Origin: Fusobacterium varium
Lineage (GTDB): Bacteria; Fusobacteriota; Fusobacteriia; Fusobacteriales; Fusobacteriaceae
Length of the DNA stretch: 64,000 nucleotides
Assembly: GCA_002356455.1 (NCBI GenBank)
Contig: AP017968.1
Span: 1,674,001-1,738,000 of the forward strand
Reading direction: 5' to 3'
The position numbers and the translations under genes are program-made. Positions within the stretch are counted from its first letter, which is position 1, and every line of letters begins with the position of its first letter. Of this stretch, positions 1 to 64,000 are shown one piece after another. The notes below the pieces were generated by a model, which made no database searches, was not told where the DNA came from, and saw nothing but the letters and a program-made list of their open reading frames with translations.

Positions 1-1005
1 TAACATATAATTTATATTTTCATGAATTTTATTCCAAAACTCTTTTGTTTGTTGTGCTTCAGGATTAGCTAAATCAAATGAATGATAAAGTCCTCTGATT
101 AAATGCAGTTCAGTAGGAACTCCAGCCTCAATAAGTTTGCTAGCATAAATTAAGTTTTCATTTGCAAATAGGTCTAAATCTCCTACATAAATTAAAGTAG
201 GAGGTAAATTACTAAAATTTTGTGCTTGAGCTGGAGAAAAATAAGGAATCATCTCATTTGAAATTTCTTTATTTCCTTTTAAGTTTTTCCAAGCAAATTT
301 ATTTGTTTCTTTATTCCATGTTATCTCCCCAGCAAATGGGGCATGATAAAGAGAACTTTCACTGCCGGTTCGACTATCAAGCATTGGATATACTAATACT
401 TGTCCTAAAATTTTTATATTAGCATTATCTCTATTATAAAGAGCTACACTTGTAGATAGCCCTCCGCCTGCACTATCTCCCATAAGTATGATTTTATCAG
501 AATCAAGATTTAAGTTTTTCCCCTCTTTTTTGATATAGAGAAGACCAGTATATACATCATTCAGTGCTGCTGAAAATGGAGCTTCTGTTGATAGTCTATA
601 TTTTGGAACAACAACAGCTACATTATGGGTATCAGCTAAATTTTGATAAATTTGATAATGATTTAAAGCTAATCTAAGTAAAAATCCACCTCCATGAGAA
701 TAATAAATAACTGGAAGTAACTTATCTTTCGACTTTTGTGGACGATAAATATACAAAGGAATATCAATGTTTTCATCAGCTTTATATATTAAAACGGAAT
801 CAGGCTTGAAGATAGAAGGAATTTCTTGAAATTTTAATTTATCTATTTTTTTGAGGTCTTCATCTGAAATATAACTGTGAGACATAAAAGAATAAGCAGC
901 TTCTTGGTAATCTTTACTAACTTTATCAATAGTTTTAATTTCAATTGCTTGAATTTCAAATATGATAGATATCATTAAAATAAATTTAGTTAATATTTTT
1001 TTCAT
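1..1005 (-). CDS. Secreted alpha/beta-hydrolase esterase (HSL/GDXG type), 3' end outside window
   Basis: The minus-strand frame is open from an ATG at 1005 to the window edge (335 codons, no stop), with AGGAGA upstream. It starts with a short hydrophobic signal peptide (MKKILTKFILMISIIFEIQA), so the product is probably exported. The hormone-sensitive-lipase signature is intact: HGGG oxyanion motif at residues 104-107 and GDSAGGG at 176-182 with the nucleophile Ser178. Downstream, DLDLF (Asp276 or Asp278) and YHSFD (His308) complete the triad. The family hydrolyses short acyl esters; the substrate here is unknown. Only a few C-terminal residues should be missing. I checked every line of this stretch and saw no frameshift. 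The genes upstream of it on the same strand are decayed. Confidence 0.85.
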   Translation of the reverse strand, partial: MKKILTKFILMISIIFEIQAIEIKTIDKVSKDYQEAAYSFMSHSYISDEDLKKIDKLKFQEIPSIFKPDSVLIYKADENIDIPLYIYRPQKSKDKLLPVIYYSHGGGFLLRLALNHYQIYQNLADTHNVAVVVPKYRLSTEAPFSAALNDVYTGLLYIKKEGKNLNLDSDKIILMGDSAGGGLSTSVALYNRDNANIKILGQVLVYPMLDSRTGSESSLYHAPFAGEITWNKETNKFAWKNLKGNKEISNEMIPYFSPAQAQNFSNLPPTLIYVGDLDLFANENLIYASKLIEAGVPTELHLIRGLYHSFDLANPEAQQTKEFWNKIHENINYML

Positions 1006-1190
1006 AATAAAGGTTCTCCTTATATCTATTTTTTATAATTTCAATTTTTATTATCTAAAACTTATAAATATTCTTGGATAGGGAAATAAAGAATATTTTA
1101 AAAATCATCTTAAGTATAATCCCTTGAGTTAGCTCTAGGTCAAGAATTAATTTTTATTTTTTCTTTATTTTATAAAATACACTTCAAATT

Positions 1191-1440
1191 TTACTTTAAA
1201 CTTATTTTAAAGAAATTAACTAATTTGTCAAATGGAATTCTATCAACATAATCATATTAAGTCTACATATTCAGTCCCAGAAATAATATATGATTCTTTT
1301 GGTTCATCTACACATTTATATGCATCTTAACTAAATTCTTTTGAATGAGCTTGATCATCAGTAATAAATAACATTGGATGAGAAGAAATAGTTTCAATAC
1401 CATTAAATAGGTAGAAATTCATGAATTTTATGCTACTTGC
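1191..1440 (-). pseudogene. Remnant: C-terminal part of an alpha/beta hydrolase
   Basis: Reading the minus strand below 1440 gives a hydrolase C-terminus: HPMLFITDDQAHSKEFS, an in-frame stop, then DAYKCVDEPKESYIISGTE, then a frameshift, then IPFDKLVNFFKISLK and a stop at 1191-1193. The pattern PxLFITGxxAHSxxFSxDAYxxAxEPKELYIIxGAxHVDLYD is typical of dienelactone-hydrolase-like proteins. The expected His of GAxHVD is replaced (GTEYVD). With a nonsense codon, a frameshift and no N-terminal half, it cannot be functional. Confidence 0.7.
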
Positions 1441-1718
1441 AAGAGCAGGGTGTGTTGTTGAAAAGTAGCTTCTTTAGGTGTAAACTCCCTACATGAAGGA
1501 CAATAAAGATCATGGGTATGGCATCTTACTTGTACTTCATAAGGAAACATTTTAATTAAAGCATGTGTTATTTCACTATTATTTAATGTTCCAAGAATAA
1601 TTACATCACCAAAATGCATATTAGTTTTAGTTCCATTTTTTAAGATTTTCTCTTTGTAGTTGCGCATTATTGCTACTTTTTTACTTCTGATGTAAAGTTT
1701 ATATTTCCAAGGAGTCAT
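1428..1718 (-). pseudogene. Fragment ORF resembling a cyclophilin-like fold protein
   Basis: This 96-codon ORF has a plausible ribosome site (AGAAGG) but looks composite. From about residue 35 it reads MHFGDVIILGTLNNSEITHALIKMFPYEVQV, given here in spaced parts: MHFGDVIILGTLNNS, then EITHALIKMFPYEVQV. That resembles the start of small cyclophilin-like domain proteins, whose usual form is TLNNSxTAxALIxxLPYEVxV. The conserved tail (NGDIxF, TLFF) is missing. The first 34 residues are not recognised. It lies between two other fragments on the same strand, so I treat it as debris. The family assignment is from memory of motifs and is tentative. Confidence 0.4.
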
Positions 1719-1736
1719 ATAAATACCTTCTGAGTT

Positions 1737-2013
1737 TTAACGCTTTTTCCCTAAATTAAAAGATTCCTTTAAAGTATCAGGAAAATTTCTAATAGTTCCA
1801 GTAATATCTATACCAAATCTTTTTACTACACCTTTTAAATTTATTTTTTTCAAAACAATCTATCCAACCTTGTAGTCCTTTAATAGCCTCAATCATTGAA
1901 TTTTTATTGTTATCTGTTGCTGTCATCAGAAGATAAATATCAATAAATGAATAATCTAATGGAAATAGAGGATTTGTTCTATCTAATAAAGCTTTCATTT
2001 GTCCAATAGATAT
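1737..2013 (-). pseudogene. Remnant: C-terminal half of a flavodoxin-family NAD(P)H reductase
   Basis: The frame reads SIGQMKALLDRTNPLF, then IYLLMTATDNNKNSMIEAI, then GLQGWIDCFEK. This is the second half of WrbA/iron-sulfur-flavoprotein-like reductases (QMKALIDRT, TAADTDKxxME, GFxxxLxC). Near 1845 a run of seven A causes a frameshift. In the next frame the protein continues INLKGVVKRFGIDITGTIR to a stop at 1737-1739. The N-terminal half with the FMN loop is absent. Presumably a decayed flavoprotein from the same lost cluster as its neighbours. Confidence 0.6.
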
Positions 2014-2080
2014 AAATATCTGTACCTGTAGGAATTGTATTTCTATTATTTACATGTTTTAAAAATTCTTCCATATTCAT
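1979..2080 (-). pseudogene. Orphan 33-codon 5' gene end, possibly an acetyltransferase start
   Basis: A good ribosome site (AGGAGGCTATAA) precedes ATG at 2080. The frame reads MNMEEFLKHVNNRNTIPTGT and stops at 1979-1981. The opening resembles the N-terminus of some maltose/galactoside O-acetyltransferase-like proteins, but the evidence is only about 20 residues. Near residue 24 the sequence passes, in another frame, into the flavodoxin remnant. This suggests a deletion joined the front of one gene to the back of another. Confidence 0.35.
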
Positions 2081-2544
2081 TTATAGCCTCCTAAAAAATT
2101 TCTTATAATATATTTACACCAACTTTTTTTATTATATGATAAACAGAATTTAATATCAAATACCTATTTTGGATAAAGAAATATGCTTATTAAGCATAGA
2201 AAAAATAACCAAATTAAACTATAATATATTTTAATTTTTCTTTATTGGGATAGCTTCAGTTTTTATGGCAATATTAAATTATCCAATAAAATCAAAGTAT
2301 TTTAAGCTTTTTAAAATTTCATAATTGATCTAAAAAAATAATCTATAATTTACATAAATAGTTGTAAACCAATTTAAAAAGGCTAGTTTAAAGTGTTTTA
2401 TATACTGGAAACCATTAATTTTAATAGTATTTACAAAGGTAGAGTATTGTAGATTGGAAATATATAAAAATAGAAGAGAAAAAATCCTCTTCTGGTATGA
2501 AAAATTTTATTAGTATTAATTTAATCCTTGATTTTATTGAGATA
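2081..2544. other. Intergenic stretch, no gene seen
   Basis: Very AT-rich sequence between the minus-strand remnants and the plus-strand replication-gene remnant. It contains no ORF with a ribosome site and no convincing promoter or hairpin, except a short AGAAGAG...CTCTTCT inverted repeat around 2473-2494. Confidence 0.4.
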
Positions 2545-3045
2545 GTTGTAAGCTTGGTGCCGAAATGCAAAAAAACCGATGCGAGGCCTGAACAAAAAAT
2601 TAATGACGAGAATACCATTTCTGAATTTTTAGAGCCATCAGAAGATAATAAAAGAATAAAAGATATAAATAATACACACAGGGGAAGAAGAAAAATTAAG
2701 TAATGCATATATGGAGATACAGGACATATAAAAAAATATAAAGAGTTGAATCGACTATAGACCAGACAACTATGTACTCTTGGGAGTGTAGAACTTGGCG
2801 CTGTAAAACTGTTTGAAGCATTGATACTAATATCAAAGTCAAAGTTTGTTAAAAATAATATGAGTATCAACAGTATTTTCAAGATCGAGAACCTAAAAAA
2901 AACCTTGAATGGAAACTTTAAGGACAAAGAAAAGAAGAACAAGAAAAAAGAGGAATCTAAAAAGAAATTTGAGAGACCAGTATATGAGGATTCTACAGGG
3001 GATTTTATCAAGGAACTTTTAAATAAAACAGCAAAAGAGGGATGA
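2545..3045 (+). pseudogene. Decayed copy of the HTH replication-type gene at 62966
   Basis: This stretch aligns with the last 60% of the intact gene at 62966-63844. Shared peptides include VVSLVPKCKKTDA (versus VVSPYRAGTDTEA), an NNTH linker, the DNA for DYRPDNY followed by LGVxxELGAVKLFEAL, KFVKNNMSINSIFKIENLKK and a PxYED acidic tail. The copy is broken. The N-terminal winged-helix half is missing. Stops and a frameshift interrupt 2700-2790, and compared with the intact copy about 4 nt are deleted after the LGV codons near 2792. Only the last part (2821-3045) stays open. It marks an earlier visit of the same kind of element found at the right edge. Confidence 0.8.
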
Positions 3046-3094
3046 CAAAGCAGAAGTTTTTTGAATTTATGTATTAAAACTAAAAAGGAGATTG

Positions 3095-3211
3095 ATGTAT
3101 AGAGAAAAATTCAGAATAGAAAATATAAGAACACTGACTGAAGGAATAAAAAGAATCGAGGAGAGAACGACAGGAATAGAAAAACAATTGATGAAGCAAT
3201 ATAAGAATTAA
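3095..3211 (+). CDS. Possible 38-residue small protein
   Basis: ATG at 3095 follows an AAAAGGAG ribosome site at good spacing. The frame reads MYREKFRIENIRTLTEGI, then KRIEERTTGIEKQLMKQYKN, and stops at 3209-3211. The product would be a charged, probably alpha-helical or coiled-coil peptide. It sits just after the replication-gene remnant and may be part of that former module. No family recognised; it could also be a fragment of a longer lost gene. Confidence 0.35.
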   Translation: MYREKFRIENIRTLTEGIKRIEERTTGIEKQLMKQYKN

Positions 3212-3250
3212 TTCGATAAAGAAAATACTCTTTAATACTATAAAAATAAT

Positions 3251-3435
3251 AAAAGTTCTCTTATATGTATAAAGGCGAACTTTTACATGTTTTAACTTTA
3301 TCAATTATAATCTCTAAAATTGATAAAGTCAAGATAAAAATATTTTTAGAAAAAACATCCTTAAAAAATGACCCCCTGTAAATAAAGTAATTACGACTAT
3401 TTTATGTTCGCTTTTATACATATAAGAGAACTTTT
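3251..3435. repeat. MITE-like element with 30-bp terminal inverted repeats
   Basis: 3251-3280 and 3406-3435 are inverted copies of one 30-mer (starts AAAAGTTCTCTTATATGTAT, ends GCGAAC) with a single mismatch. They bracket a 125-bp core with no ORF. Inside, ACTTTATCAAT (3295-3305) and ATTGATAAAGT (3319-3329) form a second perfect inverted repeat. Ends plus a short non-coding core is the structure of a non-autonomous transposable element. I see no clear target-site duplication. It is not a simple terminator: no T-run follows, and the arms are 125 bp apart. Confidence 0.6.
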
Positions 3436-3650
3436 GTTTGTTTTTCTGAATTTGAGATAAATATAAGCATGAAAAATGGGAAAAAATATATAAAGAAATT
3501 TTTTAAAAAGACATTATAGTAAGAGAAATAATATGACAGGTTATTTATTACCTAATTTATTAATAATTTTATTGTTTAAATGAGTTAATAAATTAAGTAT
3601 AAATAAAATTTTAATTTAAAATAGAATAAAATTCAAGGGGAGAGGAAAAT

Positions 3651-6600
3651 ATGATTAAAGAAATGGAAAAAGCTTTAAAAAGATATCTTAAGGGAAAAAA
3701 TAGAATAACAATGGGAGTAGTAGTAGCTTTTTTATTGGGAAGCAGTTTTGCATTTGGAGATGTTACAGTAAAATATGAAGGCTCAACTATTAAAATACTA
3801 GATAAATCGGGGAATGTTACAGAAATTGGAACAGTAACAAAAAATTCTGCTAATGAATTTACCTGGACATTACCTGAAGGAGTAGGTATAAATGAAACTG
3901 TAAAAATAGATGATTCAATAAATACAAATAATATTAAAGTAAATATAGTGAATAGTAGAAATATAAATAGTTCTGGAACTACAGCCAATTCAGGAAATGG
4001 GATTTATTCTTTTCTTGATAGTGGAACTAGTACAATAGGGAATATAATAAATAGTGGAACTATAAGTGGTAAAAGTACTAGTGGAAATAATTCAGGAAAT
4101 GGAATTCATTCTTTTTATGAAGCAGGTACTAGTATAATAGGGAATATAATAAATAGTGGAACTATAAGTGGTGAGAGTACTGGTGGAGATGACTCAGGAA
4201 ATGGTATTTTTTCTTATTCTCCTTATTACGCTAGTACAATAGGAAATATATTAAACCATGGAAATATCAATGGTACAACCACTGGTAATGGAAATAATTC
4301 AGGAAATGCAATTTATTCTTATTCTGAGGGTGAAACTAGTATAATAGGAAATATAACAAATGGTGGAATTATTAGTGGAAACGGTGCTGATGGAGATAAT
4401 TCAGGGAATGGAATATATTCTTATTCTGATTCAGATAATAGTACAATAGGAGCTATAACAAATAGTGGAACTATAAGTGGAAAGAGTACTGGTGGAAATA
4501 ATTCAGGAAATGGTATTTTTGCCAACTCAGAAGATACTTCTAGTTCTTCTACTGCCACTTCAAACAGTATAATAGGGAATATAATAAATAGTGGAATTAT
4601 TAGTGGAGAGGGTACTGGTAGTGAAAGTCATTCAGGAAATGGAATTTATTCTTATTCTCAGTATGGAGCTGGAGCTAGTACAATAAGAAATATAACAAAT
4701 AGTGGAACTATAAATGGAAATAGTAATAATGGAGATTATTCAGGAAATGGAATTTTTGTTTATTCTGATGATTCAAATACTACAATAGGGGATATAATAA
4801 ATTATGGAATTATCAGTGGAAAGAGTAATGGTGGATATAATTCAGGAAATGGAATTTTTGTTTGTTCTGTTGGTTCAAATACTATAGGTAATATAATAAA
4901 CAAAGGATATATAATTAATGGAATCCGTTCTGAGAGTGATTCTGATTTTAATAAAATAGGAAGTATAATAAATAAGGGAAATATAATTAATGAAATTTAT
5001 TTTTATTCTGCTGTTGAGATAGTAACAATAGAATCGATTTCAAATACTGGGATTATGGCATCACCAAGTAGTGCTGGAATTTATTTAAATAGTCCAGAAC
5101 AAGCAATAATAAAACTACTTTCAAATTCTGGTGTTATAATGGGAAAAGAAAATGCAATTTCTAATGAGTCAAATGCTTCTGATTCAGGAATTGCTAACTA
5201 CAATAACTATGGGCTTGTGATAGGAAAGATACCAGTTGATATAGCGAATGGAATACAAATTTATAATCCTGAAGGGCAGGGAATGGCTATTACTATTGAG
5301 GAAAAAGTTGATAAAAATGGGAGTACTTATTTTCCTATCAAATCTATTGCTCGTGGAAACGGAACTGGAGTAAGTACAGAAGGATATTCTATAATAAATG
5401 CAGGATTAAAAAATAGTGAAAAAGATGCTTATGATAACTTTGAAGGAACACAAGAGAAAAAAATTATCAATGGAGCTGGAGTTGCCAGTGGAACAGTAAC
5501 AATAGAAGCAGATAAGAATTTCTCCCTTAATGGTGGAATTATTAATGCCTATAAAACTGCTGTTACAGTTAAAGATGGAGCTTCATTTACTGGTATAGAT
5601 GTAACAATCAATGGTGGTGGCTTAGATGGAAATACTGCTGTTATATCTGGAGATTCAGGAGCTAATACAGTAAATATATCTGGAAATTCTTTTATCAATG
5701 GAGATATAGATTTAGATACTGGAGATGATATTCTTAATTTTGGTTCAGCCGTTTCTAGAACAGTGGGAAATGATAATATAAATCTTTTCCATAAAATATC
5801 AAATGTGGAAAACATAAATATAAATCAGAAAGTAACTGCATTTGAAACTTCTGAAATTAAAGGAGCAGATAAGATTAATATTGGTAAAAATGGGGAGCTT
5901 GTATTAAGAATAGATGGAGCAAATAGTAATAAACATGCACTTTCCAATGGAAATGGTAGTGGAACAATAGACTCAGAGGGTGGAAAACTTCTTCTTGCGC
6001 TTAATGGAGTATCTGATGGAAGTACAATAGATATGGGAATAAAACTTGGAGATGGGATATATGGAGTAGAAAATCCAGATATTAAATATAGAGATTTATT
6101 TACTTTAGAAACAACTTCATATTTACACTCTCTTCGTAAGACTGGTGAAAAAGAAGTAACAGTTGAAACTAAATCTACACTTCCATTATCATATACAAAT
6201 TATTATAGATTAAATAAAATATATCAAAGTATGAGGGCTGTAGATGGTGTAAAAGAATTTAATGTAGATACTGATGAAAAATTCTCATCTTTCATAGGAT
6301 ATTTAAATGATATATATGCAGGAAATCCATACTCATATTCTTCTGAATTATCAAGAAAATCAATGGGAATGTTCAGAGATATAGTTACTGAAAATTCATT
6401 TAAAGCAGATACAGGAAAATGGATGATATATGGCGGACTTACTCATATAGATGGAGGAACTAAAGACACATATTATGGAAAAGGATACTATACTTATGAT
6501 ATAGGAAGTTCTGATATAGATTCTGATACAAAAATCACAGGAGCATATATGCTTGGAGAGTATGGAGTATCTGATGACTTTAAAGCTGGAGTAGCAGTTG

Positions 6601-7313
6601 GAGGAAACAAGCTTAAATCTGACTTGTCTAATGGCTCAAAGGTTGATGGAGATGCGCTGTATATTGGAGGATATGCTAAGAAGTATCTTGGAAATCTAAA
6701 AGTAACAGCAGGAGCAGGATTCCAGTATGGAGACTATGATGCTGACAGAATAGCAGCAGGAAGAGAAATTACAGAAACAAGAAGCTATTCTTCAAGCTAC
6801 AATGATATGACTTATGACATCTACCTAAATGGAAGATATTCTCATAATATTGGAGATAATCTATACTTAGAACCTTATGGAACACTGTCATATACATATG
6901 TAGATCAGGATGGAGCAGATGAGGGAAATAAAACTTTAGCAATAGAAACAGATTCAAAATCATTTGACTATACATCAGCCAAAGTGGGGTTAGACCTTAA
7001 AAAAGTGATACCACATGAAAAAGGAAAGAGTACATTATCAGTTGGGGCAAGCTATACAAGACTGCTTAATGGAGCAGATGAAGAATATATCACAGGAAGA
7101 TTTAAAGGTGGAAGCGACTTTGATATATTAGTTGCTCACAAGAATGAACATAGCTTAGGATTGAATGCTAAATATGCACTTGAACTGGAAAATGGAATCT
7201 TGTTTGATGTAAAGGGAAGCTATGCAGTAGAAAGAGATTCACATAATCAATCTGGAAAGAATAAGACAAAAGGTGAATGGATAGTAGGAGCAGGACTGGG
7301 TTATAAGTTCTAA
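3651..7313 (+). CDS. Type V autotransporter with tandem-repeat passenger
   Basis: This 1220-residue protein should be exported through the inner membrane and then inserted in the outer membrane by its own barrel. The start at 3651 follows GGGGAGAGG. Residues 1-36 form a long signal peptide with a basic head and a hydrophobic stretch ending near FAFG. From about residue 105 to 450 the passenger holds about eight full units of 34-42 residues built on IGNIINSGTISG and SGNGIYSYS, then degenerate copies, a pattern expected of a beta-helix. Residues 640-760 have more GxxINGG/TVNISGNSFI-type strands. The last 300 residues are an autotransporter barrel ending in GAGLGYKF with a terminal aromatic. No protease or lectin motif is evident; a surface adhesin role is inferred. 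The near-identical DNA repeats make length variation likely. Confidence 0.9.
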   Translation: MIKEMEKALKRYLKGKNRITMGVVVAFLLGSSFAFGDVTVKYEGSTIKILDKSGNVTEIGTVTKNSANEFTWTLPEGVGINETVKIDDSINTNNIKVNIVNSRNINSSGTTANSGNGIYSFLDSGTSTIGNIINSGTISGKSTSGNNSGNGIHSFYEAGTSIIGNIINSGTISGESTGGDDSGNGIFSYSPYYASTIGNILNHGNINGTTTGNGNNSGNAIYSYSEGETSIIGNITNGGIISGNGADGDNSGNGIYSYSDSDNSTIGAITNSGTISGKSTGGNNSGNGIFANSEDTSSSSTATSNSIIGNIINSGIISGEGTGSESHSGNGIYSYSQYGAGASTIRNITNSGTINGNSNNGDYSGNGIFVYSDDSNTTIGDIINYGIISGKSNGGYNSGNGIFVCSVGSNTIGNIINKGYIINGIRSESDSDFNKIGSIINKGNIINEIYFYSAVEIVTIESISNTGIMASPSSAGIYLNSPEQAIIKLLSNSGVIMGKENAISNESNASDSGIANYNNYGLVIGKIPVDIANGIQIYNPEGQGMAITIEEKVDKNGSTYFPIKSIARGNGTGVSTEGYSIINAGLKNSEKDAYDNFEGTQEKKIINGAGVASGTVTIEADKNFSLNGGIINAYKTAVTVKDGASFTGIDVTINGGGLDGNTAVISGDSGANTVNISGNSFINGDIDLDTGDDILNFGSAVSRTVGNDNINLFHKISNVENININQKVTAFETSEIKGADKINIGKNGELVLRIDGANSNKHALSNGNGSGTIDSEGGKLLLALNGVSDGSTIDMGIKLGDGIYGVENPDIKYRDLFTLETTSYLHSLRKTGEKEVTVETKSTLPLSYTNYYRLNKIYQSMRAVDGVKEFNVDTDEKFSSFIGYLNDIYAGNPYSYSSELSRKSMGMFRDIVTENSFKADTGKWMIYGGLTHIDGGTKDTYYGKGYYTYDIGSSDIDSDTKITGAYMLGEYGVSDDFKAGVAVGGNKLKSDLSNGSKVDGDALYIGGYAKKYLGNLKVTAGAGFQYGDYDADRIAAGREITETRSYSSSYNDMTYDIYLNGRYSHNIGDNLYLEPYGTLSYTYVDQDGADEGNKTLAIETDSKSFDYTSAKVGLDLKKVIPHEKGKSTLSVGASYTRLLNGADEEYITGRFKGGSDFDILVAHKNEHSLGLNAKYALELENGILFDVKGSYAVERDSHNQSGKNKTKGEWIVGAGLGYKF

Positions 7314-7367
7314 TCTTACATTTGAAACAAATTAGGCTAGCAATTATTGTAAATAGTAAATTAACAA

Positions 7368-7402
7368 AAAGGACTATCTGACATAACAGGATAGTCCTTT
7401 TA
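7368..7402. terminator. Bidirectional terminator
   Basis: AAAGGACTATC (7368-7378) and GATAGTCCTTT (7390-7400) are perfect 11-bp arms, with a T-run on the plus side and an A-run before them. It lies between the convergent autotransporter and M20 genes and can serve both. Confidence 0.85.
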
Positions 7403-7413
7403 TTTGGTATCAT

Positions 7414-8607
7414 TTATTCTAAAGAGTTTAACCTGTCTAAAACAATTTTACATAGGACTTTTATTCCTACTTTTAAAGAATTTTCATCAGCCATAAATTC
7501 AGGATTATGAAGAATACATTTTCCTTTGTTAAAATCAGTTTCTGTTCCAAGCCATAGGAAAACAGAAGGGACTTTTTTAGTTATGAATGAAAAATCTTCT
7601 CCTGCAGGTAAGGGATTAGGCTGAATAATGATATTATCCTTTCCTAATAAAGGATTTAATGATTTTATAACTTCTTCAGAAAGAGTTAAATCATTGAACA
7701 TAAAATCATATCCATCTTGATAGTCTAATATACCTATACATTCATATGCATCAGCTATATCCATAACTATTCTGTTAAGTCTTTTTTTTATAAGCTCAGC
7801 AGTTCCAGTATCAAAAGTTCTAACTGTTCCCTCTAGTTTAACATAATCAGAAACAACATTATATCTGCTTCCGCCAGTTATTTTTCCAATAGTAACTACA
7901 GCATTTTCACCAGGTCCCATATTTCTGCTGATGATTGTTTGGATAGAAGATATAATATTTGCTGCTGTAACTATAGCATCTCTTCCTTCACCAGGCAAAG
8001 AACCATGACTGCTTTTTCCTTTAATTTCTATTGTTATTCTATCTGATCTGGAATTTGCTACTCCAGGTCTAAAAGCTACAGTACCTGTGGGATTTCCAAA
8101 GACATGAAGGGCATAAGCTTCATCAACTTTTGGATTTTCCAAAAGTCCATCATCCATCATAGCTCTAGAACCGCCAATTGGAGCTGATTCTTCATTAGGC
8201 TGAAACATAAATTTTACATTTCCTTTTATTTTATCCTTCAATTCACTTAATACAATGGCAGTACCAAGTATTATAGAGGTATGAATATCATGTCCGCAGG
8301 CATGCATTATATCTGGAACTTTAGAAGAAAAAGAAAGATTATTGTTCTCATTGATAGGAAGAGCATCCATATCACCTCTCAACAAAATAGTTTTTCCTTC
8401 TTCAATTCCTGTAAGATCAGCGATTATTCCATGACCACCTATATTTTCTCTTATTTTTACAGGTAATTTTTTTAATTGCTCAGCTACTTTAGCAGAGGTT
8501 CTGATTTCATTTCCTCCAAGTTCTGGATGTTCATGCAGATCTCTTCTAAATGCTATTATTTTGTCTATATGTTTATCTATAACATTTTCTATATCAGAAA
8601 ATTTCAT
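7414..8607 (-). CDS. M20-family amidohydrolase (N-acyl amino acid / aminobenzoyl-glutamate type)
   Basis: A 397-residue cytoplasmic metallopeptidase-fold hydrolase, full length for the IAA-amino-acid-hydrolase/AbgB-like family. It shows RGDMDALPI, HACGHDIHTS and NEESAPIGG metal-site motifs, a dimerisation insert around residues 190-290, and PAGEDFSF near the end. The family removes an acyl or aryl group from N-acylated amino acids. ATG at 8607 follows GGAGG. It is 35 bp downstream of the AbgT transporter at 8643-10160, so the two form a transport-and-cleave pair. The true substrate cannot be read from the sequence. Confidence 0.88.
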   Translation of the reverse strand: MKFSDIENVIDKHIDKIIAFRRDLHEHPELGGNEIRTSAKVAEQLKKLPVKIRENIGGHGIIADLTGIEEGKTILLRGDMDALPINENNNLSFSSKVPDIMHACGHDIHTSIILGTAIVLSELKDKIKGNVKFMFQPNEESAPIGGSRAMMDDGLLENPKVDEAYALHVFGNPTGTVAFRPGVANSRSDRITIEIKGKSSHGSLPGEGRDAIVTAANIISSIQTIISRNMGPGENAVVTIGKITGGSRYNVVSDYVKLEGTVRTFDTGTAELIKKRLNRIVMDIADAYECIGILDYQDGYDFMFNDLTLSEEVIKSLNPLLGKDNIIIQPNPLPAGEDFSFITKKVPSVFLWLGTETDFNKGKCILHNPEFMADENSLKVGIKVLCKIVLDRLNSLE

Positions 8608-8642
8608 GTAATAGCCTCCAGTTATATGTTATTTATTAATTT

Positions 8643-10160
8643 TTAAAGATAAAGAACTTCTCCAGGTCCTAAAGGAATACCAAGCATTATCCATACAATA
8701 GCCATTATTATCCACATTATAAGCATTGCAACTGTATATGGAATCATGGTAGAAATAACTGTACCCATTCCATATTCCTCATCATATTCCTGTGCCAATC
8801 CTAAAATAATAGGCATGTAAGGAAATAGCGGAGAAATTATATTAGTAGTTGAATCCCCTATTCTATAAAGCATTTGAGTAAGAGATGGAGCATATCCCAA
8901 CATATAGAACATAGGAACAAATATTGGAGCTAATAGAGCCCATTTCGCAGATCCACTTCCTATAAATAAATTAATAAATGCAGTTAATAGAATAAACATT
9001 ATAAAAAGAGGAATTCCCTTTAAATTCATTGAAGTGAGCATTTCTGCCCCATTAACAGCAAGGATATATCCAAGTTTGCTCCAGTTGAAATAAGCAACAA
9101 ACTGCCCAATGATAAATACAAGAACAATGTATGAAGACATATCTTTCATAGCAATAGTCATATATTTAGGTACATCTCCAGCTGATTTAATTTTTCCCAT
9201 TGTAATACCATAAGAGATACCAGCAATTAAGAAAAGTATTAAAAGTATAGGAATGATAGCTTTTAGTAATGGTGAATCAAGTAAAGAACCTGTTTTTGCA
9301 TTTCTAAGAAAACTATTTTGAGGAAAAACAGCTATAAATAAAATAATTAAATAAATTGCAGTTGCTATTCCAGAATTTCTTAACGCCTTTTTTTCTAATG
9401 GAGAAACTTCTTCTTGAGGAATTATTTTTTTACCAGTATATTTTCCAAGTCTTGGTTCAATTATTTTTTCTGTAACAACAGTACCAACTATTGCAAGAAG
9501 AAAAGTAGAAGCAGCCATAAAATACCAGTTACAAACTACTGATACTTGCATATTAGGATTTACTATTTTAACAGCTTCAGTTGTAATACCTGCTAAAAGT
9601 GCATCTGTTCCAGCAACTAAAAGGTTAGCACTAAATCCTGCTGTAGTAGCGGCATATCCTACTGCAATACCAGTTAATGGATGTCTTCCCAAAGAAAGGA
9701 AGATAAAAGCTGATATAACTGGAATTACTACAATTGCAGCGTCAGAAGCTAGATTTCCACATATTCCAATTATCATTATCATGAAAGTTATTATTCTTGG
9801 ATAATCTTTTAATGTAAGAATACTGTTTCTCATAAAAGATGAAACAAGTCCAACATGTTCAGCAAGACCAATACCAAGCGTCATAACTAATACAAGCCCT
9901 AAAGGAGAAAAGCCAGTAAAATTTTTAACCATACTTTGTAACATAAAATTTATACCTTCTGCAGACAAAAGACTTTTTGCTACAACAACTTTATTTGTAA
10001 CAGGATCAACTACCTGAATGTTAAAGATAGTACATACTGCTGAAACAATTATAATTGCAGCAGCTAAGCAGCAGAAAAGAATAAAAGGATGAGGGATTTT
10101 ATTTCCTACTCTTTCTACCCAATCAAGAAAACCATGTTTTTTCATATTTGTATCTGTCAT
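8643..10160 (-). CDS. AbgT-family transporter 1
   Basis: About 505 residues with roughly a dozen hydrophobic segments. The family signature is present: NKIPHPFILF at the N-terminus, GSGSAKWALLAPIFVPMF and DSTTNIISPLFPYMPIILGL in the last third, and LGPGEVLYL at the C-terminus. The family includes p-aminobenzoyl-glutamate importers and sulfonamide exporters. I take ATG at 10160, which follows AGGGAGG at good spacing, rather than an in-frame ATG 57 nt upstream that has no ribosome site. It is the first gene of an operon with the M20 hydrolase. It is paralogous to the AbgT genes at 11615 and 14539. Confidence 0.9.
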   Translation of the reverse strand: MTDTNMKKHGFLDWVERVGNKIPHPFILFCCLAAAIIIVSAVCTIFNIQVVDPVTNKVVVAKSLLSAEGINFMLQSMVKNFTGFSPLGLVLVMTLGIGLAEHVGLVSSFMRNSILTLKDYPRIITFMIMIIGICGNLASDAAIVVIPVISAFIFLSLGRHPLTGIAVGYAATTAGFSANLLVAGTDALLAGITTEAVKIVNPNMQVSVVCNWYFMAASTFLLAIVGTVVTEKIIEPRLGKYTGKKIIPQEEVSPLEKKALRNSGIATAIYLIILFIAVFPQNSFLRNAKTGSLLDSPLLKAIIPILLILFLIAGISYGITMGKIKSAGDVPKYMTIAMKDMSSYIVLVFIIGQFVAYFNWSKLGYILAVNGAEMLTSMNLKGIPLFIMFILLTAFINLFIGSGSAKWALLAPIFVPMFYMLGYAPSLTQMLYRIGDSTTNIISPLFPYMPIILGLAQEYDEEYGMGTVISTMIPYTVAMLIMWIIMAIVWIMLGIPLGPGEVLYL

Positions 10161-10194
10161 AATAAAACCTCCCTTGTTAAAAAGTATTCTGATA

Positions 10195-10238
10195 TTTTTA
10201 GACGTCTTTTCAGACAAAACTTATAATACCTTATTATA
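10195..10238 (-). promoter_or_regulatory. Promoter -10 box and tandem GTCTnAAAA operator of AbgT operon 1
   Basis: On the minus strand TATAAT (10233-10238) has a weak -35 (TTGCTT) 16 nt upstream. About 18 nt downstream are two direct repeats, GTCTGAAAA and GTCTAAAAA, separated by 3 nt (10195-10215). The same arrangement precedes the second AbgT gene, so a shared regulator is inferred. Confidence 0.5.
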
Positions 10239-10408
10239 TATCTTATTTGAAAAAAAGCAACTTTTTTATATTAAAATAATATATAAAAAAGATATTTTAA
10301 CATTCGTAATATATATGACAATGATAAAAATTAGATAATAAGAAAACATTGAATATAAGAAATTAATATTATAAATATTTAGAAGTTATATTAAATTATA
10401 GTTAAAAA

Positions 10409-11590
10409 TTAATTTTTAAAAAAATTATCTGCTATAGCAGTTAAAGAGAGAACTCCAACTGCTATACAATCCTCATTAGGATTAAAGGAGTTTGAATGCA
10501 GAGGATAATTTTTTTCATTTTCAAATCCACATCCTAATCTATACATTGCTCCTGGAATTTGTTCAAGGTAATATGCAAAATCTTCTGAACCCATAGAAGT
10601 GTATGGATTATATATAACATTTTCTTTTCCTAAAATATTTTCACATGTGTCTTTTATCAAATTAGATATTTTTTCATCATTTATGACAACAGGAGTTCCC
10701 TTGGTAATTTCAAGAACTGCATTTCCTCTGAAAGTTTTAGCGGTTCCTTTAGCTATTTCTGTTAATCTCTGGTGAAGAAAATTTCTTATTTCAGGAGAAA
10801 GTGATCTGATGCTTCCTATTATTTCAACAGTTTTAGGAATAACATTTGCAGTATTTCCACCATTAATAGCAGCTAATGTTATGACTCCAGATTCCAGAGG
10901 AGAAATTTCTCTTGAAATAATATTTTGAATTCCACATATAATATTTCCAGCAATCATAATCGGATCTACAGCTTTGTATGGATGAGCAGCGTGACCTTGA
11001 GTTCCTTCAATTATAATCTTAAAAGTATCAGAAGAAGCACTCATTTTACCTGAACGATGAAAAATAGTACCAGCTTTAGTATCAGGCCAGCAGTGAAGGC
11101 CAAAAATAGCTTCAGGAAGCGGATTAATTAAAGCTCCATTTTCAATCATTGATTTGGCACCAACACCTTTTTCTTCCCCAGGCTGAAATAATAATTTTAT
11201 TGTTCCATCAAGATTATCTTTATATTTATTTAAAATATAAGCAGCCCCTAATAGGCAGGTTGTATGTATATCGTGACCACAGGCATGAGCTGCTCCATCA
11301 TTTTTTGATGAATAGGGAACAGGAGTATTTTCCTGAAAAGGAAGAGCATCCATATCAGCTCTTATTGCCAGGCAGCGATTACTGTTCCCTTTAATTAAAG
11401 CTGTTACACCAGTTGCTCCAACTCTTTTTATATCTGATATTCCAAAAGATTTTAATTTTTCAATTATAAATTCAGCAGTATTATATTCTGCCATAGATAA
11501 TTCTGGATTTTGATGTATATATCTTCTGATTTTTATAAGTTCATCTTCAAAACTTTTTATTTCATTTTTTATAATGTCTAAATTTAACAT
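10409..11590 (-). CDS. M20-family amidohydrolase, paralogue 2
   Basis: A 393-residue enzyme of the same family as the one at 7414. Motifs include RADMDALPF, AHACGHDIHTT, PGEEKGVGA and TSMGSEDFAYYLEQIPG, the last with the Glu-Asp pair expected near the C-terminal metal ligand. ATG at 11590 follows AGGAGG. It starts 24 bp after the AbgT gene at 11615-13180, so the pair is one operon. The two M20 proteins differ through most of their length, so this is not a recent duplication. Presumed reaction: hydrolysis of an N-acyl or N-aroyl amino acid imported by the neighbour. Confidence 0.88.
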   Translation of the reverse strand: MLNLDIIKNEIKSFEDELIKIRRYIHQNPELSMAEYNTAEFIIEKLKSFGISDIKRVGATGVTALIKGNSNRCLAIRADMDALPFQENTPVPYSSKNDGAAHACGHDIHTTCLLGAAYILNKYKDNLDGTIKLLFQPGEEKGVGAKSMIENGALINPLPEAIFGLHCWPDTKAGTIFHRSGKMSASSDTFKIIIEGTQGHAAHPYKAVDPIMIAGNIICGIQNIISREISPLESGVITLAAINGGNTANVIPKTVEIIGSIRSLSPEIRNFLHQRLTEIAKGTAKTFRGNAVLEITKGTPVVINDEKISNLIKDTCENILGKENVIYNPYTSMGSEDFAYYLEQIPGAMYRLGCGFENEKNYPLHSNSFNPNEDCIAVGVLSLTAIADNFFKN

Positions 11591-11614
11591 AATAATCCTC
11601 CTGATTTTAATTCT

Positions 11615-13180
11615 TTAACAAAAAACACTAGCTCCTGGTCCTAATGGAATATTAAATGTAAACCATATAATAATAGCAATTGTTTGAACTACTAAAAGTG
11701 TAACAGTAAAAGGAAGTTCAAGTGAAATCATAGTTCCAACACCAATTTTTTTATTGTAACTATCAGGTTTGTATTGTTCTAAAAGTCCTAAAATTACAGG
11801 AACAGCTCCAGCAATAGGGGAAATAATATTTGTTGAACCATCTCCTATACGATATGCAGCTTGTGTAAGTGCTGGAGAAAAACCAACCATTGAAAACATA
11901 GGAATAAATATAGGAGCTAAGATTAGCCATTTAGCTGAAGAACTTCCCATTAAAAGATTCAATATTGTACAAAGAAGAATCAATAAAATCAGAAGAGGTA
12001 TTGCACCAATATCCAAATCTTTTATTCTGTCTGCACCTTTTACTGCAACAATAGTAGCCAGCTTACTTCTGCCAAAAAGATAAACGAACATTGAAGCTGG
12101 AAACATAGTTACAAAAATTGATGTCATACCCAGCAATTCTTTCTGCATAAGTTTAGGAATATCTTCAAGTTTTTTTATAACTTTTGCTCCAACTCCATAT
12201 GCAGTTCCAGTAATAAAGAATATTGAAAATATTATTGGAAGAACAGATGACATAAGTGGAGATTTTGGAAGAAAATGTCCATTATCATTTCTAAAGAAAG
12301 AATTTTCAGGAAGAGATAAAAATAACAATACTGCAATAACAATTACTACAGCAATTCCAGAATAGAATAATCCCTTCTTCTCATCTTGAGTTAATTCATA
12401 TTGTGATTTTTCATGTTCTTTCATTTCTATTTTAGTATCATCAACTAATTTTGCTAAAACTTTTTCAGTGACAAATGTAAGAGCAACAGTTAGAACAAGA
12501 GTCATGGCAGACATGAAATACCAGTTTATAACTGGAGAAGTGGAACCAGCTATATTCATAGACTTGGCAGCACTTTCAGTTATACCAGCCAGAACAACAT
12601 CACTTCCTGATATGAAAAGACTTGCACTTAATCCACCAGAAGCAGCTGTATAACCTGCAATTACACCTAACCATGGATTTCTCCCAAGAGCTTTAAATAC
12701 AGCAGCCCCTATAGTTGGAGTAAAAAGTATACCTGCATCAGATGCAATACTTGAATTGATTCCTATAAACATTAAAACTGCAGTAACTACAAAAGGCGGA
12801 GCCTGCAGAATCATCTTTCTTATGAGAGAAGAAAGAAGTCCAGTCTGTTCAATAAGACCTACTCCCATCATCATAACTAAAACTAAACCTAATGGTGGGA
12901 ATGTAATATAAGTTTTTACAAGATTAGAAAGAAAATTTCTCATTTCAGGATAAGATAAAAGATTTTCTACTTTAACAGTAGTCATTGCAGCACCTGTTGC
13001 TTGTGCAGACATATATTCTACTGACACACCAAAGTAGGAAAAAATAGATGAAGCAACTAATGTGATGACACATAGGAAAACAAATAACCAGAAAGGATGA
13101 GGTAGTTTATTTCCTAAAGATTCGATAATCTCAATAAAAATATTGATGATCCCAGTTTTTTTCGTTGTTGAGTTTGACAT
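11615..13180 (-). CDS. AbgT-family transporter 2
   Basis: A 521-residue polytopic membrane protein. AbgT hallmarks are GNKLPHPFWLF (residues 22-32), MGSSSAKWLILAPIFIPMF, YRIGDGSTNIISPIAG and FNIPLGPGASVFC. ATG at 13180 follows AAGGGGG. It leads an operon with the M20 enzyme downstream. Its promoter and 5' leader share the tandem GTCTnAAAA element with AbgT operon 1. The exact substrate and direction of transport are unknown; import of an N-acyl amino acid is inferred from the hydrolase partner. Confidence 0.9.
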   Translation of the reverse strand: MSNSTTKKTGIINIFIEIIESLGNKLPHPFWLFVFLCVITLVASSIFSYFGVSVEYMSAQATGAAMTTVKVENLLSYPEMRNFLSNLVKTYITFPPLGLVLVMMMGVGLIEQTGLLSSLIRKMILQAPPFVVTAVLMFIGINSSIASDAGILFTPTIGAAVFKALGRNPWLGVIAGYTAASGGLSASLFISGSDVVLAGITESAAKSMNIAGSTSPVINWYFMSAMTLVLTVALTFVTEKVLAKLVDDTKIEMKEHEKSQYELTQDEKKGLFYSGIAVVIVIAVLLFLSLPENSFFRNDNGHFLPKSPLMSSVLPIIFSIFFITGTAYGVGAKVIKKLEDIPKLMQKELLGMTSIFVTMFPASMFVYLFGRSKLATIVAVKGADRIKDLDIGAIPLLILLILLCTILNLLMGSSSAKWLILAPIFIPMFSMVGFSPALTQAAYRIGDGSTNIISPIAGAVPVILGLLEQYKPDSYNKKIGVGTMISLELPFTVTLLVVQTIAIIIWFTFNIPLGPGASVFC

Positions 13181-13199
13181 ATAAATCCCCCTTGAAATA

Positions 13200-13268
13200 T
13201 TTTAAGACATGTTTTCAGACAAGATTTCCTTGTTAAAAAGTTATACACTAAAAATAAAAAAAAGTCAA
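13200..13268 (-). promoter_or_regulatory. Sigma-70 promoter plus tandem GTCTnAAAA operator of AbgT operon 2
   Basis: On the minus strand TTGACT (13263-13268), 17-nt spacer, TATAAC (13240-13245). Twenty nt downstream are GTCTGAAAA and GTCTTAAAA separated by 3 nt (13200-13220). Placement relative to the -10 box matches AbgT operon 1 within 2 nt. Confidence 0.6.
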
Positions 13269-13302
13269 TATGTTTTATAATAATCTATAAAATTAAAAAT
13301 AA

Positions 13303-13330
13303 AGAGAGCAGAAAATATTTTCTGCTCTCT
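13303..13330 (-). terminator. Terminator after the amidohydrolase operon
   Basis: AGAGAGCAGAAAA and TTTTCTGCTCTCT form 13-bp perfect arms around a 2-nt centre. A T-rich run follows on the minus strand. It ends the 16140-13352 operon. Confidence 0.75.
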
Positions 13331-13351
13331 CATGAAATTATTTTTTTAAAA

Positions 13352-14512
13352 TTATTTATCTATTCCTTCTACAAGTTCTCCATTTACTAATACATAATTA
13401 GGAAGTGCAAAATTAGATAATGGATAATCATTCCATATAACAATATCGGCGTCTTTTCCAGCTTTAATGCTTCCTACTCTATGATCTTGTTTCATAAATG
13501 AAGCAGGGTATAGAGATATTGCTCTTAAAGCTTCCCATTTATCCATTCCAGCTCTTACAGCAAGTCCAGCACAGATATTCAAATATTGTAATGGTACTAC
13601 TGGTGCATCTGTAGTAATAGCTATTTTTTTCCCAGCATTGCTGAATAATGCCACAGAATCAAATCCTTTTCCCTGTAGTTCTATTTTTCCCCTATGACCA
13701 AGAGATGGTCCCATTATCATAGGATAATCAACTTTCATAAGAGAATTAAACACATCTTTTGCACAAGTACAGTGATCAAGAGTCATATCTAAATCTAATT
13801 CTTTAGCAAGTCTGACAGCTGTCATAATATCATCAGCTCTATGGACATGAGCTTTTATTGGAATTTCTTTTTTTACAACAGGAATAAGAGCTTCAAGTTT
13901 CATATCAAATTTAGGGTTTTTACCACTTTCTTTATCTTTTAAATACTCTTTCGCTTTAAAAATATATTCTCTAAATAAAGCGGCAATTCCCATTCTTGTC
14001 ATAGGAGTTTTTTTCTTATCATTATATGTTCTTTTTACATTTTCTCCAAACGCAGATTTCATGGCAACTGAATCACTTAAAAGCATATCATCAACACATT
14101 CTCCATATGTTTTTATACAAGCAAAAGTACCTCCAAATACATTTGTAGAACCAGGACCGCTTCCAACGGTAGTTACTCCATGAGCCAGAGCCTCTTTAAC
14201 AGTAACATCCAGAGGGTTTATTCCATCTAATCCTCTCATCTGAGGTGTGACAGGATCATTTTTTTCATTGTGATCAATACCTTCAAAACCTTGACTGTCT
14301 CCTTTTAAACCTAAGTGAGTATGACAATCAACCAATCCAGAAGTTACATATCTTTTACCTGCATCAATAACTTTGTCAGCAGAGACTTCAATAGTTTTTT
14401 CTATTGCAGCTATTTTTCCATTTTTTATTAAAATATCAGCTTCAACTTCTCTTTTTTCTTCTACATCCAGAATAGTTGCATTTTTAATTAATAAGATCTT
14501 ATTATCTTCCAT
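13352..14512 (-). CDS. Metal-dependent amidohydrolase (imidazolonepropionase-like superfamily)
   Basis: A 386-residue TIM-barrel amidohydrolase. After an N-terminal beta-sandwich (ATILDVEEKREVEADILI) comes VDCHTHLGLKG with the HxH metal pair. Further along are KAHVHRADDI, LDHCTCA and ITTDAPVVP with the catalytic Asp, and the composite C-terminal sandwich KAGKDADIVIWNDYPL. ATG at 14512 follows GGAGG. It starts 27 bp after the third AbgT gene, the same transporter-hydrolase pairing as the two M20 operons but with an unrelated enzyme fold. The substrate is probably an amide or cyclic amide brought in by that transporter. No specific name is justified. Confidence 0.85.
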   Translation of the reverse strand: MEDNKILLIKNATILDVEEKREVEADILIKNGKIAAIEKTIEVSADKVIDAGKRYVTSGLVDCHTHLGLKGDSQGFEGIDHNEKNDPVTPQMRGLDGINPLDVTVKEALAHGVTTVGSGPGSTNVFGGTFACIKTYGECVDDMLLSDSVAMKSAFGENVKRTYNDKKKTPMTRMGIAALFREYIFKAKEYLKDKESGKNPKFDMKLEALIPVVKKEIPIKAHVHRADDIMTAVRLAKELDLDMTLDHCTCAKDVFNSLMKVDYPMIMGPSLGHRGKIELQGKGFDSVALFSNAGKKIAITTDAPVVPLQYLNICAGLAVRAGMDKWEALRAISLYPASFMKQDHRVGSIKAGKDADIVIWNDYPLSNFALPNYVLVNGELVEGIDK

Positions 14513-14538
14513 TTAAACTCCTCCAATAATATAATATT

Positions 14539-16140
14539 TTATTTTATAAATAAATATTCCCCAGGTCCGATAGGAAGTTCTAGGAAATACCATATTACCA
14601 TTAATCCAACAAGTGTAACAAAAATAACAATAGAATAAGGAAGAGTAAGAGAGAAAATTGTACCGAATCCTGCTTCTTCCTCCTTAGAAACCACAATTCC
14701 TCTTTTTCTCCTTTCTTCATCATATTGAGCCATTAATCCTAAAATAACAGGAATATCAGACCTTAATGGAGAAATGATATTAGTTGCAGAATCCCCAATC
14801 CTGAATGCAAGTTGTGCAAAAGCAGGGGAAATATTTAAAAATGCCAGCATTGGAACTATCATAGGAGATAGAAGAACCCATTTTGTAGAACCTGATACCA
14901 TAAAAGGATTTATAATAGCAGTAATAAGAGCAACTAATATAAGCAAAGGCAGTGGTCCTACATTGGCATTTTTTAAGATAAAAGAACCTTTTATAGCCAT
15001 AATTTTGAAAATATTGCTTTTGTTTAAAAGTTCAATAAATACAGCAGAACTTAGTATTGTAACTAATAAGGGAACTGCTTTAGCAACCCCTTTCTGCAGA
15101 AATTTAGGAACATCTCTTGATGAAGTTATTTTTTTCACTCCAATCCCAAATCCAATTCCTACTGAAACGAATAGAAAGAAAATTATTGGAACAAGGGAAG
15201 AAAGCAAAGGGGAATTAGGAAGAAAAGTTCCTTTTGCATTTCTGAAGAAGGCATTTGATGGAAGAGTAAGAGCAAGCATTACTACTATAAAGAATAAAAA
15301 TCCATAAAATGAATACTTAAGTCCTTTTTCTTCATCTTCAGTTAATTTATATTGCTCAAGAGCTTCACTATTTCCCAATCCAAAATTTTCTCCACCAGTT
15401 ATTTTTACCATAAACTTTTCAGTTACCCATGTAAGAGTCAAAGTTAAAAATATTGTAGAAGCAGCCATAAAATAATAATTACACAGAGGGGTAATAGATA
15501 TATTTACTCCTACACTTGAAGCAGCCTGTTCTGTAATACCAGCAAGCAGAGCATCAGTACCAGAAATAAGTATATTTGAAGTATATCCGCCACTACAGGC
15601 AGCAAATCCAAGAATGATACCAAGTTTTGGATTTCTTCCAATAGAGGCAAAAAGTACTCCTCCAATAGTAAAAGCAAGAATTACTCCAGCTCCTGACATA
15701 ATATTAGAGTTTACACATACAAATACAAGAACAGCAGTGATAAGACTCTTAGGAGCTTTTAAAAGATATTTTCTCATAAGTACATTAAAAAATCCAGTTT
15801 CTTCAACTACTCCAATTGCCATCATAACAATTAAAACTATTTTTAATGATGGAAATCGAACATAAGTATCAGGCAGGTTAACAATGAGTTTTCTCATATT
15901 ATCAAAAGTAAGCAGATTAACCACTTTCACTGTGACCATTTTAGCAGCATCTCCGATTTTTTTACCTTCATCAAGGTAGCTGGCTTCAAAACCTAACTTA
16001 GATAAAACAAAAGAAATTACAAGTGTGAATAGGATAAAGATTCCAAATAGAATGAAAGGATGAGGTAATTTATTACCAGCTCTTTCAATAAATTTGATAC
16101 ATTTAGCAGCAATACTGGTTTTTTTTGCAGTTGTTTCCAT
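14539..16140 (-). CDS. AbgT-family transporter 3
   Basis: A 533-residue polytopic protein with GNKLPHPFILFG near the N-terminus, MVSGSTKWVLLSPMIVPML, RIGDSATNIISPLRSDIPVILGL (split: RIGDSATNIISPL, then RSDIPVILGL) and LPIGPGEYLF at the end. An insert rich in Arg/Lys/Glu (YDEERRKRGIVVSKEEE) before the last helices is not seen in the two paralogues. ATG at 16140 follows AAAGGGGG. Transcribed with the metallo-amidohydrolase. It lacks the GTCTnAAAA leader element, so it is probably regulated separately. Confidence 0.9.
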   Translation of the reverse strand: METTAKKTSIAAKCIKFIERAGNKLPHPFILFGIFILFTLVISFVLSKLGFEASYLDEGKKIGDAAKMVTVKVVNLLTFDNMRKLIVNLPDTYVRFPSLKIVLIVMMAIGVVEETGFFNVLMRKYLLKAPKSLITAVLVFVCVNSNIMSGAGVILAFTIGGVLFASIGRNPKLGIILGFAACSGGYTSNILISGTDALLAGITEQAASSVGVNISITPLCNYYFMAASTIFLTLTLTWVTEKFMVKITGGENFGLGNSEALEQYKLTEDEEKGLKYSFYGFLFFIVVMLALTLPSNAFFRNAKGTFLPNSPLLSSLVPIIFFLFVSVGIGFGIGVKKITSSRDVPKFLQKGVAKAVPLLVTILSSAVFIELLNKSNIFKIMAIKGSFILKNANVGPLPLLILVALITAIINPFMVSGSTKWVLLSPMIVPMLAFLNISPAFAQLAFRIGDSATNIISPLRSDIPVILGLMAQYDEERRKRGIVVSKEEEAGFGTIFSLTLPYSIVIFVTLVGLMVIWYFLELPIGPGEYLFIK

Positions 16141-16193
16141 AAAAACTTCCCCCTTTGTAGAATGTATTGGTTAATATAAAATTCTTTTGTACA

Positions 16194-16222
16194 ATATTAC
16201 TACAAAACATATATAAAGTCAA
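16194..16222 (-). promoter_or_regulatory. Sigma-70 promoter of AbgT operon 3
   Basis: On the minus strand TTGACT (16217-16222), 17-nt spacer, TAATAT (16194-16199), about 55 nt upstream of the ATG. Confidence 0.6.
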
Positions 16223-16374
16223 TTACTAAAGTGGAAATTTTATAAAAAATATATCAAATAAAAATCATAATGTTATTTATATGGAAAATAAAAATAAAAT
16301 TTTATAAAAATGACACATTTTTTTCTAAAAAAGTGTAAAATGAAAAAAATATATTAAGCCTATAAAATAAAAAA

Positions 16375-16396
16375 GAGAGATTTGAATAAATCTCCC
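16375..16396 (-). terminator. Terminator after the HIT gene
   Basis: GAGATTT and AAATCTC arms around a 4-nt loop (16377-16394), with a T-run on the minus strand. The rest of 16223-16470 is AT-rich with no gene. Confidence 0.65.
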
Positions 16397-16478
16397 TAAA
16401 TAATAAAAAGAATATACATTAATAAAATCACAGAAAAAATACTATTCTATGAAATAATTCTAATAGTAAAATTAAACT

Positions 16479-16820
16479 TTAAGAAACTAAAGAACCTAAT
16501 TTTTTTCCTCCAAGAAGGTGGAAATGCAGATGGAATACTTCCTGACCACCATATTCGTTACAGTTAGTTATGACTCTGTAACCTTCCTCAGCTATTCCTA
16601 AATCTTTGGCTATCTTGCCGATAGCCAGATACATATCTCCTATTATCTCTCTATCTTCAGGAGTTATATCATTTACTGTAGGAATTTCTTTTTTAGGTAC
16701 TACTAAAATATGTATAGGTGCAGCAGGATTGATATCTTTGAAAGCTAGAACATTATCTGTTTCATAGACAATAGCTGCTGGAATTTCTCTGTTTATTATT
16801 TTTGTAAAAATAGTAGCCAT
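16479..16820 (-). CDS. HIT-family nucleotide hydrolase/transferase
   Basis: A 113-residue cytoplasmic protein of normal size for the bacterial HinT branch. It carries FKDINPAAPIHILVVPKK near residues 27-44 and the histidine triad HLHFHLLGG near the C-terminus. The family cleaves nucleoside phosphoramidates such as AMP-lysine. It begins 44 bp after rpiB and is probably cotranscribed with it. Confidence 0.92.
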   Translation of the reverse strand: MATIFTKIINREIPAAIVYETDNVLAFKDINPAAPIHILVVPKKEIPTVNDITPEDREIIGDMYLAIGKIAKDLGIAEEGYRVITNCNEYGGQEVFHLHFHLLGGKKLGSLVS

Positions 16821-16864
16821 AAAATCATCTCCTAAATTTAAAATAATTTATCATAAAATAAAAT

Positions 16865-17296
16865 TTAGATAGTTTCTATTTTATTAATTCTTTTCTCATG
16901 CCTTCCACCTCGGAATTTAGTGGCAAGAAAAACATCTACCATTTCAAGAGCAAGAACATCCCCAACAATTCTGCCACCCATTGCGAGAATATTAGCATTA
17001 TTGTGTTCTCTAGTCAGTCTTGCCATAGTAGTGTTAGTGCAGAGAGCAGCTCTGATACCAGTAACTTTATTAGCAGCAATAGAGATACCTATTCCAGTTC
17101 CACAGATAACTATTCCAAACTCAGCTTTTTTTTCAGCTACAGCATGTCCTACAGCATGACCAAATTCAGGATAGTCAACAGAATCATTTGAATTTGTTCC
17201 AAGGTCTAATACTTCATATCCATTTTCTATAAGATGTGTTTTTACTTTTTCTTTTAGTTCAAATCCACCATGGTCTGCACCTAAAGCAATTTTCAT
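16865..17296 (-). CDS. rpiB: Ribose-5-phosphate isomerase B
   Basis: A 143-residue protein that interconverts ribose-5-phosphate and ribulose-5-phosphate in the non-oxidative pentose phosphate pathway. The RpiB/LacAB fold shows at once: GADHGGFELKEK at residues 6-17, VICGTGIGISIAANK with the catalytic Cys, NTTMARLTREHNNANILAMGGR and a basic GGRHEKRI C-terminus. ATG at 17296 follows GGAGG. Confidence 0.94.
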   Translation of the reverse strand: MKIALGADHGGFELKEKVKTHLIENGYEVLDLGTNSNDSVDYPEFGHAVGHAVAEKKAEFGIVICGTGIGISIAANKVTGIRAALCTNTTMARLTREHNNANILAMGGRIVGDVLALEMVDVFLATKFRGGRHEKRINKIETI

Positions 17297-17337
17297 AATT
17301 ATTACGCCTCCAAATTTTTAAAATTAAAGTACAAAAG

Positions 17338-17375
17338 AACAGGCTGGCAAAAATCTCACTTTTAGTCAGCCTGTT
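17338..17375 (-). terminator. Terminator after the SlyD-like gene
   Basis: AACAGGCTG (17338-17346) and CAGCCTGTT (17367-17375) are perfect arms, with a U-rich tail on the minus strand. It separates the PPIase from rpiB. Confidence 0.75.
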
Positions 17376-17389
17376 GATATTGCTATTGA

Positions 17390-17875
17390 TTAATCTTCAA
17401 AACCTTCAAAGTGAGGGTGTCCATGCTCTAATTCTTTTTCAGTAGCTTCTCTTACACCAGTTACTTCAACTTCAAATCTGATATTTTTACCAGCAAATGG
17501 ATGGTTTCCATCAGCAGTAACAACATCATCTTCAATAGCAGTAATAACATATTGCTGCTCAGTTCCATCATCCATATCAGCTATGAACTCAAGTCCTTCA
17601 TAGATATCTTCAAATTCTTCAAAATCAGCCTTGTTCATTTCTTCAACAAGTTCTTCATCATATTCTCCATATCCTTCTTCAGGAGTAAGAGTCATAACAG
17701 TTTTAAATCCTTTTTCTTGTCCTTCTAAAGTTTCTTCAATTTTTGGAACAAAATTTCCTAATCCATGGATGTAAAAAAATGGTCCAACCTCTTGTGTATC
17801 CTCTAAAAGTTCATTTGTATCATTATCATAAACTTTAAATTCTAATGTTACTACATTGCTTTCAGCAATTTTCAT
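17390..17875 (-). CDS. FKBP-type peptidyl-prolyl isomerase, SlyD-like
   Basis: A 161-residue acidic cytoplasmic protein. It begins KIAESNVVTLEFKVYD, then GPFFYIHGLGNFVPKIEETL, the split FKBP domain with an insert-in-flap region (residues 70-125). The tail ends HGHPHFEGFED, a short version of the metal-binding His-rich SlyD tail. The family catalyses proline cis-trans isomerisation and acts as a chaperone. A ribosome site AGAGGTG precedes ATG at 17875. Monocistronic, with its own terminator. Confidence 0.88.
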   Translation of the reverse strand: MKIAESNVVTLEFKVYDNDTNELLEDTQEVGPFFYIHGLGNFVPKIEETLEGQEKGFKTVMTLTPEEGYGEYDEELVEEMNKADFEEFEDIYEGLEFIADMDDGTEQQYVITAIEDDVVTADGNHPFAGKNIRFEVEVTGVREATEKELEHGHPHFEGFED

Positions 17876-18091
17876 AAAAAATTCACCTCTTTAAAATAGT
17901 TTTTTCTAAAAATCTTCATATAAATAAGAATACCATAATTTCTAATAAATTTCATCAACTTTTTTTAAAATAATAAAATAATATAGAATAGAATAGTATT
18001 GAAACCAAAAATATATAAAAAATATTTTTAGGATAAAATAATTTTAAAGGATTTCTCTCTATATTTTAGTAGTTTAAAAGTATTGGAGAAA

Positions 18092-18679
18092 TTAAAATCC
18101 CATGTTATATTTTACTTTTTCCATATTTTCTTTAGAAGTTAATTTTTCAAGGAGAATAAATGCTGTTTCTAAAGCATTCTTTGGGGCAGAGGAAGTAATG
18201 ATATTACCATCAATTACAATTTCTTCCCTTGTAGGAATTGCTCCAAAATTTAAGAGTTGTTTAAAATATCTATCATTATCTAAAAGATAAGTAGTAGCTT
18301 TTTTATTTTTAAGAATACCACTTTCTCCTAAGGGAATAACCCCAGTACAGACACCAAGTATTGTTTTATTTTGACTATGAAAATTTTGAATAATATTATG
18401 AAACTCTTCATTTTTCATGTCACTGAAAAAACCTGCTTTACCAAATCCACCAGGAATTACTAAAGCATCGTATATTTCTAAATTTAATTTTGTATTTTTT
18501 AAATTTATTTCTGGTAAAATACTAATATTCCATGTACAATTGATTATATTATGAAAGCTGCAAGTGGTAACAAGAGTGTCCTTTTTTCCTACAACCATAT
18601 TCCAGCCAAAAACGTCGATAAATGGAGATACTTCAAGAATTTCAACACCTTGTGAAATGAGTAATAGTATATTTTTCAT
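18092..18679 (-). CDS. DJ-1/PfpI-family protein
   Basis: A 195-residue protein with the class I glutamine-amidotransferase-like fold. Conserved features are LLISQGVEILEVSPFID at the N-terminus, DALVIPGGFGKAGFF, the nucleophile elbow ILGVCTGVIPLGESG with its Cys, and IDGNIITSSAPKNALETAF. The family includes protein deglycases and chaperones; the function here is unknown. It stands alone and diverges from the decarboxylase-arginase gene at 18834. Confidence 0.85.
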   Translation of the reverse strand: MKNILLLISQGVEILEVSPFIDVFGWNMVVGKKDTLVTTCSFHNIINCTWNISILPEINLKNTKLNLEIYDALVIPGGFGKAGFFSDMKNEEFHNIIQNFHSQNKTILGVCTGVIPLGESGILKNKKATTYLLDNDRYFKQLLNFGAIPTREEIVIDGNIITSSAPKNALETAFILLEKLTSKENMEKVKYNMGF

Positions 18680-18833
18680 AATTTTCTCCTAAAAAAATAA
18701 ATTTTATTGACTAATTAGATAAAAAGCTTTACAATACATCGTATTTAACTTTTTATGTAAATATGTTATTTTCAACATTATATTATAAAAAAAAATAAAT
18801 ATCCATAACAAAAAAATTACTAAAGGAGGTAAG

Positions 18834-21182
18834 ATGTCAAAGCTAGACCAAAATAAGACTCCACTATTCTCTGTGTTGAAAGATGAATATGTTGGAAGGG
18901 ATATTCTTCCATTTCATGTGCCTGGTCACAAGAGAGGAAAAGGAGTAGACAAAGAATTTTATGATTTCATGGGGAATGGACCTTTCTCCATAGATGTAAC
19001 TATTTTTAAAATGGTAGATGGACTACATCAGCCAAAAAGCTGTATAAAAGAAGCTCAGGAATTAGCAGCAGATGCTTATGGTGTTAAAAAAAGCTTTTTT
19101 GCAGTAAATGGGACTTCTGGTGCTATTCAAGCAATGATTATGTCTGTAATGAAAGCTGGAGATAAGATATTAGTACCAAGAAATGTACATAAATCAGTTT
19201 CTGCTGGTATCATATTAAGTGGTTCTGAACCTATTTATATGAATCCAGAAGTTGATGAGGAGTTAGGAATAGCCCATGGTGTCAGACCTCAAACTGTAGA
19301 AAATATGCTGAAACAGCATCCAGATATAAAAGCAGTATTAATTATAAATCCTACATATTATGGAGTGGCAACTGATATAAAAAAAATTGCTGATATAGTT
19401 CACAGTTATGATATTCCTCTTATAGTGGATGAAGCACATGGACCGCATCTTCATTTTCATGATGAGCTTCCACTTTCAGCAGTAGATGCAGGAGCAGATA
19501 TTTGTACTCAAAGTACACATAAAATAATAGGTGCAATGACTCAAATGTCACTTTTACATGTAAATTCTGATAGAATTGATACAAATAGAGTACAACAAAT
19601 ATTAAGTCTTTTACATACAACATCACCTTCTTATCCATTAATGGCTTCATTGGATTGTGCAAGAAGACAGATAGCAACAGAAGGATATGAACTTTTAGAC
19701 AGAACTATAAAATTAGCTAAAAGATTCAGAAATGAAGTTAATAGAATCCCTGGAATGTTTTGTTTTGGAGATGAAATAGTAGGCAGAGAAGGAATTTTTG
19801 CTTTTGATCCAACAAAAGTTACTGTTACTGCAAAGGAATTAGGACTTACAGGATTTGAATTAGAAACTCTTTTAGTAGATGATTATAATATACAAGTAGA
19901 ACTTTCAGATTTTTATAATGTATTAGGACTTATTACTATTGGAGATACAGATGAAAGTATAGATAAGTTTATAGCTGCTTTAAAATCAATAAGTGAAAGA
20001 TTCTATGGAAAAGTTACAAAAGTAAAGAGAAGCTTTATAAAAATGCCAGCTGTTCCAGAACAAGTATTGATACCAAGGGAAGCTTTCTACAGTGATAAGA
20101 ATACTATACTTTTTGAAGAGAGTGCTGGAAAAATCTGTGGAGAAATGATAATGGCTTATCCACCTGGAATACCTATCATCACTCCTGGTGAAAGAATAAC
20201 AGAAGAAATAATTGATTATATAAAAGATTTAAAAGAAGCTAAACTTCATATTCAAGGAATGGCTGATCCTGAACTTATAAATATCAATGTAATTGAAGAA
20301 GAAGACGCTATTTACTTATATACAGAAAAAATGAAGAGTATGATGTTTGGTGTTCCAATGAATCTTGGAGCAAATAAAGCTGGAATTGAATTTGGACCTG
20401 ATACACTTTGTGAATACTATCCAGATACATTTGATGAAATGGAAATCATAGAAGTTGAAAAACAAAAAGAAAACTTTAATGAATGGAACCTTAAATATAA
20501 AAACACTATTCTTAACACTTGTGAAAAACTTGCAGCATCTGTAAATGAAGCTGTTAGAGATGGATATAGACCAATTGTAATAGGTGGAGATCACTCCATA
20601 GCACTTGGAAGCATATCTGGAGTTTCATTAGAAAAAGAAATAGGGGTAATATGGATAGATGCCCATGGAGATATGAATACTGATGAATCAACTATTACAG
20701 GAAATATTCATGGAATGCCTCTTGCACTTTTGCAGGGAGCAGGAGACAGAGATCTAGTAAACTGTTTCTATGAGGGAGCTAAAATTGACAGTAAAAATGT
20801 AGTAATACTTGGTGCCAGAGATTTGGATTTCAAAGAAAGAGAGATAATAGATCAACTTGGAGTAAAAGTTATATATCATGATGAAGTTCTTCAAAAGGGA
20901 TTGGAAAATATTCTTGAAGAGATAAAGGATTACTTGAAAATTGACAATCTTCACATAAGTTTTGATGTTGATTCAGTAAATCCTGAAATGGCTCCAGGAG
21001 TAAGTACACCAGTAAGAAATGGATTCACAACTGATGAAGTGTTCCAGACATTTAAATACTTATTCAAAAACTATTTTGTAACATCAGTTGATATAGTTGA
21101 GTTTAATCCAGTAAATGATAAAAATGATAAGACACTTAAATTTGTGAATGAATTAACTGAATATGTAATAAATCCAGACTAA
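18834..21182 (+). CDS. Fusion: PLP Orn/Lys/Arg decarboxylase + arginase-type ureohydrolase
   Basis: A 782-residue cytoplasmic bifunctional enzyme. Residues 1-485 are a Gram-positive-type fold-I basic-amino-acid decarboxylase without the N-terminal wing domain: LPFHVPGHKRG (25-35), NGTSGAIQA, IVDEAHGPH (197-205) and STHK with PLP Lys230. Residues about 488-782 are a ureohydrolase with all six manganese ligands visible: GGDHS (His587), DAHGDMN (Asp609, His611, Asp613) and SFDVDSVNP (Asp711, Asp713). Asn615, the GNIHG segment and the ending VEFNPVNDKNDKT are arginase-like rather than agmatinase-like. Either arginase then ornithine decarboxylase, or arginine decarboxylase then agmatinase, would give putrescine and urea from arginine; the motifs favour the first. 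The start follows AAAGGAGG. No frameshift or internal start suggests two proteins. Confidence 0.92.
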   Translation: MSKLDQNKTPLFSVLKDEYVGRDILPFHVPGHKRGKGVDKEFYDFMGNGPFSIDVTIFKMVDGLHQPKSCIKEAQELAADAYGVKKSFFAVNGTSGAIQAMIMSVMKAGDKILVPRNVHKSVSAGIILSGSEPIYMNPEVDEELGIAHGVRPQTVENMLKQHPDIKAVLIINPTYYGVATDIKKIADIVHSYDIPLIVDEAHGPHLHFHDELPLSAVDAGADICTQSTHKIIGAMTQMSLLHVNSDRIDTNRVQQILSLLHTTSPSYPLMASLDCARRQIATEGYELLDRTIKLAKRFRNEVNRIPGMFCFGDEIVGREGIFAFDPTKVTVTAKELGLTGFELETLLVDDYNIQVELSDFYNVLGLITIGDTDESIDKFIAALKSISERFYGKVTKVKRSFIKMPAVPEQVLIPREAFYSDKNTILFEESAGKICGEMIMAYPPGIPIITPGERITEEIIDYIKDLKEAKLHIQGMADPELININVIEEEDAIYLYTEKMKSMMFGVPMNLGANKAGIEFGPDTLCEYYPDTFDEMEIIEVEKQKENFNEWNLKYKNTILNTCEKLAASVNEAVRDGYRPIVIGGDHSIALGSISGVSLEKEIGVIWIDAHGDMNTDESTITGNIHGMPLALLQGAGDRDLVNCFYEGAKIDSKNVVILGARDLDFKEREIIDQLGVKVIYHDEVLQKGLENILEEIKDYLKIDNLHISFDVDSVNPEMAPGVSTPVRNGFTTDEVFQTFKYLFKNYFVTSVDIVEFNPVNDKNDKTLKFVNELTEYVINPD

Positions 21183-21199
21183 TAATTTGGTATTTTTAC

Positions 21200-21239
21200 G
21201 AGGCGATTAAAAATAAACTTTAATTGCCTCTTTTTTTTT
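21200..21239 (+). terminator. Terminator of the fusion gene
   Basis: GAGGCGATTAAA (21200-21211) and TTTAATTGCCTC (21219-21230) pair with one G-U, followed by nine T. Confidence 0.9.
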
Positions 21240-21299
21240 ATAAAAATAAAGGTTATAATATATTATAGGGTAGAACACTTCTAAATAGGGGGTACGGTT

Positions 21300-22061
21300 A
21301 TGATAAAATTACTTATTGCCTTGATAATGTTATCAGCAACACTTTTTGGAGGAGATTTCATCAAAATAAATAATTATACTGTAGAAGAAGTCCCTATAAA
21401 GAGAAAATTGGAAAATCATAAAATCGTCAGAGTAGTAGATGGGGATCGAGCCTCTATTGGATTATATGGAATAATAGATTCAAATAATAAATTTATTACT
21501 AAACCAAATAACATGCTGATAGCTATAAAGAGTAATTATATTTATCTTGTAGACATAGACTATCATGAAGGAATGATGGCTAAGGATGGTAGATGGATAG
21601 GAGAAATGGGAATCTATAATTATAAAGATAAAGAATCTCAGATGTATAGTGAATTGAAAGATGAAGTTAAAAGAGATCTTATAATAATTTATAAAAAAGA
21701 TGGCAGAAAATTTTTATATGGTTATTTGAATTTTGATGGTAAGATTCAGATTCCAATGATTTATGAGGAAGTAAACTTTTTTTCAGAAGAGCTTGCAGCA
21801 GTTAAACTTAATGGGAAATGGGGATATATAAATAAAAATGGAGAGAAAGTTATAGAGTTTAAATATTCAGAAGCTGCTGATTTTAAAAATGGAGAAGCTT
21901 TAGTAAAACTAGACAGAAAAGAATTTAAAATAGATAAATTAGGAAATAAAAAGGTAATTAAAAGTTTTTTTAGAAATATAAAAGAGAATGTAAGTGGCTT
22001 TTTTTATAGTATAAAACTTATGCTGACTTCTTTGTGGAGTGAAAAGATAAAAGAAAAATAA
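21300..22061 (+). CDS. Exported WG-repeat protein
   Basis: A 253-residue protein with a short signal peptide (MIKLLIALIMLSATLFGG). Residues 135-225 hold two to three WG/KWG-type repeats: YGYLNFDGKIQIPMIYEEV, NGKWGYINKNGEKVIEFKY and a degenerate third (FKIDKLGNKKVIK). Such repeats form beta-propeller-like surfaces of unknown binding role. The last 30 residues are hydrophobic and basic. It is followed 48 bp later by the MscS gene, so co-transcription is likely. Function unknown. Confidence 0.75.
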   Translation: MIKLLIALIMLSATLFGGDFIKINNYTVEEVPIKRKLENHKIVRVVDGDRASIGLYGIIDSNNKFITKPNNMLIAIKSNYIYLVDIDYHEGMMAKDGRWIGEMGIYNYKDKESQMYSELKDEVKRDLIIIYKKDGRKFLYGYLNFDGKIQIPMIYEEVNFFSEELAAVKLNGKWGYINKNGEKVIEFKYSEAADFKNGEALVKLDRKEFKIDKLGNKKVIKSFFRNIKENVSGFFYSIKLMLTSLWSEKIKEK

Positions 22062-22109
22062 GTTGTTTAAATTAATATCTCGGGGAAAATAAAGTGAGGA
22101 GATGTTAAA

Positions 22110-22952
22110 ATGAACTTTTTAGCAACAATTACATCTTTAGAAAATAGAGATGGTGAAAAAATATTTAAAGTTATTTTAAATGATGCTTTGATTTTTTTAA
22201 TCAAATTACTTATATTTTTATTTATTATTTATATTGGTAAAAAGATTACTGAAATGATATTGAAGTATATCGAGAAGGTATCAAAAGATAGAATTGATCC
22301 TGGAGCAAAACAATTCAGCAAATCTTTTATTAAATTAGGATTATATATTATATTTTTTCTGTTTGGACTTCTTGTATTTGGATTTAAGGAACAATCTATC
22401 ATAACAATGATAAGTGCAGTAGGTCTTGGAGTAGGTATTTCACTCAGAGGATTTCTTTCTAATTTTGCAGGAGGAGTGGTAATCTTATTTACAAGGCCTT
22501 TTACTGTGGGAGAATATATTGAAGTAAATGGAGCTTTTGGTGAAGTATATAAAATAGATGTATTTTCAACTCATATAAATACATTGGATAGTAAAAGAGT
22601 AATAATTCCAAATAATGTTATGATAAACAGCAATGTAATTAATCATGATGCAAATGAATACAGAAGAATAAAACTTACTGTACCAGTAGCTTATGAATGT
22701 GATCAGAATAGGGCTGTTGAAGTTTTAGAGAGAATAAGTAAAACTTTTGAAGGATTGGAAAATGAAAGAAAAAGTTTTATCAATATAATGAGTTATGGAG
22801 ATTCTTCAGTAAATATTTATTTTATAGTATGGACAAAGAGAGAGCATTATTATAGTGTGAGAAGTAAACTCATGGCTTATATTATTAAGGTTTTCAATGA
22901 GGAAAACATAGAAATTCCATATAATAAACTAGAAGTAAATTTAAAAAATTAG
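22110..22952 (+). CDS. Small-conductance mechanosensitive channel, MscS family
   Basis: A 280-residue inner-membrane channel of the size of E. coli MscS. There are N-terminal helices at about residues 25-45 and 70-90, then the pore helix VGLGVGISLRGFLSNFAGGVVILFTRPF (split: VGLGVGISLRGFLSN, FAGGVVILFTRPF). The beta-domain GEYIEVNGAFGEVYKIDVFSTHI and IPNNVMINSNVINH follow. It releases solutes on hypo-osmotic shock. A GAGGAG ribosome site precedes ATG. Confidence 0.92.
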   Translation: MNFLATITSLENRDGEKIFKVILNDALIFLIKLLIFLFIIYIGKKITEMILKYIEKVSKDRIDPGAKQFSKSFIKLGLYIIFFLFGLLVFGFKEQSIITMISAVGLGVGISLRGFLSNFAGGVVILFTRPFTVGEYIEVNGAFGEVYKIDVFSTHINTLDSKRVIIPNNVMINSNVINHDANEYRRIKLTVPVAYECDQNRAVEVLERISKTFEGLENERKSFINIMSYGDSSVNIYFIVWTKREHYYSVRSKLMAYIIKVFNEENIEIPYNKLEVNLKN

Positions 22953-22959
22953 AATAGGG

Positions 22960-23820
22960 GTGAGTAATATAGAAAAAAAAGTTTTAAGATTTTTAAAAGA
23001 TTATTTTTTTATAACATTAGGATGCTTTTTATATGCTTTTGCAGTAAATTATTTTTATGTAAGCAATCATTTAGCTGAAGGAGGAGTTACAGGGATAGCT
23101 CTTATTATTTTCTATCTTTTTAAAACTCCAGTGGGAACAACTTATTTTATAATAAATATTCCATTATTAATAATTGGATGGAAGATGCTGGGAAAAGATT
23201 TTATAGTAAAAACTCTTTATGGAACAGCTATGATGTCCTTTGCATTAGATTTTACCTCAGGATTAAACGGTGCTACAGATGATGTACTCTTAGCTTCTCT
23301 TTATGGAGGTTTTATAGGCGGAATTGGATTAGGAATAATATTCATGTCTGGTGGTTCTACTGGCGGAACTGATATTATAGCTAGGATAATGACAAAATAT
23401 AGAGGAATACCAGTTGGAAGAGCTATGTTTATATTGGATGTAGTAGTACTTTCAGCAGTAGCATTTTTATTTGGAAAAGAAATATTTATGTATACTATGA
23501 TAGCTGCCATGGTATTGACTAAAACTATAGATTTTTTACAAGAAGGACTTGATAAAGCAAAAGCAGTAACTATAATTTCCAGAAAAGCAGAAGAATTAAG
23601 AGTCAAACTTATGGATGAAACAGGAAGAGGAGTAACTATATTAGATGGCTCTGGAGGATTTACAAGAGATTCTTTTGATATAATATATTGTGTTGTAAGC
23701 AAATTTCAAATAGTAAAATTGAAAAGAATAGTGAGAGATACTGATCCTGAAGCTTTTCTCACTATAACTGATGTATCAGAAGTTTTAGGAGAAGGATTTA
23801 AAGAACTCAATAAAGAATAG
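22960..23820 (+). CDS. YitT-family membrane protein (DUF161/DUF2179)
   Basis: About 286 residues: five to six membrane segments (FITLGCFLYAFAVNYFYV; GGVTGIALIIFYLF; FIGGIGLGIIFMSGGSTGG), then a cytoplasmic DUF2179 domain from about residue 205 (VTIISRKAEELRVKLMDETGRGVTILDGSGG, split as VTIISRKAEELRV and GRGVTILDGSGG). Function of the family is not settled. The best start is the GTG at 22960, but it overlaps its own AGGGG ribosome site, so the exact start is uncertain. It follows MscS by 7 bp and belongs to the same operon. Confidence 0.85.
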   Translation: MSNIEKKVLRFLKDYFFITLGCFLYAFAVNYFYVSNHLAEGGVTGIALIIFYLFKTPVGTTYFIINIPLLIIGWKMLGKDFIVKTLYGTAMMSFALDFTSGLNGATDDVLLASLYGGFIGGIGLGIIFMSGGSTGGTDIIARIMTKYRGIPVGRAMFILDVVVLSAVAFLFGKEIFMYTMIAAMVLTKTIDFLQEGLDKAKAVTIISRKAEELRVKLMDETGRGVTILDGSGGFTRDSFDIIYCVVSKFQIVKLKRIVRDTDPEAFLTITDVSEVLGEGFKELNKE

Positions 23821-23941
23821 AAATAAAAAAATATATCTGCACCTGAAAATTGACATAATGAAAAGTATAGTTGATTGTATATAAAGGATAGTTTATGGTA
23901 AAATAAATATACTGAATACAATTCATTCAAGGAGGATTTAA

Positions 23942-26155
23942 ATGAGTAAAGAATTAAAAGAGAAAATAGCACTTCTTAATGATGAAGAAAAATATCAGGA
24001 AATTGTAGATATAGTTCTTGCAACAAAAGAAAAAGACAGAGATTTTGAAATTATATCAGAATGGGGAAGAGCAGAAAATAATTTAGGAAATTATGACAAG
24101 GCTTTAGAAATACTTTTTTCTATTGAAGAAGAGGGAAAAGAGGATTCATTGTGGAATTATAGAGTAGGATATGCTTATAGCGGACTGGAAAATTATGAAA
24201 AAGCAGCTGAATATTTTGAGAAATCAAAAAATTTAGATCCTGATTATGCATGGACATATTTTGAACTTGGATGGAATCTGCAAAGAATAGAAAAAAATGA
24301 GGAAGCATTGAGTGCCTTAAGAAAAGCTATAGAATTAGATCCGGAAAATACCTTTGCCCTTGCTGAAATAGGGGATATATATGAAAAATTGGATAATTAT
24401 GAAAGTGCACTAGAATATTTTAAAAAGGCAGAAGAATTAGGAAGAGATGACTACTGGGTAATTACACATATAGGATGGTGCCTAAACCAGTTAGATAAAG
24501 ATGAAGAGGCTTTGGGATATTATATGAAAGCTCTGGATGGAGAAGAAGATAATATATGGCTTTTATCACAAATTGGAGTAACACTTGGAGCTGTAAAAAA
24601 ATATGAAGAAGGAATAGAATATTTAAAAAAAGCAGAAGAATTAGGAAGAAATGATGTATGGCTGAACTCAGAATTAGGATGGCAGCTGGCAAGAATAGAA
24701 AAACATGAAGAAGCAGTAGAATATTTTAAAAAGGCTGAGGAATTAGGAAGAAGTGATGCTTGGCTTTATAATCAGTTAGGATGGAATCTTGGAGTTCTGG
24801 ACAAATATGAAGAGGAATTAGAATATCTTTATAAATCTAAAAAAATATCAGAAGATGATGTATGGCTTGAATCTGAAATAGGTTGGACTTTAAGAAATAT
24901 GTCAAAACCAGAGGAAGCTTTAGAGTATTTAAATAAAGCAAGAGAACTGGGAAGAGATGATGCATGGATTCATTTGGAAATGGGATTGTCTTTAGGGGAT
25001 TTAGGAAGAAATGAAGAAGCATTGGGAGAATTAAAAAAAGCTGAAGAAAATGGGGATGAAAGTATTCGTCTTTATTCTACTATAGCATGGAATTTAGGAC
25101 AGCTGAATAAAAATGAAGAAGCTCTAAAATATTTAGAAAAAGTAGAAAAGTTAGGCAGAAATGATATATGGCTTTATTCAGAAATGGGTTGGAATTTAGA
25201 TGCAGCAGGAAGAACTGAAGAAGGAGAGAAATATCTTCAAAAAGCTATTGAACTAGGAAGAAATGATTCATGGATTTATTCTGAAATAGGATACAGTCTT
25301 TCAAGAAATCAAAAAGTAGAAGAAGGAATAGAATATTATCTTAAAGCAAAAGAATTAGGAAGAAATGATGTATGGCTGAACTCAGAAATAGCTTGGTCAT
25401 ATGACATTATTGGAAAATATGAAGAGGCACTTCCATATCTTGAAACAACTGAAAAATTAGGAAGAGATGATATATGGCTAAATTGTGAATTTGCTATTTG
25501 TCTAGGGAGAACTGGAAAAAGTGAGGAAGCAATAGCAAGATTGTTTAAAGCTCAAGAACTAGGAAGAGAAGATGACTGGTTATATTCAGAGATAGCTTAT
25601 AATTATGGAAGACTTGATAGAGCAGAAGAGGCTTTGATTTATCTGGATAAAGCTGAAAAATTAGGAAGAGATGATACTTGGTTGTATTCAGAAATAGGTT
25701 GGAACTTAGGAACTTTAGAAAAATATGAAGAGGGATTAAAATATTTTGAAAAAGTAATAGAAATGGGAAGAAATGATGAATGGATTTATTCACAAATAGG
25801 ATGGACTCTTGCTAAATTAGGAAGAAATGAAGAAGCAGCAGAAAATTTAAAAAAAGCAGTTGAACTTAATCCGTATGACAGTTGGATAGAATATAATCTG
25901 GGAAGAGTTTTAAGAAAATGCGGAAAATTTGTTGAAGCTATGGAGCATATAAGAAAATCTGCTGAAATAGGTGGCTATGAAGGATGGACAGATTTAGAAT
26001 TAGCCTGGGATTATGCTGAAATAGATGAAAAAGAAATAGCAAAAGAATATTTAGGGAATGTAGAAAAATACTTAGACATAAATTCTGATGCTGTTAAAGA
26101 GGATTATAATATAGTTAAATCATTGATAAATGCTATGCCAATAATGTTTTCTTAA
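23942..26155 (+). CDS. Tetratricopeptide-repeat protein, about 19 units
   Basis: A 737-residue cytoplasmic protein (no signal peptide) composed almost wholly of 34-residue TPR units. Nearly every unit begins with Trp (WLYSEIGWNLG type), has EEALEYLKKAEELG in helix B and ends in GRNDV or GRDDx. From residue about 70 I count 19 consecutive units, then a divergent C-terminal cap (EYLGNVEKYLDINSD). The unit-to-unit regularity suggests recent internal amplification and a long superhelical scaffold. No enzymatic domain is attached, so a binding-platform role is all that can be inferred. AAGGAGG precedes ATG. Confidence 0.9.
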   Translation: MSKELKEKIALLNDEEKYQEIVDIVLATKEKDRDFEIISEWGRAENNLGNYDKALEILFSIEEEGKEDSLWNYRVGYAYSGLENYEKAAEYFEKSKNLDPDYAWTYFELGWNLQRIEKNEEALSALRKAIELDPENTFALAEIGDIYEKLDNYESALEYFKKAEELGRDDYWVITHIGWCLNQLDKDEEALGYYMKALDGEEDNIWLLSQIGVTLGAVKKYEEGIEYLKKAEELGRNDVWLNSELGWQLARIEKHEEAVEYFKKAEELGRSDAWLYNQLGWNLGVLDKYEEELEYLYKSKKISEDDVWLESEIGWTLRNMSKPEEALEYLNKARELGRDDAWIHLEMGLSLGDLGRNEEALGELKKAEENGDESIRLYSTIAWNLGQLNKNEEALKYLEKVEKLGRNDIWLYSEMGWNLDAAGRTEEGEKYLQKAIELGRNDSWIYSEIGYSLSRNQKVEEGIEYYLKAKELGRNDVWLNSEIAWSYDIIGKYEEALPYLETTEKLGRDDIWLNCEFAICLGRTGKSEEAIARLFKAQELGREDDWLYSEIAYNYGRLDRAEEALIYLDKAEKLGRDDTWLYSEIGWNLGTLEKYEEGLKYFEKVIEMGRNDEWIYSQIGWTLAKLGRNEEAAENLKKAVELNPYDSWIEYNLGRVLRKCGKFVEAMEHIRKSAEIGGYEGWTDLELAWDYAEIDEKEIAKEYLGNVEKYLDINSDAVKEDYNIVKSLINAMPIMFS

Positions 26156-26165
26156 AATATAAATA

Positions 26166-26194
26166 TTGACATATAGGTTCTTTAATGATAATAT
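26166..26194 (+). promoter_or_regulatory. Sigma-70 promoter for the 50-residue ORF
   Basis: TTGACA (26166-26171), 17-nt spacer, TAATAT (26189-26194). A near-consensus promoter placed about 30 nt before the ATG at 26227. Confidence 0.7.
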
Positions 26195-26226
26195 AAAAAT
26201 AAAATTTAATGATGGAGGTGAAACAC

Positions 26227-26379
26227 ATGATAAATTCAATATTTAAAAATAGTTCAATATGGAAAAATATTGGTGAAGTCACAGCTCAAGACGGTAAAAT
26301 GGCACTTTACGTGTATAAGTCTGTCCAGTTTACGGCAAATAATGTGTTTTTACCAAGGAAAAAGATAGAGAAGTCATAA
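26227..26379 (+). CDS. Unrecognised 50-residue small protein
   Basis: ATG at 26227 follows a strong GGAGGTG ribosome site and a near-consensus promoter. The frame reads MINSIFKNSSIWKNIGEVTA, then QDGKMALYVYKSVQFTANNV, then FLPRKKIEKS. There is no signal peptide or membrane helix. A 19-bp palindrome (GTCATAAAAATTTTATGAC, 26373-26391) overlaps the stop, and a terminator follows at 26414. The promoter, ribosome site, ORF and terminator form a complete short transcription unit. It could be a free-standing small protein or a leader controlling the ABC genes. I do not recognise the family. Confidence 0.6.
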   Translation: MINSIFKNSSIWKNIGEVTAQDGKMALYVYKSVQFTANNVFLPRKKIEKS

Positions 26380-26413
26380 AAATTTTATGACATTTTTAAA
26401 GTTTGTATCTAAA

Positions 26414-26447
26414 TCCGGGAGCGCATTGTCGTATCCCGGTTTTTTTA
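26414..26447 (+). terminator. Terminator/attenuator before the ABC exporter
   Basis: CCGGGA (26415-26420) and TCCCGG (26434-26439) arms with a 13-nt loop and seven T. It lies 31 bp before the first permease ATG, so transcription of the exporter requires read-through or a promoter inside this short gap. Confidence 0.85.
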
Positions 26448-26477
26448 TGTCTAAATTTTAAGAAAGGAATTGAATTT

Positions 26478-27281
26478 ATGAAATATAAAGTTTTAAAATC
26501 TTGTTATGCAACTATAATGATGAGTGCAAAACAGGTATTTGATGGAAATATATTAACAATCAGTGGAGAATATTTTATAAAGTTTATACAATTTGTTATG
26601 CTTACTTTAATCTGGAAATCTTTGATAAAGGATGGAAAAAGTTTTGATGGAGTGGAACTATCACAGATACTTACATACTCATTGATGGCTTCTATTTTAA
26701 AGCCGCAGCTTGATATTGTAACACCAGCGACTTCTGCTCTTTGGGAGGGATCGATTATAGGAAGGTATACAAGACCAGTATCTGTCATAGAGAGTCTTGC
26801 AGCTGAAACAATTGGAAGATATTGGATACCTGTATTTTTATTTTATAGCTTACCCCTATGGCTGTTATCACCATTATTAGGAATAAATCCACTTCCTGCT
26901 TCATTCTTTAATGGAATAATGGCATTTGTAAGCCTAGTATTAAGCATATCATTAGGATTTGCATTAGATCTATTATTTGCTTCTTTTGCAATAAGATTGA
27001 AGAATGGCTGCTGGGCTGCTACCAGAGCTAGAGAAAGTATATATTCTTTGCTTTCTGGAGCTTTGATTCCTTTTATATTCTTTCCATGGGGATTGGGGAA
27101 TGTATTTAGATTGCTTCCTTTTGGATCTATTGGAAATGCACCATTGACAATCTACACAGGTATAGAAAGTGAAGCTATAAAAATAATAGTGATACAGATA
27201 TTTTGGAATGTTATTTTATGGATAGCTGGAATAAAAATTTTTAAAAAAAGTGAAGAGAGGATGATTTCATTTGGTGGATAA
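26478..27281 (+). CDS. ABC-2 type exporter permease 1
   Basis: About 267 residues with six hydrophobic segments, typical of the ABC-2 (DUF990/ABC2_membrane_6-like) permeases that work as heterodimers. Start chosen at ATG 26478 (MKYKVLKSCYATI), which follows AAAGGAAT. A longer in-frame start at 26403 would place the terminator hairpin inside the gene and is rejected. Its stop overlaps the next permease start. Together with the next two genes it should form a three-gene export ABC transporter; the cargo is unknown. Confidence 0.82.
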   Translation: MKYKVLKSCYATIMMSAKQVFDGNILTISGEYFIKFIQFVMLTLIWKSLIKDGKSFDGVELSQILTYSLMASILKPQLDIVTPATSALWEGSIIGRYTRPVSVIESLAAETIGRYWIPVFLFYSLPLWLLSPLLGINPLPASFFNGIMAFVSLVLSISLGFALDLLFASFAIRLKNGCWAATRARESIYSLLSGALIPFIFFPWGLGNVFRLLPFGSIGNAPLTIYTGIESEAIKIIVIQIFWNVILWIAGIKIFKKSEERMISFGG

Positions 27282-28104
27282 AATAAAAACTTTAATAAGA
27301 ATGTTTAAAATATATGGAAAGATGGATTTACTATGGTTTTTAAGAGATACAAAATACTGTTTGATGTATATATTTTCTGATATGATATCTACATTGGCAG
27401 TTGTAGTGGGAGTATTTCTTTTAGCAGTAAAATTTGATGGTATTGGAGGAATGACTGAAAAAGAAATAATATTTATGCTGGGATATTCTGTCTTGGTGGA
27501 AGGTGTGTTTGCATTGTTTTTCATAAGTAATAATGCAGGGCAGATAAGCAGAACAATAGGAAGAGGACAAATGGATCATAAAATGATACAGCCGCTCCCT
27601 GTGTGGATACAGCTAGCAACAGAAGGATTTTCACCTGTATCTGGAAATGGAGTATTATTATGTGGTATAGGATTAGTATATTATTCAATTTCCTCTTCTG
27701 AAATAAATGTTTCTGGAATATGGATAGTGCTGCTTTTAATAAATTTAGCAGCCTCTTGTACTATAATGATATGTACAATATACATATTATCCTGTACAGC
27801 TTTTTATGCTCCAGCTGCAGCAGAAGAAATAGCTTCAGTTGGAACTGGAATGTTTGAATCATTAAAAAACTATCCACTTGGAGGAATGAATAAATCAACA
27901 CAGATTTTCTTTTGTTCATTGATACCAGTTGGAATGATAGCGTGGTTTCCAAGCAGAATACTTTTAGGTAAATTTGATATTATGGTATTTATGATAATGG
28001 CAGCAGCAATATTTCTTGTTTTAGCTGCATTAATTTTTAAAAAGGGGATGAGATATTATGCAAAATATGGTTCACCAAGATATTCCAGCTTTGGTCATAG
28101 ATGA
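27271..28104 (+). CDS. ABC-2 type exporter permease 2
   Basis: About 277 residues, six hydrophobic segments, same permease class as its upstream neighbour. There is no ATG at the 5' end: the start is TTG at 27271 or GTG at 27274, with AGAGAGG upstream. It overlaps the preceding gene by 11 bp and the following ATPase gene by 47 bp, indicating translational coupling. The long hydrophilic loop PLGGMNKSTQ (around 210-220) is typical of this permease class. Confidence 0.8.
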   Translation: MVDKIKTLIRMFKIYGKMDLLWFLRDTKYCLMYIFSDMISTLAVVVGVFLLAVKFDGIGGMTEKEIIFMLGYSVLVEGVFALFFISNNAGQISRTIGRGQMDHKMIQPLPVWIQLATEGFSPVSGNGVLLCGIGLVYYSISSSEINVSGIWIVLLLINLAASCTIMICTIYILSCTAFYAPAAAEEIASVGTGMFESLKNYPLGGMNKSTQIFFCSLIPVGMIAWFPSRILLGKFDIMVFMIMAAAIFLVLAALIFKKGMRYYAKYGSPRYSSFGHR

Positions 28105-29059
28105 TGTAAGTAAAATATATGTACAATGGCAGAGAAGTGGAAAAATAAAAGATATAGTAAAAAATCTTTTTTCACCAGAAAGAAAAGTGGTAAAAGCTTT
28201 AGATAAATTGTCTTTTAAAGTATCATCAGGAGAGTTTTTAGCTTATGCAGGGGCAAATGGAGCTGGGAAAAGTACCACAATAAAAATACTTTCGGGAATT
28301 TTACAGCCATCAAGTGGGAATATTTCTGTGTTAGGAATGTCTCCAGGAAAAGAACGTATAAAACTTATGGAAAATATAGGAGTACTATTTGGGCAAAGAA
28401 CAGAATTATGGTGGGATCATCCTGTAATTACAAGTTATGAATGGAAAAAATCAGTTTGGAATATACCACAGGAGATTTTTAATGAAAATCTGGCTATGGT
28501 GACTGAGCTTTTAGACTTATCTGATATATTGAAAACATTTGCCAGAGAACTTAGTCTGGGTCAGCGTATGAGAGCTGATTTAGGAATGCTGCTCCTGCAT
28601 AGTCCTAAAATAATATTTTTAGATGAACCAACATTAGGGCTTGATGTTCTTGCAAAGAAAAAAATGATAAATTTTTTAAAAAAATTAAATAAGGTGAAAG
28701 GGGTAACAATAATTGTAACAAGCCATGATATGGATGATTTAGAAGAGATGGCAGAAAGAATAATATTGCTCTCTAAGGGACAGATAGCTTTTGATGGTAA
28801 TTTTGAAGAATTGAGAAAAGTACAGAGTAATTCTTCCAGACTGATAATAACCTCAAGTGGTGAAGCTCCAGCTTTAGATGAAATGGAACTCATAATTTCA
28901 GAAGAGGGAAAACATAGTTACAAGTTTGATAAAGAAAAAATTAAAATAAATGAGATTTTTAAAAAGCTTTCTCAATATCCAGAAATTATTGATATTGAAA
29001 TAATAAAAGCACCAATAGAGGATATAATAGCTGATTTATACAACAGCTGGAAAAAATAG
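28058..29059 (+). CDS. ABC exporter ATP-binding protein
   Basis: 333 residues. Walker A GANGAGKST (about residue 68), signature LSLGQRMRADLG, Walker B IIFLDEPTLGLD and the switch His in TSHDMDDLEE are all intact. The C-terminal 90 residues form the extra domain seen in DrrA/CcmA-like exporters. It powers the two ABC-2 permeases upstream. ATG overlaps the second permease. The gene ends before a terminator shared with the convergent amino-acid importer. Confidence 0.9.
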   Translation: MQNMVHQDIPALVIDDVSKIYVQWQRSGKIKDIVKNLFSPERKVVKALDKLSFKVSSGEFLAYAGANGAGKSTTIKILSGILQPSSGNISVLGMSPGKERIKLMENIGVLFGQRTELWWDHPVITSYEWKKSVWNIPQEIFNENLAMVTELLDLSDILKTFARELSLGQRMRADLGMLLLHSPKIIFLDEPTLGLDVLAKKKMINFLKKLNKVKGVTIIVTSHDMDDLEEMAERIILLSKGQIAFDGNFEELRKVQSNSSRLIITSSGEAPALDEMELIISEEGKHSYKFDKEKIKINEIFKKLSQYPEIIDIEIIKAPIEDIIADLYNSWKK

Positions 29060-29074
29060 CTATAAAATAGAAAA

Positions 29075-29105
29075 AGGCAGGTATTCCTTATTAGGAAACC
29101 TGTCT
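29075..29105. terminator. Bidirectional terminator between convergent ABC operons
   Basis: CAGGTATTCCT (29078-29088) and AGGAAACCTG (29093-29102) pair with one bulged A. T-rich tracts lie on both sides. It overlaps the last codons of the minus-strand gene. Confidence 0.75.
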
Positions 29106-29744
29106 CTTCTTTTTGTTTATTACTATATCTTTTATATTTCCGTTTTCCATAACAATTATTCTATCAGAAATTTGATTAACAAAATCTATTTCATGGCTTA
29201 CTATTACCATAGTAATATTGCTTGATTCTCTAAGCTGCTCAATAACATTCAATACTTCCTTTACCATATCAGGATCAAGAGCAGATGTAGGTTCATCAAA
29301 AAGCAGAACTTCTGGATTTCTTGCTAAAGCTCTGGCAATAGCTACCCTCTGTTTTTGACCTCCAGAAAGAGCTTTAGGGTAAAAGTCAGCTCTGTCTTTT
29401 AGCCCAACTTTTTCTAAAAGATCATAAGCTATTTTTTTGGCTTCAGATTTATCCATTTTATCTACAACTATCAGTGATTCCATTATATTTTGAATAGCTG
29501 TTTTATGAGGAAAAAGATTAAAAGATTGAAAAACCATTCCCATTTTCTTTTTATCAGGAACTTTGATATTCCCAGAATCTATTTCTTCCAACCCGATAAG
29601 ACATCTGAGAAGGGTAGATTTTCCACCACCAGATGGACCTATAATAGAAACAACTTCTCCTTTTTCTATATCAAGATTGATATTTTTAAGTATTATATCT
29701 CCTTCTAAGTACTGTTTAGATAAATTATTAACTTGGATAATCAT
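29091..29744 (-). CDS. Polar amino-acid (probably histidine) ABC importer, ATPase
   Basis: 217 residues. Walker A GPSGGGKST, LSGGQKQRVAIARAL signature, LLFDEPTSALDPDMV Walker B and VSHEIDF are all present. It belongs to the GlnQ/HisP group but is about 25 residues shorter at the C-terminus than usual (ends INKKKRQVS), lacking the normal PEEIF tail. It is third in the operon SBP-permease-ATPase and starts 2 bp after the permease. The operon is led by a poly-His leader peptide, so histidine is the inferred substrate. Confidence 0.9.
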   Translation of the reverse strand: MIIQVNNLSKQYLEGDIILKNINLDIEKGEVVSIIGPSGGGKSTLLRCLIGLEEIDSGNIKVPDKKKMGMVFQSFNLFPHKTAIQNIMESLIVVDKMDKSEAKKIAYDLLEKVGLKDRADFYPKALSGGQKQRVAIARALARNPEVLLFDEPTSALDPDMVKEVLNVIEQLRESSNITMVIVSHEIDFVNQISDRIIVMENGNIKDIVINKKKRQVS

Positions 29745-29745
29745 A

Positions 29746-30372
29746 TTATATCATCACCTTTTTTTCCATTTTTTTAAAGAATAAAACAACTATTGTAGAA
29801 AGTCCTAAATAAACTACTGCACATATAAAAAATGGTGCTATTGAGAAATCACGAGTAACAATTTCTCTTGAATTTCTTAATATCTCAGCCATTCCAATAG
29901 CAGAAACTAATGAAGTATCTTTAATAAGAGAGATGGCTTCATTTGACAATGGCGGAAGTGCTGTAATAAGAGCTTGTGGAATTATTATTCTAATCATAGT
30001 CTGCCAGTACTTCATACCAAGTACTTTTGCAGCTTCATATTGTCCTGGATCAATTCCCAGAATGCTTCCTCTAAATATTTCACAGAAATAAGCTGTATAA
30101 TTTATAACAAATGTAAGAGAAGCAGCAGCAAAAGGCGATAAAGTAATACCAACTACTGGAAGACCATAGTACACAAAGAAAAGCTGGAGTAAAAGAGGTG
30201 TACCTCTAAATATCCATGTGTAAACTTGAATTATATTGCTTAATGTTGTATTTTTTGAAACTCTTCCTAGGGATAATAATATCCCTAGAGGAAGAGAGAA
30301 GAGCATAGTCACAACATATAAATTAACTGTTAATTTCATACCTTTTAAAATAAATATTATATTTCCGTCCAT
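29746..30372 (-). CDS. Polar amino-acid (probably histidine) ABC importer, permease
   Basis: 208 residues with about five membrane segments and the HisM/GlnP-type motifs: YTWIFRGTPLLLQLFFVYYG, then EIFRGSILGIDPGQYEAAKVLG (EAA loop; split as EIFRGSILGIDPG, QYEAAKVLG), IIPQALITALPPLSNE and IKDTSLVSAIGMAEIL. A single permease gene implies a homodimeric channel. It lies between the binding protein and the ATPase. Confidence 0.9.
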   Translation of the reverse strand: MDGNIIFILKGMKLTVNLYVVTMLFSLPLGILLSLGRVSKNTTLSNIIQVYTWIFRGTPLLLQLFFVYYGLPVVGITLSPFAAASLTFVINYTAYFCEIFRGSILGIDPGQYEAAKVLGMKYWQTMIRIIIPQALITALPPLSNEAISLIKDTSLVSAIGMAEILRNSREIVTRDFSIAPFFICAVVYLGLSTIVVLFFKKMEKKVMI

Positions 30373-30389
30373 AAAGTTTATTCTCCTTA

Positions 30390-31160
30390 TTATTTAGTTG
30401 TTCCTAGCCATTTTAAAGAAATTTGATCGAATGTTCCATCTTTTTTCATCTCATCTAATAGTCTGTTGATTTCATCTAACAAAGCTTTATCTTGTTTTCT
30501 TAAAGCTACTGCGAAGTATTCATCAGATAAAGATTCTTCAGAAAAGCTTAGAGTGTTTTTCTTAGCATTGTAGTATTTTCCAGAGATAGCATCCATAACT
30601 ACTGCATCTGTTCTTCCAGCTTCAAGATCAAGAAGTGCTTCTACATTTGTTGCATATTTTTTAATTTCTTTAAGTTTTGGAGCTATAGCATTTCTTTCAA
30701 CTGCTTGTGATCCAGAGCTTCCTAATTGAACTCCTACTACTTTTCCTTCTAGTTCACTAACTTTATTTATTTCATTACCTTTTCTAGAAAAAATAATTTG
30801 TCCATCTACAAGATATGGAGTAGTGAAAGCAGCCTGTTTACTTCTTTCCTCTGTTATTGTCATACCATTCCATACCATGTCAATATTTTTGCTTCTAAGA
30901 TCAAAAATGATTCCATCCCATTCACAAGGTTTAAATTTAGCTTCAACTCCCATTCTTTTGGCAACTTCTTTAGCAAGGTCGATATCAAATCCAACTATTT
31001 CCTCATTTTCATCTCTGAATCCCATTGGAGCAAAAGTAGCATCTAATCCAACTGTGAAGTATCCATCTTTTTTTACTTTTTCCAAAGAATTGTCAGCTGC
31101 AAATAAGCTGATAGAAGTTAATACCATAATAACTAAAACTGCCATAAATAATTTTTTCAT
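30390..31160 (-). CDS. Polar amino-acid (probably histidine) ABC importer, periplasmic binding protein
   Basis: 256 residues, signal peptide MKKLFMAVLVIMVLTSISLFA without lipobox Cys. It is therefore a soluble periplasmic protein, as in Gram-negatives. The family-3 binding fold shows TVGLDATFAPMGFRDENEEI, VGFDIDLAKEVAKRMG, MVWNGMTITEERSKQ and TDAVVMDAISG. Sequence alone does not fix the ligand. The five-His-codon leader peptide and attenuator directly upstream make histidine the best inference. GGGAGGAG precedes ATG. Confidence 0.9.
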   Translation of the reverse strand: MKKLFMAVLVIMVLTSISLFAADNSLEKVKKDGYFTVGLDATFAPMGFRDENEEIVGFDIDLAKEVAKRMGVEAKFKPCEWDGIIFDLRSKNIDMVWNGMTITEERSKQAAFTTPYLVDGQIIFSRKGNEINKVSELEGKVVGVQLGSSGSQAVERNAIAPKLKEIKKYATNVEALLDLEAGRTDAVVMDAISGKYYNAKKNTLSFSEESLSDEYFAVALRKQDKALLDEINRLLDEMKKDGTFDQISLKWLGTTK

Positions 31161-31200
31161 AAAGATCTCCTCCCGTATTATTAAATCAAAATTAAAATAA

Positions 31201-31309
31201 AAAAGCCATCTGACATGAGTATCCAGATGGCTTTAACTAAATTAGAAAGCATTAAGTTCCACCATAGATACAGACTCGTTTTGAACTACAACATGAGTCT
31301 GTATCTATG
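31201..31309 (-). promoter_or_regulatory. Histidine attenuator: hairpin plus intrinsic terminator
   Basis: In transcript order (minus strand): a 15-bp perfect stem with arms 31295-31309 and 31263-31277 (CATAGATACAGACTC and its complement). Next comes a terminator with 11-bp perfect arms 31224-31234 and 31202-31212 (AAAGCCATCTG), followed by a U-run. The 5' arm shares CATAGATA with the leader-peptide end (31334-31343 region), so the 3' arm could pair with either. That is the kind of alternative pairing used in ribosome-stalling attenuation. The hairpins are seen directly; the switching mechanism is inferred. Confidence 0.8.
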
Positions 31310-31333
31310 AATCAAATTCACAAAAACAAACTC

Positions 31334-31387
31334 TTATCTATGATGATGGTGATGTAATGTGTTTTTAAGAACTGTAATAACTTTCAT
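31334..31387 (-). CDS. His leader peptide of the amino-acid importer operon
   Basis: A 17-residue peptide, MKVITVLKNTLHHHHHR, too short for routine gene finding. ATG at 31387 follows AGGGAGATAATT. Codons 12-16 are CAT CAC CAT CAT CAT, then AGA and TAA. Five consecutive His codons just ahead of a strong hairpin and a terminator are the hallmark of his-type attenuation: low charged tRNA-His stalls the ribosome and lets transcription continue. The downstream operon is an ABC importer rather than biosynthesis genes. Confidence 0.88.
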   Translation of the reverse strand: MKVITVLKNTLHHHHHR

Positions 31388-31424
31388 AATTATCTCCCTT
31401 TAAATTAAAATTTATTATGAACTT

Positions 31425-31453
31425 ATGATACTCTCATAAAAAGAAAATGTCAA
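31425..31453 (-). promoter_or_regulatory. Sigma-70 promoter of the histidine importer operon
   Basis: On the minus strand TTGACA (31448-31453), 17-nt spacer, TATCAT (31425-31430), placed about 38 nt before the leader-peptide ATG. Confidence 0.75.
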
Positions 31454-31486
31454 TAGTTTTTTTTATAAAAACTTTTTTTTGTTGAT

Positions 31487-32053
31487 TTATCTAAATTTGA
31501 TAATACCATTCTCAAGAGAATCAACTACAGCTAGAGCTTCAACTTTGACACCATTATCAATTAATAACTTTTCACCCTGCTGGAATCCTTTTTCTACTGC
31601 TATACCAGCACCAATAACTTCAGCACCAGCAGATTCAACTAATGTTTTAAGTCCTAACACAGCATTTCCCATAGCCAGAAAATCATCAACAATAAGAACT
31701 TTATCATTAGATGTCAAAAACTCTTTAGCTACACAGATTGTATAATCTTTATTTTTAGTAAATGAAAATACATTAGCTGTATAAAAATCTCCCATAGTAG
31801 AAGGAATTTTCTTTTTAGCAAAAACAAGTGGAACGTTGAAGGCGTAAGCAGCAGCTAAACCTATTGCAATTCCTGAAGCCTCTATTGTAAGTATTTTATT
31901 AACTCCCTGATTTTCAAATCTTCTTTTGAATTCTTCTCCCATAGCCATCATTAGATTGGGATCTATCTGATGGTTTAAAAAACTATCTACTTTTAGAATA
32001 TTTGTCCCAATGGCTTTACCATTTTTCTCTATATATTCTTTTAATAATTTCAT
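31487..32053 (-). CDS. xpt: Xanthine phosphoribosyltransferase
   Basis: 188 residues, the normal length of Gram-positive-type Xpt. It opens MKLLKEYIEKNGKAIGTNIL, then SFLNHQIDPNLMMAMG and LTIEASGIAIGLAAA. The PRPP-binding loop KVLIVDDFLAMGNA sits near residue 120. The enzyme converts xanthine and PRPP to XMP in purine salvage. A GGAGGAA ribosome site precedes ATG. I looked for a purine riboswitch upstream and found none. It appears to be monocistronic. Confidence 0.92.
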   Translation of the reverse strand: MKLLKEYIEKNGKAIGTNILKVDSFLNHQIDPNLMMAMGEEFKRRFENQGVNKILTIEASGIAIGLAAAYAFNVPLVFAKKKIPSTMGDFYTANVFSFTKNKDYTICVAKEFLTSNDKVLIVDDFLAMGNAVLGLKTLVESAGAEVIGAGIAVEKGFQQGEKLLIDNGVKVEALAVVDSLENGIIKFR

Positions 32054-32507
32054 ATAAAAATTCCTCCGACAAATTATGATTGCTTATTTAATAGTAAGTA
32101 ACATATATAATAGCATATTTTCAAGAAAAATGTAATACAGATTTGATACATTTTGAAAAATATAGAATTAAAGAAAAATTATGAGAATATTTTTCTGAAA
32201 AACTGCTGTCGAATTTCAATAAAAATACGCTGAAATAAAATTATAGCTGACACATAACAAACATATAACTAACAAATATTATCTTATTAACTATTTGTTC
32301 TAAATAAATATGTATCTTTTTATAGTCTTAAAATTTTTTTTAGAGTCAATTATTTCAACCATAGATATTTTATTTGTATCAATATTATTTTGAAAATATA
32401 TCAAAATATATTTAGAAACAGAGGTACCATACTTCAATTGGGCTTTATATCTCTTAGAAGATTACTGCTATAATTAATATAGAGATAGTTATAAGAAGTA
32501 CTTTTAT
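32054..32507. other. Intergenic stretch upstream of xpt
   Basis: 454 bp without a supported gene. On the minus strand TATTATAT near 32102-32115 could be the xpt -10 region. No purine-riboswitch core, no T-box and no good terminator was found. Confidence 0.4.
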
Positions 32508-32984
32508 TTATTCAAACATATTTGAAAGATTACCAGTTATAGCATCTATAATTTCATCATTATTAACTATAAACCATTCTCCATCAGTTTTTTCCATTCT
32601 AATAATAATATCAGTTTCTATATATTTTAAATTATTACGATTTTTTAGTTCAGTAAAAAATTTAATTGCATTCTCTTCAGCTGTTTTACTGGAAGATGAA
32701 GGCTGCACAGTATTGGCATATTCCTCCATATAGATACCTAAATCAACAGCTTTTATACCAAGTTCTATATCAGCTTCATTTTCATTTTCAGTTATATTTT
32801 TTATTTTGTAAGTCATTTTTTCAAAAACTGGTGCTATTACAGCTGATTCTACATCGGTAGAATCTATCATTTTACCAGCCTGAAATTCTTTTAAAGTATT
32901 TTCAAGGGATTTTTGGGCCTCAGAAATACTATAGGTTGTCAAAGATAATAATGTTAAGAAGGTAATCAAAAAAAGTTTTTTCAT
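32508..32984 (-). CDS. Exported hypothetical protein, DUF4878/DUF5105-like
   Basis: 158 residues. A signal peptide (MKKLFLITFLTLLSLTTYS) with no lipobox Cys predicts a periplasmic protein. The mature part (KSLENTLKEFQAGKM, then alternating strands ending RMEKTDGEWFIVNNDEIIDAI) has the cystatin/NTF2-like pattern seen in DUF4878-type envelope proteins; this match is a guess from pattern. ATG follows AGGAGAAAC. Function unknown. Confidence 0.65.
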   Translation of the reverse strand: MKKLFLITFLTLLSLTTYSISEAQKSLENTLKEFQAGKMIDSTDVESAVIAPVFEKMTYKIKNITENENEADIELGIKAVDLGIYMEEYANTVQPSSSSKTAEENAIKFFTELKNRNNLKYIETDIIIRMEKTDGEWFIVNNDEIIDAITGNLSNMFE

Positions 32985-33062
32985 TTAGTTTCTCCTTTGT
33001 GTTTATATTTTATAGGTATAACTTAAAAGATATCTTTGAAAATTTTTTATATAAATTTTTAT

Positions 33063-33470
33063 TTATATTGTTTTTTGTTTTAATAAATTTATTGTTTTGG
33101 TACCAGCTATTCCATCAGGAGTAAGTCCATTATCTTTTTGAAAATTCTTTATGGCATCCTTACCAGAATATCCCAGCCATAATAAACGAGTATAAATTTC
33201 ATCCTCTGACATTAATTTCTTCTTTGCTGCTATAGTTTTAGCAGTATTAGTTTTTGTTTGCTGCAAAGGTTTCTTTATTGCTTTAGGAGTATCATAAGGA
33301 CATACTCCATTTGGATGTAAGTGTGCAGAATAACCATGATGATAGTGATAATAACCAAGTCCACTTCTGTTTTTATTATCTTTATGACCACCAGAAGCAT
33401 CTGTTCTGCCAGAATGAGAATAACTTATTAAAGAAAGTGTTATAAATAGTACTGAAAGTAATTTTTTCAT
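33063..33470 (-). CDS. Exported YHYH-motif protein with a peptidoglycan-binding domain
   Basis: 135 residues: a signal peptide (MKKLLSVLFITLSLISYSHS), then the compact GHKDNKNRSGLGYYHYHHG and AHLHPNGVCPYD module. This His-rich motif is found after phage- or competence-type nucleases and in small secreted proteins. It likely binds metal. A Thr/Lys linker leads to a C-terminal PG_binding_1 repeat (IKNFQKDNGLTPDGIAGTKTINLLK, split as IKNFQKDNGLTPDG, IAGTKTINLLK). The combination suggests a cell-wall-anchored metal- or nucleic-acid-handling protein. No catalytic domain is seen. Confidence 0.75.
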   Translation of the reverse strand: MKKLLSVLFITLSLISYSHSGRTDASGGHKDNKNRSGLGYYHYHHGYSAHLHPNGVCPYDTPKAIKKPLQQTKTNTAKTIAAKKKLMSEDEIYTRLLWLGYSGKDAIKNFQKDNGLTPDGIAGTKTINLLKQKTI

Positions 33471-33683
33471 ATTCTTATCATCCCCAATATATTTTAATAT
33501 TATTTTATAAATTTATATTTTTTTAGCCATATAAAATGATAAAGTATTCTGAAAAACTGTTTTGACAGAAAAATATTTATTCACAGCAGTATAGTTTTAT
33601 CTGAATATATTATATCATCTAAAAGCTTATAAAAACATTTACTATTTCATAAAATTTATAAGAATACTAGGTAAATTTTATGA

Positions 33684-34556
33684 TTAAACATCTTTACAGA
33701 TATTGATAAATTTTTTTATTGATGGAGTTATAAATTTATTTTTATGATAAATTATATTAAACTTTCTTTTCAATTCTGTATCTTTTATATTTAATACTGC
33801 GATTTCTCCACGTTCTATTTCTTTTTTTACCATTTGATATGAAAGTAAAGATATTCCCATATTGTTTTTCACTGCATTAATTATTGCCCCTGTACTTATA
33901 CTTTCCCAACCAGGTTTTATTACCAATTCTCTAGAAGTAAGGAAACTATTGAATAACTCTCTTACTCCACTTCCCTTTTCTCTTAATATAAAATTTTCTT
34001 TTAAAATATCTTTAAATAATAGTTTTTGTTTTTTTGCATAGGGGTGAAGTTTATTGCAGATAAAAACTAATTTATCTTCAAAAAAAGTTTCAGATATAAT
34101 ACTGTCAGAATGAACAATTCCTTCTATAAGTCCAATATCTAAAAGATTATCTAATATTTTTTCTTCAATTTTATTTGAATTTTCAATACATATATTTGTT
34201 TGAATAAGTGGATATATTTGTTGAAATTTTTTTATATAATTATTTAAAAAATATTTTCCAATGGTTAAACTTGAACCGATTTTTAAAATACCTAATTTAT
34301 CACTGTTTTTTATTCTATTTTCCATTTCTTCAACTAAGTTTATTATTTGAGAAGAATAATTAAAAAATTCTTTCCCTTTTTCTGTAATATATAATTTTTT
34401 AGATATTCTGTCAAAAAATTTTACTCCATAGTATTCTTCTAACTCTTTTATAGCAAAACTTACTGCTGGTTGAGCAACAAAAAGTTTTTTTGCAGCTAAA
34501 GTTATACTATTGCATTCATAAACCATTATAAATATTTTCATATGCCGTATTGTCAT
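33684..34556 (-). CDS. LysR-family transcriptional regulator
   Basis: 290 residues. N-terminal winged HTH: MTIRHMKIFIMVYECNSITLAAKKLFVAQPAVSFAIKELE (split here: MTIRHMKIFIMVYEC, NSITLAAKKLFVAQPAVS). A periplasmic-binding-like effector domain follows from about residue 90. Start set at ATG 34556 because AAGGAG precedes it at ideal spacing; an in-frame ATG 30 nt upstream lacks a site. It diverges from the chromate-transporter pair at 34686 with a perfect palindrome in the gap, so it probably controls that operon and itself. Confidence 0.9.
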   Translation of the reverse strand: MTIRHMKIFIMVYECNSITLAAKKLFVAQPAVSFAIKELEEYYGVKFFDRISKKLYITEKGKEFFNYSSQIINLVEEMENRIKNSDKLGILKIGSSLTIGKYFLNNYIKKFQQIYPLIQTNICIENSNKIEEKILDNLLDIGLIEGIVHSDSIISETFFEDKLVFICNKLHPYAKKQKLLFKDILKENFILREKGSGVRELFNSFLTSRELVIKPGWESISTGAIINAVKNNMGISLLSYQMVKKEIERGEIAVLNIKDTELKRKFNIIYHKNKFITPSIKKFINICKDV

Positions 34557-34588
34557 TTTTTCTCCTTGATTTCCTAAATAAAACATAC

Positions 34589-34610
34589 TATATAACTAAT
34601 CAGTTATATA
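34589..34610. promoter_or_regulatory. Palindromic LysR-type operator
   Basis: TATATAACT-AATC-AGTTATATA, perfect 9-bp arms with a 4-nt centre, containing a T-N11-A core. It sits 33 bp before the LysR start and 76 bp before the transporter start. Confidence 0.65.
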
Positions 34611-34685
34611 TAATATAAGATTATACTATTTTATTTATATGGATTCAAGTAGTATAATTTAGAAATAAAGGTTTAGGAGGAAAAA

Positions 34686-35258
34686 ATGTCTGTACAAAAA
34701 CGCGAAAAAAATTTTTACCGAAAATTATTTTTATCTACATTTTATATCAGTAGTTTTACTTTTGGGGGAGGGTTTGTAATAATTCCTTTAATGAGGAAAA
34801 AGTTTGTTGAGGAATATCGGTGGATGAAAGATACTCAAATGCTTGATTTAATAGCAATAGCCCAGTCTTCTCCAGGAGCAATAGCTGTAAATGCTTCAAT
34901 AATAATAGGTTATCGTCTCAGTGGTATTATGGGTGCAGTAGTTGCTACTGTTGCTACAGTGTTGCCGCCTTTAATAATTCTTTCAATAATCTCTCTTTTT
35001 TATTTAGCATTCAAAGAAAATTTAATTGTAAATGCAGTAATGAAAGGCATGCAGGCCGGAGTGGCAGCTGTAATCATTGATGTAGTCTATTCAATGGCTT
35101 CGCAGGTAATAAAATCAAAACATCTTCTGCCTATCAGTATGATGATATTGGTTTTTATTGCAACTTATTTTCTTAAAATAAATATAATTTTAATAATAGT
35201 AGTTTGTGGAATTATTGGTGCACTTCATAGTAATTTTATATTAAAAAGGAGAAAATAA
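34686..35258 (+). CDS. ChrA-family transporter, first half
   Basis: 190 residues, a single short-chain CHR domain with about five to six hydrophobic segments: SSFTFGGGFVIIPLMRKKFV, then AQSSPGAIAVNASIIIGYRL. Short CHR proteins function as pairs encoded by adjacent genes with opposite membrane topology. The partner starts 1 bp after this stop. AGGAGG precedes ATG. The family exports chromate in known cases; the natural substrate in an anaerobe may differ. Confidence 0.88.
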   Translation: MSVQKREKNFYRKLFLSTFYISSFTFGGGFVIIPLMRKKFVEEYRWMKDTQMLDLIAIAQSSPGAIAVNASIIIGYRLSGIMGAVVATVATVLPPLIILSIISLFYLAFKENLIVNAVMKGMQAGVAAVIIDVVYSMASQVIKSKHLLPISMMILVFIATYFLKINIILIIVVCGIIGALHSNFILKRRK

Positions 35259-35259
35259 A

Positions 35260-35832
35260 ATGATATACATGCAATTATTTTTAAGTTTTTTTAAAATAGG
35301 AATGTTTAGTATAGGTGGTGGTTATGCTGCTATGCCTCTCATTCAGAATGAAGTTGTAACACTTCATAATTGGCTTACTATGAAAGAATTTGCAGATATA
35401 ATAACTATTTCTCAAATGACACCAGGACCAATTGCCATAAATAGTGCTACATTTGTTGGGATACAAATAGCAGGGTTTCCTGGAGCTGTAGTAGCAACAT
35501 CGGGATGTGTAACACCTTCATTTATTATTGTTTTATCAATAGCAATGGTATATTTTAAATATCGAAAATTAACTGTTATAAATGGAATTCTTGAAGGTTT
35601 AAGACCTGCTGTAGTTTCATTAATAGCTTCTGCTGGAGTTTCAATGGTTATATTGGCTTTTTTAGGTGAAAATGACATAAACTTTAAAGATATCCACATA
35701 AACTATTTTTCTGTATTTTTGTTTGGAATATGTATGTTTTTCTTAAGAAAGTTCAAACTTAATCCAACTTATGTCATGTTTGGAAGTGGTGTTGTTGGAG
35801 GTATTGTATATGGTCTTATGGGAGGAATGTAA
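35260..35832 (+). CDS. ChrA-family transporter, second half
   Basis: 190 residues, the second short CHR domain, with FKIGMFSIGGGYAAMPLIQNE and TISQMTPGPIAINSATFVG near the N-terminus. It is homologous to the preceding protein throughout, as expected of a split two-domain ChrA. Its stop shares bases with the start of the next gene (35832), so all three are translationally coupled. Confidence 0.88.
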   Translation: MIYMQLFLSFFKIGMFSIGGGYAAMPLIQNEVVTLHNWLTMKEFADIITISQMTPGPIAINSATFVGIQIAGFPGAVVATSGCVTPSFIIVLSIAMVYFKYRKLTVINGILEGLRPAVVSLIASAGVSMVILAFLGENDINFKDIHINYFSVFLFGICMFFLRKFKLNPTYVMFGSGVVGGIVYGLMGGM

Positions 35833-36326
35833 TGCTTTTACATGTAAAAAAATCTTTAAATGGATATAAAATAGAAAATGATGAAGGAGTTGTGATAGAT
35901 TGTATAAAATCTAAAAAATTTATGTCACCTGCACAATTAATATTAAAGGATAATTCTATTGTATATGAAACAGATATAATTACAGAAAATGGAAAGAATG
36001 CATATATTATAAAAAATAAAACTGATGAAACAATAGCTGCAGCAGAATTGAAATTTGAAGAAGAGAAGAAAAATTCAATTGTTCATTCGCCTAAAGTAGA
36101 ATATATGATAATAAATACTCCCTATGGAAAATGGAGGGCTGTCCAAGAAAATGATTTAAGTATTTCATTTATCTTTGAAAATAAGGTTATTGGAAAAATT
36201 TCATCATTTTTTAGTTATCATTCTCAAGAAATTTCTTTTTCAGAGAATTATCCAGTAGAATTTTGGTCAGCTCTCTATATTTTGAGCCGCTATATGGTAC
36301 ATGAAAATGATGTTATAACAGTATAA
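35832..36326 (+). CDS. Hypothetical protein coupled to the ChrA pair
   Basis: 164 residues, cytoplasmic, no signal peptide or membrane helix. The chain alternates short strands (YKIENDEGVVIDCIKSKK, then YIIKNKTDETIAAAELKF, then MIINTPYGKWRAV) in a way that recalls tubby C-terminal-like/LURP-one beta-barrels; this is only a pattern impression. The ATG overlaps the upstream stop, so it is made together with the transporter. The last residues (WSALYILSRYMVHENDV) are helical. Function unknown. Confidence 0.7.
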   Translation: MLLHVKKSLNGYKIENDEGVVIDCIKSKKFMSPAQLILKDNSIVYETDIITENGKNAYIIKNKTDETIAAAELKFEEEKKNSIVHSPKVEYMIINTPYGKWRAVQENDLSISFIFENKVIGKISSFFSYHSQEISFSENYPVEFWSALYILSRYMVHENDVITV

Positions 36327-36361
36327 ATATTGATCTATAGTTTAAAAAAATAGCATAATAT

Positions 36362-36388
36362 AAAACCACAAATTTTTTTGTGGTTTTT
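36362..36388 (+). terminator. Terminator of the ChrA operon
   Basis: AAAACCACAAA and TTTGTGGTTTT arms (36362-36372, 36377-36387) with a T-run. The remaining 36389-36640 is AT-rich with no gene seen. Confidence 0.85.
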
Positions 36389-36644
36389 TCTTTTGTATAA
36401 AAGGCTATCTGTTGAAGAAATATTTTGCAAAATTAAAAAGAAAACAAGTTGTTATTTAAGATATTATTACAGAAATAAGATACTTTAAAAGAAGTTATTT
36501 TTTAGTAAAAGAGAGTTAAAATGACTTGCTATAGAATACTTAAATTATATAAATGATTGAATATAAACGAAAAAAATTAATAAAATCCTTTAAAAAATTA
36601 AAAAATAGGTATATAATAGTAAAAAATTGAAAGGTGGGATATAA

Positions 36645-36863
36645 ATGAACTTAACTGAAAATTATAAATATATGATTAGAATTCTGGATGGAAAGGAAAA
36701 ATATGAAGGAAAAGAATATGATAAAGTAATTGAGAAATATTTGTATACTTCACTTTCTAAATTAGAAGAGAAAAAAGAAGAATTGAAATTAAAATATCCA
36801 GATAAAGAAATAGAAATAAGAGAAAAAAAGGAAAAAAAGTGGGAAAAAATAATACTTTCTTAA
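36645..36863 (+). CDS. Small charged hypothetical protein
   Basis: 72 residues, cytoplasmic, about half charged: MNLTENYKYMIRILDGKEKY, then EGKEYDKVIEKYLYTSLSKL, then Lys/Glu-rich helices ending KKWEKIILS. AAGGTGG precedes ATG and a terminator follows, so it is a complete monocistronic unit. No family recognised. Confidence 0.6.
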   Translation: MNLTENYKYMIRILDGKEKYEGKEYDKVIEKYLYTSLSKLEEKKEELKLKYPDKEIEIREKKEKKWEKIILS

Positions 36864-36871
36864 ATTGAAAG

Positions 36872-36910
36872 AAAAAAGAACTTATGTATTTTATGTAGGT
36901 TCTTTTTTTA
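36872..36910 (+). terminator. Terminator of the 72-residue ORF
   Basis: AAGAAC...GTTCTT outer stem with inner TATGTA/TACATA-type pairing and seven T. The following 36911-37136 holds no gene. Confidence 0.7.
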
Positions 36911-37136
36911 TATTATCACATAATTTATTTGAAAATTAATATGAGTAATTAAATTAAAATAGAGTTAAATTGTTTAGTAAAGTTAAGAATTAATAATATA
37001 TTTTTTTAAAAAATGAAAAATACTATATTTTCTATAAAAGAAAACTATTTTAACTTAATTTTAAAAAATATAGTTGAAATTATTTGTTGGATTACGTATA
37101 ATTAAAAGGAATAACTAAAATTTTAGAGGAGAAGAG

Positions 37137-37442
37137 ATGAGAAAAGGAATTTATGTATTACTGTTTTTAGCCATTAATATTTTTGCTTCTGGTGATGAAT
37201 TAGAGAAAAAAATAGAAAAACTGCAGGAAGAAAAAATTGTAATTTTAACAGGACATGAAGTATATATAAGTTCTATAGAGTGGGATAAATTTTCTGAAAA
37301 AGAAAAAATTGAATTTCTTGAATCAATTAATAAATACAGCAGAAAAAATAATAAAAAAAATATAAATAGTGTAAAAGAAATTGATACTAAAAAAGAATTA
37401 GCCAGAGTGGGAATATTTGGAGTAGAAATAGTAAAAGAATAG
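37137..37442 (+). CDS. Small exported hypothetical protein
   Basis: 101 residues. Signal peptide MRKGIYVLLFLAINIFASG, then a Lys/Glu-rich chain (LEKKIEKLQEEKIVILTGHE; WDKFSEKEKIEFLESINKYS) that is probably helical. AGAGGAG precedes ATG. It lies 50 bp before a small lipoprotein gene, with which it may be cotranscribed. No family recognised. Confidence 0.6.
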   Translation: MRKGIYVLLFLAINIFASGDELEKKIEKLQEEKIVILTGHEVYISSIEWDKFSEKEKIEFLESINKYSRKNNKKNINSVKEIDTKKELARVGIFGVEIVKE

Positions 37443-37492
37443 ATTAAAAAATATTTTATATAATTATGAATGAATTATTTAAGGAGGAAAAT

Positions 37493-37876
37493 ATGAAAGC
37501 AGCAGCAGTAGTTTTTATTAGTTTATTAATGGTAAGCTGTACTAATACAAATACCAATACCAATACTTCTCAATCAAATAGTAATTTAGTGTATGAGTCA
37601 ATAATAGCAACACTTTTATACAATAATAATATTGAATACCCAGTTGCTAAAGTAAATACTAAGACAAAATCTAAATCTCATGAGACTACTAATACTGTCT
37701 CAAATACACAAAGCAATAGTCAAAATATTTCTGATATAAGTGCACAAAATTTTCCTAATGGAGGAAGTCGCAGAACAGTAATCACTGAAAATAAAGTTGA
37801 TAGCAGAAGCCAGAGTACAACTAAAAGTAAGACATCAGAAAAAAGTTCGAGTATATCTACAAGTTTTGGCTTTTAA
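37493..37876 (+). CDS. Small Ser/Thr/Asn-rich lipoprotein
   Basis: 127 residues. Start chosen at ATG 37493 after a strong AAGGAGG; an in-frame ATG 27 nt upstream has no site. Signal peptide and lipobox LLMVSC with Cys16, then (NT)4 and a low-complexity chain rich in Ser, Thr and Asn (TNTVSNTQSNSQNISDIS; TTKSKTSEKSSSISTSFGF). The encoded NTNTNTNT comes from an ACTAATACAAATACC-like short tandem repeat near 37540, a possible slippage site. Likely surface- or periplasm-anchored. Function unknown. Confidence 0.7.
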   Translation: MKAAAVVFISLLMVSCTNTNTNTNTSQSNSNLVYESIIATLLYNNNIEYPVAKVNTKTKSKSHETTNTVSNTQSNSQNISDISAQNFPNGGSRRTVITENKVDSRSQSTTKSKTSEKSSSISTSFGF

Positions 37877-37915
37877 TTAAAATAAAAAATATAATAATTC
37901 GAATAAAAGGAGACA

Positions 37916-38692
37916 ATGATGAAATTTTCTTATATTGATGAAGGCAAAGGAGAGATTCTTGTATTTGTTCATTCTTATCTTTGGGATAAAGAGATGTGGA
38001 GACCTCAAATAGAAGAATTGAAAAAAGATTTTAGATGTATTGCACTTGATCTTCCAAACCATGGAGATTCAGAAAATACTACAGAACAAAGTTCTCTGAG
38101 AGAATTAGCAGAACAAATTTCCAATTTCTTAAAAGAATTGAAAATTGAAAAATATTCTTATATAGGACTTTCTGTAGGAGGAATGTTGGCACCTTATATT
38201 TACAATCTGGATAAAAATAAAATAAATAAAATGGTAGTTATGGATTCTTATGTTGGAGAAGAGCCAATAGAAACAAAAGAACTATATTTTTCTATGTTGG
38301 ATGGAATAGAAAAAATTAAATGTATTCCAGATACACTTATTGAAAAAATTGCACCAATGTTTTTCAGTCCTTCAATAGATAAATCAGGAATATTATATAA
38401 ATCGTTTGTTGAAAAATTAAAGACAATACAAGGGGAAAAGGTTGAAGGAATAGTTAAATTAGGAAAGGCAATTTTTGGAAGAGAAAATGCTTTGAATCTT
38501 TTGAGTGATATAGAAGTACCAACATATTTTGTAGTTGGTGAATATGATATTCCAAGACCATATAATGAGTCAGTAGAGATGGCTACCTATATGAAAAAGT
38601 CAAAAGTATTAAAAATAAAAAATGCAGGGCATATTTCTAACTTGGAAAATGTTGAAGAAGCAAGCAGAATACTAGTGGATATCTTAAAATAA
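37916..38692 (+). CDS. Alpha/beta hydrolase
   Basis: 258 residues, cytoplasmic. Hydrolase fold marks: VFVHSYLWDKEMWRPQ (oxyanion region), LDLPNHGDSE, nucleophile elbow YIGLSVGGMLAP with the catalytic Ser, FVVGEYDIPRP with the Asp and NAGHISNLEN with the catalytic His. Two in-frame ATGs (37916, 37919) follow AAAGGAG; the second has better spacing. Similar proteins are carboxylesterases or C-C hydrolases; the substrate is unknown. Confidence 0.85.
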   Translation: MMKFSYIDEGKGEILVFVHSYLWDKEMWRPQIEELKKDFRCIALDLPNHGDSENTTEQSSLRELAEQISNFLKELKIEKYSYIGLSVGGMLAPYIYNLDKNKINKMVVMDSYVGEEPIETKELYFSMLDGIEKIKCIPDTLIEKIAPMFFSPSIDKSGILYKSFVEKLKTIQGEKVEGIVKLGKAIFGRENALNLLSDIEVPTYFVVGEYDIPRPYNESVEMATYMKKSKVLKIKNAGHISNLENVEEASRILVDILK

Positions 38693-38713
38693 TATATAAA
38701 TACAATTGAAATT

Positions 38714-38780
38714 GAAGAAGCTGTTTAGCAAGAATAATATAATTTTTGAATTATTTTATTCTTTGTAATAGCTTCTTTTT
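38714..38780 (+). terminator. Long terminator hairpin
   Basis: AGAAGCT...AGCTTCT outer stem with inner CAAGAATAAT/ATTATTCTTTG-type pairing across an AT-rich loop, ending in a T-run. Confidence 0.6.
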
Positions 38781-38839
38781 ATTTTATCAAAAATGATATT
38801 AAGTACAAACAAATAAAATATAGAGTGAACCTAGGTTTT

Positions 38840-38957
38840 TTGTATACGTTTTTTTAAAAAATTGTATACAAACATTGAAAAATAATGTTATATTTATAGT
38901 TTTTGTCATAATTATAGACATATTATTTTATATATGACAGTTATGGATTGTATACAA
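38840..38957 (+). promoter_or_regulatory. Three TTGTATAC boxes, probable GntR-type operators
   Basis: TTGTATACGT (38840-38849), and TTGTATACAA at 38862-38871 and 38948-38957. The last two are perfect 10-bp palindromes followed by AACATT and AACGTT. GTNNAC-cored palindromes are typical of GntR/FadR-family regulators. They lie 150-265 bp upstream of the permease gene. No GntR gene is in the window. Confidence 0.55.
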
Positions 38958-39104
38958 ACGTTATATTTTTAATTACTAAAAAAATAGACTATACTCATAG
39001 TAATACATAGAAATTAAATATCTTTTAAACTTCTAAAAATTTTTTTAAACTGATTTTATGACAAACAAAAATATTGAAGTTTAAAAGAAGCAGGAGGAAC
39101 CAAT

Positions 39105-40481
39105 ATGGGTACAAATGAGAGTTCAGAATTAAAAAGAGAAATAGGGGTATTTGGTGGAATTAGTATTATTGGCGGAATAATGATAGGAGCAGGAATATTT
39201 TACATTGGTTCTTATGTACTGATGAGAGTAGGTATGAATATTGGATTAGCATTAATTTGCTGGCTAATAGGAGGACTTATAAGCTTAATGGGAGGATTGT
39301 GTTTTGCTGAACTTGGAAGTATGATGCCTAAAGCTGGAGGATCTACAGTATATTTGAATGAAGCTTACCATCCAGTAGTTGGATTTATGTCAGGAATGTC
39401 TTCATGTCTGCTTGCAGGACCTGGGTCGATAGCGGGACTTTCAATAGCATTGATTGTATCATTCAGAACATTTTTTACTATAAGTGATGTGGGAGTAAAA
39501 GCATTGGCAGTAATGCTTATAGTTTTTCTTACTATATGCAATTGTTATGGTGTAAAAAGAGCTTCAATACTTCAGAATGTATCAATGGTGGCAAAATTAA
39601 TACCTATTCTTTTAATCATGATATCGGCTTTATTTATGGGAAATATTTTTCCAGATGTTTCGCTATCTACAGTAAATGAAGCAGCTCAAAGTACAGGAAG
39701 AAGTGTAATAGGTATGATAGCTTTTGCTGTAGTTGCAACTTTATGGGCATATGATGGATGGCAGAATCTAAATTCTCTGGCTGAAGAAATAAAAGAGCCT
39801 CAAAGAAATCTGCCTCTGTCCTTAGCAATTGGAATTGGTGGAGTAATAATATTATATATGCTGTTTAATTTTTCTATATTTCGTGTACTTCCAATGGAAG
39901 ATATTAAAAATATGATTGCTAAAGGAGATTACTATTTAGGAACAGAGGTTGCCAGAAGAATATTTGGAAATACAGGAGCAGTAATAGTTGTTGTAGGAAT
40001 GATACTGGCTATCTTTGGTTCGCTGAATGGATTGATATTATCAGGACCACGTATCTATTATGCTTTGGCAAAAGAAGGACATTTTTTTAAAATGTTTCTA
40101 AATGTGCACCCAGTATATAAAGTTCCAACAAATGCAATAATAGCTCAAGCAATAGTTTCGATAACTCTTGTATTATCACGTAATTTGGAACAATTGGCTA
40201 CTTTAGTTGTATTTACTGGAATGATTTTTAAACTTTTAACAATATTATCGGTTGTTGTATTTCGTAAAAAATACCCAAATATGGAACGTCCATATAAGGT
40301 AATAGCTTACCCTGTAACAGTTATCATAACATCTCTGGTATTTTTAGGATTGATATTAAACAATCTTGCAAAAGATCCAGTAAACTCTATTTTGAGTTGT
40401 GTGGTACAAGTATTTGCAGTAGCTTTATATATGTATTTTGATAGAAAAATTAAAAAAGAAAAAATAGATACAGAAGCATAG
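39105..40481 (+). CDS. APC-superfamily amino-acid permease
   Basis: 458 residues with twelve predicted membrane segments. TM1 carries FGGISIIGGIMIGAGIFYIG, the unwound GxG helix of the LAT/APC fold. Downstream are FAELGSMMPKAGGSTVYLNEA, WAYDGWQNLNSLAEEIKEPQRN and GPRIYYALAKEGHFF. It should import an amino acid or amine by exchange or cation symport. AGGAGG precedes ATG. It is followed 31 bp later by the amidohydrolase, implying transport and hydrolysis of one substrate. Confidence 0.88.
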   Translation: MGTNESSELKREIGVFGGISIIGGIMIGAGIFYIGSYVLMRVGMNIGLALICWLIGGLISLMGGLCFAELGSMMPKAGGSTVYLNEAYHPVVGFMSGMSSCLLAGPGSIAGLSIALIVSFRTFFTISDVGVKALAVMLIVFLTICNCYGVKRASILQNVSMVAKLIPILLIMISALFMGNIFPDVSLSTVNEAAQSTGRSVIGMIAFAVVATLWAYDGWQNLNSLAEEIKEPQRNLPLSLAIGIGGVIILYMLFNFSIFRVLPMEDIKNMIAKGDYYLGTEVARRIFGNTGAVIVVVGMILAIFGSLNGLILSGPRIYYALAKEGHFFKMFLNVHPVYKVPTNAIIAQAIVSITLVLSRNLEQLATLVVFTGMIFKLLTILSVVVFRKKYPNMERPYKVIAYPVTVIITSLVFLGLILNNLAKDPVNSILSCVVQVFAVALYMYFDRKIKKEKIDTEA

Positions 40482-40512
40482 TACATATATTTTATAATAT
40501 AAGGAGGCAGAA

Positions 40513-42141
40513 ATGGAAACATTATTTTATAATGCAAAAGTGTATTTGGAAAGAGAAAAATTTGCTGAGGCAGTTTTAGTAAAAGAAGGACTAATATCAA
40601 AAGTTGGGACAAGTGAAGAACTTTTAAAAATGGCAGAGAAAGACTGTAAAAAAATAGATTGTCATGGAAAAACAATAATCCCTGGATTGAATGATTCTCA
40701 TATGCATTTATTGGTATTAGGGGAATCACTTCAAACAGTTAAACTTACAAATAGTAAATCTGTAGATGAAATAATAGAGAGATGCAGAAAGTTTATAAAG
40801 GAAAACCCTGAATTGTCAAAAAATGGAGTTTTTGCAATTGGATGGAATCAAGATTTATTTGAAGGTGATAAGAGAATACCTAACAGACATGATGCTGATA
40901 AAATATCTACAGAAATTCCAATTATTTTAAGAAGAGTATGCGGACATCTGATGGTTTCAAATACTAAAGCTATAGAAATGCTTGGAATAGACGGAAATTC
41001 TGAACAGTTTGAAGGAGGAACATTTGAAATAGGTGAGGATGGATATCCAAATGGGGTATTTACTGAAAATGCCTGTCGTCAGCTGAGAAAAGTTATTCCT
41101 GAATTTTCTTTGGAAGATAGGGCAAGAATGGCGGTAAAAGCAATGAAACATGCTGTTTCTTTTGGAGTAACAAGTGTACAGAGTAATGATTTGGGAGCAG
41201 TTGTATTAGGAGATAAAGACAAATATTTTAAGATGTTCTGTAAGATTTATGAAGAAGGAAAAGGGCTGCTTCGTTATCATCATCAAATAACTTTTCAGTC
41301 ACCAGAAGAATTAAAAGATTATGCAGAGAATGGAGAACTTGCAAAAGGAAACTATCCAGAAGATTCATGGGTAACATTAGGGCCATTGAAATTATTTAAA
41401 GATGGAAGTCTGGGAGCCAGAACAGCAATGCTGGAAAATGATTATGCTGATGATCCCGGAAATCGTGGGGAAGAAAGATTTGATGAGAAATATATAGAAG
41501 AGCTTTGTAAAGCGGCTGATGAACATGGAATGCAGGTAGTTACACATGTAATAGGTGATGCTGCAACAAATAGTGTTATGAAAACATATGAAAAACTTAT
41601 AAAAGATGGAAAAAATCCTTTACGTCATACATTAATTCATTGCCAGATAACTAATAAAGCAATGCTTGAAAATATAGCTAAAAATAATGTTTTAGTAATG
41701 TATCAGCCTATATTTTTAGATTATGACATGCATATTGTAGAATCAAGATGCGGAAAAGAACTTGCTTCTACATCATATGCTTTTAATACTCTAGATAAAT
41801 TAGGAGGAAAAATTTCCTATGGAACAGACTGTCCAGTGGAAGGATGTAATCCTTTCCCAAATATATATTGTGCAGTAACTCGTAAAGATCTGAAAGGTTA
41901 TCCAGAAAAAGGATTCTATTCAGAAGAATGTGTAGATGTATATACAGCAGTTGATGCTTATACAGAAGGAAGTGCTTATGCACAATTTATGGAAAATAAA
42001 AAAGGAAGAATAAAAGAGGGATTTTATGCAGATATGGTTATATTAGATAAAGATATATTTACTGTAGATTCTCTTGAAATAAAAGACATAAAACCGCTAT
42101 TAACTATGGTTGGCGGAAAAATAGTATATGAAAAGAAATAA
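40513..42141 (+). CDS. YtcJ-like metal-dependent amidohydrolase
   Basis: 542 residues, the size of amidohydrolase family 3. Key features: PGLNDSHMHLL with the HxH metal pair, GWNQDLFEGDKRIPNRHDAD, LGPLKLFKDGSLGARTA with a candidate bridging Lys, VVTHVIGDAATN and SYGTDCPVEGCNPF with the catalytic Asp. A C-terminal beta-sandwich ends GFYADMVILDKDIF. There is no signal peptide. The substrate is probably an N-acyl or amide compound imported by the adjacent permease. AAGGAGG precedes ATG. Confidence 0.86.
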   Translation: METLFYNAKVYLEREKFAEAVLVKEGLISKVGTSEELLKMAEKDCKKIDCHGKTIIPGLNDSHMHLLVLGESLQTVKLTNSKSVDEIIERCRKFIKENPELSKNGVFAIGWNQDLFEGDKRIPNRHDADKISTEIPIILRRVCGHLMVSNTKAIEMLGIDGNSEQFEGGTFEIGEDGYPNGVFTENACRQLRKVIPEFSLEDRARMAVKAMKHAVSFGVTSVQSNDLGAVVLGDKDKYFKMFCKIYEEGKGLLRYHHQITFQSPEELKDYAENGELAKGNYPEDSWVTLGPLKLFKDGSLGARTAMLENDYADDPGNRGEERFDEKYIEELCKAADEHGMQVVTHVIGDAATNSVMKTYEKLIKDGKNPLRHTLIHCQITNKAMLENIAKNNVLVMYQPIFLDYDMHIVESRCGKELASTSYAFNTLDKLGGKISYGTDCPVEGCNPFPNIYCAVTRKDLKGYPEKGFYSEECVDVYTAVDAYTEGSAYAQFMENKKGRIKEGFYADMVILDKDIFTVDSLEIKDIKPLLTMVGGKIVYEKK

Positions 42142-42180
42142 AATTAATACTGTAAGATTAAAATAAATGAAATTATAAAG

Positions 42181-42213
42181 AATCCTTGGAGATATAACTC
42201 TGAGGATTTTTTA
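42181..42213 (+). terminator. Terminator of the permease-amidohydrolase operon
   Basis: AATCCT-T-GGAG...CTCT-G-AGGATT stem (42181-42208) with a T-run. Confidence 0.75.
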
Positions 42214-42416
42214 TTTTATTGCTAAAAAAATAAAATTAGTTATATAAATAAAAAAATAAAAGGATTTTATAAATGAAAAAGAAGTAATAATAATAGATAT
42301 GTTTCTGTAGTTTTAAAAACGATTATACCCTTTAAAATAAAATTATTCTTGATGTTTTTCAGTAGTTGTATTATAATATATCAATATATTTTAATAAAAG
42401 AGAGGATAAAGGAGAT

Positions 42417-44663
42417 ATGAAAATTTATAACAGATCAAATAGGTATTTTTTATTGGTTATTAGCTTTTTCTTTATAATTTTTGTCTCTCTTTTTTTTATT
42501 GGAAAATCACTAAATAGTTTTTATAAAAATGAAATAGAAATATATAAAAAAAACTTAGAACACTCTTCAGTTCAGCAAAGTTCTATTATAGAAAATCACT
42601 TGAAAAATAATATGAAAATATTGGAGAGTGCAGCTGGTACTTTTATATTTGAAAAAAATTTAGAAACCAATGAAATTATTGAAATTACTAAAAATATTAA
42701 AAAATTGGGAAAGTTTGACAGAGTCTTTTTAATAAAAAAAGATGGAGAAGCAATTTTTTCAACAGGAGATATTTTTAATATATCAGAAAAAAACTATTTT
42801 AAAAAATTAGTAAAGGCAGAAAATGAAATAGCAGAAATAAAAGATACTTTATTTAATGAAAATACAAATTTAGTCATAGTTTCTGTTCCAATCATAAAAA
42901 ATAACAGAGTAGAAGGAGCAATATGTGGAACATATAGAATTGCTACTTTTTCCTCTATATTATATGAAAGCATAAAAGAGGAAAATGGCTTTGTTCTATT
43001 GCTGAATGATTCACAAGAATTTATATTAAATTTTTCCATTAAGGATAAAGAAATAAAGGAAAAAAATATGTGGGAATTTTTATCAAATGTTGAAATAAAA
43101 AATTCCAGTGCAATGGAAAAAGTAAAGCATAATATTTTAGATTTAAAAAGTGGTTTTTTAGAATATTCTTATAATGGAAAAGAGGAATTTGCATATTATA
43201 CACCCTTAGGGATAAATAACTGGTATGTAATCTCAATTACTTCCGCATTAGAAGCTCAAAAACGTTTGAAATATATAGAACAGTTAATTTATGATCTTTC
43301 AGTAAAGATATTAATTGCTTTCATTCTTGGATTAATTCCTGTTGCATATTTTAATAAAAAAATTAAAGAAGAATTAGAACTTGATAGAGAAATTTTTCAT
43401 ATTGCAATGGATAAGACTTCAAATATAGTTTTTGAATATAATAAAGATACAAAAACTATTTTATTTAAAAATACAGTCACAGAAAATCATAGTTTAAGCA
43501 GGATACTTAATAAAGATAAAATATTAAAAAATATTCCAGAAAGTCTGATTGAAAATAATTATATATGTGAAGAGTCTATTTCGGAATATTTGAAAATGTT
43601 TGAGAAGATATCCAATCCAGAAATGAAAAGTGTGTCTGGAGTTTTAAGAGTTAACAACAAGGATTATAAAACATGGGAAAGGTTATCTTTGACAAATATA
43701 CTTGATAAAGATAAAAATATAATATGCACTGTTGGAGTAGTAGAAAATGTTACTGAAGAAAAAGAAAACGAACAACTATTATTTACAGAAAAACAATATC
43801 GTGAGGTATTGATGGAAGATAATAGTACTACATATGAAGTAAATATATCTAAGAATTTGATAAATCTACTTAATGATTCTACTAAAAAAAGAAGCTATGA
43901 TGAGTATTTAGAAGACTTTACTAAAGAAAAAATATTTCCAGATGATATTGAAAACATAAAAAAAATCTGTTCAAGAGAAAATATGATAAGGTCATATAAT
44001 GAAGGAAAAACTGAATTTAAACTAGATTATCGTATAAAAGATAAAAATGGAAATTATAAATGGGAAGAGTGTAAAATTAGACTAGTAAAAAAACTTGATA
44101 CTGAAGAGTTAAAAGGAATAGTTTTAGTAAAAGATATTTCTAATATGAAAGAATTGATTGAAATTTCAGAAAAAGATTCACTAACTGCTTTATATAATCG
44201 GAGAACTATAAAAATAATGATAGAGGAAGCTTTAAGCAAACCATTAGAAAATGAGAAAAATTTTCATGCTTTTTTACTCCTGGACTTAGATAATTTTAAA
44301 ACGCTGAATGATAGACTTGGGCATATTATGGGAGATAGTGCTTTAAAAGAAGTAGCTGATAAACTAGAGGGATATTTTAAAGAAAATGGAATTACTGGAA
44401 GATTAGGAGGAGATGAATTTATAGTTTTTATAAAAAATCTTACGTCTGTTAAAGAACTGACTAAAATACTTAATGAAATCTTAAAGGATTTGAGTATAAC
44501 ATATACTTGTTCTGGTATATCAGTAGCAATTTCTGCTTCAATAGGGGTAACTATTGTTCCTAAAGATGGAAAATCTTTTCAAGAATTATATAGAAAATCA
44601 GATATAGCATTATATTATGTAAAGAATAATCAAAAGAATAGTTTTGCATTTTATAAGAATTAA
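42417..44663 (+). CDS. Cache-PAS-GGDEF membrane signalling protein
   Basis: 748 residues. Start set at ATG 42417 after AAAGGAG; a 17-codon longer frame has no site. TM1 at about residues 10-33, an extracytoplasmic dCache-like sensor to about 280, TM2 near 290-310 (ILIAFILGLIPVAYF), two PAS-like regions (about 320-450 and 465-575, the second with YRIKDKNGNYKWEECKIRLV), and a GGDEF domain from about 590. The active-site motif is an exact GGDEF at residues 664-668, preceded by DLDNFKTLNDRLGH. No RxxD inhibitory site lies five residues upstream. It should make cyclic di-GMP in response to an external ligand. No EAL or PilZ partner is in the window. Confidence 0.88.
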   Translation: MKIYNRSNRYFLLVISFFFIIFVSLFFIGKSLNSFYKNEIEIYKKNLEHSSVQQSSIIENHLKNNMKILESAAGTFIFEKNLETNEIIEITKNIKKLGKFDRVFLIKKDGEAIFSTGDIFNISEKNYFKKLVKAENEIAEIKDTLFNENTNLVIVSVPIIKNNRVEGAICGTYRIATFSSILYESIKEENGFVLLLNDSQEFILNFSIKDKEIKEKNMWEFLSNVEIKNSSAMEKVKHNILDLKSGFLEYSYNGKEEFAYYTPLGINNWYVISITSALEAQKRLKYIEQLIYDLSVKILIAFILGLIPVAYFNKKIKEELELDREIFHIAMDKTSNIVFEYNKDTKTILFKNTVTENHSLSRILNKDKILKNIPESLIENNYICEESISEYLKMFEKISNPEMKSVSGVLRVNNKDYKTWERLSLTNILDKDKNIICTVGVVENVTEEKENEQLLFTEKQYREVLMEDNSTTYEVNISKNLINLLNDSTKKRSYDEYLEDFTKEKIFPDDIENIKKICSRENMIRSYNEGKTEFKLDYRIKDKNGNYKWEECKIRLVKKLDTEELKGIVLVKDISNMKELIEISEKDSLTALYNRRTIKIMIEEALSKPLENEKNFHAFLLLDLDNFKTLNDRLGHIMGDSALKEVADKLEGYFKENGITGRLGGDEFIVFIKNLTSVKELTKILNEILKDLSITYTCSGISVAISASIGVTIVPKDGKSFQELYRKSDIALYYVKNNQKNSFAFYKN

Positions 44664-44781
44664 GTATATTTGTCAAAGAGAAAGAGATTTTAAATTTTTT
44701 CTTTATAAAATGAAGAATAGAAAGATATAAATGGATTAATTTTAAGGTATAAAAAGTAATATTTAAAAAAAGAAATTCATA

Positions 44782-44861
44782 AAAGCAATAATATTAAATT
44801 ATAAAATTTACAGGTTAAAAGTATAGAAAAGTTAGGTTATGAAAGCAGTAATATTGAATTA
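44782..44861 (+). repeat. Two 20-bp direct repeats exactly 60 bp apart
   Basis: AAAGCAATAATATTAAATTA (44782-44801) and AAAGCAGTAATATTGAATTA (44842-44861) differ at two positions. They lie 140-220 bp upstream of the sigma-54 promoter at 44999, a usual distance for activator sites. Confidence 0.45.
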
Positions 44862-44886
44862 AAAAATATATATTTTAAAAATATAT

Positions 44887-44930
44887 AAATAGGTTAAATG
44901 GCTGATACATTTTAACCTATTTATTTTTTT
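44887..44930 (+). terminator. Terminator after the GGDEF gene
   Basis: AAATAGGTTAAA (44887-44898) and TTTAACCTATTT (44911-44922) are perfect 12-bp arms followed by eight T. Confidence 0.9.
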
Positions 44931-44998
44931 TAGTGTATAAATTTTAGAAAAAAGAAGCAATTTTAGAAAATATGAGATAAAATATTAATAATATATTA

Positions 44999-45014
44999 TG
45001 GCATAAAAATTGCT
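44999..45014 (+). promoter_or_regulatory. Sigma-54 (-24/-12) promoter of the malY-like gene
   Basis: TGGCATAAAAATTGCT: GG at 45000-45001 and GC at 45012-45013, exactly 10 nt between, matching TGGCAC-N5-TTGCW except one base. It shares the core with the promoter at 48774. Confidence 0.88.
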
Positions 45015-45055
45015 TTATATTAAGTATAAAAATTTTGTTATATAAAGGAGAAAAT

Positions 45056-46240
45056 ATGAAATATTGTTTTGATGAAAAAATTGATAGAAGTAAAAATCAT
45101 TCAGCTAAATGGGCAGAATTAGGAAAAAAATTTGGAACAGATGATTTATTCCCAATGTGGATAGCAGATATGGATATAAAAACAGCTCCTGAAATAGTTC
45201 AGGCAATGAAAGAAAAAGTAGAACAGGAAATATTTGGATATGTCTACAGACCAGATTCTTATTATAAAAGTGCAGCAGACTGGTTAGAAAGAAGATTTGG
45301 GTATAAAATATCTGAAAAAACTCTTATTCATAGTCCAGGAGTAGTTCCAAGCCTTTCTATTCTTGTAAGACTTATGACTAAAGAAAATGAAAAAATATTA
45401 ATACAAACACCTGTATATTACCCATTTGCAGAAACTATAAAAGATAATAACAGAACTTTAGTTACAAATGAATTAGCAAGAGATGAAAATGGCTACTATA
45501 CAATGAATTTTACTGACTTGGAAGAAAAACTTTCTGATGAAAAAGTAACTTTATTCATTCTCTGCAGTCCTCATAATCCAGTAGGCAGAGTATGGAAAAA
45601 AGAGGAATTAGCTAAAGTAGGGGAGTTATGTCTGAAATATAATGTAAGAATAATAGCAGATGAAATTTGGAGGGATATCACCATGCCAGGAGTAACTCAC
45701 ACTCCTTTGGCATCTATCAGTAAAGAAATAGAAGATATTACAATAACTTGTTTTTCTCCAACTAAAACTTTTAATATAGCAGGGTTACAAGCCTCTTTTG
45801 CAACATTTCCTAGAAAAGAGGAATTAGAAAGATTTGATCGTGAATTGGGAATACTTGACATAAAAAGAAATAATCCATTCAGCTTGGTAGCATTTGAAAC
45901 TGCATATACAAAATGCGATGAATGGGTAAATCAATTAAATGAATTTTTAAACAGCAACATGGACTATACAATAGAATTTATAAAAAATAGAATTCCAGAA
46001 GTAAAAATTTGTAAAGCAGAAGGAACATATCTTTTATGGCTTGATTTTTCATCTTTAGGATTTACAAAAGAAGAACTATCTGAATTTATGAAAAGGGAAG
46101 CTAAAGTTGCCATGGATGATGGTTACTGGTTTGGTGATAATGGAATTGGATATGAAAGAATGAATATTGCATGTCCTAAATATATGCTGGAAGAAGGATT
46201 GACAAGAATAGAGAAAGCAGTAAAATCTTTGAGAAAATAA
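45056..46240 (+). CDS. MalY/PatB-type PLP C-S lyase (aminotransferase class I fold)
   Basis: 394 residues; start ATG 45056 after AAAGGAG, not the in-frame ATG 21 nt upstream. Characteristic MalY/PatB motifs: FPMWIADMDIKTAPEI (32-47), IFGYVYRPDSYY, CSPHNPVGRVW (170-180), IIADEIWRDI and CFSPTKTFNIAGLQAS with PLP Lys237. The family cleaves cystathionine, cysteine and related C-S bonds, giving pyruvate, ammonia and a thiol or H2S. The sigma-54 promoter ties it to the neighbouring activator and the desulfhydrase operon. PLP-fold and motif assignments are secure; the preferred substrate is inferred. Confidence 0.9.
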   Translation: MKYCFDEKIDRSKNHSAKWAELGKKFGTDDLFPMWIADMDIKTAPEIVQAMKEKVEQEIFGYVYRPDSYYKSAADWLERRFGYKISEKTLIHSPGVVPSLSILVRLMTKENEKILIQTPVYYPFAETIKDNNRTLVTNELARDENGYYTMNFTDLEEKLSDEKVTLFILCSPHNPVGRVWKKEELAKVGELCLKYNVRIIADEIWRDITMPGVTHTPLASISKEIEDITITCFSPTKTFNIAGLQASFATFPRKEELERFDRELGILDIKRNNPFSLVAFETAYTKCDEWVNQLNEFLNSNMDYTIEFIKNRIPEVKICKAEGTYLLWLDFSSLGFTKEELSEFMKREAKVAMDDGYWFGDNGIGYERMNIACPKYMLEEGLTRIEKAVKSLRK

Positions 46241-46381
46241 AAAAATAGAAATATAGTATTGAGAGTAACTGAAAAGTAAAATTAAATTTTAAAAAAATAA
46301 AATTAGAAAGATTTGTGAAATTAATGAAGCAAATAAAACTTAAAAAATAGACTGTTTGAATGAAGGGAGTTTTCAATATTA

Positions 46382-46397
46382 AGCAATTTGAATTGCT
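46382..46397. promoter_or_regulatory. Palindrome in the gap before the activator gene
   Basis: AGCAATT-TG-AATTGCT, perfect 7-bp arms. It could be an activator or autoregulatory site. AGCAATTT also occurs once, not palindromically, at about 44956, just upstream of the sigma-54 promoter. The rest of 46241-46585 has no gene. Confidence 0.35.
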
Positions 46398-46527
46398 GGG
46401 AAGAAAAACTGACATAAACAACTATATTTTACGTTTTATGGAGAAAGTTAATAAATCCCCTTTCTATTAAAAAATTTTAAAATTATACTTTACTTAATTA
46501 AGAGTTACTCTCTTTTTTTAATAAACT

Positions 46528-46556
46528 TTGAATCATTGAGATAAGAATGATACAAT
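46528..46556 (+). promoter_or_regulatory. Sigma-70 promoter of the activator gene
   Basis: TTGAAT (46528-46533), 17-nt spacer, TACAAT (46551-46556), 35 nt before the ATG. Confidence 0.6.
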
Positions 46557-46591
46557 AAAGGTATAATACTATAAAAAATTGAGGGGTGGAA

Positions 46592-48652
46592 ATGAGAAAA
46601 AAAGTAGCAATAGTGACTAATGCAAAAGAAGTAATAAGTGCATATGCAACTCAGATTAAAACTCTTTTTGGTGACCTCGTAGAAACTGAGTTGTATAACT
46701 TTGAAGATGGGAGCGCTGAGAATATAAAAAAAACAGACCTCTATCTTGTATCTACCAGTGCATGTGAATTTTTTGATGATAATTTTTTAAAAAATAAAAA
46801 TGTGGTTATATGTGATTTAACTATAACCAAGGATAAACTCGAATTTCTTAAAAAATTTCCTGTGGGAACAAGAGCAGTTCTATTCAATGTAACAGTAAAG
46901 ATGACATATGAAACTATTTCTTGCCTATATCATTTAGGAGTAAATAATATAGAACTGTTGCCAGGATATCCACAGATGGAAAATTTACCTGATACTCCAA
47001 TAATAATAACACCAGCAGAAACAGCTTTGATATCAGAGAAATATTTAGATAGAGAAATAGTTGATATAGGGCATAGGGTACTGGATGCCAATACTATAAT
47101 AGAAATAGCTTTAAAATTAGAGTATGAGCATATACTTTATTATAAAGAAATAAAAGAATATTTAAAAACAGTAGCTTCTAATGATTTCAGTCTTAATCAG
47201 ATACTAGAAAAAGCTACAACAGCAGAAAGTCAGCTTCAAATATTATTGAAGACTATGGATATAGGGATAGTAGCAGTAGACAAAGATAATTATGTATGTG
47301 CCTGTAATGAAGGGGCAGAAAAAATTTTAAATAGAAAAGCTACTACACTTCTTGGAGAGAAAGCAGACATATTTTTTCCCTCAATACCTTTTGATGAAGT
47401 AAAGAAGAATAAAAAAGAGATAAAATCAAAATTAATAAAAATAAATGAGCAGCCAATAAACTTAAATATAACTCCAATAGTAAGAACTGCAAATTATATG
47501 GGAGCTTTTGCTTTTATTCAGAAATTCCAAGATGAAGAATTAAAACAACAGGAATTAAGAAGACAGCTAATGAACAAAGGTCATGTAGCTAAATATAATT
47601 TTGATGACATAATTGGAGAGTCATCTCAAATATTAAAAATAAAAGATATTGCAAAAAAGATGTCTAAAACTAATGCAGCAATATTGATAACTGGAGAAAG
47701 CGGTACAGGAAAAGAATTATTTGCACACTCTATACATAATTATTCAGAGAGGAAAGATTCACCTTTTGTAGCTATAAACTGTGCAGCTATACCAGAAAAT
47801 CTTCTGGAAAGTGAGCTTTTCGGTTATGAAGAAGGGGCTTTTACAGGAGCAAAAAAAGGGGGAAAAATAGGACTTTTTGAATTTGCTCATATGGGAACAT
47901 TGTTTCTTGATGAAATAGAGGGAATGAGTCCTTTACTTCAAATAAAGCTGCTGAGAGTGATTCAGGAAAAGGAAATAATGAAAATTGGTGGGGATAAGGT
48001 AATAAAAATAGATGTAAGACTTATTGCAGCTACCAATGAAAATCTTAAATCTCTGATGAAAGAGGGAAAATTTAGAAAAGATTTATATTATAGAATAAAT
48101 ACCCTCCCTATAATGATACCACCTCTCAGAGAAAGAAAAGAAGATATATCATTGTTAATGAATAAATTCATAAAAGAAACTGGAGGGGAATTTAGATTTT
48201 CTAAACAGGCAAAAGAGGCTTTTGATTTCTATAACTGGGAAGGAAATATAAGAGAAATGAAAAACTATGCTGAATTTTTTTCCTATCTGGATAAAGAAAT
48301 AATAGAATATGAAGATCTTCCAGCAGCTATAACTGATTACTTTGAGGAGGAATATAAAAAAGATACTGATATAAAAAAAGAAATCAGTGATGAAGAAAAA
48401 TTAAGAAAAAAAGCTGGCAGCAGATATAACAGCTATATTTTTATTTTAGAAAAAATAAAAGAAAGTAATATGAAAGGAAAATCTTCTGGGAGAAAAGGAC
48501 TGGCAGAAGAGTGTCATAAGAATAATATTTCGCTCTCTGAACAGGAAATAAGAAAAATATTAAAGGACTTAGAAGAAATAGAATTTATAGAAGTTTATAA
48601 AGGGAGAAAGGGAAGCATTCTCTCGGATAGAGGAAGAAAATTTGTGAAATAA
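46592..48652 (+). CDS. Sigma-54 enhancer-binding activator, PrpR-like
   Basis: 686 residues. N-terminal PrpR_N-type sensor (about 1-180: VGTRAVLFNVTVKMTYETIS, LGVNNIELLPGYP), a PAS domain (about 205-310: LLKTMDIGIVAVDKDNYVCA), and a complete AAA+ domain: Walker A GESGTGKE from residue 368, the sigma-54 contact loop GAFTGA at 415-420, Walker B GTLFLDEI, and YYRINTLPIMIPPLRER. The C-terminus is not the usual Fis-type HTH. Instead SLSEQEIRKILKDLEEIEFI and EVYKGRKGSILSDRGRKFV look like a winged helix. ATG 46592 follows GAGGGG. It lies between two units with sigma-54 promoters and is their likely activator. Confidence 0.9.
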   Translation: MRKKVAIVTNAKEVISAYATQIKTLFGDLVETELYNFEDGSAENIKKTDLYLVSTSACEFFDDNFLKNKNVVICDLTITKDKLEFLKKFPVGTRAVLFNVTVKMTYETISCLYHLGVNNIELLPGYPQMENLPDTPIIITPAETALISEKYLDREIVDIGHRVLDANTIIEIALKLEYEHILYYKEIKEYLKTVASNDFSLNQILEKATTAESQLQILLKTMDIGIVAVDKDNYVCACNEGAEKILNRKATTLLGEKADIFFPSIPFDEVKKNKKEIKSKLIKINEQPINLNITPIVRTANYMGAFAFIQKFQDEELKQQELRRQLMNKGHVAKYNFDDIIGESSQILKIKDIAKKMSKTNAAILITGESGTGKELFAHSIHNYSERKDSPFVAINCAAIPENLLESELFGYEEGAFTGAKKGGKIGLFEFAHMGTLFLDEIEGMSPLLQIKLLRVIQEKEIMKIGGDKVIKIDVRLIAATNENLKSLMKEGKFRKDLYYRINTLPIMIPPLRERKEDISLLMNKFIKETGGEFRFSKQAKEAFDFYNWEGNIREMKNYAEFFSYLDKEIIEYEDLPAAITDYFEEEYKKDTDIKKEISDEEKLRKKAGSRYNSYIFILEKIKESNMKGKSSGRKGLAEECHKNNISLSEQEIRKILKDLEEIEFIEVYKGRKGSILSDRGRKFVK

Positions 48653-48662
48653 ATAGGTGAAA

Positions 48663-48694
48663 AAAGGGTAAATAGGATTTTTCTATTCACCCTT
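48663..48694 (+). terminator. Terminator of the activator gene
   Basis: AAAGGGTAAATAGGA and TTCTATTCACCCTTT arms pair with a few G-U, followed by a T-run. Confidence 0.8.
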
Positions 48695-48773
48695 TTTATT
48701 TTTATAAAAGAATAAAATTGAAAATAATTGTTCTTATTTAGATTAAATATCTGCTTCAAATTTTTTTATTTTT

Positions 48774-48789
48774 TGGCATAAAAATTGCT
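48774..48789 (+). promoter_or_regulatory. Sigma-54 (-24/-12) promoter of the desulfhydrase operon
   Basis: TGGCATAAAAATTGCT: GG at 48775-48776 and GC at 48787-48788, 10 nt apart. Its 16-nt core is identical to the promoter at 44999. It lies 42 bp before the ATG at 48831. Confidence 0.9.
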
Positions 48790-48830
48790 TTTATAATTAG
48801 CAGTAAAAAATAAAATCAGGAGGTTTAATT

Positions 48831-49082
48831 ATGATTATTGTAATAGGAAGTAATTTATGTTCAGATACTATGGGAGCAGTGGCAAAATTAAAAGAAGAAG
48901 GTGTGAAATTTGAATTTCATGATATTTCAGCCAGTCTAGACAATTTAAAAGAATATCTTGAACTTAGAGAAAAAAGCCCTCTGTATGTTCCAGTAAAAGC
49001 AGAAGGAAGAATCGGGATACCATGTTTTATAACTGAAGACGGAACTGAAACAATGGACTTAAATGTTATATTAAAAAAATAA
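48831..49082 (+). CDS. Glutaredoxin-like small protein
   Basis: 83 residues: MIIVIGSNLCSDTMGAVAKL, then FEFHDISASLDNLKEYLELR, then VKAEGRIGIPCFITEDGTE. The thioredoxin-fold order is clear, with a single Cys (LCSDT, Cys10) at the active-site position instead of CxxC and a cis-Pro motif IGIPCF with a second Cys. First gene of the sigma-54 operon, 10 bp before the desulfhydrase. A role in handling sulfide, persulfide or cysteine redox is inferred from context. AGGAGG precedes ATG. Confidence 0.8.
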   Translation: MIIVIGSNLCSDTMGAVAKLKEEGVKFEFHDISASLDNLKEYLELREKSPLYVPVKAEGRIGIPCFITEDGTETMDLNVILKK

Positions 49083-49092
49083 GGAGGAAAAA

Positions 49093-50073
49093 ATGCAAAA
49101 AAAATTAAATTTAGCTAATTTCCCAACTAAGATAGAAAAATTAGAAAAAATTTCAAAGGAATCAGGAGTAAATATTTATATAAAAAGAGATGATCAAACA
49201 GGTTCAGAAATATCAGGAAATAAAATAAGAAAACTGGAATATTCTATATATGAAGCATTGGAAAATGGATGTGATACCTTAATTACTTGTGGAGGTATAC
49301 AGTCAAATCATGCAAGGGCAACAGCAGCAGCTGGGATAAAACTTGGTATGAGGGCGATACTTGTATTGAGATCAGATGAAACACCAGAGATGGAAGGAAA
49401 TTATTTTCTGGATAAAGTAATTGGGGCAGATGTAAGAATAATATCAAGCGAGGACTACAGAGAAAGAAGAGCAGAAATTATGCAGAAAATTAAAGCCGAA
49501 TCAGATGCTGAAGGACATAAAGCATATATTATTCCAGAAGGAGCATCTAATGGAATAGGAAGTCTTGGATATTATTCAGCTATGAAAGAAATCAAGGAGC
49601 AGGAAGAAGAGCTTGGAATAAAATTTGACAGAATAGTTGCAGCTGTTGGATCAGGAGGAACTTTCGCAGGTCTGTGTATGGGAAATGCTGAATTTTTTAA
49701 TGGAGAGAAGAAAGTTACAGGATTTAATGTTTGTGATGATGCAGAATTTTTCAAAAAAAGATCAGAAGAAATAGTGGAAGAAGCACAAAAATATTTAGAT
49801 AAAAGTATTATTGTAAAAGCAGAAAACATGGATATAATAGATGGATATGTAGGGATAGGGTATGCACAAAGCAGACCTGAAGAATTGGAATTTATTCAGA
49901 ATACTGCTAAAAAAGAAGGAGTAATATTTGATCCAGTATATACTGGAAAAGCTATGTATGGAATGATGAATGAAATAGAAAAAGGAACTTTTAAAAAAGG
50001 GGAAAATGTACTATTCATCCATACAGGAGGTTTATTTGGAATATTCTCTAAAAGAAATCAATTTAAATTCTAA
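49093..50073 (+). CDS. D-cysteine desulfhydrase / ACC deaminase family PLP enzyme
   Basis: 326 residues, fold-type II PLP enzyme. It opens LANFPTKIEKLEKISKESGV, then YIKRDDQTGSEISGNKIRKLEY with PLP Lys44 in SGNK. ITCGGIQSNHARATAAAG binds the substrate carboxylate, and AVGSGGTFAGL holds the cofactor phosphate. The family includes D-cysteine desulfhydrase (giving pyruvate, ammonia and H2S) and ACC deaminase. The thiol-linked neighbours favour D-cysteine or a related sulfur amino acid. Overlap-free but tightly spaced within the sigma-54 operon; AGGAGG precedes ATG. Confidence 0.88.
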   Translation: MQKKLNLANFPTKIEKLEKISKESGVNIYIKRDDQTGSEISGNKIRKLEYSIYEALENGCDTLITCGGIQSNHARATAAAGIKLGMRAILVLRSDETPEMEGNYFLDKVIGADVRIISSEDYRERRAEIMQKIKAESDAEGHKAYIIPEGASNGIGSLGYYSAMKEIKEQEEELGIKFDRIVAAVGSGGTFAGLCMGNAEFFNGEKKVTGFNVCDDAEFFKKRSEEIVEEAQKYLDKSIIVKAENMDIIDGYVGIGYAQSRPEELEFIQNTAKKEGVIFDPVYTGKAMYGMMNEIEKGTFKKGENVLFIHTGGLFGIFSKRNQFKF

Positions 50074-50109
50074 AATTAAAGCATAAAACAACATAGAAGG
50101 AGAAAGACA

Positions 50110-51348
50110 ATGGCAGAAAATAAGAAAAAAAGTGTGTGGGAAGCATATAGATTTTCCATTATATTAGTGGGAGCTATATTATTAGGAAGTTTAATTGGGA
50201 TAAAAATGGGACCTAGAGCAGTCATGTTCAAGCCTTTAGGGGATTTATTTATAAATGGAATGTTTATGGTGGTAGTACCATTGGTTTTTGTTACAATAAG
50301 TGGTTCAATATCAGCTATGAGTGATATGGCAAGACTTGGAAAAATTTTAAAAAGTCTTTTAATAGTGTTTGTATCAACAGGAACCGTAGCTGGTGTACTT
50401 GTACTGATTGTAGTAAATATTTTTCCACCAGCAAAAGGTGTAGTATTGAGCATGCCTGCAGCTGAGGCTTTAAAACCTTTTTCTACAGGAAGTCAAATAG
50501 TTTCAGCGCTTACAGTTACAGATTTTCCAGAACTTATTTCAAGAAAAAATATGCTTCCATTAATATTATTCTCATTAGTTTTTGGAATGTGTGTAAATGC
50601 AATAGGTGAAAAAGGAAAGATAATAGCTGGAGGACTTGAAGCATTATCAGAAGTTTTTCTGAAAATAATTGGACTATTGATGTATTATGCCCCTATAGGA
50701 CTTGGAGCTTATTTTGCTGCATTGGTAGGTGAACATGGGAAAGAACTTATTGGTTCTTATGCAAGAGCATTAGCAATATATTATCCTCTATGTTTTGTAT
50801 ATATGGCTACAGCTTTTCCTGTATATGCATATATTTCTGGAGGAATGAATGGAGTAAAAGCTTTGAAATATGTAATATCTCCAGCAGTTACAGCAGTGGC
50901 TACTCAAAGCAGTATTGCTACACTTCCAGTGAATTTAGAAGCTTGTGAAAATATAGGTGTACCAAAAGATATAAGAGAAATAGTACTTCCAATTGGAGCA
51001 ACTGCACATATGGATGGAACTGTACTTAGTACTATATTAAAGATATCTTTTCTGTTTGGAATATTTCAAATACCATTTGCAGGTGTAGGAACTTATGTAA
51101 GTGCAATAATGCTTGCAATAGCTGGTGGAGTAGTAATGTCAGGAGTACCTGGAGGAGGACTTATTGGAGAAATGCTTATAGTAACTATGTATGGATTCCC
51201 ACCAGAAGCATTCCCGATAATAGCAACAATTGGATATTTAGTTGATCCTCCTGCAACAATGATAAATGCAAGTGGAGATACATTGGCATCAATGCTTGTA
51301 ACTAGATTTGTAGAAGGAAAAGACTGGATGAAAAGAAATCTGGGATAA
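50110..51348 (+). CDS. Dicarboxylate/amino-acid:cation symporter (DAACS)
   Basis: 412 residues with eight helices and two re-entrant loops: GSLIGIKMGPRAVMF, FINGMFMVVVPLVFVTISGSIS (split: FINGMFMVVVPLV, FVTISGSIS), TQSSIATLPVNLEA for HP1, GATAHMDGTVLSTILKISFLF for TM7 and SGVPGGGLIGEMLI for HP2. The usual NMDGT of TM7 is HMDGT here. This family imports glutamate, aspartate or small neutral amino acids with Na+ or H+. As last gene of the sigma-54 operon it probably brings in the cysteine-related substrate. AGAAGGAG precedes ATG. Confidence 0.88.
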   Translation: MAENKKKSVWEAYRFSIILVGAILLGSLIGIKMGPRAVMFKPLGDLFINGMFMVVVPLVFVTISGSISAMSDMARLGKILKSLLIVFVSTGTVAGVLVLIVVNIFPPAKGVVLSMPAAEALKPFSTGSQIVSALTVTDFPELISRKNMLPLILFSLVFGMCVNAIGEKGKIIAGGLEALSEVFLKIIGLLMYYAPIGLGAYFAALVGEHGKELIGSYARALAIYYPLCFVYMATAFPVYAYISGGMNGVKALKYVISPAVTAVATQSSIATLPVNLEACENIGVPKDIREIVLPIGATAHMDGTVLSTILKISFLFGIFQIPFAGVGTYVSAIMLAIAGGVVMSGVPGGGLIGEMLIVTMYGFPPEAFPIIATIGYLVDPPATMINASGDTLASMLVTRFVEGKDWMKRNLG

Positions 51349-52246
51349 AAATATTTTAAAAATTAATTATTATAAATATTTGAAGAAAAATTTAAGAAAA
51401 TGTGTTGAAAAAATCATAATGATAGTAAGATAAAAAAGATAGAATAATAAAAAATATATTGTCAGACAAAAAACTATTTCAAATAGAAAATATTAGAAGC
51501 AGCATTAATTTTATTTGAAATGTAAATAGACAAACAAAAATTTTTTTTAGTAAAGTTTTTTAGTTTAAAGAAAGAAACGGTTCACAGAAAAAAATAACTG
51601 AAAGAAAAAGCTTGAAATCCCTTATTAAATATAGTATTATTTACTCAAGTTGTTAGTTTGATGTTTGTTTTATGAAAAATAGTATTTGCTGATGCTATAA
51701 TTTGAAATAGACAAAGTAGAATGACTTATATGAATGTATTCACTTCAGAGAATACAATCTTACTTTTCAAGAAAAAAATATAGTTTAGAAAAAGAGAGGC
51801 TATTGTGAAAATAGCTTCTTTTTTTGTTGTATAAATTTGAATTAATACATATAAATAAAGAAAACTATAATAAAAATTTATAAATATATAAGAATAAAAA
51901 ATAGATATTTAAAATAGTTAGATTAATTTGAATATATGATGATTTATGCTTTAAAGTCTACAAATTAGCTTTAGTCTGAATTAAAAAAATGTGTTTAAAA
52001 AGTGCGTAATTAATGATAAAATACATAGCGGATAAATTAGATAAAGATTATTAAAAAGAAAAAAACTTAGAAAATAAAAAAGGAAAGTTTTTTTTATTTC
52101 TAATGACCTAAATATGAATCCCTGTTTGTTCACAATAAAAATAAGATATGGATAGCATAAAAATGAAAGAAAAAAAGCAAGGAATTGATAACTTATTTTG
52201 AAATTAAAACAAAATAAAATTTAAATAATGGAGGTAAAAATTTTTT
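51349..52246. other. 898-bp gap with no protein gene
   Basis: AT-rich spacer between the symporter and the efflux operon. The only structured part is the candidate small RNA at 51708-51826. No ORF with a credible ribosome site and no good efflux-operon promoter was recognised. Confidence 0.45.
51708..51826 (+). ncRNA. Candidate small RNA with intrinsic terminator
   Basis: TATAAT at 51696-51701 could start a transcript near 51708. TGTATTC/GAATACA (51735-51741, 51750-51756) forms a hairpin. AGAGGCTATT/AATAGCTTCT (51795-51804, 51810-51819) plus a T-run forms a terminator. The -35 region is weak. The terminator alone could instead end the symporter operon about 450 bp late. Confidence 0.3.
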
Positions 52247-54448
52247 ATGAAAAGAAAAATTTTAATCTTGTCTGGACTCATATTTTGGAGTTTTTGTGTT
52301 TTTTCAAAAGATTTGAATATAGGTGTTATATTTGATAACAATTCAAATTTTTCTAAGAATACAAAAGAAATATTACAAAGAGAGCTGGATAAAGATTTTT
52401 CGAAAACAGGATATATTCCTAAAATAACAAGAATAGGCTATCTTAATGAGAATAATTTAGATGAGATGCTGAAAGATATGAGCAAAAGCAAAGAATTAGA
52501 TTCTATCTTTGTTTTCAGCAGTTCAAAAGTGGGAAATTATAAAGACTTAAATAGAAATAAACTGTATTTTTTCCCATTAAATTTTGAGAAAAGTCAGATA
52601 GCTGTGCCTAGAAATGTAAGCTATATTTATGGAGAATTGGATTTGAATAAAGGAATAGAAATAATAAAGCAAATACCAGATGTTTCTAAAATAAATATAG
52701 CAATATCTAATTTATCAGATAATGATATAAAAAAACTTGAAGAAAAGTATCAGAATGATTATGTAAAAATAAATATCAGAAAAGCAACTAAAGAATTTTT
52801 AGAAGAATCTGAAAGAGAAAATATACCTACACTTCTTGCTGACTATGAAAAATCTTTAGATAAATATGCCTTCATAGGGTATAACATGGATGAGGAATTA
52901 GGAAAGAGAATTAAGGCTTCTGTACTTAATTATATTTACTTTAAAACAGGGCAGGGAATAAATAAGATAGAGAAGATAACTTCTCCAGAGGGAGAATTAT
53001 TTTACAATGAGGAGATTGGAATTCAAATAGGCTACAATCTTCCCTTAAGTGTAATACAGGAAGTTTCAGTTATAAATAAGAAAAAGACAGAATTGAAAAA
53101 ATTAGATTTAAAAACTGCTGTAGAGATAGGACTGAAAAACAATCTTGAAATCTTGAAGAAAAACCAGGATTTAACTACAAGCAAGTATGATGTAAATGTA
53201 AGTAATTCATATAGATTACCTCAGTTATCAGCAAATATAGATGGAACATTCCTAGATAAAAAGAGTAATGATGTTGTATTTAACAGAGCTCAGCAGAACT
53301 CAGCAAAATCGTATTTGCAGCTATCTCAAGTGATTTATAGTGAGCAGCTGAATACTAATGTATATCTTTCAAAATTGGCTATGGAAACTAAAAGATCAGA
53401 TTTAGAGCAGCAAAAACTTGATATTATTTATTATATATCATCTACTTATTTGAATATTCTCCAATTGAATGCACAGTTAAAAATACAGGAGAGCAACTAT
53501 GAAGTTCTTAAGGAAAGCCTGAAAATAGCAAATATTAATTATAAAGTAGGATCAGGAGGAGTACAGGATATATATAGACTGGAATCAAGTATTTCAGAAG
53601 CATATTCAAATATAGTTTCTGTAAAAAATCAGATAAAACAATCAACTATACAATTAAATACATATCTTGATCTGCCTAAAAATCAACAATACAGTTATGA
53701 AGAACTAGAAAATATATCAAGATATTTTGTATTTAATAGAAACTTCAGCAGCTTTTTTGTAAATAGTGAAAAAAATGAAGCTATTGAAGAATTTTTACTT
53801 GAGGGAGCATTAAAAAATTCAAATAATCTAAATATCATAGATAATGAGATAAAAGGTAAAAAGAGAGAATATTCTGCTGCTGGGAGAGAAAGAATAATAC
53901 CTAAAATAGAGGCTTTTGCCCAATATAATAAGGATAATATGATAGAACCATGGGGGAAAAATAAAAATTATCCTCCTAATGGAGAAGATGAATACTGGCA
54001 GGCAGGTGTAAAAATAACACTTCCTCTTATATCAGGGGGAGAAATACACTATAAAAGAAAATCACTTCAAAGTGAAATAGAGTCATTAAATTATAGTAGA
54101 AAAATAACAGAATCTCAATTGTCACAAGCTGTATCACAAGCTTTTAATGAGTTTCTGACTAACTATATCCAAACTTATACTTCTAAACAAGCTGCAGAAG
54201 CCGCAGCTAAAAATATGAAAATAGTAAAAAATCTTTATTCAAATGGAAGTATAAATATTACAGATTTTTTAGATGCTCAAAATAATGCATTATCTCAAGG
54301 TTTGGAAAATACAATAAAAAATTACAGTCTTTTAAATTCTATATTAAAATTAGAAAATCTATATGGAAAATCATCTCTGACAATGAGCCAGAATGAAAAA
54401 GAACAGTTAAGAAATCAGCTGTCAAGCATTTTAAAGGAGTATAAATAA
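52247..54448 (+). CDS. TolC-family outer-membrane efflux protein with extra N-terminal domain
   Basis: 733 residues, well over the usual 420-500. Signal peptide MKRKILILSGLIFWSFCVFS. Residues 20-270 form an extra alpha/beta domain (LNIGVIFDNNSNFSKNTKEI, then YAFIGYNMDEELGKRIKASV) that recalls a periplasmic-binding-protein-like Rossmann fold. From about residue 285 the TolC core follows: LKTAVEIGLKNNLEILKKN, coiled-coil helices, a repeat of the same pattern, GVKITLPLISGGEIHYKRK and NLYSNGSINITDFLDAQNNA. First gene of the efflux operon; its stop overlaps the adaptor's start codon. GGAGG precedes ATG. Confidence 0.85.
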   Translation: MKRKILILSGLIFWSFCVFSKDLNIGVIFDNNSNFSKNTKEILQRELDKDFSKTGYIPKITRIGYLNENNLDEMLKDMSKSKELDSIFVFSSSKVGNYKDLNRNKLYFFPLNFEKSQIAVPRNVSYIYGELDLNKGIEIIKQIPDVSKINIAISNLSDNDIKKLEEKYQNDYVKINIRKATKEFLEESERENIPTLLADYEKSLDKYAFIGYNMDEELGKRIKASVLNYIYFKTGQGINKIEKITSPEGELFYNEEIGIQIGYNLPLSVIQEVSVINKKKTELKKLDLKTAVEIGLKNNLEILKKNQDLTTSKYDVNVSNSYRLPQLSANIDGTFLDKKSNDVVFNRAQQNSAKSYLQLSQVIYSEQLNTNVYLSKLAMETKRSDLEQQKLDIIYYISSTYLNILQLNAQLKIQESNYEVLKESLKIANINYKVGSGGVQDIYRLESSISEAYSNIVSVKNQIKQSTIQLNTYLDLPKNQQYSYEELENISRYFVFNRNFSSFFVNSEKNEAIEEFLLEGALKNSNNLNIIDNEIKGKKREYSAAGRERIIPKIEAFAQYNKDNMIEPWGKNKNYPPNGEDEYWQAGVKITLPLISGGEIHYKRKSLQSEIESLNYSRKITESQLSQAVSQAFNEFLTNYIQTYTSKQAAEAAAKNMKIVKNLYSNGSINITDFLDAQNNALSQGLENTIKNYSLLNSILKLENLYGKSSLTMSQNEKEQLRNQLSSILKEYK

Positions 54449-55542
54449 TGAAAAAACATATATTAATGACATTGATTTTAGTATTAATAATAAGTGCCTG
54501 TGGAAAAAAGAAACAGGAGTATAAATATGATATGGCTGTAAGGCCTGTTGTATATAAAATTGCTAAAAAAACAGATGAAAGTATTCCTAAAAATTATGTA
54601 GGAGTGATAAAATCGCAGGCATTATCTAATCTTAGTTTCAGGGTATCAGGAACTATTGAAAAGAGAATGGCACAGCTGGGAGATCATGTTAAAAAAGGTG
54701 ATATATTAGCAGTGCTTGACCCGACAGAATATAAAGTAAACTATCAGAAAGCTCTTGCAGAACTGGAAAAAGGAAAGGCAGGATATACAGAAGCAAGGTC
54801 AAGTTATGAGAGAGCACAGGCTTTATATCTTGAAAATAGTATATCAAAAGCCAGTTATGATAATGCAATAGCCTCATATAAGTCAGCAGCAGCAACAATG
54901 AATGCCTTAAAAAACAGTGTTGATCTGGCAAAAATTCAACTGGGATATACAGAACTCAAAGCACCAGCAGAGGGAACTATCGGAGAGGTGAAAAGTGAAG
55001 TCAATCAATCTGTCAGCCCTCAAACACCAGTATTTACATTGAATACTTCTGGTGATAAGACAGTTGAATTTAATGTTTCTGAATCAGCAATACCTACTTT
55101 GAAAGAGGGAGAAAAGGTACTGGTAACTATAGATTTTATTCCGGGAGCTCTTATTACTGGAAAAATAACTAATATAGGAACTATATCAAATGAATTTGGG
55201 AATACTTATCCTGTAAAAGCAAAACTGGAAGATGTTCCTGAGAATGTAAGAGTAGGAATGACAGCTAATGTACTTTTGGAATCAAAAGAGAAAGAGAATA
55301 TAACAGTTCCATTTGAGGCAATATTAAAAGATACAGAGAACAGAACATATGTCTATATAATAACTGATATTAATGGTGAAATAGGACATGCTGCTAAAAG
55401 ATTGGTAAAAACTGGAGAGATAAATCAAAATGGAATGGAGATACTTGATGGAATACAATCTGGAGAATATATTATTATAAAAGGAGTTTCACAAATTCAG
55501 GATGGTCAGGAAGTTTCTCTATTGGAAGGAGTGAAAAATTAG
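54448..55542 (+). CDS. RND efflux periplasmic adaptor lipoprotein
   Basis: 364 residues. Lipobox signal LILVLIISACGKKK with Cys at about residue 19. The biotinyl-lipoyl-like domain carries SNLSFRVSGTIEKRMAQLGD and VKKGDILAVLDPTEYKV. A helical hairpin rich in Ala/Glu follows, then GYTELKAPAEGTIGEV and the beta-barrel (VEFNVSESAIPTLKEGE, VRVGMTANVLLES). It bridges the RND pump at 55543 and the TolC protein upstream. ATG overlaps the tolC-like stop; the next gene starts 1 bp after its own stop. Confidence 0.9.
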   Translation: MKKHILMTLILVLIISACGKKKQEYKYDMAVRPVVYKIAKKTDESIPKNYVGVIKSQALSNLSFRVSGTIEKRMAQLGDHVKKGDILAVLDPTEYKVNYQKALAELEKGKAGYTEARSSYERAQALYLENSISKASYDNAIASYKSAAATMNALKNSVDLAKIQLGYTELKAPAEGTIGEVKSEVNQSVSPQTPVFTLNTSGDKTVEFNVSESAIPTLKEGEKVLVTIDFIPGALITGKITNIGTISNEFGNTYPVKAKLEDVPENVRVGMTANVLLESKEKENITVPFEAILKDTENRTYVYIITDINGEIGHAAKRLVKTGEINQNGMEILDGIQSGEYIIIKGVSQIQDGQEVSLLEGVKN

Positions 55543-58500
55543 ATGAAACTTACAGATGTCGCTTTAAAAAACAAAGTAACTACTTATCTGATATTTATAA
55601 CTCTTCTATTTGTTGGATATATGTCTTATGTTAAATCAGAAAAATCAGAAGATCCGGGATTTACAGTAAAGGTAGCTCTTATAACAACTAACTGGCCGGG
55701 AGCAACTTCCAAGCAGATGGCTGATTTGGTAAGTAAAAAAATAGCAGATCAGATACAGAATATAGAAACATTGGATTATGTAGATTCAAAAAATATACCA
55801 GGGCAGTCAAATGTTTATGTAAATATCAAAAGCGGAAACAGAGATTTAGTTCCAATATGGCAGGAGCTGAGGAACAGAATAAATACTTTTGTTGTTCCTG
55901 CTCTCCCTGAGGGAGTACAGACTCCAATAATAAATACATATTTTGGTGATATATATGGTACTCTGCTGACAATAAGCGGTGACAGTTATTCATATGAAGA
56001 ATTATACAAGACTGCTGAAAAATTAAAGGCAAAGCTGCTGTTTTCAGTACCACAGATTGGAAGAATAGATATAAGCGGGGTGCAGAGTGAAGTTATTTAT
56101 GTAAAAGTAGATAATGAAAGACTCTCACAGTCAAAAATATCAATGAGCAATATAATAGATACTCTTCAAAATGTCAATGTAATAGAAAATGGAGGAGATG
56201 TAGTATCTGATGATTATAGAATAAAAATATCTCCAACAGGAAATTTTAAAAATATAAAAGATATAGAAAATACCATAATAACAGATTCAAATGGAAAAAA
56301 TGCTATATATTTAAAAGAGATAGCAACAGTGGAAAAGACATATAAAGAACCTTCAGACTATATGATTTCATATAATGGAGATAAAGCTATAACACTGGGA
56401 GTATCCCTTGGAGATAAGGAAGATGTTCTGGTAATGAGTAAAGGAATAAAAAGTGTTCTGAAAGAATTTAAGAGCAAACTTCCTATTGGAATAGAAGTTG
56501 GACAGATTTATTATCAACCGGATTTAGTGCAGGATAAAGTAACATCTTTTATAGCCAATCTAGTACAGGCAATAGCAACAATAGTAATTGTAATGCTTTT
56601 ATGTCTGGGACTTCGTTCTGGTTTGATAGTAGCAGCTTTGACACCAACATCTATAGCATTTACAATAATAGGGCTTTATTATCTTGGTTATGGAATAAAT
56701 CAGATAACTCTGGCAGGATTGATAATAGCTCTGGGAATGCTGGTAGATAATGCAGTGGTAATGTCTGAAAATATAATGGTACTGATGCAGGATGGAAAAA
56801 GCAGAATGGAAGCCTGTCTGGAATCAGGTAAAACCTTGGCTGTACCTCTGCTTGTAAGTTCACTCACTACAATAGTGGCATTTTCTCCTATTATATTAAA
56901 TAAAGAGAATATGGGAGAATATGTGGGACCTCTTACAATCGTTGTACTTCTTGCATTGCTGGGATCATGGCTTATTAATCAAACACTGATTCCTTTGCTG
57001 TGTTTTGATTTTCTGAAAGTGAAGTCTGGAAGCAAGCAGAATATGGATTCAAAACCTTACCTTATCTACAGGAAAATTCTTATTACACTTTTAAAGAAGA
57101 AAAAATTATCAATAGGTGTGACAATAGGAGCTTTTTGTCTGGGGCTTGTACTTTTAGGAGTAGTTCCTAAAAACTTTATGCCTGATTCAACAGACCCTGT
57201 AATGTCTACATATATAAGAATGCCAAAGGGAACAGATATAAATCGTACAGCAGAAGTTGTAAACGACCTGAATGAATTTATAAAGAAAAATTACAGTACT
57301 GGAGAACAGGAACCTCTCTCTCCTTCATTGTGGAATTATATAACTACTGGAGGGACAGATAAAAAATATAAAAAACAGGGAGTATTGAGCTGGGGAATAT
57401 TTATTGGAGGAGGAGCTCCTAAATATTCTACAAGTTATCAGCCTGAAACAAGGCTTCCTGAATATGCCTATGTAATGTATAATGTCACAGATTATAGAAT
57501 AATAAAAAAATTAAGTTCTGAAATAAATCTATATATGCAGAGTAAATATCCAGGAATAGATATAACTACTAAAGGTATGGGAAGCGGAGTATCTTTAGAA
57601 AAAGATTTAGGATATGTATTTGTTTCAGATAATATAGAACTCTTGAAAAAAGCATCAAAAGAGTTTGAGGAAAAGATAAAAACAGTAAAAGGAATAAGAG
57701 CTGTAAGCAACAACTGGGGAAATGACGTTCCAAGAATAACAATAAATATAAATCAGGAAAAAGCTAAAAAAGCAGGATTATCGAATAGTGTGGTGGGAAA
57801 AACACTTCAATTTATATTACAGGGAACAAATGCTACTGTATATAGAAATTTTGAAGCTCCGCCAAAAAGCACTATCATTCCTATAATGCTTAAAGGAAGC
57901 AGATCATATAAAGATGACATCACTAATATAGAAACTATACAATTTATGACTCCATCAGGAGTGTCAGTTCCTCTTAATCAGATAGCAGATATAAAGGTAG
58001 AGTATGTGCCTGATTTTGTCTATACAAGGGATATGTCATATGGAATAGAAGTAGATGCAGGAATACAGGATGGATATACACCTCCAGAAGTAAATAATGA
58101 AATAATACCATGGCTGACTGAGAAGTTAAAAGAATGGGGTCCAGAAATAAAATACTATCCAGCAGGTATAATGAAAACTTCTTCTGAAAATGAAGGAGCA
58201 TTATTTCAGGCTGTTCCAATTGCATTATTAATAATGTTCTTACTGGTAATAGGACAGTTTAATTCTATAAAGAAAGGATTATCAATAATGCTGGTAATTC
58301 CTCTGTCTATACCAGGAATAGCTATAGGACTCCTGTGTACAAACACTCAGCTTGGATTTATGGCTATTATAGGAATAATTTCACTGGCAGGGGTAGTTCT
58401 GAATCATGCTATCATTCTTGTAGATAAAATGACTATTGAAAAAGATGATATGGGCAGAGATGATCAGGATGCAATAGTATTTGGATGCCAGTCAAGGTTA

Positions 58501-58728
58501 AGGCCGATATTTTTAACAGTAGCTACTACGCTTATGGGGCTTATGCCGCTATACTTCTTTGGTGGGCCTTTGTTCCAGCCATTAGCAGTAGTTCTTATTT
58601 TTGGATTGGCAACTGATACAGTACTGGCTTTGGGAATAATTCCAGTAATATATGCCCTGTTTTTCAAAGTAGATTTTAGAGATTATGTGTATGATGAGAA
58701 AAAACTAGAAATAGTTATAAAAAAATAA
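55543..58728 (+). CDS. RND-family inner-membrane efflux pump
   Basis: 1061 residues, full length for the AcrB/MdtB superfamily. It begins LTDVALKNKVTTYLIFITLL, with twelve TM helices around two large periplasmic loops. The proton-relay helix TM4 reads LAGLIIALGMLVDNAVVMSENI (split: LAGLIIALGMLVDN, AVVMSENI). A typical single Asp replaces the Asp-Asp pair of drug-specific AcrB, as in the MMPL-like or heavy-metal/drug mixed HAE1 subgroup. TM10-12 include IGIISLAGVVLNHAIILVDK and GLATDTVLALGIIPVIYALF. Energised by proton import. The cargo is unknown; no TetR-type regulator adjoins. Confidence 0.92.
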   Translation: MKLTDVALKNKVTTYLIFITLLFVGYMSYVKSEKSEDPGFTVKVALITTNWPGATSKQMADLVSKKIADQIQNIETLDYVDSKNIPGQSNVYVNIKSGNRDLVPIWQELRNRINTFVVPALPEGVQTPIINTYFGDIYGTLLTISGDSYSYEELYKTAEKLKAKLLFSVPQIGRIDISGVQSEVIYVKVDNERLSQSKISMSNIIDTLQNVNVIENGGDVVSDDYRIKISPTGNFKNIKDIENTIITDSNGKNAIYLKEIATVEKTYKEPSDYMISYNGDKAITLGVSLGDKEDVLVMSKGIKSVLKEFKSKLPIGIEVGQIYYQPDLVQDKVTSFIANLVQAIATIVIVMLLCLGLRSGLIVAALTPTSIAFTIIGLYYLGYGINQITLAGLIIALGMLVDNAVVMSENIMVLMQDGKSRMEACLESGKTLAVPLLVSSLTTIVAFSPIILNKENMGEYVGPLTIVVLLALLGSWLINQTLIPLLCFDFLKVKSGSKQNMDSKPYLIYRKILITLLKKKKLSIGVTIGAFCLGLVLLGVVPKNFMPDSTDPVMSTYIRMPKGTDINRTAEVVNDLNEFIKKNYSTGEQEPLSPSLWNYITTGGTDKKYKKQGVLSWGIFIGGGAPKYSTSYQPETRLPEYAYVMYNVTDYRIIKKLSSEINLYMQSKYPGIDITTKGMGSGVSLEKDLGYVFVSDNIELLKKASKEFEEKIKTVKGIRAVSNNWGNDVPRITININQEKAKKAGLSNSVVGKTLQFILQGTNATVYRNFEAPPKSTIIPIMLKGSRSYKDDITNIETIQFMTPSGVSVPLNQIADIKVEYVPDFVYTRDMSYGIEVDAGIQDGYTPPEVNNEIIPWLTEKLKEWGPEIKYYPAGIMKTSSENEGALFQAVPIALLIMFLLVIGQFNSIKKGLSIMLVIPLSIPGIAIGLLCTNTQLGFMAIIGIISLAGVVLNHAIILVDKMTIEKDDMGRDDQDAIVFGCQSRLRPIFLTVATTLMGLMPLYFFGGPLFQPLAVVLIFGLATDTVLALGIIPVIYALFFKVDFRDYVYDEKKLEIVIKK

Positions 58729-58741
58729 AAGGAGAGAACAA

Positions 58742-59488
58742 ATGAAAAAAGTTTTAATTGGGTTAGCAGCTATTTTAGCATCAACTACTGTATTTGCAGA
58801 AAACAGATATGGTGTGGGGATTGGAGCTGGAGTTTCAAATAATATTTATAAGGGAGATAAAACACAGGCATATCCAATTCCATTGTTTGATGTAGATTAT
58901 GGAAATTTTTATTTGAAAGCTGCAACATTAGGATATCGTTTTTATAAAAACGATAAATTAAGTACATCAATTTATATTGATCCATTAGCTGGATTTCCTA
59001 TAAAAGGAAAAGATATGAAAAATGGATATAAAAATATAGATGATCGGGATTTTCAAGTAATGGGGGGAATCAGATTAGATGCAGAAACTGGTATCTATGG
59101 AATAAGAACTGGTTTGAATGCTCAATTTGGAGAACATGGTGCTGAAGGAAGAGCAAGCTTATATAAAATGTATTTTGCAAATAATAAGCTGACTATAATA
59201 CCAGGAATCCATTTTAGAGGGTTTTCAAAACACTATACAGATTATTACTTTGGAGTAACATCAAAAGAGGCAGAGAGAAGCAGCAGAGATAATTTAAAAA
59301 ATGAATATAAAGGTGGAACAGCTTATTCATATGGAGCTGTAATTACACTGGACTATAAACTTACTGAAAATGTATCTCTTGATTCATTTTTCGGGATAGA
59401 GAAATTTTCATCAGATATATCTGACTCACCAATAGTGGAAAGAGACTGGATGTATATGATAGGTGGAGGAATAAAATACTTCTTCTAA
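58742..59488 (+). CDS. MipA/OmpV-family outer-membrane protein
   Basis: 248 residues. Signal peptide MKKVLIGLAAILASTTVFA, then YGVGIGAGVSNNIYKGDKTQ, AYPIPLFDVDYGNFYLKAAT and LGYRFYKNDKLSTSIYIDPL, typical MipA/OmpV openings. Alternating amphipathic strands continue to a terminal YMIGGGIKYFF with C-terminal Phe, the barrel-assembly signal. Last gene of the efflux operon, 13 bp after the pump, so probably an outer-membrane accessory. AGGAGAG precedes ATG. Confidence 0.88.
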   Translation: MKKVLIGLAAILASTTVFAENRYGVGIGAGVSNNIYKGDKTQAYPIPLFDVDYGNFYLKAATLGYRFYKNDKLSTSIYIDPLAGFPIKGKDMKNGYKNIDDRDFQVMGGIRLDAETGIYGIRTGLNAQFGEHGAEGRASLYKMYFANNKLTIIPGIHFRGFSKHYTDYYFGVTSKEAERSSRDNLKNEYKGGTAYSYGAVITLDYKLTENVSLDSFFGIEKFSSDISDSPIVERDWMYMIGGGIKYFF

Positions 59489-59498
59489 AATTAAAATA

Positions 59499-59558
59499 AA
59501 ATGAGAATGGTTCATAGGCAGAAATATAATAATCTGCTTTTGAACATTCTCATTTTTT
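59499..59558. terminator. Bidirectional terminator
   Basis: AAATGAGAATG...CATTCTCATTT outer stem with inner GTTCA/TGAAC and GCAGA/TCTGC pairing; T- and A-runs on the two sides. It serves the efflux operon and the convergent pyk. Confidence 0.85.
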
Positions 59559-59575
59559 CTATATATTTAAATTTT

Positions 59576-60985
59576 TCAGCTTATTTTTATTAATTTTATA
59601 GAGTTGGTAGTTCCAACTTTAAATATAGATTCTCCGCAGTTTGCTATTATAATATCATCTTTTTTTGCCAGTTTCAAATCTACTGAAACTTTTTCTGCCA
59701 GTTGGAAGAATGAATCAAGATTTTCAGGCTGTCCATCAATGAAAGGAGTGATTCCCCTCACAATAAGAAGCTGGTTGGCAGTTTTTTCATTATTGGTAAT
59801 TGCTACAATTTCAGCTTTAGGAAAATATCTTCTCATATCTCTGGCAGCTCTGCCAGATTGAGTTGCAACAACTATAACTTTTGTATCAAGAGATTCACTT
59901 ATTTCTGCAGTACCTTTAGTGACAGCAGTAGTGATTGTCATATCTTCTGCAAAATAGTTTTTCTTGGAAACAAGGGGATCAATCTTTTCAGATATTCTAG
60001 TCATAACTCTTACAGCTTCTACTGGATATTTACCATTAGCAGACTCACCAGAAAGCATTATGCAGTCTGTTCCATCAAGAATTGCATTAGCTACATCATT
60101 TACTTCTGCTCTTGTAGGTCTTGGATTCTTAATCATAGAATCAAGCATTTGAGTGGCAGTAATAACTACTTTACCAGCAGCATTACATTTCTCTATCATC
60201 ATCTTTTGAGCAATAGGTACATCTTCAATAGGTATTTCTACTCCAAGATCTCCTCTTGCAACCATGATACCATCAGAAACTTTTAATATTTCATCAAAGT
60301 TATCTATTCCTTCTTGAGTTTCTATCTTAGATATTATAAGAATATTTTTACCATTATTTTCGTCTAATACTTTTCTTACATCTTTTACATCATCAGCTTT
60401 TCTGATAAATGAGGCAGCTACATAGTCAACACCCTGCTGACAGCCGAAAATAAGGTCATTTCTGTCTTTTTCAGATATGGCAGGAAGACTGACTTTAGCT
60501 TTTGGAAGATTGACACCTTTATTTTCTCCAAGTTCTCCATTATTTAAAGCTATACAGATTATTTTATTTCCTACAATTTCTTTTATACTGAACTGTAAAA
60601 GTCCATCATCTATAAGAAGTTTTTCTCCTATTTTAACATCCTGTATAATATCTTCATAAGTGACAGCAACCATTTTTTCATCACCAATTATAGATTTATC
60701 TGTAGTTATTATAAATTCCTGCCCTGATACTATATTTACATTCTTTCCATCTTTAAGTTTAGTGGTTCTTATTTTGGGTCCTTTGATATCAAGCATAAGA
60801 GCCGCTCTGATACCAGTTTCTGCCTGAGCTGCTCTGAAATTATCAATTTTTTCTTTATGTTCTTCATAGTTTCCATGGGAGAAGTTTAATCTCATCATAT
60901 TCATTCCCGATTTAAGGAGTTCTTTTAGAGTTTCTTTTGTTTCAGAACTTGGTCCAATGGTACATATTATTTTAGTTTTTTTCAC
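59576..60985 (-). CDS. pyk: Pyruvate kinase
   Basis: 469 residues, a standard bacterial PykF-like length without the extra PEP-utiliser C-domain of Bacillus Pyk. It opens KTKIICTIGPSSETKETLKE, then MNMMRLNFSHGNYEEH and MLDIKGPKIRTTKL. KIETQEGIDNFDEI and VARGDLGVEIP form the active site, and IMLSGESANGKYPVEAV follows. It makes ATP and pyruvate from PEP and ADP in glycolysis. AGGAGG precedes ATG at 60985. Monocistronic. Confidence 0.95.
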   Translation of the reverse strand: MKKTKIICTIGPSSETKETLKELLKSGMNMMRLNFSHGNYEEHKEKIDNFRAAQAETGIRAALMLDIKGPKIRTTKLKDGKNVNIVSGQEFIITTDKSIIGDEKMVAVTYEDIIQDVKIGEKLLIDDGLLQFSIKEIVGNKIICIALNNGELGENKGVNLPKAKVSLPAISEKDRNDLIFGCQQGVDYVAASFIRKADDVKDVRKVLDENNGKNILIISKIETQEGIDNFDEILKVSDGIMVARGDLGVEIPIEDVPIAQKMMIEKCNAAGKVVITATQMLDSMIKNPRPTRAEVNDVANAILDGTDCIMLSGESANGKYPVEAVRVMTRISEKIDPLVSKKNYFAEDMTITTAVTKGTAEISESLDTKVIVVATQSGRAARDMRRYFPKAEIVAITNNEKTANQLLIVRGITPFIDGQPENLDSFFQLAEKVSVDLKLAKKDDIIIANCGESIFKVGTTNSIKLIKIS

Positions 60986-61180
60986 AATGATACCTCCTGA
61001 ATATATCTTTTCTTCTAAAAAGTTATTTTTATGATGGTTTAAAATACTATTATATTATACCCTTAATCTGAAAATATTACAAAATATATATAAAAATATA
61101 TGTGAAAATATCTTGCCAAAGGCCAATTAATGTTATATTATACTAGAATCGAGTATATTAAAATATTTAAGGAGGAAATG

Positions 61181-62044
61181 ATGAAAAATTTATTCAAAAA
61201 AATCTTACTTTTGATGGTGTTTTCTGCTTCAATAGCTTATGCACAAGTTAAAAGTGTGACTGTACCATCTCATTCAGTGCCAAAACAACCTATAATTATT
61301 CAAGGACCTATGCCTATTGAAGCTCAAAATCTGGCTGCAAGACTTGAAAATGTGAGAGAGGAGAGAACAGGAAATTATATTTTCTACATAGGAACATTAA
61401 ATGATTATCCTGTAATTGTTGCTAAGACAAGTAAGGGAATGGAAAATACTGCTGCTGCAACAGCAATAGCAATAGAGAGATTCAAACCAGCTGCTGTAAT
61501 AAATCAGGGGACTTCAGGAGGACATGACAAATCTCTGAATGTTGGAGATATTGTTTTAGGAAAAAGAACATTTAATGCTGGAAACTTTAAAACTTTGACT
61601 AAAAATGAAAAAGAGGGAAGCAATCCTTTTGAGTGGCTGCCTATGGACGTAATGGCTTCTGAAGGAAGTGCAGGAGAGAATACAGATGCAGAAAAAGTTC
61701 GTTACTATGAAGGAAATCCTATGCTTTTAAAAGCTGCCAATGCTGTAAAAAATCAATATAAAAGAGGAAAAGTAGTAGAGGGAACTGTGGCATCAGCTAA
61801 CTTCTGGAATAATGAAATAGACAGAATAAACTGGCTGCATGAAGAATTTGGTTCAAGTGTGGAAGAAATGGAAGCTGCCAGTGCTGCTTTAATTTGTGAA
61901 GCATATAAAGTGCCATTTCTTACAATCAGAGTTTTATCAAACAATAAAACAAATGGTGGAAAATATGATCCTAGTACAGCAAAAGATTGTCAGGACTATG
62001 TTGAAAAAGTAGTTAAAGAATATATAAAAATGCTTGAAAAATAA
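61181..62044 (+). CDS. Secreted PNP/MTAN-family nucleosidase-like protein
   Basis: About 287 residues. GGAGG is followed by ATGATG; the second ATG (61181) has better spacing. A signal peptide (MKNLFKKILLLMVFSASIAYA) sends it to the periplasm, unusual because methylthioadenosine/SAH nucleosidases are normally cytosolic. Family motifs: AKTSKGMENTAAATAIAIER, VINQGTSGGHDKSLNVGDIV, SSVEEMEAASAALICEAYKV and LTIRVLSNNKTNG. At the position of the catalytic Asp (RAISD in MtnN) there is Asn254. The substrate is presumably an extracellular nucleoside; catalysis is uncertain. Confidence 0.82.
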   Translation: MKNLFKKILLLMVFSASIAYAQVKSVTVPSHSVPKQPIIIQGPMPIEAQNLAARLENVREERTGNYIFYIGTLNDYPVIVAKTSKGMENTAAATAIAIERFKPAAVINQGTSGGHDKSLNVGDIVLGKRTFNAGNFKTLTKNEKEGSNPFEWLPMDVMASEGSAGENTDAEKVRYYEGNPMLLKAANAVKNQYKRGKVVEGTVASANFWNNEIDRINWLHEEFGSSVEEMEAASAALICEAYKVPFLTIRVLSNNKTNGGKYDPSTAKDCQDYVEKVVKEYIKMLEK

Positions 62045-62070
62045 TTATAGAATCACAGATATGGAAAAAG

Positions 62071-62100
62071 AGGAAGCCTGATTTCAGGTTTCCTTTTTTA
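62071..62100 (+). terminator. Terminator of the secreted nucleosidase gene
   Basis: AGGAAGCCTGA (62071-62081) and TCAGGTTTCCT (62084-62094) with one wobble pair, then a T-run. Confidence 0.88.
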
Positions 62101-62247
62101 TTCTAATTGAGAAAAGTATGGAAAGAAACGAAAGATAAATACTTCAAAAATAAAAATATATGAATAAGAGAAAATATTAACATTATATATTGACAAAAAT
62201 GTTTTTATAGAGTATATAATTATTAGAAGAATAGGAGGTATTTTAAA

Positions 62248-62607
62248 GTGGAAGACCATATAATACTGGAGTTTATAGATTACACAGATGACCATTGGAA
62301 ATACTTTATAAAATTTGAAGAAGGGGAAGAAGAATATAACTGGCATATAACCTGTAAATTCCCCAACAATAGAAAACATTTAATCAAAGTAGATTTAAGA
62401 GATGAAAAAAATTTAAAAAAGTGTATGGAGCAGATATTCAGTGATAACAGCAGGTATTATGAAATAGAATGGCTGAATGGAGTGGAAATAGTAAAGAAAC
62501 TCCTGAAAAAAAGATCAAGAAGAGCTATAACATTTGAAGAGCTTAAAAATGAAATGAAAATATTGGAAGAGATAATCAACAAGCATAATGAAAATGAAAT
62601 TGAATAA
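62248..62607 (+). CDS. Hypothetical cytoplasmic protein
   Basis: 119 residues, GTG start at 62248 after AGGAGG. The acidic N-terminal half is rich in aromatic residues (LEFIDYTDDHWKYFIKFEEG, YNWHITCKFPNN). The C-terminal half is helical and basic (VKKLLKKRSRRAITFEELKN). No signal peptide or known motif. A single-gene unit with its own terminator. The KKRSRR patch might bind nucleic acid, but that is only a guess. Confidence 0.65.
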   Translation: MEDHIILEFIDYTDDHWKYFIKFEEGEEEYNWHITCKFPNNRKHLIKVDLRDEKNLKKCMEQIFSDNSRYYEIEWLNGVEIVKKLLKKRSRRAITFEELKNEMKILEEIINKHNENEIE

Positions 62608-62611
62608 CTGC

Positions 62612-62650
62612 AAAAGACATCAGAAGAAATTCTGGTGTCTTTTTATTTTT
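62612..62650 (+). terminator. Terminator of the 119-residue gene
   Basis: AAAGACATCAGAA-GAAA-TTCTGGTGTCTTT stem with one wobble pair and a GNRA-like loop, then a T-run. Confidence 0.9.
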
Positions 62651-62965
62651 TCCAACCTGTGTACTCTCAAAGAAATATTATGTTATATATTTTAGTTATC
62701 AAAATTTTTTAATAATAGAAAGGAATGAAAATATATTTAAAAACAGAATGTTTTAATAAAAAATTTTGAGATTTTATTTATATAGGAATTTATTTTAATC
62801 ATTATTTCACTTTTTTAATTATATCTATATAAAATTATAGAATAATGTGTTAATATATATACCGTTATATTTGAAACTTAAATAATAATCTTAAAAATTA
62901 GGTTATGAAGAGTATTGATAGCTTGAGAGTATAGCTATATTATTAAAAAATTATAGGAGTGAAAA
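62651..62965. other. Intergenic stretch before the replication-type gene
   Basis: About 315 bp of very AT-rich sequence with no ORF. A small inverted repeat ATAGCT...AGCTAT lies near 62918-62937. It could hold the promoter, and possibly the boundary, of the element starting at 62966; no attachment-site repeat was recognised. Confidence 0.4.
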
Positions 62966-63844
62966 ATGAATTTATCAACAGAAAAAAATGAAAAAATAAC
63001 AGATGCAATTAAAGTAAGAGGCATATACAGGGAAGGATATGGATTTATAGCAAAAAAAATAATGAAAGACAGAAATCTTAATATTATATCTAAAGCTATT
63101 TATGCCTATATATGCAGTTATGCGGGGAAAGGACATAATGCTTTTCCATCACAAAAATTGATATCAATAGATTTAGGAATAAATAAAGGAACATTGGTAA
63201 AATATATTAAAGAGCTGAAAGACAGCGGCTATATAACAGTAATACAGCACAAAGAAAAGGGAAAGTTTTCTAAAAATCTATATACTGTGAATATACTTCC
63301 GCAGGTGGTTTCACCGTATAGGGCGGGAACCGATACGGAAGCTGTCAGACATGGTCAAAGGGACACTAATAATAACAATATAAATAATAACATAAAGATA
63401 AATAATAACAGTGTAAATAATAATACACATACAGAGGAGCAGGAGGAAGTTATTGAGAAAATAGAATATAAAAAAGAAAAAATAGAAAATGCACCTGTGG
63501 AAATACAGCAGATAATAAAAAAATACATAGATTTAGAACTGCCGAATTTTGACTATAGACCAGATAACTATATTTTACTGGGAGTGTATAGGGAATTAGG
63601 AGCTGTAAAACTATTTGAAGCATTGACACTGATGTCTCAATCTGAATTTGTAAAAAATAATATGAGCATAAATACAATCTTTAAAATAGAAAATCTTAAA
63701 AAAGCTCTTAATGGCAGTTTTAAAAATAAAGTAAAAGATATTAAAAAAGAATTTAAAAAACCAGAATATGAAGATTTTACAGAGGAACTTATAGATGAAA
63801 TATTATCTGCAGAAACAGGAGGTTTAGAAAGTGAAAAAATGTAA
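62966..63844 (+). CDS. HTH replication-initiation-type protein (phage/plasmid style)
   Basis: 292 residues. Residues 30-110 are a winged helix-turn-helix: ISKAIYAYICSYAGKGHNAF, then PSQKLISIDLGINKGTLVKY and IKELKDSGYITVIQH, as in RepA_N or phage replication proteins. An Asn-rich linker (NNNNINNNIKINNNSVNNN) follows, then a DnaD-like C-terminal part (VEIQQIIKKYIDLELPNFDY, VKNNMSINTIFKIENLKKAL). It probably binds origin DNA and recruits the helicase loader. It overlaps the DnaC-like gene by 14 bp. A decayed copy of its last 60% lies at 2545-3045. AGGAGTG precedes ATG. Confidence 0.8.
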   Translation: MNLSTEKNEKITDAIKVRGIYREGYGFIAKKIMKDRNLNIISKAIYAYICSYAGKGHNAFPSQKLISIDLGINKGTLVKYIKELKDSGYITVIQHKEKGKFSKNLYTVNILPQVVSPYRAGTDTEAVRHGQRDTNNNNINNNIKINNNSVNNNTHTEEQEEVIEKIEYKKEKIENAPVEIQQIIKKYIDLELPNFDYRPDNYILLGVYRELGAVKLFEALTLMSQSEFVKNNMSINTIFKIENLKKALNGSFKNKVKDIKKEFKKPEYEDFTEELIDEILSAETGGLESEKM

Positions 63845-64000
63845 ATACTGCGGAAAAAGATATAAAGAAAACTCAATTGAACACATAGAGAAACTTCCTG
63901 ACTTTATAAAAGAAAAAATAAAATTTATCCCAGACTGCAGCTGTTTAGAAGAAATGTTTAAAAGAGAGATGGAAAAATTGGAAAAGGAAAGAGTATATGA
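63831..64000 (+). CDS. DnaC-like helicase loader N-terminus, 3' end outside window
   Basis: GTG at 63831 follows AGGAGG and overlaps the upstream gene, a sign of translational coupling. The 56 visible codons read VKKCKYCGKRYKENSIEHIE, then KLPDFIKEKIKFIPDCSCLE, then EMFKREMEKLEKERVY. The CxxC...CxC zinc site and the following Glu/Lys helix match the N-terminus of DnaC/IstB-type ATPases. The Walker motifs would lie beyond the edge. The pairing with a replication-initiator-type gene supports the call. Confidence 0.65.
   Translation, partial: MKKCKYCGKRYKENSIEHIEKLPDFIKEKIKFIPDCSCLEEMFKREMEKLEKERVY

Follow-up and report, generated by a model that had tools for sequence, protein, structure and literature searches.

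Most known examples of classical attenuation by amino acids come from biosynthetic operons. In the enteric his attenuator, a leader with His codons precedes mutually exclusive helices and an intrinsic terminator, and stalling of the ribosome leads to read-through. Candidate His attenuators comprising three to five consecutive His codons, an attenuator, an antiterminator and a terminator have been described in Firmicutes (PMC9413887; PMC2965389). In the first survey, the attenuator targets listed in Table 3 are only his biosynthetic operons (PMC9413887); in the second, the His attenuator targets are hisZ/hisS* (PMC2965389). The bmrB-bmrCD system of Bacillus subtilis is reported to place an ABC transporter under ribosome-mediated attenuation, the transporter being a multidrug exporter that responds to antibiotics (PMC4191407). 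Lastly, the trpB motif (RF04312), with a hairpin P1, an antiterminator in its right shoulder, a terminator and, as its commonest neighbor, an uncharacterized amino-acid ABC transporter, has been put forward as a strong candidate for an orphan riboswitch by authors who also left room for a classic attenuator (PMC11109978).

We analyzed a 64,000-nucleotide stretch of the Fusobacterium varium genome, hereafter the window. On its minus strand, a leader region lies between xpt (xanthine phosphoribosyltransferase, ending at 31487), its upstream neighbor, and a three-gene amino-acid ABC importer (Table 1). The initial annotation had placed a promoter, a ribosome site, a 17-codon ORF with five His codons, a hairpin and a terminator upstream of an importer operon, and sequence and folding analyses confirm each of these elements. 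Two details changed: the hairpin, first given as 15 bp, has 16 bp in folding, and the binding protein-permease-ATPase operon contains one permease gene. Promoter-like sites as a class show no excess at the locus (4 found versus 4.2 expected). The intrinsic terminator ahead of the first importer gene is defined by the E:F fold, a U tract and covariation; it is unlisted by a simple promoter/terminator scan and was recovered by folding. The whole leader folds better than 200/200 shuffles (z -5.2). Furthermore, a Shine-Dalgarno (SD) sequence followed by ATG and HHHH codons is found at a single site in the 4.1 Mb genome, which is the leader of the importer, and an SD with a short His-run ORF is present in 23/23 real His loci versus 0/460 shuffled upstream regions.

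Table 1. Features of the leader region and importer operon, in window coordinates
Feature	Position	Strand	Evidence
Promoter TTGACA-17-TATCAT	31425..31453	-	11/12 consensus
Leader ribosome-binding site AAGGGAG	31394..31400	-	Sequence; SD in the same place in homologues
Leader peptide ORF MKVITVLKNTLHHHHHR	31334..31387	-	ATG at 31387, TAA ending at 31334, 17 codons; His run in 22/29 homologous loci
Five His codons CAT CAC CAT CAT CAT	31340..31354	-	CAT/CAC exchange between species at several positions
Segment A, leader end, complementary to D	31335..31348	-	A:D beats shuffles (p<=0.05) at 66/113 loci
Segment B, pairs with C if exposed	31316..31333	-	B:C -16.5 kcal/mol, z -5.6
Segment C, hairpin 5' arm	31295..31312	-	C:D -25.5 kcal/mol, z -7.5
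Segment D, hairpin 3' arm and antiterminator strand	31259..31277	-	D:E 97.7% paired in 17 sequences
Hairpin C:D, 16 bp	31262..31310	-	-25.5 kcal/mol, z -7.5
Segment E, terminator 5' arm	31219..31234	-	E:F 94.5% paired, 5 doubly changed pairs
Segment F (31202-31215) and U tract, intrinsic terminator	31196..31215	-	-15.9 kcal/mol, z -5.1
Rfam RF04312 (trpB motif) match, sub-threshold	31194..31311	-	48.7 bits versus gathering score 59, E 5.1e-06
Substrate-binding protein SBP_bac_3 of amino-acid ABC importer, ATG at 31160	30390..31160	-	Pfam E 3.8e-45
Importer permease	29746..30372	-	BPD_transp_1, HEQRo_perm_3TM above cut-off
Importer ATPase	29091..29744	-	ABC_tran

Sequence and modeling together indicate that transcription of an amino-acid ABC importer, most likely one for histidine, is very probably controlled here by a ribosome-mediated attenuator responsive to charged tRNA-His. 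Like the enteric his operon attenuator (RF00514, His_leader), it combines a His leader, mutually exclusive helices and a terminator; unlike it, its target is an importer and the partner of its segment A is D, not B. Searches of the region with RF00514, at E cut-offs of 5 and of 1, gave no match. The likeness extends to the Firmicutes candidates, with their consecutive His codons, attenuator, antiterminator and terminator; however, Fusobacteriota are absent from both surveys (PMC9413887; PMC2965389). With bmrB-bmrCD, the proposed attenuator shares ribosome-mediated control of an ABC transporter, here an amino-acid importer instead of an exporter (PMC4191407).

As with the His T-box of Lactobacillales and Listeria, we infer that the charging state of tRNA-His is read by the leader and sets expression of a histidine ABC importer; a T-box, however, binds tRNA directly and involves no translation. 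Since histidine transporters of Lactobacillales are under His T-boxes (PMC9413887), a T-box riboswitch, or else a protein-controlled terminator, might be considered here. We regard this as extremely improbable: the region has no RF00230 match at E up to 5, and the terminator comes only about 100 nt past the leader ORF.

Sequence and comparison show the His-run leader and, after it, five segments (B, C, D, E and F) that are complementary to one another. Segment B begins immediately 3' of the leader stop and can form a near-perfect hairpin with C. The antiterminator D:E (-14.1 kcal/mol, z only -2.2) is mutually exclusive with the terminator E:F. In the 17 aligned leaders, C:D is 94.1%, B:C 85.7%, D:E 97.7% and E:F 94.5% paired. 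Complementarity of B to C is better than in shuffles (p<=0.05) at 109/113 related loci when B is taken from the last sensing codon; taking B from the stop codon onward recovers B:C in 40/49, and misses loci with B inside the last codons. Leaders often finish with AGA-TAA or AGA-TAG, which copies part of C. That D has several pairing partners accounts for its conservation in sequence.

The switch may operate as follows. When histidine is scarce, the ribosome would stall at the first His codons, covering A and exposing B; B would then pair with C, and D, thus freed, would pair with E, so that no terminator forms and the importer is transcribed. When histidine is plentiful, the ribosome would reach the stop codon and cover B, allowing C:D and the E:F terminator to form. 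Were no ribosome present, C:D (in some relatives, a nested A:D and B:C) would keep D from E, making termination the default. For several relatives, folding in the absence of a ribosome does yield the nested A:D and B:C structure; in the window, C:D is dominant and A:D is not. We infer that A helps hold D off E when the ribosome is absent, which is the least certain step of the scheme.

To model ribosome position, nascent RNA was folded to the end of E, with the ribosome masking 11 nt past the A-site codon. At equilibrium in the window, an A-site at His 1, 2 or 3 gives 11.4-11.8 expected B:C pairs and 7.3-7.7 D:E pairs, versus 12.8-13.8 C:D pairs and 2.8-3.6 D:E pairs with the A-site at His 4, His 5, Arg or stop; with the ribosome absent, there are 15.4 C:D pairs and no D:E. 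The choice of structure is thus set by the modeled ribosome position. In the model, ribosome position also raises D:E in 72/79 Bacillota loci. Switching at equilibrium is not a property of every Fusobacteriota locus: 15/33 switch, including the window and its nearest relatives, and C:D always wins at the others, for example in Cetobacterium, where a kinetic argument is therefore needed. When the full-length transcript of the window is folded at equilibrium, the terminator forms in all cases; the decision must therefore be co-transcriptional, as in classical attenuators. The initial annotation had called for a search for mutually exclusive leader structures; these are present, and the choice between them follows the modeled ribosome. 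Together with conservation of the His run, these ribosome-dependent alternative structures strongly support its reading of the locus as a putative ribosome-stalling attenuator.

A close homologue of the binding protein (E < 1e-70) is encoded in 29 genomes of Fusobacteriaceae, and conservation was assessed in these. An SD-preceded short ORF with at least three His codons lies at the same position in 22 of them; the remaining seven comprise one HYHRY leader (G027), one contig end (G013) and five genomes with no His leader (G020, G022, G029, G030 and G033). One Leptotrichiaceae genome (L210) also has a His leader at the importer, and the His leaders of other Fusobacteriaceae precede hisZ, then hisG. 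The survey of Fusobacteriota proposed at the outset has thus returned His-run leaders before both the importer and hisZ-hisG operons. The pattern named at the outset as a refutation, importer hairpins conserved with no His codons, was not found in this sample, save for the partial case of HYHRY. More broadly, SD-ATG-HHHH is present in 40/98 Fusobacteriota genomes, versus two matches for the reversed pattern. Binding-protein relatives outside Fusobacteriota have no His leader at the gene, and the His leader at the importer binding-protein gene looks like a fusobacterial trait.

Two of these loci deserve mention for their own sake. The HYHRY leader (L022/L051) is a natural variant that has lost some of the His codons seen in the HHHHRY of its close relatives. 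In L005 (G001:C1:1201732-1202498), the binding-protein gene appears as two overlapping matches, residues 1-202 and 197-256, and looks frameshifted or misassembled; its His leader is intact.

Leader peptides diverge outside the His run, and within it His codons exchange between CAT and CAC at several positions. This bears on the idea that His codons are kept for RNA pairing of A with D rather than for translation. Pairing with D is indeed open to the two or three His codons nearest the leader end; however, the first ones lie outside A, synonymous exchange between species is common to several positions, and on related leaders Tyr, Trp or Pro codons substitute for His together with a change of gene. 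We find such a pairing role a most improbable reason for the His run.

The window RNA aligns over the full length of the RF04312 model (1-107) and has the same layout of a hairpin, an antiterminator in the 3' shoulder and a terminator; its score falls short of formal membership (Table 1). No second convincing RF04312-like element was found in the genome, the next match scoring 28.2 bits (E 0.13). The published model (PMC11109978) starts at C, with neither leader nor B, whereas the window has both. To test the classic-attenuator alternative left open by its authors, we looked upstream of RF04312 sites elsewhere. All 61 above-threshold sites examined, which are from Bacilli, have an SD-preceded leader with at least one Trp codon, as do 14/14 further sub-threshold sites in Bacilli. 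When these upstream regions were shuffled with dinucleotides preserved, 3.0% of the shuffles had a leader containing W and 0.13% one with two Trp codons. The Bacilli leaders typically end in WQNWRR, 6-30 nt upstream of the motif. Judged from their start sequences, the genes that follow are mostly TrpX-like or TrpB-like; family models confirmed TrpX at one locus (L159) and TrpB at another (L231).

In Fusobacteriaceae, the leader codons on this scaffold change with the downstream gene: His codons precede HisZ, Trp codons TrpX, Tyr codons TyrS and an AgcS-family carrier, Pro codons PutP, and a mixed WYFYYF leader precedes a DAHP synthase. In Clostridia, where all matches are sub-threshold and downstream genes other than HisS were named from the protein start alone, HisS and HisZ-like genes follow leaders with His codons, symporter-like genes follow Tyr/Phe codons, and LeuT-like genes follow runs of Leu codons. 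Locus counts across the scaffold family share ancestry and do not represent independent events. Seven sub-threshold matches (L063, L065, L070, L172, L174, L175 and L177) have no cognate leader and were treated as chance or unexplained.

These observations bear directly on the published view of RF04312, in which the C:D hairpin would bind a small molecule and control the terminator, the leader ORF being incidental. The motif was put forward as a strong candidate (PMC11109978), and part of the hairpin is conserved in sequence (GUAUCUAUG). Against a metabolite ligand stand the Trp-codon leaders at every above-threshold site compared with their rarity in shuffles, the joint variation of leader codons and downstream gene, and the complementarity to C of segment B, beside the leader stop. 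A metabolite riboswitch is on this evidence very unlikely, and RF04312 is, from its sequences, best explained as a modular leader-peptide attenuator. Quite probably, it is a scaffold shared by Fusobacteriota, Clostridia and Bacilli in which D chooses between A, C and E, and in which codons retarget the switch (His, Trp, Tyr, Pro, Phe, Leu); the genes that follow are often for uptake, and there the codons would indicate the likely transporter substrate. The C-D-E-F part of the window would then be one instance of an element reused in other species with Trp, Tyr, Pro, Phe or Leu codons. The T-box, RF00514 and metabolite-riboswitch readings were rejected, the first two for lack of a match and the third in view of the Trp leaders at RF04312 sites.

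The mechanism itself is classical attenuation and already known. As far as the open-access literature shows, a His attenuator at an importer, an attenuator in Fusobacteriota and RF04312 as a retargetable leader-peptide attenuator are new: we found in it no report of RF04312 as an attenuator and none of leader-peptide attenuation in Fusobacteriota. Going beyond the initial annotation, the leader RNA is one case of a scaffold that spans phyla and that Rfam lists as a candidate riboswitch. This candidate would become a known mechanism, and the search for a ligand could be spared. As leader codons name an amino acid, they also allow the substrates of transporters still without assignment to be predicted in Fusobacteriota, Clostridia and Lactobacillales.

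For the importer in the window, histidine is likely the main transported substrate, judging from regulation and auxotrophy. A search of 12 genomes from the genus of the window found no hisG, so that uptake must supply histidine, and the attenuator would act here on uptake in a genus where histidine must come by import; in several other Fusobacteriaceae, hisG is present and lies behind a His leader. The window's genome also has hutH, and histidine is thus probably degraded as well. The operon has the make-up of a histidine ABC importer, with a family 3 binding protein, a permease and an ATPase. The binding protein scores under every cut-off of the substrate-specific NCBIfam models and reaches no histidine-specific one; for the HisJ equivalog it obtains 110.5 bits versus a cut-off of 459, which is compatible with histidine as substrate.

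The attenuator might also work as proposed on an importer that takes up another substrate or a range of amino acids (such as the cationic ones) and merely responds to histidine shortage. The models nearest to the binding protein, all below their curated cut-offs, are indeed broad-range or cystine/lysine-arginine-ornithine ones, and the nearest solved chains bear several different names. However, a genus devoid of hisG requires histidine uptake, the His run is retained across diverged importer homologues, and elsewhere on the scaffold leader codons and gene function agree. We thus consider a different or broader substrate unlikely, and histidine the likely one.

Several individual loci of the scaffold are of interest in themselves. 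The matches at L063 and L070 (Fusobacteriaceae) precede a gene starting with MKLAVLGSGSKGNALFVETDN, with no recognizable amino-acid leader. In L072 (G015), a Tyr-run leader, YYYYYR, precedes a gene of the AgcS family (sodium:alanine symporters), which hints that its substrate is related to tyrosine. Clostridium sp. OS1-26 (L157) has the His leader MQSLIIMFKTTHHHH on the scaffold before hisS. In L176 (G384, 1501-2652), a sub-threshold RF04312 match with the Phe/Tyr leader MMKMNSLHTNNRFYFSYFR precedes a TrpX-type ABC_sub_bind protein, and this transporter may carry Phe/Tyr instead of Trp. Six Clostridia leaders, YYLSYY (L304), FFFSFF (L310), YYCNYY (L313), YYYGYY (L323), YYYYYSHYF (L321) and YYFSYF (L306), precede symporter-like, ABC permease-like or BrnQ-like genes, for which control by aromatic amino acids is predicted. 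Also in Clostridia, the Leu runs RVLLLLAELL (L308) and RVLLLADLF (L320) precede neurotransmitter-symporter (LeuT-like) genes and are predicted leucine attenuators.
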